Source: Trichobilharzia szidati (Eukaryota; Platyhelminthes; Trematoda; Strigeidida; Schistosomatidae). From it: a stretch of DNA of 64,000 nt. Location of the stretch: positions 122,628,110 to 122,692,109 of the forward strand of contig OX235279.1 of NCBI GenBank assembly GCA_944472155.2, written 5' to 3'. The notes below the pieces were generated by a model. It ran no database searches. It was given only the letters and a program-made list of their open reading frames with translations, and had not been told where the DNA came from. Position numbers and translations under genes: made by a program. Below, in pieces: positions 1-64,000 of this stretch. Numbering within the stretch: position 1 is the stretch's first letter; every line of letters begins with the position of its first letter.

Positions 1-322
1 AATGCTAATAGTTTTAGCAAAGTATTACTAAACCGGAATTTACAAAATCTCAACACATATATAACAACTAAAAATGCCCCCAGACAGATGAACGATGATC
101 AAGTTAGTAAACTTTATTTTGATATCATAACAGACGTCTATTACCTTTGTTATTTGGTTTAGTTTTCTTCATTGCTATTTTTACTTTAAATATGTCCCTT
201 TAACTTGACCTATGTCTATTTTCTCACCCCCTAACTGTTTGCTTTATATATGCTGAGATTTTGTAAATTCCGGTTTAGTAATACTTTGATAACGCTATTA
301 GCATTAAATAGCGAAACGTCAG
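1..322. repeat. Inverted-repeat element, Penelope-like end with hammerhead-like motif
   Basis: Positions 1-66 are a near-perfect reverse complement of 244-306, separated by about 177 bases of unique AT-rich DNA. The right arm runs into a 6-bp stem (294-299 with 307-312, GCTATT/AATAGC) followed by CGAAACGTCAGT at 312-323. The order stem then CGAAACGTC resembles the hammerhead-type motifs known at the ends of Penelope-like elements. The upstream core is degenerate (TTGATAA where CUGANGA is expected), so cleavage activity is doubtful. The left arm runs off the window edge. No Penelope reverse transcriptase is present, so this would be an end fragment or a non-autonomous derivative. The inverted repeat is certain; the family assignment is inference. 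Confidence 0.5.
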
Positions 323-677
323 TAAAAACAATATCGTTTTGTTTTTCATTCATTGGGAAATACGAAGACCTTTGTTATAATGAACATCATATACCCAATG
401 CCCAAATTTTTTCAAACCGTTAAAAGTGAACTTGGTTTGGACATATATGTGCTCCGGTAGTTCAGTTTTGGAATGTTAACCGGCGGCAAAGTTAATCTTT
501 AAGCACCACCAACTACCAATCAGCGAATGACCTCGAACGCGCCAATCACGTGAAGGAGGCATTTTGTGTATGGAATACATATATTTCTGAAAATGATGTG
601 TTACAAAGGATACCTCCCTCTCACATTTGATAAAAATAGCTCTCAGTTTTAGGTTGGTGTATCAAGACAGCATAATC
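323..677. other. Intergenic, with a short inverted LINE-head match
   Basis: No gene is visible. About 480-560 on the minus strand resembles 1190-1250 on the plus strand (shared GGTGGTGCTTAAAG then TTAACTT). It is probably a severed 5' end of the LINE family whose head starts near 1190. Confidence 0.4.
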
Positions 678-868
678 CCATTGTGAGTAAAATTTATTTT
701 GATAAAGTCTCACGGTTTTATACAGTAATATTTACTGGACAATAAACTGTTCTCGGAACGTCGTCAGTAAATGTTACTGTATAATATTGTGAGAATTTAT
801 CAAAATAGATTTTACCCACAGTGGAATTATACTCCACCACAGTTCACAGGTTCTGTTCTTATATCAGC
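678..868. mobile_element. Foldback (hairpin) element, copy A
   Basis: Two arms of roughly 58 bp are inverted: about 678-737 and about 765-825. They share the core TATTTTGATAAA and its complement, and the short middle reads CTCGGAACGTCGTCAG. The distal end (about 828-868) matches, in reverse complement, the distal end of the cleaner copy at 6539-6718, so both belong to one family. The GGAACGTC sits where the other copy has GAAACGTC. No coding capacity and no clear target-site duplication was found for this copy. Confidence 0.6.
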
Positions 869-1189
869 AGAGTAATTTAACCACATTCTATGTATGTAAT
901 TATTTAGGTCTTCTAACCCTAACAGTAACCTTAATCTTTCCTAAACCTGCCCCTAACGTGAAAATATGCCTAAAATAACACTAATCTAGCTTGAACTAAC
1001 GCTAATGTCATCTTTAATAAGTTAAAGTAAACCTAACTTGTCATTGGCCTAAACCTTAACGTAATCTTTCCCCAACCAAAGGTGAAACTTGCTAGAAATC
1101 CCATCAAATAGCATAACACTTCTATGAGCATATTTTATTGATGATGACAGCATTATTTGCCAGGTTTCACCAACTTGTTCAGTGGTCGT
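869..1189. other. Intergenic, nothing recognised
   Basis: AT-rich sequence with runs of TAACCTTAA-like words. No open frame, repeat or RNA gene is supported. Confidence 0.5.
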
Positions 1190-2379
1190 TTCAAGGTCAT
1201 TGGTGCGGTCGCACTCCATTGGTATTCAGTGGTGCTTAAAGTTTAACTTCGCCGGAGAGGTCTTGCATGAGGCCAGTGACTATACCGGCCGATTAGACGG
1301 GATATCCCCTATTTGAAGTGGTGTCCCCTGCTTCACTTTGTCGGCATTTGCGCGGTTTAGTTGATTCGAGTTTGGACGAGTTTTGGACGTCCCAATCCAA
1401 GAGGCTGTAGGACTTCTTATGTCAGAAAATTGACAAAAACCTGAGATGTGGGGAAAAATCCAGCATTCGGTATCAATGTCATGAGTGAGAATTCTGGCCT
1501 TTCATAAAACTGGAACAGAACCACATCCCCAAGCTTCGAAACACACAACAGAGGCAAAGTGTACCCAGAAGTCTGCATGCAAAAAGCCCCAAAAATCTAA
1601 GAGGGCAAGCAGTGCCAGCATTGTGAGACCACTGGGTAATACTACAACTACGAAGAGTTGCGTTTCTGGTGAACGAACGGCTCCCAACTGCGGTGATAGC
1701 AAAGTGTAATTAACTGATTCCACTTGGTTAGTGCCAGAAAATAGGAAGCTGAAAGGGAAAAACACTGGGTTTTTTGATAAGGTCTCGACGGCCGTAAACA
1801 CCAATAACATTGTGAACCCTTAAAACCTAAATACAGTATTGTAATTTGGAACTTGTAGGAATCAAAGAAAGTAGATCCAGTTGCCCGACATGCTGATGAT
1901 CTCTAGGTAGTTAGCTCCATCATTCCTGAAATCTCCTGAAAAAATAAATGGAGTTCACCCAAGGAAAGTTATCAAAATCGGTAAAGGAAACGCTGATGCA
2001 ACGGAAAGTTCCCCTTGACTGATGAAGATAGTACTGTGGAACGAAATGGAGGAAAGTATTTTTCCAAATAACGCATTCGAGGTCAAGGACAAAAAGATGA
2101 GAATTAGGCCCGACTGGCCTCTGGAAGGTAGAATTGAGCGAAGAGAAGTCGTGGCTGAATTAAAGGCCCGAATAAAAAGAAAGTGAAAAAGACCTCAAAC
2201 TGTTGGGTTTTCGGGTAGTGAGGTCTCGGAAACCTATGTTGCCCAGACCTCTGTTCATAGATCGAGTGAACACACAGGTCTCTCAGTATGCTGCACGAAC
2301 GCTTGTAGTCTTAGGAATAAGCTTCCCGAACTAAGAGTGCTGACTGAGGTACTACAGCCGGATGTGATTGCTATCACTG

Positions 2380-2729
2380 TTTAGATGTTGACGGTATCGA
2401 CGTTCGCGTGTTGTACGGATTATACTAACGCAAGATCTTATACCAACAACCACTATAGTGTTCGTTCTTCGAGTACCAAATGGTAAAGCAAAAGACCAGA
2501 TTTTGTCGTCCAAATACGATATATATTTTGGGACCAAATCGCGGGTAGGAATGAATGCTTAGCTAGCTAGTAATCGTGCACGCACGTGACACGACGAAGC
2601 ACCAAATGGCGGGGATGCTTGACCGTAAGCCTTCAGCTAAACAAGTCGACTTAAACAGTGATGGTCAGCATCCAATGTTGAGTGATGATTGCTGTGGTTA
2701 ATAATTTTGGGGAATTATTTACCGCTACA
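2380..2729 (-). repeat. 3' LTR of the Gypsy element at 2380-5698
   Basis: Direct repeat of 5347-5698 with few differences, mostly small indels at the outer end (2386-2402 against 5353-5370). On the minus strand it starts TGTAGCGGTAAATAA. A third, truncated copy occurs at 23105-23302. Confidence 0.9.
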
Positions 2730-2752
2730 GCTCACTCCCCCCCTAGTGGGGT
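2730..2752 (-). promoter_or_regulatory. Polypurine tract of the Gypsy element
   Basis: The minus strand reads AGGGGGGGAGTGAGC immediately before the 3' LTR, the position and composition expected for the plus-strand primer of an LTR retrotransposon. Confidence 0.75.
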
Positions 2753-3179
2753 TGTGAGGACCCTAAGACATGACCAGCCGGAAGTAAAAAAATCTCGATG
2801 GTTCCCTGACGGGTGAAAAAAATCTTCCGAGCGGCTTGATGGAGTGCCTGCTGGTCTGTCTTCCTATGCTAATAGGGTGTCTGTACATAGCTTCCCGGAT
2901 GTTGTTCGTTGGATCCCGTGCTTCGTTTGTTTCCTGTCCAGTGCCCGTTGCACCTGGAAAAGAAAACAAGACTGCTGAGAACCTTGTCAAGAAAAATGTA
3001 CCAAATTAGCGTTTTTTACAAAAAATGAAGTGCATCTACTATACAGTAAAATAATGTAAAGTTCAAAATATCGGGAAAAAAAATATACATTTTATATAAT
3101 TTTATGTACGGTTATAGGAAAAATATCATTTACTTGTGTTAAATGACGCAACATAAAAAACAATTGATGTGTCACTCAG

Positions 3180-4437
3180 TTATGTGAAATAGGTGTGAAG
3201 GTATTCTGGGAATCTAACGTGACGTCCAGAACGCGTTTTCTTAGAGTGATCGACCGAAGTAGCCAGTGGGCGAATGCCCTGACAGTCAATAGTGTGACTC
3301 AGAAAATCGAGTGAGTCAACGCCTATCTGACACTTCTGTATATTGATGGTAACACCATGTTGGCGTAACCTTTCAAATGCCAAGTCCAAGTGTCTAAGGT
3401 GAGTTTCCTTATCTGGACTGGCAATGAGGCAGTCGTCTAAGTATGCGTATACAAAGTCGAGACCGCGAAATACTTCGTTGATGAAGCGTTGGAATGTTTG
3501 GGCCGCATTCCGGAGGCCAAATGGCATACGTAGGAATTCAAAAAGTCCGAAAGGCGTGATGATAGCCGTTTTCGGAATATCTTCCGTTGCCATGGGGATT
3601 TGGTTATATGCTTTAACCAAGTCGACTTTAGAGAATATGGATGCTCCAGATAACGTTGCCGTCAAGTCGTGTATGTGAGGCAAAGGGTAGCAATCAGGAG
3701 TTGTTTTGGCGTTCACTCGCCGGTAATCACCAGTGGGTCGCCAATCGTTGCTATCCTTTTTCGGTACCATATGCAACGGGGATGCCCATGGACTATTCGA
3801 TGGCCGAATGATGCCAAGGGTGAGCATATGATCGAATTCGTTTCTGGCAATTCTCAGTTTATCAGGGGCCAGTCGTCGTGCTTTAGATGTCACGGGCTGT
3901 CCTGAGGTTATGATGTGGTGCATAACATTGCTGGTTATACACGGGAGGTCGTTAGATGGGCAATTCAGTTCCGGATATTTGTCAACAATCGGTTGAAAAG
4001 TTGGATCGAGGATTGCTTTCATCTTAACGATTGACAAGCTGGGGCCACTGTAAGTTATGCCTTTGATAGACAAACTAGTAGTGTTGTCAATTAATCGTTT
4101 ACGGCGGACGTCTACGAGCAAATCATGATGATTAAGTAGGTCCGTGCCAATGATGGGCATTGTGACGTCAGCGATTAGGAAAATCCACTGAATAGGTTTG
4201 CGTAAACCTACGTTCAGATAGACGTATTTCCGACCATAGGTTGCAATTGGTTTTCCATTTTCAGCCTGTAGGTTGAAGTTAGGATCCTTCTGTCGATCTG
4301 CTGCTGTAGCAGGAAGGACGCTGACTTCGGCGCCTGTGTCGACTAGATATCTAGTCTGGCTAATTACATCATGGATGTAAAGTAAGCGGCTAGTGCCACC
4401 GGCGACGGTTGCCGCTAACGCGTGCCGGCGGGATAGT
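3180..4437 (-). CDS. pol: Gypsy Pol: protease and reverse transcriptase, RNase H and integrase deleted
   Basis: The frame is open from about 4437 through the aspartic protease motif DTGAEVS (about 4320-4340), although the first ATG is at 4160. The reverse transcriptase follows, with [11 protein letters not shown], the D of [27 protein letters not shown] and the catalytic YLDD in [13 protein letters not shown], so the active-site triad is intact. Normally the connection region, RNase H and integrase would follow. Here the protein goes from the RT thumb ([10 protein letters not shown]) straight to [15 protein letters not shown], which resembles the extreme C-terminus of Pol in this clade. I infer one large deletion that preserved the reading frame. 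Gag lies upstream in another frame, so Pol expression would need a ribosomal frameshift. Confidence 0.85.
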
Positions 4438-5233
4438 TTCCCACAGACTTGGAGGCTTTGCCGAAATCACAAGGTTTTCGACAACATTTCGCTTCCTTGC
4501 CATAGGTGTTGTGATACCAACACCAGTCAGGATTTTTGACAGAACGTGTGTTGGACTTAGATCGTCCACGTACGTTTAGCCGTTGAGGGGATTTAGAACG
4601 ACGGTAGGAGGAATTGCTAGGCTTGTTTGACCTAAGCATCTGCTGGACGGAGTTGATTAACTCTATCATTGCAGAATCCTTCCTCGAAGTCTGTTCGGTA
4701 ACTGAGTATACTTCAGTAACTGGCCGTTTCGTTATCTCTAGAATTCTATCTGCAGAGACAGCTAAATCATCTATGAGAACACTTTGAAGTGTCACAAGTA
4801 CAGTCTGAACTGACTGTGGCAGTTTGGATAAAAATAATTCTCTGAACAGTCCTTCATCGAACTGACTTTGGCCAATGATCTCTTTCATTCTTGCCAGCAT
4901 GCTCACGGCTGACTGATCTCCTAACTCGATGTTACGAAATAACTCATCCAGACGTTGTCGATCTGTGAGAACGTTTCTCTTGAGGATGGATGCTTTTAGC
5001 AACTCGTACGAGTTACTTACCGACATCTGCAGAGTTACGCACCTGCTGAATTCCCGCGGTAGGGCGTGAATAACTGCAAGGAACTGTGAACGTTGATCAG
5101 TTATGCCATGTTCACAAAAATCAGACTCAGCAATCTGAAACCACGTTTCAGCATTATCTGGCCAAAATGGTACTAGCTGAATAGTTTTGGCGGTTGAGCG
5201 AATCTGAATAACCTTGGGGGTAGGATCACTCAT
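4415..5233 (-). CDS. gag: Gypsy Gag-like protein with CHCC motif
   Basis: The open frame extends to 5278, but the likely start is the internal ATG at 5233 (MSDPTPKV), giving about 272 residues. Gag packages element RNA in cytoplasmic particles. [14 protein letters not shown] near the N-terminus is a typical capsid-like segment. The C-terminus carries [18 protein letters not shown], a Cys-His-Cys-Cys arrangement instead of the usual CCHC knuckle, a hallmark of the CsRn1/Kabuki clade. The end overlaps the start of the pro-pol frame. No internal stop is seen. Confidence 0.8.
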
Positions 5234-5327
5234 GACGAAAAGTATGCCGATAACAGTATAGTACAAGAATAAACACAAAAAGGGACGAACTCACCGGGTT
5301 TATCTGCGCGTGAATTGAAGATGTAGT

Positions 5328-5345
5328 TCGTGGTTGGGCTCACCA
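5328..5345 (-). promoter_or_regulatory. Primer-binding site of the Gypsy element
   Basis: The minus strand reads TGGTGAGCCCAACCACGA one base downstream of the 5' LTR. The TGG start complements a tRNA CCA end. The first ten bases match the site in the palindrome at 11786-11803, and the rest differs. Confidence 0.7.
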
Positions 5346-5346
5346 G

Positions 5347-5698
5347 TTTAGGTGATTGATGGTATCGAACGTTCGCGTGTTGTACGGATTATACTAACGC
5401 AAGATCTTATACCAACAACCACTATAGTGTTCGTTCTTCGAGTACCAAATGGTAAAGCAAAAGACCAGATTTTGTCGTCCAAATACGATATATATTTTGG
5501 GACCAAATCGCGGGTAGGAATGAATGCTTAGCTAGCTAGTAATCGTGCACGCACGTGACACGACGAAGCACCAAATGGCGGGGATGCTTGACCGTAAGCC
5601 TTCAGCTAAACAAGTCGACTTAAACAGTGATGGTCAGCATCCAATGTTGAGTGATTATTGCTGTGGTTAATAATTTTGGGGAATTATTTACCGCTACA
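5347..5698 (-). repeat. 5' LTR of the Gypsy element at 2380-5698
   Basis: 352 bp, a direct repeat of 2380-2729. It is followed by the ACTG target duplication and then by the continuation of the interrupted LINE-A endonuclease frame (ACTGAAACATGG, reading TETW). Confidence 0.9.
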
Positions 5699-6538
5699 AC
5701 TGAAACATGGTTGTTTATGGGTACAGACTTAACTTTACTCATACCTGGGTACATCTGCATTCGAGCGGATAGAGTAAGTAGTCGGAAAGGTGGGAGGAGG
5801 TCGCTCTCTATATTCGAGATGACATAGGAATTAGGTCGACGTTTTCGGAAACTCATGACAGTGGCACCTGTGAAGCCGCAGGTTGTGTCATTAACTTGAA
5901 CAAAGGCACTGTAACGATAGAGGTTATTTATAGAAGTCCTGCCAGCCAAGCTGATGATTTCGTACTAAATCACCTCAGGATCTAGACTAGTAGAAACAGA
6001 TGTTTAATAGTAGGTGACTTTATTGCTAGACACGTTTATTGGGAGGAATTAACATCAACTACTTCGTACACTTGTTTCAACGGGGAACTCATACCGACAG
6101 CGCCTGAATGCTCACTTCTGCAGCATACAGATGCGCCAACACGATACCACATTGAACATGATCCGTTCAATCTAAACTTGGTGCTAATTCGCCAGAAGGA
6201 GGAAGTCGGTGACATTAGGTGCCTGGCGCCGCTAGGCAGTAGCGACCATATAGTTATCACTTTCATGTTTAGGATTCACGCTATCATATATAGGTCAACA
6301 GCTGCTCGTCCAAACATTTGGAAAGTGAGCATACCTGCAATCCGAGTTGCGGCGACCGTAGCTGACTGGACTGTTGACACACACCAGACTGTCGAGGAGA
6401 CTTAGATGAGATTCAGAAATACACTAGATTGCGTCACATAACCCTTTGTACCTTGGTCTATGCCTCGAAAACCATTGCATAAACCACCTTTGATTAGTAA
6501 TGAAATCAGGAGGTTATAAAGAAAAGGAAAGAGCGTTG

Positions 6539-6718
6539 ATATAAGTATAAAACTTGGGCACTGTGGTAGAGTATAACTCCATTATGGATAAGATTTTATT
6601 TTGATAAATCACACAGTGTTGTACAGTTATATTAACTGATGACGTTTCGAGCACAAACTGTTGCTCATAATCATATCAAGTTGAACTGTGTGACTTATCA
6701 AAATAAAATCTTATCCAT
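6539..6718. mobile_element. Foldback (hairpin) element, copy B, with 15-bp target duplication
   Basis: A 180-bp insertion in the LINE-A relic is flanked by AAAGGAAAGAGCGTT at 6524-6538 and 6719-6733. Inside, an arm at about 6580-6630 (ATGGATAAGATTTTATTTTG onward) is inverted at about 6680-6718. The middle on the minus strand reads GAGCA, eight bases, TGCTC, then GAAACGTCATCAG: a hairpin directly followed by the GAAACGTC seen in Penelope-type hammerheads. Upstream of the hairpin ATGATTA stands where CUGANGA would be. The long target duplication fits target-primed retrotransposition better than a cut-and-paste transposase. It is non-coding. Relatives lie at 678-868 and, as a decayed end, near 28568-28680. 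Confidence 0.75.
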
Positions 6719-7261
6719 AAAGGAAAGAGCGTTTAGGACAGGTTTACTGTGACTGGGATGGATGAGTTTCGGATAGAATACCGCAGAATTCGAGACCTTT
6801 GCAAGTATAAAATTGACAAAAGTCGAATAGAGTATGAGAGACAGTAAGTACTGAATTCCCGGCATTATCTAAAAGGAGCACTCGTATATCAAACGCAGGA
6901 CTAAAATTAGCAGTGGTATACCGTCCCTCATTAGCAATACTAGAGAGGCGGCCGAGTCAAACGAAACAAAAGCTGAAAAGCTCTCAGAATACTTTCCCGA
7001 TGTCTTTCTGTCTAATCGTACTGCTCAGGGGTATAAGGATTTTATTGCTGTAGCTACTAAAATGCCCCTAACTGTGGTAGAGGATGCAGTGGTTCTCAAA
7101 CTGCTGTCTAAAATGAAGCCATGTAAATCACCTGGACTAAATGGACTTCACCCTAGACTGCTAATTCCCTAGGCGGATATAATATACATTCCACTTACGA
7201 AGATTTTTCAAATGTCTCTGACCCAGGCTAGGCTGTCCAGGGACTGGAAAGATATCAATAT

Positions 7262-7345
7262 ATATTTAATCCTGTTTCTGCAGGAACATACCAATTGTAC
7301 AGGCATGGATAAGTTATTATATAAATTACACATGTTTCGATGTGT
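7262..7345 (-). repeat. 3'-end fragment of the 'tail' LINE family
   Basis: This is the reverse complement of the motif seen at 35105-35165, 49380-49430, 52405-52455 and 52915-52965 (core CTTATCCATGCCTGTACAA). It is a short 5'-truncated copy lying at the break of LINE-A. Confidence 0.65.
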
Positions 7346-7430
7346 GTCATTTATTTATTCTAACTGGTGCTCTTTATTGTTCTCTTCTTTCTCCTTTTTT
7401 GATTTCTTTCATCTTATATGGCTTGCCCCA

Positions 7431-8214
7431 TTCCGATAAGGACAACTTTGTCAAGTATGCCGATGATCTGAATTCTTCCATGCCGGTGACTTCTCAATTA
7501 GACTGTCCCAAAATGAATAACTTCTTATTAGGAACTAATCAGTGTTCCTGGTGAAATGGTCTTCAGCTAAATCTGCTGAGAACGTGAGGGAATAATAATG
7601 ATAAGAATCCTATGCTACTTTACTACTCCCCCTTCATCTCTCCTTATCTACCTAAGAAAGTTTTAGAAATAGTGCTAAGAGCACTAAAAGCTGTCATTAG
7701 AGCAAGTGCAGTGGCTCTAGACCGATTTCCTGATACTGTTGTAGATAGACGATTGAACTCAGGCAAAAAATTAGCGAAATCATCTGGCCAGCCTCTTAGT
7801 TTCCTCTTGATACACAACTCTCTCCTTGCGTTTCATCAGGTAGCACTAGAAGCAACTGCAGAAGGTTTTGTGGTCGGACTGCTAAGTATAAAAACTCCAC
7901 AGTGCCTTATTTGGTACACACTGTGTGGTCAGAAAAATGATAGGCATGACACAATTACTACTTTTTGAGAAAATCTGAGTAAACGGCCCTTTTAGTTGCC
8001 TTTTATTTATGTATTTCTGTTGATATTTCTACTTTAGTTTTAATTTTACATCCATATTTCTACTGAATAGTATTATCAATGTACGCGGTTTCTAAATCAT
8101 TTTTCCTCGTATTGTGCAATGTAAGGTGAAAAATGGGTGCAATATTTTATAACACACCAAAAATTCCACATTGCGCCAAAAGTGATGTTTGGAATAAATC
8201 CATTATCATTAGGA
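7431..8214 (+). pseudogene. LINE C-terminal fragment (LINE-B, copy 1)
   Basis: The frame contains the reverse transcriptase catalytic motif (FVKYADDLNSS) at about 7446-7490 and, after an internal loss, a C-terminal region at 7612-7968. The C-terminal part aligns by eye with the protein at 32331-32669 (shared STxPYL followed by a conserved Leu-Cys). The non-coding 3' end finishes near 8214 in TTTGGAATAAATCCATTATC, matching the 3' end at 33000-33027. It is a 5'-truncated, inactive copy. The clade is not certain; it differs from the CR1-like elements elsewhere in the window. Confidence 0.65.
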
Positions 8215-9459
8215 TGTCGTCAGGGATAACTCATGGCAGTACGCCTTGTATTTACTAAATGAACGGAAGTAGAGAGGGCTGTGGACCTGCAGCACAAGTC
8301 GCGGTATGTGGGACTGACACTTCAGACTAAGCCACGCCAACAGTGCCAGGCGACAGTAGGCACCTGTTACCGAAAGCACGGAGGGAGAAGAACGCCAATG
8401 AATGGAATCATGTGGTCTGCCTCGAAGGGCGAGGCAGAATCATGGTACAGGATACCCTGAAAAGTGTGGAAATACCATTGTTCCAAAGCGCAAATGCCGG
8501 TCAAAGCAAAACTAGTTATCCCGAGATGCCTATGAGCTTCCCTAAAGAGAAGGGATTATAGGTTCCATACTCAATCCCAATCACCAACACAACCTCGAGC
8601 CAGTCACCACAGTTTTAGACAGGCGACTGTCTACAACCATAATTATTCATAGCCTGTAGAGAATCGCCCAAGAGGCTGACGCCACGGCATGTCGGTTGGT
8701 GGGCTTTCTTAAAGTCATGCTAATCAAGAAAAGACTGAGAATAATACAGTCGTGAACAGAACTCATGTCCTTGAGGGATTGGATATGTGCATCCGTGCAG
8801 ACTTACACCTAGCAGACAGTACCAAAAGACAGTCAACTGAAGTTACACGAACAACGAGAAAATCCTCGCTGCTTGGGATTTTGAGCGGTGAAATTCCTAA
8901 TTTTGATGGTTACTAATCCCCTTTGGGTATATCACTGAAGCACCAAAATTACCAGTGAACTACACTAATATTCACAATCCGTGGAATAAATGAACTTAGC
9001 TGAGCAGTGTGGCTGGCTTTGAATCTTGGATGTCATAGCCACTACTTAGTCTTGGCCAAGGTGAAAAAATCATTGACATCGAAGTCGACCTTCAGAAGTT
9101 CACTGGTTGCAGGGTGAACAAACTAAGCAGAAGAGAACGAAGGGTGGTTATTCGCACGAAGAAGTTCATAGCCTTGTGAAGCACAGAGGCTTCCGTACAC
9201 AAAACTGGGTCAAGCGAATTTCTACTCTGTATACTGGAATAGAAGAGACAAAACAGTGGACAGCAGGAACCAGACATTAATGTATTAGGGCCTCATGGCC
9301 GCCGATTTTGGCGCACAGTCACCCAACCAAATGGGCCTTAAAACGCTGTCTGCAGACATTTCCTTCGACCATGAGGTGACAGGGCCCTCCATTTTGTTGT
9401 CTTCATTCTCGCATGTCAAGAAAGCTACGCGCTTTGATTTCTAGCACCTCTCCCCAACC
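8215..9459. other. Intergenic, nothing recognised
   Basis: Less AT-rich than its surroundings (notably 8240-8560 and 9280-9400). Several short open frames exist, but none shows a recognisable domain, splice context or repeat partner in the window. Confidence 0.4.
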
Positions 9460-10720
9460 ATGCACATGGCTGTCTTCCATGGTGAAGATGTGAATCTCAT
9501 TCAACATCTTCATCCTCTTGGAAGAAGTGATCACATGGTGACTGCATTCAAGTTTGCAGCTGCTGCAGTAACGCAGACGGATACTCTCAGTGTGACCAGA
9601 CATGGTGAAGGCAGACACGAAGTTCATCACTTTCTCCTTTTCATCCAAGGACTAAGATTTCAATCCAGAACGTCGTATGAAGGTCCCATGGTATAAATGT
9701 AGGCAATTCCTCAGCTGGTGGTCCGTTCAGAAGGCTCGAAAACACCTTCTCCATGCGCGAACCGGAAGGATCATGAACGACTAAGGCGTTGACACGAGTA
9801 CTGGTACGCATTTATCAGACCAGGAGGCAGCAAGGTGCAGTAGAAAACACAGCCATTGCAGGAATGTTATGGCCATTAATCGAGTGTGAAATGCATTTAC
9901 CTCAAAACGCAGCGATACGGCCCAGGAGCAATGTTGTCACTTAAACCTTAGGTATAAGGTTTCCATCGAAGTTCAGCTACACCAACAAACCAAAAAGGAT
10001 CGGGAAAAAACCAAGTCAGTGGCAGCCCGTCCTTGTGGATTCTGTACGCGAGTGCCACAACTGTCCGTAGCATAGTCCCTAGCCACGCCACGTGATTTAT
10101 GCAAAAACACAGTGCCACATTATCTGAGCAAACTGGACAAGAAAGTCAATAGGACCTAATTAAATTCACATAAGTCCTATCAAGGAGTTGGCAATTGACA
10201 TAGTCAGCTGATTTACTACGAACTTTGCGCCACCTGTCCGGCGATCAGTACTCCACAGTAACCCGCAATCACGAGAGAGTATCTGAAAAGTATAGAGAGA
10301 TTACTGGAGAAAGCGTTAATGGCTTATTTGGAAAATACAAACACCGTAAGACTAAACAGAGCAGATATTCAAGGGGAAACTGTCTTGTCTGAAAAATCTT
10401 ACGGCGAGGGGGAAGCTTGGTGAAGTTCAAGGAAAGCAAGGAACCAATTGACATTGTTCCCATAGAAACTGGCGTAACTTTAAACAAAGTGCCTCACACA
10501 AGACTCACCGGAAAATCCGAAAGTATGGAATCATGGGCTGCTAGATAAACCTTAGTAAGTAGTCATTTGTAATGAGGAGATAGAGATTTGGGATCGTCTC
10601 AAAATGCAATTCCTGACCCATGGTGTGCTGTTGTGCACCATAAGGTCCTGTACTCAACCCCTCGTATATATGCTTCATATGAATGAATTACCTGGGTTCA
10701 TGGAATCTCAAATGGTTCCT
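9460..10720 (+). pseudogene. Strongly decayed LINE relic (endonuclease to reverse transcriptase)
   Basis: The frame at 9460-9600 reads HLHPLGRSDHMVTAFKF, which is the end of a LINE endonuclease. At about 10440-10545 a broken frame reads EPIDIVP, then NKVPHTRL and KYGIMG, matching the palm A region of LINE reverse transcriptases. At about 10640-10700 a relic of the PQGxxLxPLL block and MNELP is visible. All frames are interrupted. Too decayed to assign to a family; the segment between the two anchors (9700-10430) has nothing clear. Confidence 0.55.
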
Positions 10721-11317
10721 AGTACAGATTGTCTAAAAATTAAGGATAAGATTACGGGCAATAGAAGGATTTTCACGCTTTAAACATATTTCAAAAATCT
10801 GTCAGACAATTGATTTTTTATCTATGAACGTAGCAGAGTGTGCAAGTGCCACTGTAAAATACTCAGTAAGAATACATCTCACTTCAGGTCAGACGCGCAT
10901 TTATCTACATGCCATAAGAATTCATTACTTGAAATATGCAACAGACAGTCACACAATGGCACCCTTAAGTTTCACATCCTTACAAACATTACGCAGGTAT
11001 TTTACCGATGAAATGTTCACCGCACTAGTCATAAAGATGGTCAAGTAAAGAACAGAAAATTGCATATTATTACATAATCTTTGTCACTGACTATACAAAC
11101 TCAAAAAATAGAAAATTGCACCCTGTGAGTCAGGACTAGCCTCAAAGGGAATTCATATATTTCATAAATTCAGTGGACCACCGCAAATAATTCCTGATAA
11201 GACTGATCAGTAGCCTGGGGAAATCCCTCTTCTTTGTCATACCATTATTAGGGACAAAATCTGATCAAGACCTTCATAATTCTAAGAGACTACTGTGCAG
11301 CTGATGTGTCTTACCTT
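10721..11317. other. Intergenic, nothing recognised
   Basis: AT-rich DNA between a LINE relic and the LTR palindrome. The open frame at 10824-11048 has no recognisable features. Confidence 0.4.
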
Positions 11318-12270
11318 TGTGGAGTCCTCAAAAATAAACTTATCCAAATTTTACTATTATGTAAAAAATGAACATATTGTACACTACTTTGTTTTAACCA
11401 AAAACTCTGTACTTCGGACTTCCCTCGAGTTTTAAATAAATACATAATTCTGCCTTCGACTCTCCGTCTTCTCCACCATCTCAACTGCCGTCGATCAATT
11501 ATAACAACCTGCTTTCTATCTCGAATTTTTGCAGGATCACCGTAGCCTCCTTCTACGCACTTTGGTCGACCTCCGGCAACGTCAACTCTGGAGAATTAGA
11601 ACTGGAGCAGTCTTCCCGCAGCACTTCTGGAATCCATTACGTTTATTGTGGAATTTGGATCTTTGTAAACCCAAGTAACAAAACTTTAATATATTCTTCC
11701 CGTAAACTCAATTGATTTGGTATTTTGTTTTCTATTTGAATTTGGGTTAATAAGCTAACAGAGCAAAAGGTCCACCACAATAATTATCACGTCGGGCTCA
11801 CCAATTATTGTGGTGGACCTTTTGCTCTGTTAGCTTATTAACCCAAATTCAAATAGAAAACAAAATACCAAATCAATTGAGTTTACGGGAAGAATATATT
11901 AAAGTTTTGTTACTTGGGTTTACAAAGATCCAAATTCCACAATAAACGTAATGGATTCCAGAAGTGCTGCGGGAAGACTGCTCCAGTTCTAATTCTCCAG
12001 AGTTGACGTTGCCGGAGGTCGACCAAAGTGCGTAGAAGGAGACTACGGTGATCCTGCAAAAATTCGAGATAGAAAGCAGGTTGTTATAATTGATCGACGG
12101 CAGTTGAGATGGTGGAGAAGACGGAGAGTCGAAGGCAGAATTATGTATTTATTTAAAACTCGAGGGAAGTCCGAAGTACAGAGTTTTTGGTTAAAACAAA
12201 GTAGTGTACAATATGTTCATTTTTTACATAATAGTAAAATTTGGATAAGTTTATTTTTGAGGACTCCACA
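11318..12270. mobile_element. Palindromic LTR-PBS-LTR element (two inverted LTRs)
   Basis: Two arms of 468 bp (11318-11785 and 11803-12270) are reverse complements with a single mismatch found by eye (11560 region, GTAGCCTCC against GTAGTCTCC). Each arm begins TGTGGAGTCC at its outer edge, so the element starts TG and ends CA. The centre on the minus strand is TGGTGAGCCCGACGTGAT (11803-11786): an 18-nt primer-binding site beginning TGG, close to the tRNA-Trp-type site I recall for CsRn1-like Gypsy elements. Flanks are CCTT on both sides (11314-11317 and 12271-12274), the same 4-bp duplication size as the two complete Gypsy insertions here. It therefore looks like two LTRs joined tail to tail through one PBS and inserted by an integrase. 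There is no coding region; short frames inside are chance. Confidence 0.9.
11786..11803 (-). promoter_or_regulatory. tRNA primer-binding site at the palindrome centre
   Basis: The minus strand reads TGGTGAGCCCGACGTGAT. It is 18 nt long, the length copied from a tRNA 3' end during plus-strand strong-stop synthesis. It directly follows the inner end of one LTR (ACAATAAT). Confidence 0.8.
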
Positions 12271-13094
12271 CCTTTCCCTCTCCACCAGATGGTAGCATCT
12301 CAGGTGACATATCTTAATCTTTCAAATGGGAACTACACTGCCATGGGGTACTGGTGTTCTCACAGTGTCTTAAGCTTTTGGAACTGCATGCCGGAGGATG
12401 TGGTTTCTACCTTCTCCATCTAGCAGTCTTAAAAGGGAATAGACTAGTGCACATACTGATTAAGAAGGGATTAAAAGATTTCGAACACCTTAGTCTCAAA
12501 CCGAAATTCTGAATCTGAGTAGTTTTCTATGTACTATGGATTTTCAACATTTGAAGTACCTCTTAATAAACTTGTTATTCATTTAAATTGATTGACCTCG
12601 TTTTAAAACGCTTTTTCGACAATCGCGGGTCAGCTTGTAGACGGCCGTATGTTGGTTGATCAGCTGATGCTTACACACTACATTTGTTGGAGAAATCTAA
12701 AATTTTCCTCAGTATTCGTCGTTACACAGTTTTATGCTGGTATACTAGGTAAAAGCCAATGGGATGTGGCAGTGTTAGTGAAAATAGGGAAAAATGAGGC
12801 ATTTTTGTGGTCGTAAATTACGGCAATTTTACAAATAGTTAAAATAGTCACTTTTTCGTTTACAAAGTGTCAAGTGACTTAAAGAAACACATTACAACTT
12901 CTAGTGGTTTTTGCGGTTCAAGAGATTAAACATCAACACCATAAGTTGGGCTACTTCATTATGATAATTATTTTCACTTTCTTTGTTTTCTATCTTTGCT
13001 ACTGTCTCAAAGGTCCTCTACTATGCATCCCTTTAAGGAAATCTACGGAAACATCCAGGAATTTTGTGAACATAGTATTCAGTCTTTTCTCGGC
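12271..13094. other. Intergenic, nothing recognised
   Basis: AT-rich. The open frame at 12904-13143 has a hydrophobic stretch but no splice or start context that would make it a gene. Confidence 0.4.
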
Positions 13095-15961
13095 AGAGGC
13101 CTTATGTTTACAGGCAGATGCGGCGTCCATTTTTTCTGACTAAAAATATTGACTGATGTAGCTGTCCTTAACTTTTTTTGTTAATGCGAAGTCAATATCG
13201 CTATATTTCTTGAAGTGGTCCATTGAATCACTAGTTATCAGACTTTTCCCACAAACTAAACATAAAATGACAGCAACCATGTTATTTAACCGTAAATCAT
13301 GTAATTTAAATAATACTTATCCATGTCTATACAACTTGTGTTTCCTACATTTGTAGGAATAAATATGTACCTTATTATATTATAATTGCTAACTATACTT
13401 ACTAATCGTATGTGTAATTTATCGAATTGATGATGCCTGTAAACTGGCGTCCCTCATGTACACAAATGAGAATATATTATTATTATTAACGTATTTCTCA
13501 TACTTTCTAGAACTCTATTTAAATTCTGAGTTTTTAGTGGTAATGATGTCTAAATCTTTTGGACTCTTTTGTCAGGTTATAGCTGATTTCTGTGGATTAA
13601 TAGCCCTTGGTGCTGAAGAGAATTATTTCCATAGTGTCATTGATTTTGCACATGTCGAACCAATAATACAAGTATTCCTCTCAATTCGTTCGTATACTCT
13701 ACCTGACTGAATATTAATCAGTCTTTGTGAAAGATGTAAGCAACAGAGTTTACGGGTTTACCTTTGAATTACTAAGTAAAGGCAGATGTTCGGGGGAGTT
13801 AATTGATAAAATGGTTATGTTGCGGCCAAATAAGGTGGATATGTCCACATCTCAAAGAAGATATTTAGATTATAAAGCGTATGAAGTTATATGCCGTCTG
13901 AGCTAAATATACCAAACGACTCGCAATTCAGAGTCACAAAGCGGAAACAGATCAGTGTGAGAAAGTTAGCTTGCAATTCCTACATACCGTCTTGCGCCAT
14001 GAGGAAAAGACTGTATCTATGCTACTGGACGTGAGACTCAATACAACTGCGGGCACAATGTTAATCTCAAAAAGAATACCTAAAGTTATCGGCCACAGAA
14101 CACGGTACGTTACTACCAGTTCATCTGATCGAATCATCAAACGTTTCCCAGTTGCTGCAAAATTTCCTAATAGTTTACCCTTAATCGCTACACTAGTGCG
14201 TGTTACTGGTGTTGCTGGGACACAATCGCATTACAACAGGAGGAATACAGATTCATTGGAGAAGTATTCACCACACAACAGTTAGATTTCAGCTGTTCAG
14301 ATAATTGTGATTAGTAATCCCTTGTTACTGTTAGCGGATTCTACCCACGACCACAGTAGACATTTTCATCCATAGGAGTCTGAAAGTGTTCAAGAAAAGC
14401 ATAGCTAACTTGGATAGTACATTTATGGTCTGAATACAAAATGTTTCCAGATGACTGACTGATAAGTAATAACAAGTAATCACTTTACAAACAATATACA
14501 GATGTGGCTAAATAGTTTCCATTAAACTCAAGGAACTTCACAAGTTATCGTTGGTAGACCCCTTGCAGGCACACAGTAGCAACATGCAGTGATAGGATTA
14601 TCTAATAACAAGTTGTGAACTAATTCCCAAAGCTTGTACAGGAAGTTTAGCACGAATGATAACGGCTTTATGACATGTATTAACATTATCAACGGCTATA
14701 GTTGTAGTGATAATAGCGTCCATGTTCATGTTGACTGTAACAACAACAATAATAGCTATTATTTTAGCGATGAATTCATTTTTATATATCAATAAAATAT
14801 ATCAGTAAGTCTTATGAGTGAAGTGCTTACTTACTTTCACTGTTGTAATCTCACAATACTGATGGGGTCAACTAGTTTATTCCAACTGAACTCCAGATTA
14901 ATTCTGAAAGTGAATGGGGTTCCTATTTATTCATATACAGGACTCTGATGTTTAAAAATTATCTCCCGGCTTCACTGCAGAGGATAATTGGTAATACCAG
15001 ATGAGATTCTGTAGGCTAAACATTTCTCAAGTCTTAATCTTGTGAATATACTGTGAGTAAAATTTCGTTCCCACTTGAAATGATTTCGGTAATTCTTATT
15101 TAATTTAGTCAAAGAAATTGTTTGTTGGCACGATCCCATCAAATCAGGAATTGTCGCGGCTCTTGGGTTGACAACCCTTTTGAGTCTGTCTTGTATGTCC
15201 CTAATATCTTTTATCGCCTACGCCGGGATGTCGTTAATATGCTGCACCACGGCTTCGAAACTTTATAATGCTATTACTCTTCCGTTCAAATCAAATTCAT
15301 CTAAAGATCCATTTAAGTAAGTTTGATTCTGATGAAATTTTATCTCTTATATCTCTGGTTGTCCAATTATTTCTGTCGGAACACTATTACCTATGCAAGT
15401 ATGTAAGCGACAATACATCCCAGCCTATTAAACACTACTATCGTACTAAATGAAGTTGTTTCATTACTGGTAACCCACATCTCACTTTTTCTGGCTCAAA
15501 CATATAAGGTGAAATCAAACAAGTCTCTTCATAGTTGATCAGATACAATGTTTTCATTCATTGAGTTTAAAAATTAAGGGTGTTAATTTCTAGTGAAAAA
15601 AAGTCCACCAGAGAAATGTTATACTTTTTAGCACTTGAAGTTGAGATATCTTCGGTAAACAAATGATTGTTTAGTAAAGATTGTAGCTCGTTGGCTTGTG
15701 CACTCAACTTTCAGTCAATGGGTCCCGGATAGGAATCCCGTTGAATTTATTTAAGCCTAGACAACTCGGTTGTATTACTAGTTCTCACACAGTATGTAGC
15801 TTACAGTTTGGTACATAATTCTGTTGCAAGTAATGGAGTGCTAAATGTATCAAAATAGAATTCCTTGATTTGAATTAGTAGATATATACTATCAGTGTGT
15901 AACATTCTATTTTACTTACTATAAATCTACTTACGATAATTGCTGTTATATTAGAACTAAC
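13095..15961. repeat. Segmental duplication, copy 1 (uninterrupted)
   Basis: 13095-14919 matches 52697-54519, and 14918-15961 matches 62957-64000, all in the same orientation. By eye the first part differs at about 1% of positions (roughly 20 changes), and the second at only four positions, all within the exon at 15109-15316. This copy is continuous where copy 2 holds 8,439 extra bases. The match begins abruptly at 13095, in a LINE-tail context, and continues to the window edge. Confidence 0.9.
13100..13490 (+). repeat. 'Tail' LINE family: 5'-truncated 3'-end copy
   Basis: It carries TTTTTTGTTAATGCGAAG, then CTTATCCATGTCTATACAAC, and ends in ATTATTATT at 13477-13490. It is the same insertion as 52697-53090, copied by the segmental duplication. 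Confidence 0.7.
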
Positions 15962-18900
15962 AGGATGTGAATGTCTATTTGCGTACCTGTCATTTTGTTC
16001 TTCTGCGAAATGTATAATACAGTAGCCGATGCAATATTCCCTACCATTAAGAAAATTCCAGTAATTTAGTACATTCCCTCACATTGTAGTTTTTCTATCT
16101 CTGTGTGACAGTTTTTCTTTCTATATTATCTGCTCTTTTAGATATTGGCTTGAATTGAAAATCACTTTGCCAGAAGAAAAGATTGCCGAGCGTGTCCCAG
16201 CTTTGTGTGAAAAGTTGTCCGAAAATTTGAATTATTTACGTCGCGTTATTTGGTTGCAAGACTACTTTGAGACTGCTAAGGTAAATGTAACAACAGTACT
16301 TCAGCAATTACCAATAATTGCCACTTTTCCTTTAGTAATTTAAGGAAGATGAGCGAAATATGACATGCTAATTGTAGATTTATCTGTTAACTCCGTAATA
16401 ATATCTCTTGTAAAAGAGTTGACAGGATTGTCTTTTTACCATCTGATAAGATGTGATTGCCTAGAGCTTCTTATGAAGCAATTTGTTTGATGCATTGGCG
16501 TCAGCCAGCTATTTAATGCAGAATATTTTTGTTAAAAAAAGTTTCTCACGTATTTCAGCTTGAACAATTGAGTAATATCTCTAACCGTCACAGAATAAGC
16601 GTAACTCACATCTAGATAACTGTTCTAACTGATGAGAAGAAGTTTTCTACTTAAAAAAAGTTATTTGTCATCTTCCCTATTGTCAAGAAATACCTTATCT
16701 ACATTGTCTTATTAATTTCACTTATGTTAACTTGCAAATTTTCTTACTCTTATCTGTTTGTCATTGCTACTTTCCAGTTCGTTGTGTGTTTATACCTACT
16801 TTCGGTAGTAGGTTCTTGGTTTAATTTGCTCACCGTGATAACCATCGGTAAGTCTAGTGTTATCTGGTGTGTGAATTCAACCACCGCTTCATATATACAT
16901 ATATATGTATATGTATATATATATATATGTTTATATATATATGCATGAATATCATGATGAATGATCAATAGTTTAAATATACCATTGATGAAGTAATTAG
17001 TGAGTGTTTATGTGGGTAAAGTTTTCCATTGATTGTTGTTACATGATCTGCCTTAATGGATCGACGTCCAGGCGTCTGACATGGTTGCCAATAACCAAAA
17101 CGCCATTCACTGCCTTCGAATCCAGGGAATCATGTTCACCATAGGTTTCGAGTAAGGTTTTTCTCCACGTAGTCACTATGTCAATCGGTCTGTTGATCAT
17201 AAGTTCAGGAAATCCGCCCTTTCACTTTCTTGAGAACAAACTTCACCCTCTGCAGTACAGTGACGAACTTAAGCGTTATTCAGCAGCTAAGTTATAAGAG
17301 AAACGAAGAGCGTGGAGGAATCGAGACACTTCAATGTCTCGCAAAGAAGCAGCCGATAACTTTATCGTTGACATTACAAAATGTTTTCCTAAGTTTAGTT
17401 TAAAATACAATATCCACTACTATTCATCATTAAGGAAACCTCAGTCATTGCGGTTTCTTAATATTTTTGACCTGCTTTAACTTCTGGCCACCAGTTAGTT
17501 AGTCAGTTTCACAGAGAACTGCTGACTGACTGCATAAATATCAATTTATCACTTGATACCGGGTTTTATTTTAGTATGTTTTTTTACAATTAATTATGGT
17601 GATTATCGAAATGATAATATGCTCTACATAATGTGGTAGTTGCCTCATTATTCTATAGTAACTTCGTGCTAATGTTTCTGTAATGATCATTTTGTTTTTC
17701 AGCGTTTGTTCTCGGCATGACTTGTCCTAAATTATATTTATTATACAAGGTAAGAAACGTTTGCTTCCCTTTAGGCAATATAATACTTACGTAATTTGAT
17801 TTAATTCAATTATTTTTTTTATTTTCAAGTATTGGTTTGTAGGGATTCCGTTTGATTGGTTGGGGGATTTCATCTTGAGCATGACATCAGTTAGAGAACC
17901 ATTGGAGAACCTAGGAGTACTGGACAGTTGTTTCGCGCTGGTTTGGGCCCCACAGCAGCACGCACCCACCGGGGTCCGAACCCAGGTCCTCCTGGTTACA
18001 AGGCCAGCGAGCTTGTAGACCATTAGGCAGCCACTAGGACCCGACCCAATGACCCTTAAATTCTAACTTCTGTCAATTCATGACATGGCGCGACCAATTC
18101 GCAATGTCTTCTTCGATGAGTTACTGCCTCACCTTCAACCTGCTGTACCCTGCTGGTCATGGCATCCCACTAGAATCCCAGGTAACTGCCTGAATAAGGC
18201 CAGTCGCTAGTAAGCAAAATGACGTCTTTTGGCTCACTGTTTATTGATCGGACCATTTAGTTGGTCGGTCTAAAAAGAACTGCGACGACGAGTCGTCGTA
18301 AACGATGAGGTCTCGTCCAGAGATGTATTTTGCATTTCTTCTACAACTTCATCTGTAATCAAAGTTTATTTTTGTCTCAACTGATAGTTTTGTTCCTCAT
18401 GAATTAGTTTTATTTAATATTTCTAAATTTGTGATATGATAGTAAGACTGAATTCCGAGTGCCATTGTAAGTAGTGCTCGAGAGCCTGAAAGATTATTGC
18501 TTGAGTGTTGAGCTTGTCGTGTAATGCTGCATGTATCTGATAATTCCAGGTCTGTGTACTGATTAGCTTTTTTGTTTAAGCTCAAATATGCGGGATAGAT
18601 TTTTCATTTAGCAGATTGATGATAGTAGCCAGTGAGTTATGCAGCACTCGAATCTGTGACCCATTAACTAGAAATCAAATGGTTAAACGATTGAACGACA
18701 TCCCCACCATCTGTGTAATGGTGCATTCATACGATAGATATCTATTTAAAGTAATTTGAAATTAACTTATTAATTTCTCTTGTTTAGCCCCAGTTTGACG
18801 CGGCATTCCAAATGACTAAGAAGACATTGATCAGAATGCTTAAATTGTAAGTGTAAAAATCTCACCAAAAGTCTTCTTTATTTTTGTTTCATCAGTCTAC

Positions 18901-19499
18901 CTTGAGTTATATACTATCTGCTTTGTCAAGCTTAATAAGACTGATAACTTCATCAGTCTTAACCACCTTGTATAATCTAACGGAAAATATGTCTTCTATT
19001 TGAAGAATGTTATTTATCAGTCTGATAGTGAACAAATCGATTGATTTGAGACTTTCTTGCTGAGTCATTTTACATGATAATATTTAAATCAAATAAAAGA
19101 GGACTAGTCCTACAACAAACATTATTATTATGATTGTGATTATTATTAGCAGTTTGTACTTATTTAACATTATATTCTTAGGAGGACATTTTCGATAAGT
19201 TGACAGCGTAGCAGGAGAAAGTGCCTTATATGTAATTCATTAACTGTTTGCACAAAATGTAAGGATAACAGGTGATTAGCACAAGCATACCTGCATACAT
19301 TAGGAACATTCAGTATATTGGACCACGACAACCTTCCATATCGAAGTAAGATAACCGACATAGTTTCATGATCTCTACACTTTGTATTATCCGCTTCATA
19401 TGATTATAATATTTTAATATACTAAACAGCATAGTGATCTTTTATTATTTCAGCGCTGAAGCGAAGCTACCGCGGCTTCGTAGGAAGTCTCACCTGTGA
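15109..19499 (+). CDS. Reticulon (reticulon-homology domain, C-terminal six exons)
   Basis: Reticulons shape tubular endoplasmic reticulum by wedging two hydrophobic hairpins into the membrane. Exons: 15109-15316, 16142-16280, 16778-16847, 17703-17749, 18788-18846 and 19454-19499. All have AG acceptors and GT donors (mostly GTAAG or GTAAAT), and the phases join without error. The product is about 188 residues. It starts KEIVCWHDPIKSGIVAALG, has a first hydrophobic hairpin (about residues 12-48), a polar loop including KDPFKYWLELKITLPEEK, a second hairpin (FVVCLYLLSVVGSWFNLLTV then FVLGMTCPKLYL), and ends PQFDAAFQMTKKTL then AKLPRLRRKSHL with a stop. Length and layout match a full RHD. The 15109 exon starts in phase needing one base from an upstream exon that I could not find. 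The lysine/arginine-rich C-terminus resembles the usual ER-retention-type ending. The last intron but one carries an antisense SINE. Confidence 0.92.
16886..16945. repeat. TA/TATG microsatellite
   Basis: Alternating TATATA and TATG runs in the third intron of the reticulon gene. Confidence 0.85.
17803..18047 (-). mobile_element. tRNA-derived SINE with decayed hammerhead core
   Basis: The minus strand begins GGGTCGGGTCC and shows a pol III A box (TAGTGGCTGCCTAATGG, 18020-18036) and B box (GGTTCGGACCC, 17972-17982), then ends in an A-rich stretch at about 17803-17825. Between them, 17930-17958 reads CTGCTGTGGGGCCCAAACC and continues to GCGCGAAAC. This lines up with the CUGANGA, stem II, GAAAC order of the hammerhead ribozyme in schistosome SINEs (Sm-alpha type), but the conserved core positions A6 and A9 are changed and stem II is weak, so self-cleavage is unlikely. 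It sits antisense in the reticulon intron between exons 17703-17749 and 18788-18846. Confidence 0.75.
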
Positions 19500-19660
19500 T
19501 CAAGCCTACCTCATCAGGAGGAGATACATTACATTCTATGTACAATTTGCTTCCTTCCCTGATCTCCTGTTCATATTTCGAAACCGTTGAGCAGTCATCA
19601 TGTCAGATAGACTGTGTTGACATTAAAATGGCCGTTTATCAACGAATGTTTCATGACACT

Positions 19661-19736
19661 TCCGCTTCTTCTTCTTCTTTCCGTCTTCGCTTTCTTCTTC
19701 TTCTCCTTCGTCTTCTTCTTCTGCTCCTCCTCTTCA
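19661..19736. repeat. CTT/CTC-rich polypyrimidine tract
   Basis: About 75 bases, almost entirely pyrimidine, built from CTT and CTC units. It gives rise to artificial Arg/Glu-rich open frames on the opposite strand. Confidence 0.85.
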
Positions 19737-19779
19737 CATGTATTCCCTTTTGATGAGAGAGATATGTAAAATTGTGTTC

Positions 19780-19785
19780 AATAAA
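19780..19785 (+). terminator. Poly(A) signal of the reticulon gene
   Basis: AATAAA about 280 bases after the reticulon stop codon, in sense orientation. Confidence 0.65.
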
Positions 19786-19800
19786 GCGATAGCAATTGCC

Positions 19801-22297
19801 ATGGAATATTGCCTTCTGATGTGTCTTTCTAGTGTTATGAGTTGTGACCGTTGATTGTTGAAATAGAGAGGAATTCAGTGGGAGTGATCCTGTGGGTGAT
19901 TCGCACACTTCGATGTTAGTGTGATGAAAGGAAGATGTGTGAAATGATTCCACTTGGAGACTGCTATTAGGTGGTAGACTGATTTGTGCCCTGAGGATCG
20001 TGAACCTCGGAATTTGTAATTTTTGCCTGCGTTGTCAGTGTTAGGCTAATGACAGTAAGTAGATGGTGATTTCACTCTGAATGCGTTTCACAGCGAACCT
20101 CGGACAAATGTATGCATAGTTTTCCTCTTTATTTCGCAAATGATATTGCACAGTCTACCAGCAAATAATGAATATTCCCATAGTAAAATTTAGAACAACA
20201 CATTCAAGCGAATAATATTGTTTTCAATTAGATGTCATCAGGCTCAACTCTAATATACATAACTTTACAAATAAAAATTCAAATATAAACTCATCATGGT
20301 GTTTTGTCTGTGGGGTAATGAGATAGCGAATATAAATTGTGCGATTAGTCATATAAGTAATAATGGTTCTATCAATAATAAGAATGAAAAAGTGAGGCGA
20401 TCTGTGATAGCACGAATAACGAAAAACATCATCATGATTAAAGAAACAAATGTTCAGGTAGAAGTAGTCGGTAAAGGCTGAGGAGAACGAATGAACCGAT
20501 TAAGTAGTTCTAGATTGTAGGGGAAGTAAATAGAATATGTTTCAGTGAAGATGTGGTAAGATTAAGGGATGACAAGAGAGGAGGGGTTGAAAATACAAGT
20601 AAGGGGTGGTGGAGAAGTTATCAGTCAGTCGGTTAGGTCTCAACAGGCCAAGTGAGGGATAGTGGCTTTTCGAACTTCTTTTGAATGCATAGTTTAGGTG
20701 TAATAGTTGGAATGCCTATCGCCTCTCATTTTCACGACTACCTGACGCAGTGAATTCCACTCAGAATTCATGTGAATGATAAAATGTACTCATCACTGCA
20801 AATACAACCTGATGTCCATCAGTGATCAACAACCAGATGGATTTTCAGAATATCCGAGTGAAATGACGACATTTGAAATAATAAATGCATGCATTAGAAC
20901 AGATAAGTGAAGGTGACGGTCGATGTATGGTGTTGGTGCTAGATTACAAATTAACTGGGTTTCGAAATCAGAATCCAGTAGATTTGGACAGTAGATCTGA
21001 TGGGTAACACGACGCCTGCGTATGTTCAGGTTGCTGGACTCATTCACTGGTACCAGCAGCTGAATAGTGGTAAGACGTGAAGAAGCACCAGTCAGATGTC
21101 TTCTCATTTTAAATGTCTCCTCTGAGGAGGTTTCAGGAATTCGAACAGACGAGCCTACACGATTGCAGACAGTGGATTCATATTTGGTTTGTTCAGTCCT
21201 GAAGCGCTAGCGTAGCACCAACTGTTTCACAACTAACAAATGACTAAAGCTATTACAGAGTGTGCCACAATTCCATATTAATTAGTTTGTTGGCTATGTC
21301 ACACAGTGCAGTAGTAGTAAATACTGATTGATGATTCGAATAAAATGTATTGTTCATCATGATTTCAATTGGGACTACACAAATCCGAAACTTGATATCT
21401 GTAGTTTCCTACTACGCCTATAACCAATATAAAAGAAGAGCTAGAAGTGTGTGCAGACCGATTTACATACAACGCAATTCACTCCACTTTTCTCAAGACT
21501 TCACAAACTTGTTTGCATTGAATTGGATGTGCAGCACATAATGCTTAGTATGCGTGTGTTGTTCAAAACTGAATTTGACAGGCTGGTTTCACTACTCTGA
21601 TGTGATGTTTAGACGTAAATTATGGTGGGAGTCGAAGATATACTCTTCAGGTTACTTTCATTTAGTTGCTCTGATTGTTCACACAGAGACTGACTATGTT
21701 GAACATCACAATGTGTAGATGTCTACATCGGTAGCTTGGAATTTATTGGTGTGAAATCTGCTACTTCTACTAAGCCATTCGCTGCATCGTTTCATGATAC
21801 ACAATGTTGATTTATTGCATTCTAGTCATTCTATCTATTATACAGTATACGTTCTCTCCGACAATACATACGAATGAATGAGCAAGCTGAAGTATCTCTG
21901 TTTGATGGGAATTCAATCAACTAATATTGGTTTCTCATTTGGTCTAGAGATATTGACCTCTGGGTGATCTTCCATTTGTCTAGTGGTAGGTATTCTTTTC
22001 AACCCTTCCAGCATCGTTACTAAATGACAAAAAAGACATTCCTTTCATCGATTAGTACTTTCTTCATACATGAGGTCTAACAAAACTCAATATATACCTG
22101 CATCTTCATTATTTGACTAAAACTGTCTGCGTGGTTATTATTATATAATGGTGCAATAGTCTCTGTGGACATGATTTACTAGGCATTCTTGACACGACGA
22201 CAGTGACTAAATATTTCCGTCATCATCATCAAAATATGTTATTATATATACATATGTATGAACAGAATTTGGGGACTAATCTTATTAACCCACTGCA
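19801..22297. other. Intergenic, no gene recognised
   Basis: AT-rich, with scattered open frames that lack domains. On the minus strand 21136-21146 reads GTTCGAATTCC, a good pol III B-box match, followed by a 93-residue open frame (20826-21107). A tRNA-derived repeat is possible, but no A box was confirmed. Confidence 0.4.
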
Positions 22298-23104
22298 TTA
22301 ATTCGCCCGAAACCCACTTTCCTTCGACTTAACAAAGAAATTAAAAGGCCCATTACATGTCATGATGATGGCAAGTGAAGCAACGATAGCGGCTCTACGA
22401 TTTGCCCATAATGACCTGAAACTACCTGCAGCCACCGCGCGACAGCTTGCTGTAGTTTTTAAGTCGTGGCTAACTATGACACCTAAGTCCAAGTGGGTCT
22501 GAACTGATGGAAGTGTAATTCCCTCTAGTTCGTAGGAGCTCGTGCTTGCTTGTCCAATGCGCATGGTTGCACATTTTGCCACATTTATCGGGAGCATCCA
22601 TTCTATGAACCACTCTGACAATTTGTTGGGGTCCTCTTGCAACGTGGACGTGTCACTGTTGCCCTTCAGCTCTCTCCAAATTTTTAAGTCATCTGCGTAT
22701 AGGACCATAGGGGAGTCGGTGAGCAGAGATAACTCATTGATATACAAAATAAATAGGAGAGGTCCGAGTACCGTGCCTTGTGGCACTCCGCTGCGTACTG
22801 CTGTCCAGGAGGAGAGTTTCGAGTTGATCCTAACCCTCTGCTTCCTATCTATGAGGAATTCCCTGAGCCAGTTTAGTAAGCTGCCTTTGATACCAAGACT
22901 TTCCAACTTCATGAGTAGTCTTTTGTGTGGTACTTTATCAAAGGCTTTGCTGAAGTCTATGAAGACGACATCAATGGGTCTTCTGTTGTCCCTGCATTTG
23001 ACCCAGCTCTCTCTTGCAGTGAGAAGATTTGACAGGCATGAGAGGTCCCTTCGGAAGCCATACTGTGCTCCTGACAATAAGCTTCTATTTTCTAGATATG
23101 CCAT
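22298..23104 (-). pseudogene. CR1-like LINE reverse transcriptase fragment (LINE-C)
   Basis: The fragment encodes the central and C-terminal palm of a non-LTR reverse transcriptase. QYGFRRDLSCLSNLL, then VVFIDFSKAFDKVPHKRL (catalytic Asp), SGVPQGTVLGPLLF and VLYADDLKIW (catalytic YADD) are all intact, followed by DLGVIVSHDLK. The N-terminus is lost where a Gypsy LTR fragment begins at 23105; the LTR supplies the apparent N-terminal residues of the open frame up to 23152. The C-terminus is cut at about 22370, where the frame changes into unrelated residues. It cannot encode a working element. Confidence 0.8.
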
Positions 23105-23302
23105 TGTAGCGGTAAATAATTCCCCAAAATTATTGACCACAGCAATCATCACTCAACATTGGGTGCTGACCCTCACTGTGTAAGTCGACTTGTTTAGCTG
23201 AAGGCTTCCGGTCAAGCATCCCCGCCATTTGGTACTCCGTCGTGTCACGTGCGTGCACGATTACTAGCTAGCTAAGCATTCACTTCAACCCGCGATTTGG
23301 GT
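23105..23302 (+). repeat. Truncated Gypsy LTR (same family as 2380-2729)
   Basis: It starts TGTAGCGGTAAATAATTCCC and follows the LTR at 2380-2729 (reverse complement) for about 198 bases, to near CCGCGATTTGG, then stops. It inserted in, and now caps, the LINE-C fragment. Confidence 0.8.
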
Positions 23303-23329
23303 ACAGTATTTTCTACTTCGATATTTCTC

Positions 23330-23965
23330 ACTCACATTGTCTGGTATCCTTTGTTTCTTGCGAATTAACTGTGACAAGCTGTGGCAATAATATGCTTCAT
23401 TAACGAGTATTTTTTCTAGAATTTCATCTCAGGTAATCAGTGCGATCGGAAGCAGCACATAAGGTAAGAAGCTGCGAACGCATTAGAAGAGTTTCAAAAG
23501 GCGAGGACCTTATTTATCGCTAACAGTGACAACCTTCTCCACATACCATTATGTGGTTACGTTCACATGCAGAAGAAAAAAATTGGCGAATTAGACACTG
23601 CATAGTAATGAGACATATTTGTGTATCTTTCATCTAGCCTGTATGTTTCGCTCTAATATTTTTGTCCCTCAGACCACTAACAAAGTATTGTCAAATGTTT
23701 CCTTTTAGTATGATTCGATGGCACAATTACCGGCAGTTAATGATATTATGTATGCGGAATATTGACGATATTTTCTGCACCATTAATGTGCTCCACATTT
23801 CAAAAGAAGTGTAAACTATGATGACTGAGTTTGTTGAATACTTAAGTCATGCATGTTAATCATGTAAATGCTTAATTTACGTAAGTGAATTTAATCTGTA
23901 TCACTTTTAGGAATGTCAAGTCGTAATGAGGCCTGTCAATTAATTAAATTCATTGGAAGCAGATG
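23330..23965 (+). repeat. Repeat block E, copy 1
   Basis: Collinear with 55305-55962 at perhaps 75% identity by eye. Anchors include TTTTTGTCCCTCAGAC, CAAAGTATTGTCAA, GGCAGTTAATGATATT and GAATTTAATCTGTATCACTT. No coding capacity is recognised. Confidence 0.7.
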
Positions 23966-24032
23966 TTACTGTTTACATTTTACAATTTATTTAGGATAGT
24001 ATACTAAATAGCCTATAGTCTATATGCCTGTG

Positions 24033-26679
24033 TTAATCCTTTCGATTTGTTGCACACTGGAGGTCCAATCTCGCCTTGATTGTATCAACGGATGGCGCTG
24101 ATACGACGTGTTCCGATAGGGAGTTCCAACGGTTCACAATTCGATGAGAAAAACGGATCTCCAGACGCAGACGATTCGACCGTGGTTTTTGAACCTTGAG
24201 GTGATGTCCTCGCAATTGGTTGGTGCTAGAATGAAGAAATAAATTAGATAAATTAGCTCCAAAATCATTTCTTATGATACGGTATGCTAGTATTAGGTCA
24301 CCCCTAAGTCGTCTGTATGACAGTGGAAATAAACCCAGTCGACCTAACCTCTCCTCATATGAGAGGGTTGAGAAACCCTTTATTAGCTTAGTTCCTACTC
24401 TTTGCACCCTTTCTTATAAGTCTATTTCGTATTTGAAACACGGGCTCGCTACCTGGATCCCATATTCCAAATGAGGTCTGATGTAAGTCGGATATAATAT
24501 ACGAAATATATCAGCGTCTAAGTTCGCAAAAGCCTTGCGTATGGCCCATAATATTCGAAAACCCTTAGTGGCTGCAGCTCTACAGTTTGTTGCTGTTTTC
24601 AAGTCATGCTGCACAACCACTCCCAAGTCCTTGTACTCAGTGACCACTGGGAGAGTAATGCCATTCATTGAGTAATTGTGCACGTGACTATGAGATACAT
24701 GCATAACTACACTCTTGCTTAAGTTAACCTCCAAGGCCCACTGCTTACACCAATCACTTAACAAGTTTAAATCTCCCTGCAAAGCAAGTTGATCACTGTC
24801 ATCGTGTAAAGCCCTCCATACCTTGATGTCATCAGCAAACAGTAAGCAGGATGACTTAACTTCCGATGGAATCTCATTAACATAAATCAGGAAAAGAAGT
24901 GGGCCTAGAATTGTACCCTGAGGAACGCCACTCTTAACCGATTCCCATGTTGATAAAACCCCGTTAACTCGTACTCTTTGTCTTCTGTCCTTTAGAAAGT
25001 GATTATTATTATTATTATTGAATCCAGTCGACAGCCACTTTATTGATTCCCAGACTACCTAACTTTACTAGAAGACCTGAATGAGAAACCCTGTCAAACT
25101 CCTTGCTAAGGTCGATGAATATGGCATCCACCGGTATATTAGCATCAGCTGAGCTTGCCCAACTTTCTCTGGCCAAAAGAAGGTTGGTCAAGCAAGAATG
25201 ACCTGCTCTAAAGCCATGCTGTTCCACAGCGAAAAGTTTGTTTCCTTCAATGAACTGAATGATAGCATCACGAATTATTCTTTCTAGTAGTTTAACAACA
25301 ATACTGGTCAAACTAACAGGACGATAGTTCTGAACTAAGTTTCTAGATCCGGTTTTGAAGACCGGACTAATGATGGCATCTTTCCAGTCTCTTGGACGTT
25401 TAGACTGGTCCAGAGACATATTGAAGATTACCGACAATGACTCGGCTATGTTTTCAGCCAATGCTGTTAATATACGTGGGTGGAGTTCATCAGGGCCACT
25501 GAACTTACCAGGATTGAGCCTTAGAAGCCACTTTAGGACAGTATCCTTTCCAATGTATAAGGGTGCCATTTTCAAGTTACCTTCTGGAAAAGTTACAAAG
25601 CTGGTATCAATATTATCAGAGAATACTTGACTAAAGTGCTTGGACAAAGCCTCAGCCTTAGTCAAGTTATCCTCAGCCATGTTTGTCTGGTAATCTTCAA
25701 GCATAAGAGGTGGGATAGCATCACTCTTACGTGTTCTTCTCTTGATATATGAGAAGAGTCTTTTCGGGCAGCCTGGTGAACTTTTAACTAACTGGGTTTC
25801 GTAAGCTATCCTTGACTGGTGAATCAAAGTTTTACACTGGTTTCTGGTTTCACAGTATTTCAGCCGGAACTGCTGTAGCCCAGTAGAAACAAAGAGATTC
25901 CAGAACCTTTTTCTCCGTCTTAGGAGTGTTATAGCTTGTCTATTTATCCATGGTGGCCGATTTGTTGGCCTTTTAGGAACCCTCCAGGGAATGAAATCAG
26001 TGGTAACCCTCTCAAGTGTATTCTTAAATCTGTCCCATTCATCTTCAATGGATGAGACCATATTGACTGACCAGTCGGCAGTTGAAGCACGCTCCTTTAT
26101 TGCGACTATGTCAGCATGCCAAACACTAGGTCGGGATTTGGGTTGAAAACTGACTAAATTGCCAGCCCTTAAGTTAAAATCTAACACCCCATGATCACTG
26201 TTTGCTAGATGTGGATGAATAACTAGACCATCCACGTCGTCGTTGTCATGAGTAAGCACTAAGTCCAGCAAGGAAGATCCTTGGGTAGAACCGAATCTTG
26301 TACTACCTAAGACATGTTGTGTCAGGGCATTTTCCATGGTAGTCAAGAGTAACCGGCTGTCAAACTTATTAGCGGATCCTGGAGATGTGACAGCTACCCA
26401 GTCTATATGAGGTGCGCTAAAATCACCTAGAATAAGACAGCTATTGTGTTTACTCCATTGTTTGAGGTGATCTAAAATAAATTCATCTCACTGACAATAG
26501 GGACTTCTATACAGAACTCCAATGAGTCGAGTGCCAGTTGCAAAGCTTACTTCACAGCTAATTACCTCACTTGTCCCACTGTCATGCGCTTCAGATTTCA
26601 CGGAACGAACATGTAGGGAGTATTTGATGTACAGAGCAACCCCGCCACCTCTACGACCCTTAACCCTGTCGCTGAGCAA
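24033..26679 (-). pseudogene. LINE-D ORF2: endonuclease and reverse transcriptase, broken
   Basis: Endonuclease: begins within the domain at GFSCLLSDRVKGRRGGGVAL and lacks the N-terminal catalytic part; a stop near 26488 is followed by the C-terminal part with LLDLVLTHDND and NSDHGVLDFNL. Reverse transcriptase: PVSLTSIVVKLLERIIRD, QHGFRAGHSCLTNL, AIFIDLSKEFDRVSH. At 25003-25018 an AAT repeat introduces stops. The frame then resumes with GVPQGTILGPLLF and LLFADDIKVW (about 24820-24930), and the C-terminal region at 24782-24414 and 24407-24033 (LSYRRLRGDLILAYRII). One further stop separates the last two pieces. Inactive as it stands. Confidence 0.85.
25003..25018. repeat. ATT microsatellite inside the LINE-D reverse transcriptase
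   Basis: Five to six ATT units interrupt an otherwise continuous coding region, between AVDWIQ and the residues before GVPQG. Confidence 0.8.
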
Positions 26680-26683
26680 GCAA

Positions 26684-27772
26684 CTAAATCCGCATACGTT
26701 TCCAAGACCTGACTATTTGAAAACCCACCAGTGTAAGGTTAGTCTCACCATTTTTACGTCTTGTTTCTAGCTGGGACAAAACTTCTTTTCGTTTAAGTCT
26801 GTCTTTAAGAGATAAATCAGGTCTGACTGAAATTCCTGACCCAGCAAGGTTGTGTACATTAGCCAGTAGATGATTCCGTTCATCAGGAGAACCTAAGACT
26901 ACTTTAAGCAACCTACGCTGATTAGAACATTCATCATCTCTTTTGCCTATTCTAATCAGCTTTTTAATCGATACTCCAGGGAAATTCGCTGGGAGCATCT
27001 TCCTTATAATACTACTCACTAATTTAAGGTCGTGATCGTGCCTTTTCACGGGATCAGATTCTTTGGAATCTTCTAAATTTCCAACAATTATGTTAGAGTC
27101 TAAGGAGAGCTTGTCATATTTAGCAGTGGCTACGCCTTTTCTCACCACTAGTGATGCAGCCTGGCTACAGGTGACAGACGTTTGCCTACCATCAATATTA
27201 CTATATTTCTTCCGATTGCTTATTTTTGTTACCCACTTATCATCTGCCTGCAGTTGCTTCTCAGGGCTGCTGCAGTTTTCGATGGTACAATCAAGATCAG
27301 TGTCTGCACCACCTTCATGGTGAACTTCGCTTACAGTGTTCTCTGGTGCTGAGATGCTGTTTACGGCTTCCGTTTTGTTACCTTTTCGCTTACTAAGACG
27401 CTTCGAACGCCTAGTAGGTTTTACTTCCGGGGTAACTGGGATAGTAACCGCTGGTGTGGTAACATTCATTATGGCACTTACTGCGTCATCTTCAGACGGG
27501 CAGTCCGTGTCACTCTTACTAGCCACGCTATCATCAGGAAGTTCCATGGCTTTAGACAGTAGTTCGTGAGCCTCCCTTATTAAAGTCATCTTTGGGGAGC
27601 AACACATTCTGCACATCCAGTGGGATGTTGGAGCACTACAACGTTTGTATGCAGCTGGACATAATCTAGTACACATCTTATGATGCCACTTTTTACAGTT
27701 ATTACACTGCATTCCATCATCTACCAAAAAATAACACTCCGCCGTATTACATTTATGTGATACTTTTGACAT
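26684..27772 (-). CDS. LINE-D ORF1 protein (zinc-finger, RNA-binding-type)
   Basis: 362 residues with no internal stop. The N-terminus has a PHD-like cysteine/histidine cluster at residues 8-57 (CNNCKKWHHKMC, then CRMCC), typical of CR1-like ORF1 proteins, which bind element RNA. The middle is charged and low in complexity, with a basic patch RRSKRLSKRKGNK. The C-terminal half carries NIIVGNLEDSKESD and later VRPDLSLKDRLKRKEVL and NGETNLTLVGFQIVRSW. That last motif recurs as a relic at about 2095-2250. The normal end is lost: after VRSWKR the sequence jumps into endonuclease coding DNA in another frame. Confidence 0.8.
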   Translation of the reverse strand: MSKVSHKCNTAECYFLVDDGMQCNNCKKWHHKMCTRLCPAAYKRCSAPTSHWMCRMCCSPKMTLIREAHELLSKAMELPDDSVASKSDTDCPSEDDAVSAIMNVTTPAVTIPVTPEVKPTRRSKRLSKRKGNKTEAVNSISAPENTVSEVHHEGGADTDLDCTIENCSSPEKQLQADDKWVTKISNRKKYSNIDGRQTSVTCSQAASLVVRKGVATAKYDKLSLDSNIIVGNLEDSKESDPVKRHDHDLKLVSSIIRKMLPANFPGVSIKKLIRIGKRDDECSNQRRLLKVVLGSPDERNHLLANVHNLAGSGISVRPDLSLKDRLKRKEVLSQLETRRKNGETNLTLVGFQIVRSWKRMRI

Positions 27773-27954
27773 AATGAACTTCTACTGGAAACAGCCAAGA
27801 CAATTCACTCAATATAGACTATATAAGTGTTTAAAATCAAAACTTAACAGACAAAAGTAAAGTTAAAGTTTTAAAAAATGTTCTTGAAGTGAATAACATA
27901 ACAAAAACAGCAATTTGTCAAATACGTGAAAAAAGCACTATTTTGTCAGGTTCG

Positions 27955-28270
27955 GACAAAGACGTCCGAAAAATACTGAAGAGTGTTTTACGAATTATAA
28001 CCAGATACATTTGCATAATCAGCTGTAGGAATTGATTCTAAATACAACAGCAAGTGAAGGTAAGTTCGCTCATTCACTTATAACCTTGCAGATATTCGTT
28101 TTTCCAGTTCGTGATAGCGGATAACTTCGGATGTGGGCATACAGTTCTGTTTACTTGAATTGCGAAGGATTTAAAGGTGACACGATTTCGACACTGGGAA
28201 GTTTCCGTCGAATAATGGGAGATACTTCCCAAACGAAGACTTTCATCTTTGACTGTGCACATCTCATACA
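27955..28270 (+). repeat. Repeat block D, copy 1
   Basis: Collinear with 55980-56275. Anchors are GAGTGTTTTACGA, CCAGATACA, AGGAATTGATTC, GACCTTGCAGATATT-like, and AAGACTTTCATCTT. Roughly 80% identical by eye; non-coding. Confidence 0.7.
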
Positions 28271-31119
28271 TGTTAATAAACTTGTATGCGTTACAGCGAA
28301 ATAAAATTTTCTATCTAATATTCTTGTGTTCTACTTGATATACTTGCAGTGGGAGTGCGACATGCTAGACCGGTACTCTCTAGGACATGAACTCGTTACT
28401 ACACATAAGTGTAAATCTGTAGGAACACTATCGATCGGTATAAGTGGTGAATGATAAGTACTTTAGGCAAGCCTAAACCTCTGTCCAAGGTTACGCGATT
28501 ACGTCTCTTAGTCATAGGTAAATCTGTAGGGACCAATGACAAAAATACCTAACTTCAGTATTTGAAAAATAAGAATAGAACTTAGGCACTGCAGTGGAGT
28601 TCGATTTCGTATAAGGTTAAGTGTATTCAAATGTAGTGCATTGCTATTATTTCACTTAAAGCATAATGTCAATCCAAATGACTACGGGTGCTAACGTATA
28701 GTGTAAGACGAAGTGTACACGAGACGAATAATTGAATAGGTTGAACTGTAGCAATCGTAGTGAGATTTCGCTTACGTTGAATTATGCCAACAATTACTTT
28801 CTCAGGTCTCATTGATCAGTCAGGCCTCCATCTCGTCATGATGACAAATTTAGTTTCACTCAGATAGAATAAGAAAAGTGTGGTAAGCAGGATGTTAAAT
28901 ATATTTGATGAAAAATAATAACAAGTAAATGTCTTTACACAATTGTCTTCCGTAATTATTTCGGCGATGTCGAATTGCTGTGACCAGGTTGATTGACGTT
29001 TCCGGACATCTGCCAATAAGTGAATAAAGTGTACTTTTTAAATCGCTGAAGTTAGAGAAAAGTAATGTAAAAGTTAAACGCTTTATATTTGCCTACTTTT
29101 GCTGAAAAAGGCTCATTCTCCTTTCTCATTCTTTGGTCATGACACCATTCTTCTGTGGTTTTCACTGTCACACGCATTGTTCATCTTCTAAAGTATAGCA
29201 CCAAGCAAATAATAATAATTTAATATGTCGTATAAACGGGTGTTTACAAGGAATGCATGTCATTTCTACAGGCGCAATAAGTTATGTCATAAATTGCAAT
29301 CGTGAAGTATCATAAATTAATACCTTTTCAAAAGTTTAGATTGTTCAATTACTGTACAAGCAATTAGAACAGGTTATCATAAGTGTTAAAGTGTAAACCC
29401 TTCACAATGACTACCTTATATTTGGGTAAGTGTTATGCCCTCACGTGATTAAAAGCTATTTCAGGAGGAGAACAACATCCTGAGAAACTGCACAAATGGC
29501 ATAAAACACAATTATCGATAACGCGTCATTGAAAGTCCACCTACAAGATATATACGGCAAGTGTGTAGTGGACCTAGTAGCTAGGTAAGTATATAAACGC
29601 AATTAAAAGGAGAGAACAAGTACTAACAAATACGTATATATAAAATATTCGGTTCACTTAAGTTAATATACACAAAAAAAGGACTGAGGTTATTTGAAGA
29701 AAACTATAACAGTCACAAAATACACAAATTATAGACGTACGAAATTATAGGAATGTAATTGTCCTTCTCTTGATTATACAAATTCTCCACTACAACTTAG
29801 CGCTGTCCCCCGTCGGAAGTCTCCACGTAGAGTAAGGCAGATAGGAGCGAAGTTCTCGAAGGGGATGTGTCAACCAGTGCGAGACAGCGTTGGTCAGCAG
29901 ATGTGCTGGGCGAGCAGCCGGAGAGAGAGCGAACGATTCGTTCCTTGCGCGCGGTTCAAGGTTTCAGGTTGAATTCCTTCCTTTTTTCCGTGAACATATA
30001 ATTTGATATGTTTTCAGGTCGCCACAAGTGGCTATAAAGTCCTTGGAATGGTAGTATAACTTTACAATGCTTAATGCCAACCATATCGGTGTAAGCATGG
30101 AAACTATGACGTTTTCGATGAAAATACAGCTTCGTTCAAACACTGGTGTTGTCGTGTTTCTAACCAAAGCAACCAGACTTTAAGCAAGCAACCAATAGGC
30201 ACAAAGAATAAGTCTCAGCTTTAATAAATGCTTATCCAGTTAAGATAAAACGGAGTGTAATAGTGCGTAAATAAAACGACTATCGTGAAGTAGATGAGTG
30301 ATATTTCAGTGACAAGTAAATTGAAAGATCTGCAAACTTAGAATTCGTAAGACAACCTAACATGTAATATCTCTCACGAATTTCTGTAGGGCCTATGGGG
30401 TAGCCTTGATGTTTTGCCGTCATTCTGAACTTTGGAAAGATGATTTACAAATGTAAAAGGTAATAATCATCGAAACTGCAGTAATATTTTCTAGCTGTTC
30501 GGAATTTTTTCCTTTGATGGAGTTCCTTATCAACAGTTTGCAGTATTCATAGTCAGTTTATAGGAAACTTTATTCTTTCTTCATCTTCACCAACTGTCCC
30601 TTCACGCACAATAGCATGCAGTAACTACATACACTCAAGCATTGTAACCTCAAAATCACAAAATCTCTACAGATAACTTGTTTAATAACAAATGCTTTAA
30701 AGATATGAGCCATAAGTGCACCTTCCATATCCTTCATAGCCACAAGTAATTCATTGATGATCTCAGAATAACTTAGTGATCTGAGAATGAATAATGATTA
30801 AGACTGATATAACTTAATCAGCAGATGTGGTAGTTGTAGAGCAAAGCTGCTAGCTACTATTCTACAGAAAGCTGACACTAATTTTCGGCAGTGTGACATT
30901 TTAGGAGGACCGTCTATACTATTATTCTTACCCCAATCCACACTGATATCAAGATAATTTGATGCCATGTTATTCATTGAGCAATTACGGCCTCCCGAAA
31001 TTCCGTGCGACAATGTAAATTAAACTAGTACCACATCTTCGCCTGAGTAATTTTTACTAAGAACTTCATCGAAATGCATATAATCACTAGGAAATTCAGC
31101 AGATTCAGATTCAGATTGT
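28271..31119. other. Intergenic with repeat G and small relics
   Basis: 28568-28680 looks like a decayed end of the foldback family (AACTTAGGCACTGCAGTGG). 29205-29300 on the minus strand is a LINE 3' tail ending in ATT units. 29400-29555 and 30060-30240 on the minus strand together match 36855-37170 (repeat G). Between them, about 29556-29990, is a less AT-rich insertion of unknown nature. Confidence 0.5.
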
Positions 31120-31615
31120 CTCATTCATCGTATGATCTCTTTGACGTGTTACGGAATATTCCAACCACCACGGATAATAATAAAAGTGTTCAACATCCTC
31201 AAAACGCACATCTTACTCATGTCTGTGGGCTATTTCTCTTTCAAATGCCCGATTCTCATAGAATGACTGCCAGGAAAACAACCACTGTCTGTAGTCAATT
31301 TGCAACCTAATGATCTATAAAAACTCGCAAATAACAAAGCTTTAAGGCTTCAGAACGCAAATAATAGTCTTTCCATCCGAAATTTCTTATAAATTATGAC
31401 GTTTTTAGTAATAAACCATCTGGGATATCAAGACAACTTTACCCAATAATACGGACACAATACAGAAAAACATTGCTCTTTTCGGCTACAGAAGCCTAAA
31501 ACTAGTCAAATATAATCTACTTTTGCAAAACTGAACGATTATAACGCTTCTACAGGCGTGAACGCGATAACCCATACGGAACGCGATAATACATCACGAT
31601 AACGTTTATCCTCAC
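31120..31615 (+). repeat. Repeat block F, copy 1
   Basis: Collinear with 61205-61700. Anchors are CATCGTATGAT, TGGGCTCATT/TGGGCTATTT-type positions, GCAAATAACAAAGCTTTAAG, CTGGGATATCAAG and ACAGAAGCCTAAAACT. No coding function is recognised. Confidence 0.7.
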
Positions 31616-32097
31616 CTGTTCCTACCAATTTACTTGTTCATGTGGGCGTGATATATAAGTCGTTCTATGAGTGTTTTATCCAAAATAGTCAAAGAACACT
31701 ATTCCGCTTGGCTAAGAAGATGTAACAGTGGACCAATAAAGAGTGCTCCAAATGTACGTATAGTGAACAGTGGTCACTCAATATGCACGGAGAATTCATT
31801 CAAAGTCATGTACAAAGTCAAAAGAAGCCTCTCGTGAACTTTAAGCTTTCGTATACTTTGCATTGCCGAGGCCTAAGCGATCCGGATGGGAAACCCTGAT
31901 TTATGTACACAGAAGAAACTTCTCCATATCCACCTTGTACCTTGGGTATAATCCAAGTTCTACGACTTTATTAATAATGTTTTTTCTTTTTTTGTTTTTG
32001 AATTTTTCTGTGGCATCTCAGTAACATCTTCTTCTTAGCGAACCCTTTACTTACTCTTTCTGTATATTACTTAATTTATTTTATTATTATTATTTTT

Positions 32098-33027
32098 GCA
32101 ACACAGACGGCACTGAAATAGAAACTAAATCGGAAATTAAATACCTAGGTGTCATTCTATCTGCTGATCTCTCCTGGTCGTCTCATATCTTAGCAATTTC
32201 TAAGAAAATATTCCGTCTTACCTTCTACATTAAGAAGTTAAAACATTCTGGTATTACCCAACCCTTACTCCTACAATTCGTTAATTCTCGCATCCTGCCT
32301 ATTATTCTCTATTGTTCCCCCTTAGATTTTCCCGGGCTACTGAAGAAAGACTATAACATATTACGCAGGATGTTAAATGTTGTCAGCAGGGTAAGCAACG
32401 TGCCACTTAACCAGCTTGTTAATATTCTGGTTGACAGGCACATGGACTCATGTGAAAAATGGGCCAAGTCCATTTTATCTAACTCACACCATCCTCTTCA
32501 CTCACAACTCTCCCCTTGCATCTCACCAGGTAAAACCAGAAGCCAATATAGAAAACTATATGCTCGCACCAGCAAGTACAAAAACTCGACCATACCCTAC
32601 TTAGCTCGTGTTCTGTGCGATAAAGAAAGCATTAGGCGTGACACCTATAATTCATTAAATAGTCAGTAGTACAACTGGATCTCGTCTTTCCAACTCACTT
32701 CATCAATACGTACAACATCTTCTTTCTTTCTTTTCCTTTTCTCTCTCTTCTTTTTCCCTTATGTGCTGCTTTGTTTCTTTCTCTCGCTTACGCCAGTTAA
32801 TATGACAGCTCCCACTTTTCTAACACCTTCAAACACTGTTTCAGCTTTACCTTTGCTACTGACATGCCAATGTATTGTTGTAATAATGAACTGTGGTTTC
32901 CTCAGTCTATGTAGAATTCTATTTATTGATAATATACTAACTGGATGCAGTACTGTAGTAAAAATGCTGAGAATTCCATTCTGTATCACAAGTACTGTTT
33001 TGGAATAAAGCAAATTATTATTATTAA
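32098..33027 (+). pseudogene. 5'-truncated LINE (LINE-B, copy 2)
   Basis: The open frame encodes the region after the reverse transcriptase palm: KYLGVILSADLSWSSHI, YIKKLKHSGI, LQFVNSRILPIILYCSPLDF, then a cysteine-containing C-terminus ending SIRRDTYNSLNSQ at 32669. The 3' untranslated part ends GGAATAAAGCAAATTATTATTATT at about 33025. The copy begins directly after an ATT-rich stretch (32075-32095), so 5' truncation into a microsatellite target is likely. It matches 7431-8214 in layout. Confidence 0.75.
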
Positions 33028-34924
33028 GTGTCTCCATTAACATTCTGTTCCATATGACACAACCCTGGTCAATACTTCCCAATCTTCACCCACCCCCTCT
33101 AGTTGCAATTTTGATCATTCATCACATGACGTAAACGGTAACCTTAACTAATCTTATTTAATTTTTGTTTGAAAATCCTAACGTACACAAACAAAATAAT
33201 TATATATAAATGCGACTGTACACCTAAGTGAATGAATTCGCCGAAAAGAGACTCTTGGCTGAACTTTGTTGTTCTTATATTCATATTTTATTTATGCCTG
33301 ATTTGAACTTTGAACCTTATTCAATAATATTCGCATTCCGGTTACATTGAAACATTATGTTTCCTCATATATGGAAATTTAGTTCCTGTCGCATAACCTA
33401 GAGGACATGTTTATTGCGCAGGCTGAGTACTAATGGTGGCCAATTCTTGGCTTTGTGCAAGAAGACACACCAGTGAATGATATTCAGGAATTTAAAACGC
33501 GCTCTAAGTGGTAATGATAACTTCCACAGTCAACTCTTTTCTGTATATCATCCAGAAATATCTGGTTTCAGGGAGTTGTCTTTAGATGTGACTACAGGCT
33601 TTCCATTGGATTGGATGATCCTTGTACTTTTAAGTCTAATCAGTAGGCTGATCTCATTTCGCCAGGAGCAAATAAAAACTGAAAGAGGTACGTATGTCTA
33701 ACATTTATACACACAGTTGAGGCAAGGTTTCTAGAACACTCTACCTTGGCATCCTTTGATTTACAAGAGAATTTCAGAACACAAAACTTTAAGTATCGTC
33801 AGGCGGGTTAGATGCTTTTTTGTAGTTAATATCAGTATGATTTAGTTTCATCCATTTATTGTATGCATAAGTTTATTTTTCTGCCAATGAAGCCGCATCA
33901 CTGCCTCATACGTTAGCCTGAAGCTTAGGAATTGTTTGTATAAGTGTATTGTGGTTATAATCCATTGATATTCATTTTGTATAACAATCTCTGAAGGCGA
34001 TATTATACCAAGAAGTGCATCACGCAATCCAAAGGCTGATTACCTTTTTTAATTCCACACATCCTTAGGATTCTGCGAGGAAATCTGACACCATATTCAT
34101 GCACACTGAAAAGACCAAATCTCTTATACATAATATATGAATCCTTTGTCTAAATCCTAGTGCATATAGGAACTGACGAGGTGATCGTAGACGACATTAT
34201 GCCTGCTAATGACTGGAACATAGCATTTCGAACGAAGTTTGAAAGCTGAAATAGTTTAGGGCGTTTAACCAACTCACAGACTTGAGGAAAGGACGATGTT
34301 GTTAACATGAACCGTCTAAGATAGCATAGGATTATCCCACGGTGACTCGTCTTCTCTTAGTATTGTAGCTTCACGGATTAGCTATGACTATAACTGTAGT
34401 ATCAATCAAGTAGTCAAAGTTTTTGACATAGTTATAACAAAAGTACAGGGTGCGATTTTTAACTTTGTGGAATAGACAGTAACTTTAAAATTCAAATCAA
34501 CCACCATATTTTAAAGTCTAAGGTTAGCAGAGGTTGTATTGTGTAGTATACTGGAGACGTCGTGTGTAGGCGTACAGATAACGATTATGCGATTCCAGAT
34601 GTTGTTGATGAGGAATGAAAACCTTAGGTTTATTTAGTTATGATAAGACACACTAGTATTTCGTGGCTGAATTATTTATTTGACAAAATGACGTGCAGTC
34701 ACAGCAAAATATGAAAACCCTTACGCTGAGTTTCCACTTTGCCAATGTTATTCGTATTCTTCTCCTTTTTCCTGAACCCTATGCTTTCTATATCATTTCA
34801 CTATGATGTTCATTTATCCTATTCAGAACCTAATCTGTGGTTCCACTAGTCAGGATTATTTCAGAAGACGTCAATTGCATACCACTTACAAATGCTTGTC
34901 AGTACCACACGCCACATGATGATA
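33028..34924. other. Intergenic, nothing recognised
   Basis: AT-rich DNA. The open frame at 33477-33701 has a hydrophobic segment but no family signature, repeat partner or splice context in the window. Confidence 0.4.
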
Positions 34925-35170
34925 TTTATACTACATTCATCTGATGTCTGGGTTTTTTGTTAATGCGAAGACAATATTTCTATATCTCTTTATGTGTTGC
35001 ACAAACATTCTATTTAGCAGACTGTTCCGACTGACTCTAATGTCAGAAAGAACAACCAAACTGTAAATTCAGCATACATTGAAATATGTGTGATTTATAT
35101 CATAACTTATCCATGCCTGTACAATTGGTATGTTCCTGCATAAACAGGAATAAATTTATTTTATTATGAA
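34925..35170 (+). repeat. 'Tail' LINE family: 3'-end copy
   Basis: Shares TTTTTTGTTAATGCGAAG and CTTATCCATGCCTGTACAA and ends AACAGGAATAAATTTATTTT. Its closest relative here is the minus-strand copy at 45218-45490. Confidence 0.7.
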
Positions 35171-36799
35171 ACATGATACGCTGCAAGTATAATAAGCAAT
35201 CTGAATACGTTGCCGTCATGTGACGCCCTGAGGAGCCTGAGCTGTCCACCATTATGGTAACATATCAGGTAGACAAGTGAAGTGTTCGGTTGTCACAGCA
35301 CGAGTTTGGCAAGGGAGAAGTGAAAACCTCAAGTAACCGCTGCAACTCTGAATTCAAAGAGAAAACTACGTTCTTCTTGTAGAGAGAAGCATTATACGGC
35401 TAGTTCGTCGAAACCCTAGATAAAAAGCCACACAGTTGAGCGACAACATTTGTACATTCATCGTATTTTTTGGTATAAATCAGCATCATTCAGGGAAACA
35501 CTGAAAGCCAAAAGCACTGAAGAGATTCATTGTCCCACTTTGAGGCAATGCAGCTGGTACATGGAAGCATTCCATTAGCTTCTATCGATAGAACAAGAAA
35601 CAGATTACGTCTACACTTAATGGATGGCTGGAAAACACAGCTCACAATAAAAACTGTCAGTACAAACAACGGGAGTGTATGAAGAGATGGAAAACTGAAC
35701 AGGAACGAATAACAGTTACCTGATAAACTCGGTTGTGTTCAGCTTGAAGCTACTCCTGTACAACGGTTTTGTAGTAGTGCACCACCTGGAATCACCGAAT
35801 CTTCTATGGTTCTCTACACAAATCACCCGAATATGTGGAGGGAGCGCAAGGATGACAGCCAAACACATACTTCGTAAACACATCTCAGCATCCCCCTAGA
35901 TTAGTTCAAAGAATGAATATTTCCAAGCAAAGTATCCAAGTGTGTAACTATGTGCTTCGACCACGCAAGTGTCAGAACAAGTGACTTAGAGGGAATACCG
36001 ATGCAGTCACTTGAGGTATACACGGACTCAGGTGTCATCGTAAGTTACCCTCCAACCGTTACACTTATTGGTAATACGTGTGGAGTACGTAACAGTATGA
36101 TTTTGAAATTAGAGACATTGTACATGACTTTTGTTTAAAACGATTCATGTTGAAATACAGATAACCTCCGAGTGCAATCTAAAATACAATGTACTGTTGG
36201 TCGCTTGGCCTCCTTACTGGTCATTACTGTCTACTTGCTCTACTCATAACCGTGTTGTATACTTTGGACTTATTGCAGGAACCTATTATCCTCCTCCGAA
36301 GACAACTCTACAACCGGTACACAGCTTTTACCAGTAGACATGACTTCAGCAGTGAACGCTTCTGTGGATTATATTATTAATTTGTAGCCGCGGACTTTAA
36401 CTGTATATCCAAGTAACCATTTATTTAATATAACTCATTACTGTATTTTTGATAATATATTGTTACACTATCATCTCATTAACCTGGATTTGTTATTCGC
36501 ATACTTATTATGTTATTGAGCTCGCTAGACGGTCCACTACATACGCAGGTATTTAACGAGAATCACCAGTCATACATTCAACACTAGGAAATTGCATCCA
36601 AGCTGTAAACCCTAGCCTCAAAAGTGATTGAAATATTCCAGAAAGATTCCAAAGGACGTCAGCACTTATGGTTCTTGGTGTGACCAATTTTTTATGAGCA
36701 AATACAAACAAAAGTTTAAATCTCCCTTCCTTTTCATACCGTAGGTGGAGAGAAGCTCTAATCAAAATGTTCGAAATTCTCAGAAATGACAAACGATCT
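35171..36799. other. Intergenic, nothing recognised
   Basis: No open frame with a recognisable domain. 35215-35900 is less AT-rich and may be an old repeat, but it has no partner in the window. Confidence 0.4.
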
Positions 36800-37170
36800 G
36801 TCTCTCTACAATAAAGCTAAGACTTACTCTTTTCATTCACATTCTTCGATCGATTAAAGTCTGGTTGATTTGATGAAGAAAAGAACAACGACAACATCCA
36901 TGTTTGAGAATAACTATATTTTCATCGAAAATGTCAAAGTTTCCATGCTTGGACCAATATGGTTAGCATTAAACATTGAAAATATATACTATCATTCAAA
37001 GGAATCTCCAACTCCTTCTTGTATATATCTTGTAAATGTACTTCCAATGATGTATTATCCATAATTGTATTTTATGCCGTTTTGCAGTTTCCCAGGACGT
37101 CCTCCTCTTCTTGAAATAGCTTTTGATCACGTGTGAGCATAGCACCCACTCAAACATACGCTGTTCACTG
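36800..37170 (+). repeat. Repeat G (inverted relative of 29400-30240)
   Basis: Anchors are AAGTCTGGTTG, TATTTTCATCGAAAA, GTTTCCATGCTT and TATATATCTTGTA, and the match continues to about 37170. Both copies keep a short frame with FIENV-VSML-PIWLAL, probably by shared descent rather than function. Confidence 0.6.
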
Positions 37171-37419
37171 GTTGACCATAACTATCAGCAGGAAATGGAA
37201 CTGTAGTGGTTCAGATTCAAAAGGAGGCGTCAGTTCAAAACCCGGTGGTCCCCGAACAGTTATAGCCTAGCTCTTTTGTGTATATATCTTTGACTTCTTC
37301 TGCTATTGATTCTGTTCGTAATTATATAGTGTTTCGACCCAAGTCTGTGTTCCGCTTTTCACGGCTTATCCCAGCGTGCTTGATATATTTATCATTGTTT
37401 GTGCTGTTCTATTACAGAA
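37171..37419. other. Short spacer before the degenerate Gypsy element
   Basis: No LTR boundary could be recognised here, although one would be expected if the following Gypsy element were complete. Confidence 0.4.
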
Positions 37420-40170
37420 CATGGCGAGCCTACGAAACTCGTTTAAATCAAAGTCAGAGATGCAGAACTTGGAATCTCCTGATAATGCTTGCACCCGTGA
37501 TCGGGAAGACAATACCAGAGTGCCGCCGGATATGTCATCAACCCCACCGACAACGTCAACCTCCACGCCTGCTTCAGACATGATTCATGCAATGGTCGCA
37601 GCCTTCCGAATAACGCTGATGACTACTGACATACTAGCACAGTCCTCCAGTGCCAAAGCTAAAGTTAAATTTCCTGCACCGCAAACGTTTGTTCCGGGGT
37701 AATCGTTCACATTCCTCCGGCGCCTTCAAGAGCTGGCTCCTGTGGCTTTTGAAGGAGATCTAGCAGCACAGATTAGTTCCTGAATTCTTCATCAGTTCGA
37801 AGAGGGGTTAATGCACGATGAAGTGAGAGAACGGGTCATCGGAAGTAATCATACATCGCCCGTAGAGGCCCTGCAGGTAGCCAAACAGAAGGAGGCCCTA
37901 ATTAAGCTTCGTAAGAACCAACGACCAACAGACGGGTCCTATACTCTGTCACAATCTCAAGAATCGACGATACCTCGCGAGCACCTTGCAAAGCAACCTT
38001 CACCCAGTGAGTGGAGGTCTAGACAATTTCCCCGACCTGCTCCCAATGCATGACAAATCCCGAACCAATCACGTCCAAGGGCAGGCTGGACGAACCCTCG
38101 CTTCTCAGAAGAAATTGGTGTGTCTCTCCCTTTTGTACCTAATATTATGCAAGTATCAGAGGGTCCATATATAGCCAAGCAGCTGCCCACTGTTTTAGTT
38201 AAATTTCATGACAGAACTCTCGTCAGCTTGGTAGACACAGGTTCAGCTCGCACGTTGTTGTCCAGCCGACATCGTAGTGATATAGCTATGACTGCCACCC
38301 CTCACCTAACCACTCAAGCGGCCCACGGATCTCGAATGAAAGTGGCTGGCGAGCTGCTAGTATTTTGGGAAGGTAAAAACGACCGTATGCGGAATCCCTG
38401 TTTAGTAATTAATGGACTGTCATGGTATTTGATAATAGGCTATGACCTCCTAAGCAGCTGCAACGCTTCAATCGATATTGTATCCCAAGTGGTCACTCTG
38501 CTAATTTCTACATTACTATTCGGATCAGGCAGTAGTACTACCTATTCGCAGTTGAGTGTTAATGCAGTTGATACTGCCCTGATTGAAAGTATGCTAGCAC
38601 AGGTTCTGGGAGAACACAAAGGTGCTGTACATCGGATAATTTCAGAGTTTTCCGAAGTGGTCTCGTGGTCCCCGGCTGACCTGGGGAGAACGTCAGCTAT
38701 CTAACAGACTACTGAAACTGTTAATTGCGCTCCAATACGCCAACCACCTCGTCGAGTCTCAGCTAAGTTTCGCCCGCAGCTGGAAAGCATGATTGATGAA
38801 ATACTACAGAAAAAGATAATTGCGCCGTCAAACTCACCGTGGGCTTCGCCTATAGTGCTCGTCAATTAGAAAAACGGCTCCTTGCGCTTGTGCGTTGATT
38901 ACCGAAAATTAAACGCAGTGGCTCGGAAAGATGCTGACCCTTTGCCGAGAAGAGACGAGACGCTAGAGGCATTATTAGGCACCGTCTGGTTTTCCACCCT
39001 TAATTTAGCGTCTGGGTATTGACAGGTGGAAGTCCACCCTCGTGACCGGCACAAAACTGCTTTTACTATACCCACCGGTTTGTATGAATTCCAGACCATG
39101 CCTTTCGGGTTAAGTAATGTGCCAGTGACGTTTCAACGACTGATGCATGCAGTACTTAAAGGATTAGTCCCACAAGTGTGCTTCGTATATTTAGACGGTA
39201 TCATTGTGTTCAGTCACACCATCGAAGAACATCCCGAGAGACTGCGGATTATCTTGGGACGTTTGAAGGAAGTTGGGATCAAAGTGCGACCCACTAAATA
39301 CCGCTTATTCATAACAGAAGTCACTTTCCTGGGGCACGTCGTCAGCGCACAGGGCGTTCATAGAGATCCCGAAAAATTTGCAGCAGTCAAAGAGTGTCCC
39401 GTACCCCAATCCCCGAATGAGTTACACAGTTTTCTAGGGTTGGCCTCTTATTACCCCCGGTTCGTGAGAAACTACTCAGAGATCGCTAGCCCTCTAACAA
39501 AGTTGACTAGAAAAAATACCCCCTTCATATGGACAGAGGATTTTGACCGTGCTTTTCAGCAGCTGAAAGATTCATTATACTTGGCGCCCATTTAAGCATT
39601 CCCGGATACATCACCACCGGCTTGTAAATGCATCTTGGACACGGACGCTAGCCACACATCTATTGGAGCCTTATTATCCCAGGTTGGTGGAGACAGCAAG
39701 GAACGTGTTATCGAATATGGCAGCCGCACATTGAGCCATGCAGAAAAGAACCACTGTATCGCCCGCAAAGAAATGTTGGCCGCTGTCAACCTCGTTCGTA
39801 AATATCGACCCTATCTACTTGGTAAATTGTTTGTTTGCGAATAGATCACAAAGCTCTTCAGTAGCTGCAAAACTTCAAGGGCCCTGAAGGACAGACAGCA
39901 AGATATCAAATCCCTTCAGGAGTATGACTTTGAATGTGTAAACCGTCCTGGCAAGCGGTATGCCAATGCTGGTGCGTTGTCCAGACGCACGAAGACTGCC
40001 CGTCTTGCGACAGTATTGATATTTGTGCTATTTCGTTGACAGGTCTAAGTAGAGAACAGCGGGCAAATATTCAAGCTACAGACGATGAGACTGCACTCTT
40101 ATATCATATCCTGCCGAATCAAACTGGTAGGCCAGTTGAAGCTGATGTGAAAGGGTAGAGTTGGGGGACC
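37420..40170 (+). pseudogene. Degenerate second Ty3/Gypsy element (gag-pro-RT-RNase H)
   Basis: Gag relic at 37420-38055 (broken by stops at about 37700 and 37780). Protease at about 38200-38470 with LVDTGSARTLLSS. Reverse transcriptase at about 38730-39595, with stops inside the conserved VLVN and SGY positions. RNase H at 39600-39960 (CILDTDASHTSIGALLSQ, then YRPYLLGKLFVCE and a stop). The catalytic box reads FVYLDGIIVFS, so the second Asp of YLDD is Gly and the enzyme would be dead even without the stops. Integrase is not found, and no LTR pair was seen. It differs in sequence from both other Gypsy elements. Confidence 0.85.
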
Positions 40171-40388
40171 AGACGTTTGTAGGGCTTTTGGGACCAGTTA
40201 GTGCTCGTGAATGGTATCCTGTGTGTTCAACCGGGCCTCAACTACCCGAGAAGAGTCGTAGTGGCGGTGGGGAACGCCATTCATTGTAGGTGATCAGGTG
40301 TGGTCGCGTTAACCAAGGACTGACAACTGGAGTCGACATTAAGCCCAAGCGCAGTAGGCAGGCCTATTTGTTGTGTACCGCAGAGTAA
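40171..40388. other. Transition between Gypsy relic and LINE-R
   Basis: GC-richer stretch, possibly the 5' untranslated region of the LINE that starts coding near 40389. No motif was identified. Confidence 0.35.
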
Positions 40389-40752
40389 GTGATAACACCT
40401 ACGAAATCCAAGAAGACGGCAACAGTGCCCAAAACCGATATTGCACTTCAACCCTGTGAAACTCAACTCTACTTAATACCTAATAATAGTATTAATGCTA
40501 TCCTTAACAAAATACCGATGTTCAGGGCACACACGATGGTATACAAACCCCCTATAATTATTATTACCGAATCCTGGTGTCACTCCAGTATACCGGACGA
40601 AGAGATAAGCATCGAAGGGTACATACACTTTCGCTGTGACAGGAAGAGTGGTAAGGGAAGAGGCTGCCTAATGTACTTCCTGAACACACTTACTGTATTA
40701 CAGCTAGAAAATAGGGAACCCAATGACATGCACGACACCCTATGGGTCAACC

Positions 40753-41044
40753 TGTGAAGAAGACAAGACTGAGGAGACTGAAAGGATTGTTTATTTCGTG
40801 AAACGTATGGTACATAGCTAAATTTGGAATACCATATTCTAAACCGGCCATTTGCACATCTTCACCACATCCTTGACGAATTGGTCGAATATCATCTCAT
40901 TCGATAGCTTCTTGGATTCTGCATCATATGGCAACATTCTTCTCATGGTTCTCTTCTTTGATTGCTCTTTTCAGTGTGCCAAACATGTTGTTACTTCGTT
41001 CCTGATATACTACTTATATCGGATTATAAGTAGCACTCACCACA
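40753..41044 (-). repeat. 3' LTR of the young Gypsy element
   Basis: 292 bp, identical by eye to 44903-45194. The last 31 bases of the polyprotein frame overlap its inner end. Confidence 0.95.
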
Positions 41045-44000
41045 CTCGCCCCCTCATTATAATGTCTCTCCTGTAACCGCCTTGATCGCCGCACAGACGT
41101 TTCTTCCTGCTGCTCTTCTGGTACCTCATCTTGACATTCTTCTCTCCATCTTTGTAGCAGACTGGCGTTTACTCTTTTCTCTTTATCTCCTCTCTTTATT
41201 GTGTACACTGGACCGCGTCTCGATGTGACCACATATGGTCCCTCCCACTTCGGCAGAAGCTTTCCTGATCCTGGTCCACTTCCGGTAGTATACTTTCGTT
41301 CTCTACATTTCACCTGGTCACCTACTTCAAACAGCTTCCAAGCTTTGATTTGTTTCTTGCCATAATTTTCGATGTCTTTCTTGCGCTTCTCTTGTATATT
41401 CTGAATAGCTTGTTTCCGCTCATTTGTCCATCTCTTACTGTTCCATTTTTGTTGTGTTGGCCAAGTCTTATGGTGCACCGGTAAGCGTGGTTTCCTCCCA
41501 TACATCAGCTGGAAAGGCGACTTTTTTGTTGTCCCTTGTACTGTGGCATGATGTGCTAGTAATACCAACGGTAAGTCAGTTTCCCAGTTGCCTCTTTTCG
41601 CAGCTAACCATTCCTTGAGTGTACGATTGTTCCTTTCGGTTAAGCCGTTTGTCTGCAGATGATACGGAGTCGCTCTAATCCTCTTAATACCCAGTGCCTC
41701 CAGACGAGTCTTGAACTCCTCACTTTCAAAACAGGGGCCTTGATCTGTCAATATCATTTTCGGTACACCATGATCCGCCACAATATGTCGAATGACCGCC
41801 TCGGTTACGGTCTTGGCGCGCTGATCTGGAATCGCTACAGCATTTACCCACCGCGTGGCGTGTTCCGTCATCATTAAAATGTATTGATTTCCACTTGCTG
41901 TTTGAGGGAAAGGACCCATTATGTCCACGGACCATAAGTCACCAACCGCCGTTACGGGTATCGTTTGTAGCTGCGGTCGAATGCACCGATCACCCTTCAT
42001 CAATTGACACTGTGGGCAAGCGAGTACGTAGTTTGCAATATCGCCTCTCATGTTTGGCCAGTATGTACTTTGGCTCACTAGGTCGTATGTTCGTGTAACT
42101 CCTGTATGGGCTAGTTGGTGGCATTCTTGAATCACCCCACGACGAAGGCTCTTTGGTATCACTGTAACCCAGCTACCATCACTGTCTTTCCAAGTTAGGA
42201 CGCCGGCAGCGTTTAGTTTGAGTCTATGTTTTTGCTGCAGTAGCATCTTTAACTCTTTATTCTCAGCTGCCATTTCAATTTCTTTCCCTTCACGTATCAT
42301 CTGCATGACTGTCTTAAGAGTGGGATCCGACTTCTGGTGGCGAACAAGTTGTAAGGGATCTTGCTCCAAAGCGTTTACTGGATACGCTACTTCTGGTAGT
42401 TCAGTCTCATTATCTGATCTCGACAAATAGTCAGCTATTACATTTTCTTTTCCTGGAATATGTCCAATCGTGAAGTCATACTCTTGTAGGCGTAACATCC
42501 GTCGTGATAACTTCCCTCGTGGATCCCGTGCTGTTTTCAACCACTGAAGAGGTTTGTGGTCGGTCTCAATGTGGAATCGGCGGCCGATCAGATATGGTCT
42601 CCATTTTTCTAGTGCCCATACGATAGCTAAACACTCCTTTTCCACCGTAGAATACTTCTGTTCTGCAAGTGTCAACACACGGCTAGCGTATTCAACAACC
42701 CGATCTGTTTGTCTTAAAACAGCACCTATACCATAATCACTGGCGTCTGTCGAAACTGTGAACTGCTTCCCCGGCGCTGGCAGTTTCAACGTCATCTGTT
42801 GACCATCTAACAGCTTTTTAATTCGCTCAAACGTTTGCTGTGCCTCTTCCGTCCACATGAATTTCGCATCACTCAGCAACATATATAGCGGTTTAGCTAT
42901 CTCATTGAAATTTTTGACAAATCGGCTGTAGAATGCCGCTCTTCCCAAAAACTGTCTCAGCTTTCGCTTTGAATTTGGCACTTCGCTGGTTCTGACCGTC
43001 AGGATTTTCTCCGGCAATGGCCGTATTTCGCCATTTCCCACTTTGTAACCCAGGAGGACAACCGTGTTTTTAGCTATTTGGGACTTGTTCTTATTAATCC
43101 GCAGTCCAAAGTCATCAATTCTCTTTAAGATAGCTTCGATGTGGTCTATATGGTCGCTTTCTGTCTCACTATACACCACCAAGTCATCTCCATATACTTC
43201 TACGTTCTTCAGACCCTTCAGTAATAAGTTCATTAATCTTCTGAATGTAAATGGGGCACCTACCAATCCAAATGGCATTCGTTTAAACTGGTATTGTTTC
43301 TGCCCGACTGTGAAAGCTGTCTTACTTCGATCACTTTCTGCTATTGGGATTTGCCAGTAACCCGATCGTAGGTCGAACACGGTGAATAACTTGGCTTTAT
43401 GAAGGCGATCAAGAGTTTCTGTTACGGTAGGCATTACACACTGTTTTACTTCGGTGAGGCTATTCAGCTGTCTGAAGTCGACACAAAATCTATATTTCCC
43501 GTTAGCTTTCTTCACCAAAAGGATTGGCGAACTGTACGGACTGTCGGCTTCTTCGATTATTCCGTCGTTTAACATTTCTCTGACTTGTCGGTTAACTTCT
43601 TCTTCAAGATGAACGGGAACTCGTCGCGATGAAAAGACTGTCTTCCCCGTATCCTTCAGTGGGATGTTATGCTTTACCTTATCACAATCACCGTATGGGT
43701 CTCCATCACTAGTGAATAAACCGGCATATTTACTCATCAACGTGGTTAGACGTGGTGCTTCTTGCTGAACAATGGTTGTGGTTTCCACCTCAGCGACTTC
43801 ACTATTCTCATGTATCGCGAATTGCCCGTGTTTTGTGACTACTTTTCTATTCTTCATATCGATTACAGCTCCTACTTCTCTGAGAAAGTCTGCTCCCAAA
43901 ATCGTTCGTCTTATATCAGAAGTTACAATAAACGGATATCGTATTTTTCCTGCTCCAATCTCTACAACGCAGTCTGAAACGCCAAGAATGTGCAACGGAT

Positions 44001-44877
44001 GTCCTCCTACCGTCTGAACTGCTAATGTGCACGGCCTTATTTCCTTACACTGTTCTCTACCTATCAACGAAACTGCCGCCCCTGTGTCGATCAAACAAAC
44101 TATTTCTTTTTCGTTCACTCGTAATCTCCCGTACACTGAACCTCTTTCGACTAACCCGACCACCTCTAAACGCGAGCGAGAAAAAGAAGGAAGACTGTAT
44201 CGTTTAAGGTTTTTCTGCCTTCTTTTCGGGCAGTTTCTCTGCCAGTGACCGGTTCCTCCGCAAGCAAAGCACCTGTTGTTTGTTTTTTTCTGCATAGCTG
44301 CCACCTGTTGTTTCAACTCTTCAATCTGGTCTTCAATCTTCTTGGAATCTTGGCCCTCCGACATCACTGGAGCAACATGCGAGGTCATTATCTGCCTTGT
44401 CACCTTGGCCATTTCATAGACATCCATTGGCTGAGCTGCGTCAACTAGCTGCAACTGATGAGCGATATCTGTCGGGACGCATTCGAGGAACTGAGATGCC
44501 AGCAACTGCTCCCGTGAATCTTCGTCTAGGGTGGGTAACGCACGTCGCAGGTGATTCGTCAGCGTTACTGCGAGAACCAACGGATCCCCATCCTTGCCAA
44601 GTGTCAGCGCCCGAAACTTCTGCAGCGCCTCTTGTCTGTCCGCAGGGCTGTCGAACTCGCACACGAGCCTCTCGACGACCTTGTCCCACGCCGTCTCACC
44701 TTCCAGCTCCCGAGCGTTGTCGTACGCATCCTTCGCGCGGCCCCTCAGCAGCGTTCCCAAGACCACCAGCTTCGCCTTCTGCTCCTGCACTCCAACCAGC
44801 TCCGCGACAGCTTCGAAGTCCCTGAGGAACGTCCGCACATCTCCATCCTCGAACACATGTGGCCACGGCACCTTCAT
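41014..44877 (-). CDS. gag-pol: Gypsy Gag-Pol polyprotein
   Basis: One frame; it is open to 44916 inside the LTR, but the first ATG is at 44877 (MKVPWPHVFEDGD), so the protein is about 1,287 residues. Residue numbers below count from 44916. Gag with a CCHC knuckle at 216-229 (CFACGGTGHWQRNC). Aspartic protease DTGA at 277-280. Reverse transcriptase about 455-640 with YGDD at 575-578. RNase H about 718-835 (STDASDYGIGAVL, ETDHKPLQW). Integrase with zinc-binding H933, H937, C967, C970 and catalytic D998, D1058, E1094 (DD35E). A GPY/F-type segment (WEGPYVV) is near the C-terminus. No chromodomain was seen. All catalytic residues are present. The Gag and Pol frames are fused, with no frameshift needed. 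Confidence 0.95.
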   Translation of the reverse strand: MKVPWPHVFEDGDVRTFLRDFEAVAELVGVQEQKAKLVVLGTLLRGRAKDAYDNARELEGETAWDKVVERLVCEFDSPADRQEALQKFRALTLGKDGDPLVLAVTLTNHLRRALPTLDEDSREQLLASQFLECVPTDIAHQLQLVDAAQPMDVYEMAKVTRQIMTSHVAPVMSEGQDSKKIEDQIEELKQQVAAMQKKTNNRCFACGGTGHWQRNCPKRRQKNLKRYSLPSFSRSRLEVVGLVERGSVYGRLRVNEKEIVCLIDTGAAVSLIGREQCKEIRPCTLAVQTVGGHPLHILGVSDCVVEIGAGKIRYPFIVTSDIRRTILGADFLREVGAVIDMKNRKVVTKHGQFAIHENSEVAEVETTTIVQQEAPRLTTLMSKYAGLFTSDGDPYGDCDKVKHNIPLKDTGKTVFSSRRVPVHLEEEVNRQVREMLNDGIIEEADSPYSSPILLVKKANGKYRFCVDFRQLNSLTEVKQCVMPTVTETLDRLHKAKLFTVFDLRSGYWQIPIAESDRSKTAFTVGQKQYQFKRMPFGLVGAPFTFRRLMNLLLKGLKNVEVYGDDLVVYSETESDHIDHIEAILKRIDDFGLRINKNKSQIAKNTVVLLGYKVGNGEIRPLPEKILTVRTSEVPNSKRKLRQFLGRAAFYSRFVKNFNEIAKPLYMLLSDAKFMWTEEAQQTFERIKKLLDGQQMTLKLPAPGKQFTVSTDASDYGIGAVLRQTDRVVEYASRVLTLAEQKYSTVEKECLAIVWALEKWRPYLIGRRFHIETDHKPLQWLKTARDPRGKLSRRMLRLQEYDFTIGHIPGKENVIADYLSRSDNETELPEVAYPVNALEQDPLQLVRHQKSDPTLKTVMQMIREGKEIEMAAENKELKMLLQQKHRLKLNAAGVLTWKDSDGSWVTVIPKSLRRGVIQECHQLAHTGVTRTYDLVSQSTYWPNMRGDIANYVLACPQCQLMKGDRCIRPQLQTIPVTAVGDLWSVDIMGPFPQTASGNQYILMMTEHATRWVNAVAIPDQRAKTVTEAVIRHIVADHGVPKMILTDQGPCFESEEFKTRLEALGIKRIRATPYHLQTNGLTERNNRTLKEWLAAKRGNWETDLPLVLLAHHATVQGTTKKSPFQLMYGRKPRLPVHHKTWPTQQKWNSKRWTNERKQAIQNIQEKRKKDIENYGKKQIKAWKLFEVGDQVKCRERKYTTGSGPGSGKLLPKWEGPYVVTSRRGPVYTIKRGDKEKRVNASLLQRWREECQDEVPEEQQEETSVRRSRRLQERHYNEGASVVSATYNPI

Positions 44878-44882
44878 CTCCG

Positions 44883-44900
44883 ACAGAGGCAGCGACACCA
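44883..44900 (-). promoter_or_regulatory. Primer-binding site of the young Gypsy element
   Basis: The minus strand reads TGGTGTCGCTGCCTCTGT two bases after the 5' LTR. The start codon at 44877 follows only about six bases later, so there is almost no leader. Confidence 0.65.
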
Positions 44901-44902
44901 AA

Positions 44903-45194
44903 TGTGAAGAAGACAAGACTGAGGAGACTGAAAGGATTGTTTATTTCGTGAAACGTATGGTACATAGCTAAATTTGGAATACCATATTCTAAACCGGCCA
45001 TTTGCACATCTTCACCACATCCTTGACGAATTGGTCGAATATCATCTCATTCGATAGCTTCTTGGATTCTGCATCATATGGCAACATTCTTCTCATGGTT
45101 CTCTTCTTTGATTGCTCTTTTCAGTGTGCCAAACATGTTGTTACTTCGTTCCTGATATACTACTTATATCGGATTATAAGTAGCACTCACCACA
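44903..45194 (-). repeat. 5' LTR of the young Gypsy element
   Basis: 292 bp, TG...CA, identical by eye to the other LTR. It would contain the element's promoter. Confidence 0.95.
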
Positions 45195-45217
45195 AACCTA
45201 CACTTCAAAAGTGCTAC

Positions 45218-45954
45218 ACTATATATATATTTATTCCTGTTTATGCAGGAACATACCAATTGTACAGGCATGGATAAGTTATTATATAAATTACAGTTTG
45301 TTTGTTCAATCTAACATTAGAGTCAGTCAGAACAGTCTGCAAAATAGTCTGTCTGTGTAACACATAAAGAGATATAGAAATATTGTCTTCGCATTAACAA
45401 AAAACCCAGACTTCAGATGAATGTGATACAAATATCTGGGAAAAATAAAGCTTGAAGTCAATTCTCCTATAAAACTTTGTTGTGAACAGCATCCGTGAGA
45501 TAAAGTTTATTGATGTATTATTTTGAGTCAATAATGTATTCATTCCATTTTTGTCAGCAGTCTTATCGTAGTTTTATAATAGGAAAGAAATTTGATCTTT
45601 GATACGAAAATTAGATAAGGTAATGTTAGATTGTTTTACTGCATCAAATGGGGGCAATTCTATAACTATCCATTTGCGCCATTTGCGTCAGCATGGTAGA
45701 CTGTACATGTAAGTTGAGTAATACATTGAAAACTACTTGAAAACCAGCTGTTTCTTTATATCAGATCAAGAATAATCCTTGTACAGAATGTTAGCCAGCG
45801 TTTTCAAGTGGTTGCATCGGATCGTTCATGGAATTTGAGTTTGAATTTACATAAATGGTCATTTCAGTTTAGATGTTGGGTTGTTCGACCTCGACCAGGA
45901 GGTATATAGAAGATTACGCTCAGCAGGGAGATAAAAAATGTAAATATGGAAAGA
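45218..45954 (-). mobile_element. LINE tail inserted in LINE-R (minus strand)
   Basis: On the minus strand 45490-45218 matches the 'tail' family (GACTTCAAGCTTTATTTTTC, TTTTTTGTTAATGCGAAG, CCATGCCTGTACAATTGG) and ends in a TA-rich tail at 45218-45232. It separates DTLWVNL from KCLIGCIYRAP of LINE-R. The rest, to 45954, has no other match and is probably more 5' sequence of the same copy. Confidence 0.6.
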
Positions 45955-48482
45955 ACATTATTATTTTATGTACATATAAATGTTTAATAGGATGTATCTA
46001 TAGAGCACCTGGCACCTTTAGTGATTACGAGACACAACTTATAAATGTACTGGAGCAAGTATCCACTCTTCCATACGAGCATAAGATCATATGTGGAGAC
46101 TTCAACCTACCCAAAATCAACTGGGACTTATTAAAAGGGCCAACTAAATACGACAAGCTCTTAGGGACACTGGACATTTTCGGCTGGAAACAAACTGTCA
46201 CTATCCCTACAAGAGGTGACAATGTACTAGACTTAATATTCTGTCACGATATAAGCCCCCTCTCAATCTTAGTGGGTTCTAAGTTTTCAGGTAGTGACCA
46301 CAAAACAGTGATGTGTGCACTGCCACTTCCACTGAATAGCAATGCAGCTCATACCTCCACTTCACAACAAGTACTATATAGGAACTATAGTAAGGCAAAC
46401 TGGACCTTAGGAGAATCAGTGCTAAGATCCTCCTAATGGAGCGAATACTTCACTACTGATGACCTCTTGACAGCTCTGAGCATTTTCTACCATAACTCGA
46501 ACACATGCTTAGATGCTGTCACTCCACTACAAATACTTAAGCTTTCCCCACATAGGAAGTCATTCATAAAACCAAAGGATCGTATGAAACTGAAGAAACT
46601 CTCAACAAGTTACTTCAAACACCACGACTTTGGCACACTAAGTTTAATACTTAACACACTTAGTTCCATCTCACAAGCTCGAAATTTTCGTATGAGAAAC
46701 GAAGAACGCATCGCAGTAGCCAGTCCTGCTAGAGTGTATGCACTCACGGAAGTCTTAAAGAAGCGAATGAATCGCAAAAATCACAGCATTTCCCTCCCCA
46801 TAGACAAAGGTAGGCTATGCACTAATTCCGCAGACATGTGTGAATTATTTAACTCAACTTTTGCAGGTAACTACCTTGAGCCCACAGTCCAGTTACTCAA
46901 TATACAACCTGCTACTAATGTGGCACAAACTCCATCTCCACACACACCAAACTTAATTAGTACTGTTGAATTTAACTATACTAACATTAGACAAACTATA
47001 AGAACCCTAAAATGCTCAAAAGGTTTCGGTACTGACGGCATATCATCCTATTTTTATAAATATGGTGGCCCTGACATTCCCTTACTACTACTTAAAATAT
47101 CCACAATGTCCTTAGAAACCCAAACTTACCCTAATGTGTGGAAAACAACGTTTATTATGCCTAAACACAAATCTGGCTCGAAAACAGAAATCAATAACTA
47201 CAGGCCGATCAATATCACACCTATAGCACCTAGAATTATGGAGAGACTAGTTAAAGACAACCTAATCAAGCATATGCTTAGCTGCAACATTATAAGTCCG
47301 AACCAACATGGATTCCCAAAATCCAGACCTTGTTTAACATGCCACTTAGACTTCTTTAACTTTGTGACCAGCAGTCGCGACAACTAGTACTTGTCATCTA
47401 CTTTGACATCTCAAAGGCGTTTGACCGTGTCGACCATTTACTACTAATGCACAAGCTGAAATCCTTAGGAATAAGTGACCCACTATTAGGATGGCTTAAA
47501 TCATTCCTTAACAATAGGTCCCAAATAGTTAAACTCGGATCTATAACTTCGAAACCTATCCCAATCACCTCTGGTGTAGTACAAGGTAGTGTCATTGGAC
47601 CCCTTCTATTTACTCTATATATTAACGACATATGCGCTTGCTTCTCTCATGGGAAACCATTCATCTTTGCAGATGACCTAAAGGTAGCTTATACATTCCA
47701 ATCTGATGACCTAGGGTACTTCCAGAATGTTGTACAAAAAGAACTAGATAAAGTGACTGCTTGGTCGTCTTTATGGAACCTCCAATTTAACCTTAAAAAT
47801 GTGCCTGAATCTGCTTCGGTGCACCCTCAATCGACATGAAGTTAACGCTTCAATCGGCTAACCTAACCAAACTCCAAAGTTTCGTTGACCTAGGTCTGAG
47901 GTACTCGAGTAACCTAACATTTTCTGAGCAAGTGGCATCACAGACTCAAAAGTCGAGGATGCTCTTAGGATGCATACTCAGGAACTTTTACGACAATGAA
48001 GCAAAGCTCATTCTGTACAAAACCTGTGTGAGGCCACTACTAGAATACTGTCCATTTATTATTAGCAGCACTCACACACGTGAAAAGCTAAGAATAAAGG
48101 TATCCAACGATATTTTACCTCAAAACTACTTGGCTACGAATGCAAGAAAGACTACATCTCACGATGCATGATTCTACAACTTGACCCACCCTGGAAAAGA
48201 CGACTAATTATAAACCTAGTATTCTTCTATAAGGTCCTACGCAAAATATCATTCTCAGACAGTAAGGACATACAATTCGCACAAGAAGGCTCTTACGATC
48301 TGCGTAACCAAACTTGCACAGTGACAATAAAAGCCTTTAAGTCAACACTCCGCGAAAACTTCTTCACAGTCATGTATTCTAAAATATGGAACAATCTGCC
48401 CCTAGAAGTCAGGAACTGCAATGTGGTTATAAGTTCCAAACGCTCTCTGTACACACTATTTCACTCTACCGACTATAAATAA
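45955..48482 (+). pseudogene. LINE-R endonuclease C-half and reverse transcriptase, frameshifted
   Basis: Endonuclease (45955-46433): IICGDFNLPKINWDLL, NVLDLIFCHDIS, SGSDHKTVMCALP. Reverse transcriptase: CSKGFGTDGISSYFYKYGG, YPNVWKTTFIMPKHKSG, NNYRPINITPIAPRIMERLV, NQHGFPKSRPCLTCH (to 47387). After a frameshift come VIYFDISKAFDRVDH, TSGVVQGSVIGPLLFTLYIN and FIFADDLKVAYTF (to 47839). C-terminal parts follow at 47836-48171 and 48168-48482 in shifted frames. The stop at 46433 and the later shifts make it inactive. The C-terminus matches the LINE at 49745-52075. Confidence 0.85.
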
Positions 48483-49744
48483 ATAAATAAACTATTTATT
48501 CCTAGAACGAATCAACTATTAGTCTACTACAGTACCTAAACGCGCCTAAATACCCTTACTTCTCTAAAGACTATAAATAAACTAGTAGCATAAATGCATA
48601 GAAAGACTTAGTAGAAACGAATATTTGTTCATCAAATTACAATGTACAACGAATATAAACAAATATTTTCGACTCCACATACTTTTTCTCTGCACTCTGG
48701 TACATCTCTGTTGTATTTACTTTGTAGTACAAGTTGCATTGATCTACATTCCGACTGAAGCTGAGAAACAATTGAAGTCACTTACTCATATATTATCCCT
48801 CAAGGTTTGGCTAGTAATGGCTCAGCATCCTTGATGGAATCCACTGTCACCATAACAAGACGCTGTACAGCATCTTATACAAGCACTGTCAACGATCTAA
48901 AATGCTTTTTATATAGCTTTCTACGTGTTTATCAACTTACTCGTACGGAACAACCTTGCTGTGACAAATGGCGGGCTATGGGTGACTTGAGTACAGTAAA
49001 ACAAATCTGCTTGACAATGACCAATATTAATCTGCATTCAGTTGAATTCACATCTGGTGTTACTTGCAATAAAAATGATGCCAAAATCATAAAAATAAAT
49101 CACTCATTTTAAATTAATACCCAATTTGAACATAAAACAAGATACGATGCCGCACACAACAAAGTTATATGGAGGAATTGACTTCAAGCTTTATTTTTTC
49201 CCAAATATTTGTAATTTATCCGACACATACTTGGGTTTTTTTGTTAATGCGAAGACAATATTTCTATATTTCTTTATGTGCTCCATTGAACGACTAACTA
49301 TCAGAATGTGCTCACTAACTGATGTCAGAGAGGACAGCAACCATGTAATTTCATTATAAATCAAATTCATGTAATTTAAATAATACTTATCCATGCCTGT
49401 ACAACTGGTGTGTCCTACATTGATAGGAAAATATATATTGTAATTTATAAAATAACTGATCGTGTCTGTAAAAGTGGCATGCATTCCTTGTAAACTTACC
49501 AATTTATACGAAATATATACCATTATCATTAATAAAAGCAGAAATAAGGCCATAATCTTCACTGTCAGTAACGTCCGAACATACGCGCATAATATGCCAA
49601 GTCACAATAAAGCCCACACTAATAGATGGTTTAGCAACACCATCACTCAAAATAGTACAAGTGACAACACTCAGAGCTGAACTACCAACCACTCTGAGTC
49701 TAAATATGTATATGTATGTATACTATATGTAGTTTCACGCGATA

Positions 49745-52075
49745 CAATACAATCCTTGTTGAGTCTGTCGACTCTGTCACTGGGATGAATATTTTACCAC
49801 TGACTCCCTGGAGGCTGTAGTGTCCCTATTTTACAGGAATGCTATCCTTTGTCTAGATATTGTTCCTCCTAAGAAGGTAGTGAAACTAAGTAGACACCTA
49901 GCTGATTACATTCCGAGGGCATGCCGCAATAAGTTAAGGAAGTTGAAGAAACAGTACTATTCAACCAAGGATATATCACTACTGCACTCAATCCATGAGT
50001 CTCTTGAATCTATCAAGCGCCAACGCTCTCAAAAGGACCTCGACGAAGAATTAAGGGCACTTGAAAGCACTTAACAACACTTCTTAAAAAACGAATGCAG
50101 TCGACGAGGGACATCCCCTATTTACTTCACGACAAAGTTATCTACAATGTGCCTGCCACCATCTGTGAAATATTCAGTGAATGGTTTGCAAACTTCAGTT
50201 TAGAAACGCGCACTCCTGGTGGAACTGGCCCCCTTACTAGCTCTTTCCTCGGAAGCATAGTGTTCACCGACCAATTAATAGAACAAGCAGTTAAAAGCCT
50301 GAAACCTTCCACTAGCACGGGACCAAATGGCCTTGCTTCTATAATTTTCAAAAACAGTGGGTGTGATATACCCCTACTACTTCTTAAATTCTTCTCGATA
50401 TCTATGGACACTGGCACTTACCCTAATGAGTGGAAAACTAGCTTCATAATTCCACACTATAAATCCGGTGATAAGGCAAACGTCCGCAATTACAGACCTA
50501 TAAATATAACCCCAGTTGTCTCGCGAGTCATGGAGAAAGTTGTCAAAGATCAGTTGTCAGACTATCTACTTAAGGAAGGTCTTGTTACAAGATCTCAACA
50601 CGGATTTCTCAAAAATAGGTCTTGCGTTACTTGCCACTTCGACTTTTTCAACTGCGTCACTAGCAGTCGCGAAGCACGTAAGCTAGGTGTTGCTCTACTT
50701 CGACATAACTAGGGCATTTGACATGGTATCTCACAGTATTCTCTTTGAGAAGCTGTATTCATGTGGGATTCGCAATCCATTGCTGAGCTGCTTAAAATCG
50801 TTTCTAAGCAATAGGGTACAAATAACCAAGGTTGGATCTATGTTGTCTCATCCTAGACAGATCACAAGTGGGGTTGTGCAAGGTAGTGTCCTAGGTCCAC
50901 TTTTATTTACAGTATACATTAACACCCTTTGCAACTGCTTCACCTTAGGTAAATCATTCCTATATGCTGACGACCTCGAAGTCGTTTACTCCTGCCACGC
51001 TCATGAACTAAGCGATATGGTGAATAAAATACATCTTGAATACTGCCCGTTTATTCTTAGCGGACTCAGACAAATTGACAAGCTTAAGTTAGAAGGAGTG
51101 CAACGGCAGTTCACCTTAAGAATTCTTGGTTTAGAAAGTGGTCTCCAATACTATGAACGTTGCGACAGACTAAGTTTAGAACCACTCTGGAAAAGACGTC
51201 TTAAGCTAAACCTGATTTTTTACTACAAGCTAACTAATCTGCTCGTGCACTCCTCCGAGCCAATAATTAAACCTACCGCTGTCATCAGTTACAATCTTAG
51301 AAATCATCACAACCTAGTTGCTACAGAGCATTGTCAGACTTACATGCGGTATAATTTCTTCTTAAATAAGTTTTCAGTCATTTGGAATAGACTACCAGCT
51401 GATGTGCGCGATGCAAACACACTCGCAGTGTTCATCTCCTCAGTCACCAGACTGCTCAAAGATGACAGTGCACTTCTGCATCTGAATCCTACACCCACTT
51501 TTTCGTCCAACATGGATATTTTAAGTTCATTAAACGTGTAGTTACAACAAACTACAATTATAAATTTTTATATTATTGGAAGTACATGATAGACATTTTT
51601 ATACAGGACAATAATGTTAGTTCACACAATATAAAAGTTAGCATAACGGGAATAGTTAGTTAGTGCACCAAAATAACTATAATTACTAAAGAGAATATAA
51701 ATGTATATATACATATTCATCACTCCCTAAGTACTCCACTCGCTTTCTTTTGCGTTGTTGTTGTTGTTTGTCTTCTTTTGTCTCTCACCATTTCAGCTTC
51801 CATTTGACTTTTTGAATGAGAACGAAGAATGTAGATATTTGCCCATTTACAATGACAAATGATCTGCAAACATTATTGGTCCCACACCTTACAATTCCCT
51901 CGTGAATTGCGCATTGCCTTCACCAACGACGCAACCTGGATTACAGTTGTGAAATATATCTTTATACCAATACTTCACGAATGTAACTTATAACATAACT
52001 GATCTTGTCTTCAAAATAGCTTGCATTTCTTGAAAACACCCGTTTATAAGAAAATATAAACTGTCATTATTATTA
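49745..52075 (+). pseudogene. LINE-R2: related LINE, 5'-truncated, internally deleted
   Basis: Begins within the linker before the reverse transcriptase (YRNAILCLDIVPPKKVVKLS). Reverse transcriptase: STGPNGLASIIFKNSGCD, YPNEWKTSFIIPHYKSGD, RNYRPINITPVVSRVMEKVV, QHGFLKNRSCVTCHF. A frameshift at about 50690 is followed by YFDITRAFDMVSHSI, TSGVVQGSVLGPLLF and FLYADDLEVVYSCHAH. At about 51030 the frame passes directly from DMVNKI to HLEYCPFILSG, skipping the 130-150 residues present in LINE-R, yet stays open to the stop at 51541. The 3' part ends in ATTATTATT near 52073. Confidence 0.8.
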
Positions 52076-52084
52076 GTCTACCTT

Positions 52085-52580
52085 GAGTACTATTCACTTG
52101 TGATGTTACGAAGAAAATGCTGACGAAAGTATGCAAGTGTATTACTTATTTTAAATTATTATCAAGAATAAGACTCGATGCCGTACACACCAAAGTTATA
52201 TGGAGGAAATACTTCAAGCTTTATTTTTTTCCCAAGTATTTGTAATCCATCCAAAACATACTTGGGTTTTTTTTGTTAATGCGAAGACAATATTTCTATA
52301 TTTCTTTATGTGCTCCATTGAATGACTAGTTATCATATTGTTCCCATAGACAAAATGACTGCAACCTTATAATTTTACCATGAACCAAATTTATGTAATT
52401 TAAATAATACTTATCCATGCCTGTACAACTGATGTGTCCTACACAGGTAGGAAAAATGTATTTTATTAAATTACTATTATTAAATATGTTTACTAATCGT
52501 ATATGCAATTTATCATATTGATGATGCCTGTAAACTGGCGTCCCTCATGTACAAAATGAGAATATACTATTATTTATTTA
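52085..52580 (+). repeat. 'Tail' LINE family: 3'-end copy
   Basis: Contains GATGCCGTACACACCAAAG, TTTTTTGTTAATGCGAAG, CTTATCCATGCCTGTACAAC and ends ATGAGAATATACTATTATTT. It lies head to tail after LINE-R2. Confidence 0.7.
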
Positions 52581-52696
52581 TTTAATCCTTGTTAAGTATG
52601 GATATGTGGATAATGTGAGGAAAGCGGCTAATTTCCAAAATAATAAGGAAAGATGCTTCACGCAGAAACTGAACACCTGTAGCGCAGCAGTTCAAA

Positions 52697-54519
52697 AGAG
52701 GCCTTATGTTTACAGGCAGATACGGTGTCCATTTTTCTGACTAAATATATTGACTGATGTAGCTGTCCTTAACTTTTTTGTTAATGCGAAGTCAATATCA
52801 CTATATTTCTTGAAGTGGTCCATTGAATCACTAGTTATCAGACTTTTCCCACAAACTAAACATAAAATGACAGCAACCATGTTATTTAACCGTAAATCAT
52901 GTAATTTGAATAATACTTATCCATGCCTATACAACTTGTGTGTCCTACATTTGTGGGAATAAATATGTACCTTATTATATTGTCATTGCTAACTATACTT
53001 ACTAATCGTATGTGTAATTTATCGAATTGATGATGCCTGTAAACTGGCGTCCCTCATGTACACAAATGAGAATATATTATTATTATTAACGTATTTCTCA
53101 TACTTTCTAGAACTCTATTTAAATTCTGAGTTTTTAGTGGTAATGATGTCTAAATCTTTTGGACTCTTTTGTCAGGTTATAGCTGATTTCTGTGGATTAA
53201 TAGCCCTTGGTGCTGAAGAGAATTATTTCCATAGTGTCATTGATTTTGCACATGTCGAACCAATAATACAAGTATTCCTCTCAATTCGTTCGTATACTCT
53301 ACCTGACTGAATATTAATCAGTCTTTGTGAAAGATGTAAGCAACAGAGTTTACGGGTTTACCTTTGAATTACTAAGTAAAGGCAGATATTCGGGGGAGTT
53401 AATTGATAAAATGGTTATGTTGCGGCCAAATAAGGTGGATATGTCCACATCTCGAAGAAGATATCTAGATTATAAAGCGTATGAAGTTATATGCCGTCTG
53501 AGCTAAATACACCAAACGACTCGCAATTCAGAGTCACAAAGCGGAAACAGATCAGTGTGAGAAAGTTAGCTTGCAATTCCTACATACCGTCTTGCGCCAT
53601 GAGGAAAAGACTGTATCTATGCTACTGGACGTGAGACTCAATACAACTGCAGGCACAATGTTAATCTCAAAAAGAATACCTAAAGTTATCGGCCACAGAA
53701 TACGGTACGTTACTACCAGTTCATCTGATCGAATCATCAAACGTTTCCCAGTTGTTGCAAAATTTCCTAATAGTTTACCCTTAATCGCTACACTAGTGCG
53801 TGTTACTGGTGTTGCTGGGACACAATCGTATTACAACAGGAGGAACACAGATTCATTGGAGAAGTGTTCACCACACAACAGTTAGATTTCAGCTGTTCAG
53901 ATAATTGTGATTAGTAATCCCTTGTTACTGTTAGTGGATTCTACCCACGACCACAGTAGACATTTTCATCCATAGGAGTCTGAAAGTGTTCAAGAAAAGC
54001 ATAGCTTACTTGGATAGTACATTTATGGTCTGAATACAAAATTTTTTCAGATGACTGACTGATAAGTAATAACAAGTAATCACTTTACAAACAATATACA
54101 GATGTGGCTAAATAGTTTCCATTAAACTCAAGGAACTTCACAAGTTATCGTTGGTAGACCCCTTGCAGGCACACAGTAGCAACATGCAGTGATAGGATTA
54201 TCTAATAACAAGTTGTGAACTAATTCCCAAAGCTTGTACAGGAAGTTTAGCACGAATGATAACGGCTTTATGACATGTATTAACATTATCAACGGCTATA
54301 GTTGTAGTGATAATAGCGTCCATGTTCATGTTGACTGTAACAACAACAATAATAGCTATTATTTTAGCGATGAATTCATTTTTATATATCAATAAAATAT
54401 ATCAGTAAGTCTTATGAGTGAAGTGCTTACTTACTTTCACTGTTGTAATCTCACAATACTGATGGGGTCAACTAGTTTATTCCAACTGAACTCCAGATTA
54501 ATTCTGAAAGTGAATGGGG
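52697..54519. repeat. Segmental duplication, copy 2, left part
   Basis: Matches 13095-14919 with about 1% differences by eye, including a LINE-tail copy at 52697-53090. It stops at GAATGGGG, after which 8,439 bases absent from copy 1 follow. Confidence 0.9.
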
Positions 54520-55304
54520 ACCTAGAGTATTTCGACTAAGAAAACCGGAGGCTGACATCTATAACATTACTTAGCTCGATGTTCGACGCCTCCTTTCCGA
54601 CAAGAATAGTCTATGCATAGGTACGTATATGCTGCATCAACCATGTCGTTTTCATTAGGATTAACCCCACTGCCATGTACCTTATACTAAGTTAAGGTTA
54701 GCTGAAAACAGTGATCAAGCAATGATTGAAGTTGCATATAGTTATCACCTCTTCGGAACGTTGGACGCATTCCTAAGAATGTCACCTGATACTCCTGCCA
54801 AATTCTTATGCCTTAGTATGCAACGAAACCACTGGATTCAGCAAATAAATCTACTGACATCAGTGCCTTCCTCTGCTGCAGTTGTATGTGTTGTCAGTTA
54901 TGGCCTAATAAAATGCTCCTGGAAAACGCTAACTTCATCAAGCAGAGTGAAGTTAAACGCTATCACGTTTTAAATTCACCTCGCTTCTGGTGCTCTTGTC
55001 TTTCATTGGCCAGAACAGCGGCGGTAAACTGGATTCCTGATGTTCCACAAGTGGCTACTATCGTGTATGGCTTAGTGTAGTTTTCTTATGCGTCATTTGC
55101 AAACAACTGTGAATATAAATTTAAAATTCGACTATTCAAACGTTGTTCAACCGTTTTTTTACAAACACAAGCCTATTTCTTTCTAATATCTCTTTAGACT
55201 GGTTAGGCGTTTTGCTGGTTATCAGTGATAATGATTCCGTAGGTCCCAATGCATTTCTCGAGTTCACGTATGCGTACTAAATTTTCCGCGTCAGAACCTC
55301 TCAT
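54520..55304. other. Left part of the 8.4-kb block absent from copy 1
   Basis: No gene recognised. The frames at 54722-54973 and 54886-55080 lack domains. It leads into repeat block E'. Confidence 0.4.
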
Positions 55305-55962
55305 TCCCGTAGTCTAACATACTGTGTTTCTTGCGGATAAACTATGATTAGTTTTGACGACAATGTGTACAGATTAACTAAGACCTTGTTGGAATCTCAT
55401 CTCAGATAGTCGTTGCGAGCAGATGCAGTGCAGATGTAACTGAAATTTTTTTGACATTATGCAGAAAGGACTTTTCCGCTGCCGGGAGGAAGATAAGAAT
55501 GCGTGGTCGAACTCTAAATAAGCGAGTATTTCCTAAACTGCCAACATTGTGGACATTTTGCATTCACTGCGTTCCCGTTCAGGAGGGAAATTGCTGAATG
55601 AGAAAAATATCATCCTAGCGAGAAACTTCCATGGAATTTTAATATGGTGTATAGGTTTCTCTCGAACATTTTTGTCCCTCAGACTACTTACAAAGTATTG
55701 TCAAGGGTATCCTCGTAGTGCGATTCAGTGACACAATTACTGGCAGTTAATGATATTTTTGGCGTTATTAATGTGCTCCACATTTTCAAAAGAAGTGTAA
55801 ACTGTGATAATGAATTTATTTAATGCTTAAGTCATATATGATCATGCATGTTGACTGTGTTAATGGTTAATTTATGTGATTGAATTTAATCTGTATCACT
55901 TTCAAAAACGTCAAGTCGTATTGAGGTCTGTCAGTTAATTAAATTCAGCCGTAAGCAGATGT
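55305..55962 (+). repeat. Repeat block E, copy 2
   Basis: Diverged but collinear copy of 23330-23965. Here it is directly followed by block D, with no LINE between. Confidence 0.7.
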
Positions 55963-55979
55963 ATTCGAATTCGGACAGT

Positions 55980-56275
55980 AATATTCGAAATACACTAACG
56001 AGTGTTTTACGACTTATGACCAGATACACCTGCATAACCAGTTTTAGGAATTGATTCCACATCCATCAACAGGGGAAGGTGAGTTCACTTATGACCTTGC
56101 AGATATTTTTCGCTCCAGTTAGTCATGCCGGATAACTTCCGTTGTGGGCATTCAGCCCTGCTTGCTTGAATTGTGGAAGTTTTAAATGTGACGCAATTTG
56201 GATACTGGGCAGTTTCCGTGAAATGATGGGGGATACTTCGTAAACAAAGACTTTCATCTTGGACTATGCTCGGCC
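55980..56275 (+). repeat. Repeat block D, copy 2
   Basis: Diverged copy of 27955-28270. It ends at the inferred 5' end of the LINE at 56277. Confidence 0.7.
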
Positions 56276-56653
56276 TACACGACGTGACTTTTCCTCTCTA
56301 ACCGGAAAATACCTATTTTATCCGCTTGGGAAACCTGATGTTCCTAGCCGGTGAATTAAATTCAACCATTACTTACATATCGAATCTCTGTGTGGTAAGT
56401 CCAGCTGTCTCGAACTACTTCCAAAGCTTCAGGTGCTATTTTTGTAGCAGCATCTTCCTCACTCGTTCAGATAAACAAGACTTGTCGGTCTACCACGTGA
56501 TTGCTGTGAAGCCGATCATCCAGAAAGTACTAGGTAAAGTCGAAAACCTTTTCTTTTCCTTGTCTCGTACTTTTTCAGTCTTATTCTTGTCCTTGTGGGT
56601 AGATACTGTTGCACTCTTATTCTTATACAGCATAAGTTTTAGCGATAGTTAAT

Positions 56654-58294
56654 ATGGCTATAGAAAGTAACCTTAGAAATGGCACCAAAACACCTTACTC
56701 TGTAGTCACAAGGGCTTCAGCCAGAGAAGGCAAAAACGCAGGGACACCAACCCCAAGTCGCATACCCATCCTAAAGACCCGTGTAGGACTCGTCTGTCCT
56801 GATACTAGGCCTGCACTGTCACAGTCTAGTCCTGAAAAGGCGCAGGCCATACTAGGGGGACAGGATACTACACCTGCAACAACTGAAAGCCAATGTGTGA
56901 AGTACAACAAACCTAAAAGGAAACGCTCAAGACGTCATAAGACCTCGAAGGCGTCACCAAGTCAGGGAGACGAATGCCAGGCGTGCAATATCATTGTTTC
57001 TAAAGCTGACTCAGCTTTCGAATGCAATTTTTGCAAACGGTGGGTGCACTGCCGTTGCGACAAGGAGGTACCGAAATCATACTACGAGTTTATGAGTAAT
57101 AATCCGTGCCCGTGGTTTTGGTACATCTGTCCATTCTGTCGCCCTGGCGTAGTCACACAGAGCGTGTCTGCGGTTAGCAGAAACAACACGCCGCCCTTGC
57201 GTCCCAACACGGTCTTATGCAGCTCCCCACCTGCTAACATCACATTGCCAAAACTTGGCACAGACAGTAAGAAGGACACTCCAGTCCTACTGACCGAAAA
57301 TGCCAATTTTCACAAGGTGAAGATTCACAAGGTTGGACCTAAAAAATCAAGGAAAGATAGAGTTAGAGAAGCATCACTTGCATCCACAAGCAAGCTTGGC
57401 AACACAATAAAGGCTGGTCAGAACCCGATGAAGCCTAAAGTTGCTGATGCTGCAAAGGAATACGAGAAGCCAAAGGCCAAACCTTGGTCTGAGGTTAATC
57501 GGTCTAATTCGCTCATCCTCTTTAACGTACCTGTGAGCAAGGACAGCTTGCTTGAACAGCGGGCCCTATTTGATCAGGAACAGTGGTCCAACCTGTGCAA
57601 TAAACTAGGTCTGAATATTAATTCAGTGAAATTGTGCAGGCTGTACAGGGGTGTCCACACACCTCAAGGTAAGCCACCCCCATTACGGGTTACACTGGAC
57701 TCTGCCGAAGAGGCCGAAAAGGTACTATTGATGGCTCAGGTACTAGTCATCGACAGAAGCTCTAACATAAGGGGGAGACAAGACAGACCATGGGCTGTCA
57801 GACAAATGGCGAGGGAGTCACCAGAACTTTTGCCTTCTACCTCTATGGTAGTGCACGGTGTTCCGGAGCTGGAAACGGGCATTGCCTGTGAAAAACACAT
57901 GCATGACGTACAGCAGTGGAGATGGCTGTCGTCTCAGATGGCCCTTGGCGCTTCTGGAGCCATCTCCGTTTACCGACTACCTCGCCCCGCTCATCTCACA
58001 CTGATTAGCTCCCCAAAGCTGCTAAGTGTCACATTCAACTCCCCAGAGCAGTTGGCCATAACACTTCAACGGTGGTATGAGATCAAGGGGAAATTGGGAG
58101 GACACATCCGATGCTGCGAAAGCAGACCTCGAACCATAAGGAGGCAGAAAACTGAGGCTTTAATACGTCCCCAGGCTTCAGTGACACTCGAGCGATGCAG
58201 TTCTGAGAATAACAGTCTGTGCCACCCAAGTGTCCTGCCTAAATCCAAGGGACAAAACCACAACGGGCCGGTTCCATCGGAACTGGCCAACTAG
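56654..58294 (+). CDS. LINE-E ORF1 protein with PHD-like zinc finger
   Basis: 546 residues beginning MAIESNLRNG, no internal stop. A basic stretch at 86-98 (KPKRKRSRRHKTS) precedes a C4HC3 PHD-like finger: C108, C111, C124, C127, H132, C135, C159, C162. Such ORF1 proteins of CR1-like LINEs are thought to bind element RNA. The C-terminal half has two related blocks starting SNSLILFNVPVSKDS and STSMVVHGVPELETG, each a possible RRM-like fold; this is an inference from pattern only. The initiator ATG at 56654 follows the stop codon TAA two bases upstream. Confidence 0.85.
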   Translation: MAIESNLRNGTKTPYSVVTRASAREGKNAGTPTPSRIPILKTRVGLVCPDTRPALSQSSPEKAQAILGGQDTTPATTESQCVKYNKPKRKRSRRHKTSKASPSQGDECQACNIIVSKADSAFECNFCKRWVHCRCDKEVPKSYYEFMSNNPCPWFWYICPFCRPGVVTQSVSAVSRNNTPPLRPNTVLCSSPPANITLPKLGTDSKKDTPVLLTENANFHKVKIHKVGPKKSRKDRVREASLASTSKLGNTIKAGQNPMKPKVADAAKEYEKPKAKPWSEVNRSNSLILFNVPVSKDSLLEQRALFDQEQWSNLCNKLGLNINSVKLCRLYRGVHTPQGKPPPLRVTLDSAEEAEKVLLMAQVLVIDRSSNIRGRQDRPWAVRQMARESPELLPSTSMVVHGVPELETGIACEKHMHDVQQWRWLSSQMALGASGAISVYRLPRPAHLTLISSPKLLSVTFNSPEQLAITLQRWYEIKGKLGGHIRCCESRPRTIRRQKTEALIRPQASVTLERCSSENNSLCHPSVLPKSKGQNHNGPVPSELAN

Positions 58295-58350
58295 TCCCAA
58301 CACTAAGTTCTCTGCCAACAGACAGCTTCACGTCAACTACCCCACAACAC

Positions 58351-60768
58351 GCTGAGGTTGTAAGACTCACTGTCAGCTGCCTGTATAGCAATGTGAGGGG
58401 GCTGAGAGTAAAAATAGGTGAACTCCGAAATCTCGAAGCACACATACAACTGAAAATGATCATTCTCACCGAAACATGGCTAACCCCAACTATCGCCGAT
58501 AATGAAATCAGTATAGGTGATATGGTTTTGGTCAGGAGAGACAGGGATAATAAGGAAGGAGGGGGAGTTGCCATATACTTTGATAGGCAACTTAAATGTG
58601 TTCGCGCAATGGACCCACCACTTATTGAACTCCCAGACTCCATATGGTGTCATTTCACCGTAGGCCACACCAAGCGTTTACTTGGTGGCATCTACCGATC
58701 TCCCACCTGTGGGGCAAAGCACAATCAGCTACTGCTCAGCACTATCACAGGGATACGAGACTTGGGCTATGACCAAATCACCATTGCTGGAGATTTCAAT
58801 GCCCCATCACTGAACCTTGGCTCGGGGTATGCTAAGGGAAAATTCGGCCGAAATCTACTGCAAGCTATTCGGAACACGGGACTGACTGAGAACGTTGGAG
58901 ACGACACTAGGTGGGGCCCTAGTGGAAAGTCATCAAAACTAGACTACATTCTAACTAGTGACCAACTACTCGTCGAAAAGGTCCAGATCATGACTCCTCT
59001 AGGAAGTAGTGACCATGCAGTCGTAGGTTTCGACCTCGTTCTCCGTGAGCACTTGCAGTGGGACGCTACGCAACCATGTCTGTGTTATACCAAGGCTGAC
59101 TATGCTGAAATGCGGAGGCTCTTGTCCGATGCAGACTGGCCCTTAGCATGGGATGAGCTGTCTGTGGATGAACACTGGGAAGCGGTAAAAAAGATTATTC
59201 ATACAGCGATCTCGGATACCGTCCCTTTAGTCACAGCACAGCCCAAAAGAAAATCATCATGGTTAAAGAGAGGCACGCAGCGTATTCTGCAAGCAAAGCG
59301 GAAGGCTTGGTTTACGTGGCGCGTATCTAAAAGCCAGATCGACCATGATGCATACCTGGAACTCAGGAACCGGTGCAATGCAAGAGTCAGGAGGGACAGT
59401 AGTGACACTCCTAGTGGTATCAAAAGTAGAGAAAGTATTAGTGATGGTTACATCAGGGAGCACCTTCATATGGCTAATAGATTCCATGAAACCCAACACG
59501 GTTTCAGGAAAGGCAGATCGTGTGTAACAAACCTATTGTCAGCTTGGGACGACTGGACATCATGCTGGGATATGAATGTTCCTGTCCATGTGATCTTTCT
59601 AGACTTTGAGAAGGCATTTGACACTGTTCACGATGACCTTCTCCTACACAAAATAAGCCAGGTAGGTCTAGGTAAACCACTTCTGTCATGGTTGAAGGAC
59701 TGCCTAACTGAAAGGCAATTTTGCACCAAGGTCAATCGAGTCCGATCCTCTTGGCACAGCTCGTCATCAGGAGTGTCGCAGGGTTCTATCCTGGGACCAC
59801 TGATGTTCTTGATTTTTATCAATGATTTACCATGCCGTCTAAGCTGCCCGACTCTTCTATACGCTGATGACGTAAAGATATGGAGGGCGATAAAGTGTCC
59901 GGAGGACTCAGATAGACTGCAGGCGGATCTAAGGCTTCTGGAAGACTGGGCGGTAACCAGTGGCATGACTTTCAACCTGAAAAAGTGCAAAGTAGTGAAG
60001 TTACGCACCTGTAGACTGCAAAATGCAAGTTACACCCTGTGCAATGAAAGCTTGTCCTGCTCAACGTCGGAACGTGACTTAGGTCTAGTTCTAGCGGAGA
60101 AAATGGACACAAGCGTAAATTACACGGGGGATGTAGCGAGGGCATATGCGGTCATACACTTTACACATAGACAATTAGGTGCACTCACTCCTGAGCTCTT
60201 TCTAAGGTTGTATAAAACATACGTCAGACCGCATCTTGAAGTGCATAATATTATTGCACCCCCACTGCTTAAAAGAGACGCCAACCTCTTGGAAAGAGTC
60301 CAACGACGGTCAACAAAAGGAGTGGTTGGTCTCCGAAATAAACCATATGACGAAAGGCTGAAGGAATTAGGCCTATTCACACTCAGTTACCGTCGCCTGA
60401 GGGGGGATTTAATTACTGCCTACAAAATAACAAATGATCAGAATCACCCAAACAAAGGTGTTCTGCCATTGAGTAGGTATAGACTTCCTCGTGGAAATCC
60501 TAGAAGGATAGCTCATCAGAGGGCAAGGACCCGAGTGCGCTCCCACTTCTTTTCCCTGCGGGTTTGCCGTCCCTGGAATTCCTTACCGGCAGATGTAGCT
60601 ATGGCACCATCTGTGGACGCCTTTAAGCGAAGGCTGGACAACCATTGCAGCGACACAAGGACTTCATCCAAATGGCCTATCCCCTTAAAATCGCATATAC
60701 CATTCAAAGGTAGACAATTAAACTGGTCGTTTTACTTCTTCACATTCCCTTCAGTCTTACTCTCCTGA
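58351..60768 (+). CDS. LINE-E ORF2: endonuclease and reverse transcriptase with in-frame deletion
   Basis: The frame is open from before 58351 with no ATG nearby, so translation may depend on ORF1 termination. Residues counted from 58393. APE-type endonuclease about 1-220 with TETW (E27), GDFN (D134) and SDH (206-208). From about residue 335 (RRDSSDTPSG) the protein passes to RESISDGYIREHLHM and then QHGFRKGRSCVTNLL. The first reverse transcriptase motifs (the P-S-F-Y/NYRPVSL region, some 250 residues) are therefore absent, yet the frame is kept. The palm is present: VIFLDFEKAFDTVHDD, SGVSQGSILGPLMF, YADD at 490-493. The C-terminus ends at 60768. Probably inactive as an enzyme. Confidence 0.85.
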   Translation, partial: AEVVRLTVSCLYSNVRGLRVKIGELRNLEAHIQLKMIILTETWLTPTIADNEISIGDMVLVRRDRDNKEGGGVAIYFDRQLKCVRAMDPPLIELPDSIWCHFTVGHTKRLLGGIYRSPTCGAKHNQLLLSTITGIRDLGYDQITIAGDFNAPSLNLGSGYAKGKFGRNLLQAIRNTGLTENVGDDTRWGPSGKSSKLDYILTSDQLLVEKVQIMTPLGSSDHAVVGFDLVLREHLQWDATQPCLCYTKADYAEMRRLLSDADWPLAWDELSVDEHWEAVKKIIHTAISDTVPLVTAQPKRKSSWLKRGTQRILQAKRKAWFTWRVSKSQIDHDAYLELRNRCNARVRRDSSDTPSGIKSRESISDGYIREHLHMANRFHETQHGFRKGRSCVTNLLSAWDDWTSCWDMNVPVHVIFLDFEKAFDTVHDDLLLHKISQVGLGKPLLSWLKDCLTERQFCTKVNRVRSSWHSSSSGVSQGSILGPLMFLIFINDLPCRLSCPTLLYADDVKIWRAIKCPEDSDRLQADLRLLEDWAVTSGMTFNLKKCKVVKLRTCRLQNASYTLCNESLSCSTSERDLGLVLAEKMDTSVNYTGDVARAYAVIHFTHRQLGALTPELFLRLYKTYVRPHLEVHNIIAPPLLKRDANLLERVQRRSTKGVVGLRNKPYDERLKELGLFTLSYRRLRGDLITAYKITNDQNHPNKGVLPLSRYRLPRGNPRRIAHQRARTRVRSHFFSLRVCRPWNSLPADVAMAPSVDAFKRRLDNHCSDTRTSSKWPIPLKSHIPFKGRQLNWSFYFFTFPSVLLS

Positions 60769-60785
60769 CAGCTTTAACTACACCT

Positions 60786-60852
60786 ATTATTATTATTACT
60801 ATCATTATGATTATCATTATCATTATTACTGGTATATATATATATATATATG
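60786..60852. repeat. ATT/ATC and TA microsatellite at the LINE-E 3' end
   Basis: Runs of TATTATTATT and ATCATT, then a TA stretch at 60832-60852. Confidence 0.8.
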
Positions 60853-61204
60853 TATACCGGTTGACTGACTGTTGTTACGTTTTCTTATTCTTTCTCTGTC
60901 TGTTAGTCTGAATACCTTTACTAATTATATCTATTATTATTATCTCTTTTCCATTGACGACGATACCGAAAGACTGACTGGTGAAAGGATCAACTCCATT
61001 CACAGTAGTAACAGTCTTAACACACTTCATACTACAAACCCCATATAATTAACCCCAGCCACGACAGTCGAGTGGCGGGACGAGCTACACAGACGTTACC
61101 AAAGATCAGGAACCTCTACCTCACAATCAAGAGGCGAGCACAAAGTAATCAAATTGGTTTATACTAGCTCGTAAAAACGATATTGGATATTGGATCAAAG
61201 ACGA
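60853..61204. other. Intergenic, nothing recognised
   Basis: May include the last part of the LINE-E 3' end. No further motif. Confidence 0.35.
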
Positions 61205-61700
61205 GCGACAATCCATCGTATGATTTCTTCGATGTGTTATGGAAGATTTCACTCATCACGTATGAAAATAAAAATGCGTTGGCTCCTCAGAACATACATC
61301 TAACTTATGTCTATGGGCTCATTCTCTTTCAATTGCTTAATTCTCATAGATTAACTGCTACGAGAACAACCAATGTCTGTACTCAATTAACAAACTAAAA
61401 TCTAAAACAGCTAGCAAATAACAAAGCTTTAAGGCCCTCAGACGAAAATAATAGTCATTTCTATGCACAATTTCTCTAAATGCATGTGTATTTTTGTAAT
61501 AATTCGTCTGGGATATCAAGGCAATATCACGCGTTAATACGACCACAATACAGGAAAATTTTGCTTTCTTCGGCCACAGAAGCCTAAAACTGCTTAATTA
61601 TACCCATTTTTTGCAAAAGTGAACGCTTATAACACCTCAATAGATATGAACACGATAACCCATACAATGCGCGAAAATACACCGCGATAGCCCCAATCCT
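61205..61700 (+). repeat. Repeat block F, copy 2
   Basis: Diverged, collinear copy of 31120-31615. It is followed by sequence not found at the first locus. Confidence 0.7.
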
Positions 61701-61710
61701 CACCTTGGCA

Positions 61711-61909
61711 GCTTCATAGTATCTGAAATTACCGCGACTCAGACAACAAACTGACCAATCACAAGCGAATATTAGCTTGTTTATCTGTTCCGCAGGCACA
61801 CGAGATTAGGGCTAACGACCGGCTGCTTCAGTCGACCGTTTGGTGTCTGGCGGCGTGTTCTTACCTGCAGTTCAATTATTTGTGTTGGTCTTCGCTTTGC
61901 CGTAGCATA
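61711..61909 (+). promoter_or_regulatory. Possible promoter and non-coding first exon upstream of reticulon copy 2
   Basis: A locally GC-richer stretch contains CCAATCACAAGCG at about 61754 (CCAAT-box-like) and ends in a strong splice donor, GCATAG|GTGAGTAC, at 61909/61910. No ATG lies between them, so it would be a 5' untranslated exon. An acceptor-like TTCTTTTTCTAG follows at 61959-61970. It lies 1.2 kb upstream of the reticulon exon at 63148 and has no counterpart near copy 1. Purely a motif-based proposal. Confidence 0.3.
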
Positions 61910-62956
61910 GGTGAGTACCCTTAATTTGAGTTGCACATTCACTAGAAGCATCTATCATTTCTTTTTCTAGATTCTGGTGGCCTCTGAATTTCTTCCGAAG
62001 GTACTTTTTACATCACAGTTGTTTACGTTATACAAACCGCGGAACGGGAATGGATTTCGGTGGGTTACCTATACGTTCTCACTTTCATTCAAAGATAGTC
62101 ATATTCGTGTTTCCTTTTTGACTGTTCCCGGTTCTCATAAGTTCGTGAAATTAAGCGAGGAGGTCAAAATGTAACCTTGTTTGCTTGACACAGTATTAAG
62201 GCCTACAGTGTTCTCATTATTGTTACTAATCATGGGAGTTACGCGTCTCCTGAAATCTCTGATTTTATCCTGTCACGTGTCTGTGACTGTGGTAAATCCC
62301 AGCATTTTTAGAGTTAGGTAGGCTGTTCCTGAACATATCCAGTGTGATTGTTCTGAAAACTTCATTCTTTGTCCAAATGCTGGTATTTACACTATTGTAT
62401 TAGTCATCTGCCCAAGTATTTATCATGGAAGCTTCAAAAAGGTAAACTCCCATGATTTTCTTCGAGTGAGAAAATATTGCCGTGTGGATTCATGACTATT
62501 TGTCGTAAGATTGTGTGGTAGAAATAAGTGTTTCCATCGTACCTAAATGGCTGCTGGGTTTTAGTTAGTTTCGTATGAATTAGTTTATTAATTGGTCTCA
62601 GGTGAGAAAATTACTGCATGACACCGCAGTACATAAAGACTGTCCAGCATGTGATTTAATCTCAGCGTAACACTAAGCTTATCGAACAACGTAGTCTAAA
62701 GAGAAAGGCAATAGGATATTAACATCCGCTTCATATTTTTCTTTTATAGATCTCGCCATTTCTACTCACTACTACATTTGTTCCATTTTCTTCTGATACA
62801 ACTTGAATAGATCTACTCATTCAGTTTTGTAGAAATTGGTTCTGCCAGTCCTGACGTAACAAAGTATATATATATATATATATATATATATGCATATATG
62901 CACCAAGTTACATAAAGGAAAGATGAATCTCTAGATTAACACTTGTTCGGCATTAA
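61910..62956. other. Upstream region of reticulon copy 2, no exon confirmed
   Basis: No reticulon N-terminal exon in the right phase was found. A TA microsatellite lies at 62865-62891. The open frame at 61977-62174 has only a GTG start and no family signature. Confidence 0.4.
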
Positions 62957-64000
62957 GGTTCCTATTTATTCATATACAGGACTCTGATGTTTAAAAATTA
63001 TCTCCCGGCTTCACTGCAGAGGATAATTGGTAATACCAGATGAGATTCTGTAGGCTAAACATTTCTCAAGTCTTAATCTTGTGAATATACTGTGAGTAAA
63101 ATTTCGTTCCCACTTGAAATGATTTCGGTAATTCTTATTTAATTTAGTCAAGGAAATTGTTTGTTGGCACGATCCCATCAAATCAGGAATTGTCGCGGCT
63201 CTTGGGTTGACATCCCTTTTGAGTCTGTCTTGTATGTCCCTAATATCTTTTATCGCCTACGCCGGGATGTCGTTAATATGCTGCACCACGGCTTCGAAGC
63301 TTTATGATGCTATTACTCTTCCGTTCAAATCAAATTCATCTAAAGATCCATTTAAGTAAGTTTGATTCTGATGAAATTTTATCTCTTATATCTCTGGTTG
63401 TCCAATTATTTCTGTCGGAACACTATTACCTATGCAAGTATGTAAGCGACAATACATCCCAGCCTATTAAACACTACTATCGTACTAAATGAAGTTGTTT
63501 CATTACTGGTAACCCACATCTCACTTTTTCTGGCTCAAACATATAAGGTGAAATCAAACAAGTCTCTTCATAGTTGATCAGATACAATGTTTTCATTCAT
63601 TGAGTTTAAAAATTAAGGGTGTTAATTTCTAGTGAAAAAAAGTCCACCAGAGAAATGTTATACTTTTTAGCACTTGAAGTTGAGATATCTTCGGTAAACA
63701 AATGATTGTTTAGTAAAGATTGTAGCTCGTTGGCTTGTGCACTCAACTTTCAGTCAATGGGTCCCGGATAGGAATCCCGTTGAATTTATTTAAGCCTAGA
63801 CAACTCGGTTGTATTACTAGTTCTCACACAGTATGTAGCTTACAGTTTGGTACATAATTCTGTTGCAAGTAATGGAGTGCTAAATGTATCAAAATAGAAT
63901 TCCTTGATTTGAATTAGTAGATATATACTATCAGTGTGTAACATTCTATTTTACTTACTATAAATCTACTTACGATAATTGCTGTTATATTAGAACTAAC
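62957..64000. repeat. Segmental duplication, copy 2, right part
   Basis: Matches 14918-15961 with four differences, all inside the exon. It continues past the window edge. Confidence 0.92.
63148..63355 (+). CDS. Reticulon copy 2, first RHD exon (gene runs off the window)
   Basis: Equivalent to the exon at 15109-15316, with the same AG acceptor and GTAAGT donor. Four changes: two silent in Lys codons and two amino-acid changes (Thr to Ser at GLTTLL, Asn to Asp at KLYNA). The frame is intact, so this looks like a working exon of a second reticulon gene. The remaining exons would lie beyond 64000. Confidence 0.85.

Follow-up and report, generated by a model that had tools for sequence, protein, structure and literature searches.

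An inverted LTR dimer in the genome of Trichobilharzia szidati as a probable integrated product of plus-strand strong-stop DNA

A 953-bp palindrome in the genome of the trematode Trichobilharzia szidati very probably represents a dimer of strong-stop DNA from a CsRn1-like Ty3/gypsy element, inserted into the chromosome by integrase through its two U3 ends. It lies within a stretch of 64,000 nt (C8:122628110-122692109, hereafter the window), and the genome searched for parents and relatives comprises 1.11 Gb in 907 contigs. There is no second copy of the palindrome within the 64-kb window; related ones occur elsewhere in the genome. An earlier note on this DNA had described two 468-bp arms with a single difference, flanked on both sides by CCTT, and both observations stand: the arms, 468 nt long and separated by 17 nt (11318-11785 and 11803-12270), differ only at 11546, which is C where the partner arm has T, and CCTT is found at 11314-11317 and 12271-12274. 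The probability that two random 4-mers of the window agree by chance is about 0.005. The note had also held that the centre is exactly an 18-nt primer site; the 18-mer is indeed there, at 11786-11803 on the minus strand, but it is accompanied by one extra A at 11785, and the arms lie 17 nt apart. Read along the minus strand, the order is LTR-ATAAT-TGGTGAGCCCGACGTGAT-A-ATTAT-inverted LTR, with the following features:

11314..11317, no strand: left copy of the target-site duplication (TSD), CCTT
11318..11779, plus strand: inverted LTR copy with U3 outward, 462 bp, TGTGG...CCACA, its length taken from genomic 3' and solo LTR copies
11780..11784, plus strand: ATAAT spacer from the U5 end to the primer site, found after 5' LTRs and missing after 11 of 12 sampled solo or 3' LTRs (one keeps ATA)
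11785..11785, minus strand: single A, a putative remnant of the 3' CCA end of a second molecule's tRNA (CA or CCA in sister loci)
11786..11803, minus strand: 18-nt complement of the 3' end of tRNA-Trp, ending just before m1A58
11786..11792, minus strand: ACGTGAT, the last 7 nt of the 18-mer, missing from the primer site of all 21 sampled parent copies
11804..11808, minus strand: ATAAT spacer of the LTR that bears the tRNA copy
11809..12270, minus strand: LTR that bears the tRNA copy, U3 outward, 462 bp
12271..12274, no strand: right copy of the TSD, CCTT

The palindrome contains no element sequence downstream of the primer site, as expected for strong-stop DNA, and tRNA and Rfam scans across the whole window returned no matches.

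To what element do the arms belong? The LTR of the palindrome has at least 45 genomic matches (40 of 497 candidates were scored). Twelve of the 45 listed matches fall within inverted structures; the other 33, taken with their flanks, comprise 21 5' LTRs with leader and 12 3' or solo LTRs. Since 11 of these 12 end in CCACA (the remaining one, L039, being the copy that keeps ATA), the LTR is 462 bp long, instead of the 467 bp given in the earlier note, and ATAAT is a spacer. The 5' copies reveal what naturally follows the LTR. Eighteen of the 21 leaders read TGGTGAGCCCG and then TTTTGG, with small changes, and three, all from one subfamily, read CGCTTCGAAC; ACGTGAT follows the primer site in none. 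Dimers are not the only carriers of the 18-mer: it also precedes the leader in a related copy outside this sample (L096, of the AAAAAT subfamily). In the natural leaders (L019-L051, and 5331-5345 of the window, minus strand) two stretches match tRNA-Trp, one of about 10-11 nt at the acceptor end and another near the T-loop (CGAAC/GAACACG), with ACGTGAT skipped, a pattern that is possibly that of a bipartite primer site.

The search for the parent that the earlier note had proposed thus yielded a CsRn1-like element of 5.07 kb from LTR to LTR. One full-length copy, L015, contains a Gag-like ORF, in which DUF7041 is the only domain match, and a Pol ORF with reverse transcriptase (RT), RNase H and an integrase core. 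The primer site, TGGTGA[G/C]CCCG, is of the tRNA-Trp type, and a 4-bp TSD is found both around the palindrome and around a parent copy (GGTC, L050/L051). PMC2582038 gives a tRNA-Trp primer site and 4-bp TSDs as features of CsRn1-like elements, and by these two features the parent appears CsRn1-like; the Pol domains expected of the clade are those of the single copy L015. Four LTRs of the same family (F1) stand in tandem at C4:122291457-122307117 with a spacing of about 5.07 kb, which suggests a multimeric array of the parent element.

Because ACGTGAT is lacking from the primer site in all 21 sampled parent copies, we think that this part of the centre was probably copied from the tRNA-Trp primer itself, up to the stop at m1A58. 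The centre would then hold tRNA-derived nucleotides beyond the genomic primer site that end at m1A58, and an LTR followed by a tRNA copy with this end is, judging by its sequence, the structure of plus-strand strong-stop DNA. The earlier note had counted parent LTRs that never carry the 18-nt site as evidence against its reading. In the sample of 21 they indeed never carry it in full, yet their lack of it argues for a strong-stop origin, because the 7 missing nucleotides are tRNA complement; L096, outside the sample, does carry the 18-mer. Our tRNA-Trp reference was inferred from genomic fossil copies together with general tRNA-Trp background, and the 3' part of the host gene is expected to read ATCACGT with CGGGCTCA, with A at position 58 and G at position 37. 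The m1A58 residue acts as the stop in HIV-1 and is also present in tRNA-Trp primers, according to PMC13191261. In Ty3, as PMC5371799 describes it, priming at the polypurine tract (PPT) is repeated, strong-stop DNA that carries a copy of the tRNA is displaced, and plus-strand strong-stop DNA builds up in particles as a dead end; in the model given there, the first DNA to copy the tRNA is a dead end because this copy is not the source of the integrated primer site. The likeliest source of the extra A at 11785 is the final nucleotide in the CCA end of a second tRNA; sister palindromes have CA or CCA at this point.

These sister palindromes emerged from a search for the 18-nt complement, in which two positions were left open. 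The pattern has 96 genomic matches, and its reversed control none. We examined 92 of the 96 sites, the other four being part of a tandem array at C8:27.89 Mb (C8:27892979-27899576: five copies of the 18-mer spaced 1645 bp apart, of which the one examined, L135, has an F6 LTR). Twenty of the sites (L120-L139) were examined with 200 nt on each side, a span in which longer-range inverted arms would be missed. At 73 of the 92 sites the 18-mer is no more than 20 nt away from a U5 end belonging to one of six LTR families (F1-F6); for the other 19 the set used gave no LTR assignment. Most of the 92 are not inverted dimers, and some run into an element leader (e.g. L096 and F6 loci). Among the 92 we count about 12 inverted LTR dimers of independent origin, which represent five LTR families; this count rests on an intact 18-mer, whereas dimers without it exist: at L013 (C8:126148129-126149103, not counted) an inverted F1 dimer with TSD TATA has, in place of the tRNA copy, a 58-nt filler that shows no clear match in the parent element. 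A single match of the 18-mer in IMG/VR (L001) falls in a GC-rich, phage-like coding region without LTR-like repeats and was taken as chance.

Direct dimers, in which LTR, 18-mer, remnant and inverted LTR follow one another, occupy eight sites and represent six independent insertions: the window, L010 and L080 (all F1), L081/L082 (F2), L098/L099 (F3) and L060 (F6). L081/L082 and L098/L099 are each a single insertion duplicated with its flanks; L098 and L099 have diverged by about 5% and retain the same structure. The remnant after the 18-mer is A in the window, CA in L010 and L081/L082, and CCA in L080, L098/L099 and L060, as if 1-3 nt of the second tRNA's CCA end had been kept. The arms of L010 are identical (468/468); its tRNA copy has a different base (GACCCC), and its source was perhaps an isodecoder with CGGGGTCA. 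Internal deletions affect one LTR in L082 and L060, and 24 nt of U3 are missing from one arm of L081.

Six further inverted structures have a longer tRNA copy or filler at the centre: L101/L120/L121 (F4, taken together as a single insertion, with flanks available for L101), L079 (F3), L102/L139 (F2), L055 (F2 with an inverted F6), and L057 and L119 (both F6). The second LTR is incomplete in L057, L079 and L102, and L057 and L102/L139 were counted as inverted structures having no testable second U3 end. Eight loci with an inverted LTR piece less than 800 nt away (L066, L067, L094, L095, L114, L115, L132, L133) were left uncounted as partial or complex. In seven F6 elements (L056, L071, L091, L103, L122, L131, L135) the 18-nt tRNA copy is followed by a leader of the TGATTGATGG type, as if strong-stop DNA had been transferred to the leader via TGAT microhomology; in L119 the F6 leader is seen reversed and reads TGGTGAGCCCGACAGAGCTGATTGATGG.

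Three other candidates were rejected. L011 (C3:71468260-71469194) consists of two opposite LTRs and three copies of GGTT, in the order GGTT-LTR-GGTT-inverted LTR with ATA-GGTT, without a tRNA copy; one of its flanks recurs inverted at C3:71732084. L012 was set aside for the flank it has in common with L011, and L014 is a chromosomal palindrome, in which solo LTRs with TSD GATG sit inside a larger palindrome.

How did the dimers enter the chromosome? An exact 4-bp TSD is present at eight of ten testable independent dimers: CCTT in the window, GATG (L080), AATA (L082), TATC (L098), CATT (L101), ATTG (L079), GCTG (L055) and ATAG (L119). The flanks of L010 and L060, the latter situated in a simple repeat, agree at three of four positions, as do those of the partial structure L067 (GTTT/GTTA, with 54 nt of the second LTR), whose inclusion makes the exact count eight of 11. 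The TSDs support insertion of the integrase type through two U3 ends with a 4-bp staggered cut, and the dimers indicate that integrase in vivo requires no more than two U3 ends. The earlier note had also suggested looking for sister palindromes with different 4-bp duplications, and these were found at independent sites. Its central idea, that strong-stop products were joined and then inserted by an integrase through two U3 ends, appears largely right in light of these sisters, of a parent with RT and integrase, and of a tRNA sequence at the centre that none of the 21 parents has.

The events might be reconstructed as follows. As the sequence supports, RT would start the plus strand at the polypurine tract, copy the LTR, the spacer and 18 nt of tRNA-Trp, and halt at m1A58; this first plus-strand strong-stop DNA would then be displaced, as Ty3 leads one to expect. 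A second strong-stop DNA may have been made after RNase H had cut the tRNA and left 1-3 nt of its CCA end, such that it would end in LTR-spacer-T, -TG or -TGG. In an end-to-end jump, the first molecule's 3' end could next switch to that of the second and copy as far as the latter's U3 end, whereupon the 3' end of the second would copy back across the tRNA segment and through the LTR of the first. This would give a 953-bp duplex with two U3 ends, no ligase being needed, which integrase would insert with the 4-bp staggered cut that the TSDs record. The same pathway, with variations, would have made about eleven other independent inserts from several LTR families, one of them a heterodimer. End-to-end template jumping of this kind between two strong-stop DNAs explains the six direct joins and, with second-strand fill-in, the two U3 ends that are left.

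There are other scenarios that might give rise to such a structure. The earlier note had considered, next to two joined products, a single strong-stop DNA that folded back and primed itself, the LTR hairpin being opened later and inserted. At the window, fold-back or the joining of two double-stranded LTR ends by the host would leave identical sequence, and the joining step is one that we infer; the near identity of the window arms and the full identity of those of L010 also sit well with fold-back. Nevertheless, we consider it quite unlikely. The 3' end of the window's strong-stop DNA forms no Watson-Crick pair at the join (there is one G-T), as against 5 bp of complementarity at position 219 of the same DNA, and all six independent direct joins fall 1-3 nt into the tRNA CCA end. 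A hairpin, moreover, offers one end where a 4-bp TSD needs two. L055 consists of an F2 LTR whose tRNA copy extends to about position 39, another tRNA copy (about 32 to CCA) and an inverted F6, between GCTG duplications: because two LTR families are joined there, fold-back of a single molecule is impossible at this locus, and the choice left by the earlier note is tipped towards two joined products. Host end-joining would mean that two double-stranded LTR ends entered one site, each through its U3 end, and were then fused by their U5 ends; we regard this as somewhat unlikely. It would equally account for the CCA remnants of 1-3 nt, as 5' ends left by RNase H, and the filler at L013, L057 and L119 resembles the outcome of error-prone joining. 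However, it requires a clean U3 end on an unfinished strong-stop duplex as well as a chromosome break; the loss-free 18-nt junctions argue for a polymerase, and the join in L055 fits end-to-end copying of two tRNA-extended DNAs.

It is very improbable that an LTR was simply duplicated in inverted orientation within the chromosome, or that the structure is an artefact of assembly. Chromosomal inverted structures do exist in this genome, L014 among them, and two dimers have been duplicated with their flanks (L098/L099 and L081/L082). Yet both outer ends of the palindrome are U3 ends next to the same 4-bp duplication, whereas an artefact made from a solo or full-length LTR would put a U5 end against one flank; the tRNA-type sequence of the centre is not found in the sampled parents, structures of this type occupy about 12 independent sites, and L098 and L099, about 5% apart, have the same structure. 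Long inverted arms, a short centre and a TSD might also suggest a DNA transposon with long terminal inverted repeats, of the foldback or MITE type. This we give almost no credence, as the LTRs that make up the arms come from an element that has RT and integrase, in contradiction to terminal inverted repeats of a transposase family, and the centre is a tRNA complement. We therefore retain the integrated dimer of two strong-stop DNAs as the preferred reading.

Beyond the dimers, 22 loci extend past position 58 into further tRNA-Trp complement. For a test of modification signatures we used the 15 with at least 13 nt of copy past the 18-mer, dropping seven shorter ones as possible natural leader and, as duplicates, L120, L121 and L139. 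The copy lengths of L059 and L079 were set by eye at 20 nt; a looser rule gave 23 and 25 and would add mismatches elsewhere and one more at position 37. The base opposite position 58 is T in five loci, A in five and C in five, so that ten of 15 differ from the reference (Fisher p about 9e-11); all seven dropped loci have T, giving ten of 22 over the full set. Position 39 is reached by ten loci and position 37 by four, of which three differ at 37, and at all other positions together 10 of 326 bases differ. Modified G37 in the form of m1G37 occurs in tRNA-Trp, and the errors at 58 and 37 fit m1A58 and a modified G37. Eight loci (L068, L075, L078, L093, L097, L130, L133, L138), most of them beside the U5 end of an LTR, have tRNA-Trp copies that reach 16-50 nt past the 18-mer; A or C stands opposite m1A58 in all eight; four of them run beyond position 37, and three of these four differ at it. 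A complete tRNA-Trp(CCA) lies against the LTR in L078 (1501-1575, minus strand), the sole ARAGORN call among the 16 loci submitted and also an Rfam tRNA match. Type I hammerhead ribozyme matches are seen in the flanks of L093 (2469-2514) and L068 (2374-2420), the L068 one below the gathering score.

The window contains several other retrotransposon reading frames. A Pol fragment of one further element shows 98% identity to a Trichobilharzia szidati protein across 89% of the fragment; a Pol search of viral_contigs found no relative. The repeat at 13095-15961 recurs in two parts (52697-54519 and 62957-64000), split at 54519/62957, and the 8.4-kb gap between these holds a frame with endonuclease and RT domains. 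The two 292-bp LTRs of another element, at 40753-45194 (minus strand), are identical and enclose a single open frame of 1308 aa, which suggests that this element may have been active recently.

It seems likely, if with less assurance than for the window locus, that non-autonomous LTR derivatives include a class of integrated strong-stop dimers that arises repeatedly, each made of a pair of plus-strand strong-stop DNAs (in some cases from different families that shared a particle) joined by their tRNA-copied ends and inserted via two U3 ends. A fossil record would thus be preserved in the genome, showing where RT stopped or misread the tRNA (58 and 37), where RNase H cut within the CCA end, and which elements were packaged together. 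Plus-strand strong-stop DNA, normally transient or a dead end, is heritable here, and steps that otherwise need particle biochemistry can therefore be read from the genome, from the m1A58 stop, read-through and misreading of modified bases to RNase H cuts, second-strand transfer and co-packaging. The dimers constitute a predicted annotation class that LTR finders based on direct repeats would be expected to miss, and their long inverted LTRs are candidate sources of double-stranded RNA, with transcripts that could form long hairpins. Among titles and abstract openings of the best-ranked papers in the open PMC literature, we found no description of integrated LTR-tRNA-inverted LTR dimers.

The palindrome resembles several known structures in part. 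TRIM, LARD and SMART elements are likewise non-coding LTR derivatives, moved by the enzymes of a parent, but they possess two direct LTRs with PBS and PPT, whereas the palindrome lacks a PPT and carries its LTRs in inverted orientation. With a solo LTR the palindrome has in common the LTR sequence, a short TSD and the absence of a coding region, yet it is not a single LTR between TSDs: a solo LTR ends in U3 on one side and in U5 on the other and contains no copy of a tRNA. In 2-LTR circles and autointegrants, by-products of reverse transcription that join U3 to U5 or insert internally, LTR ends are joined as they are here, where the connection is U5 to U5 via the tRNA copy and two U3 ends are inserted. 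The CsRn1 clade (CsRn1, PwRn1, AgCR) shares with the palindrome a tRNA-Trp primer site starting TGGTGAG and a 4-bp TSD, according to PMC2582038, which reports TGT...AAA or ATA variants for the LTR ends of its elements, in contrast to TGT...ACA here. Elements of the clade are full-length, while the palindrome is made of two LTRs and a tRNA copy without an internal region. There is also a likeness to the plus-strand strong-stop DNA of Ty3, Ty1 and retroviruses in the PPT-recycling model, in which an LTR is likewise followed by a tRNA copy; for Ty3 this DNA is described in PMC5371799 as an unintegrated intermediate, whereas here it has dimerised and become integrated in a chromosome.
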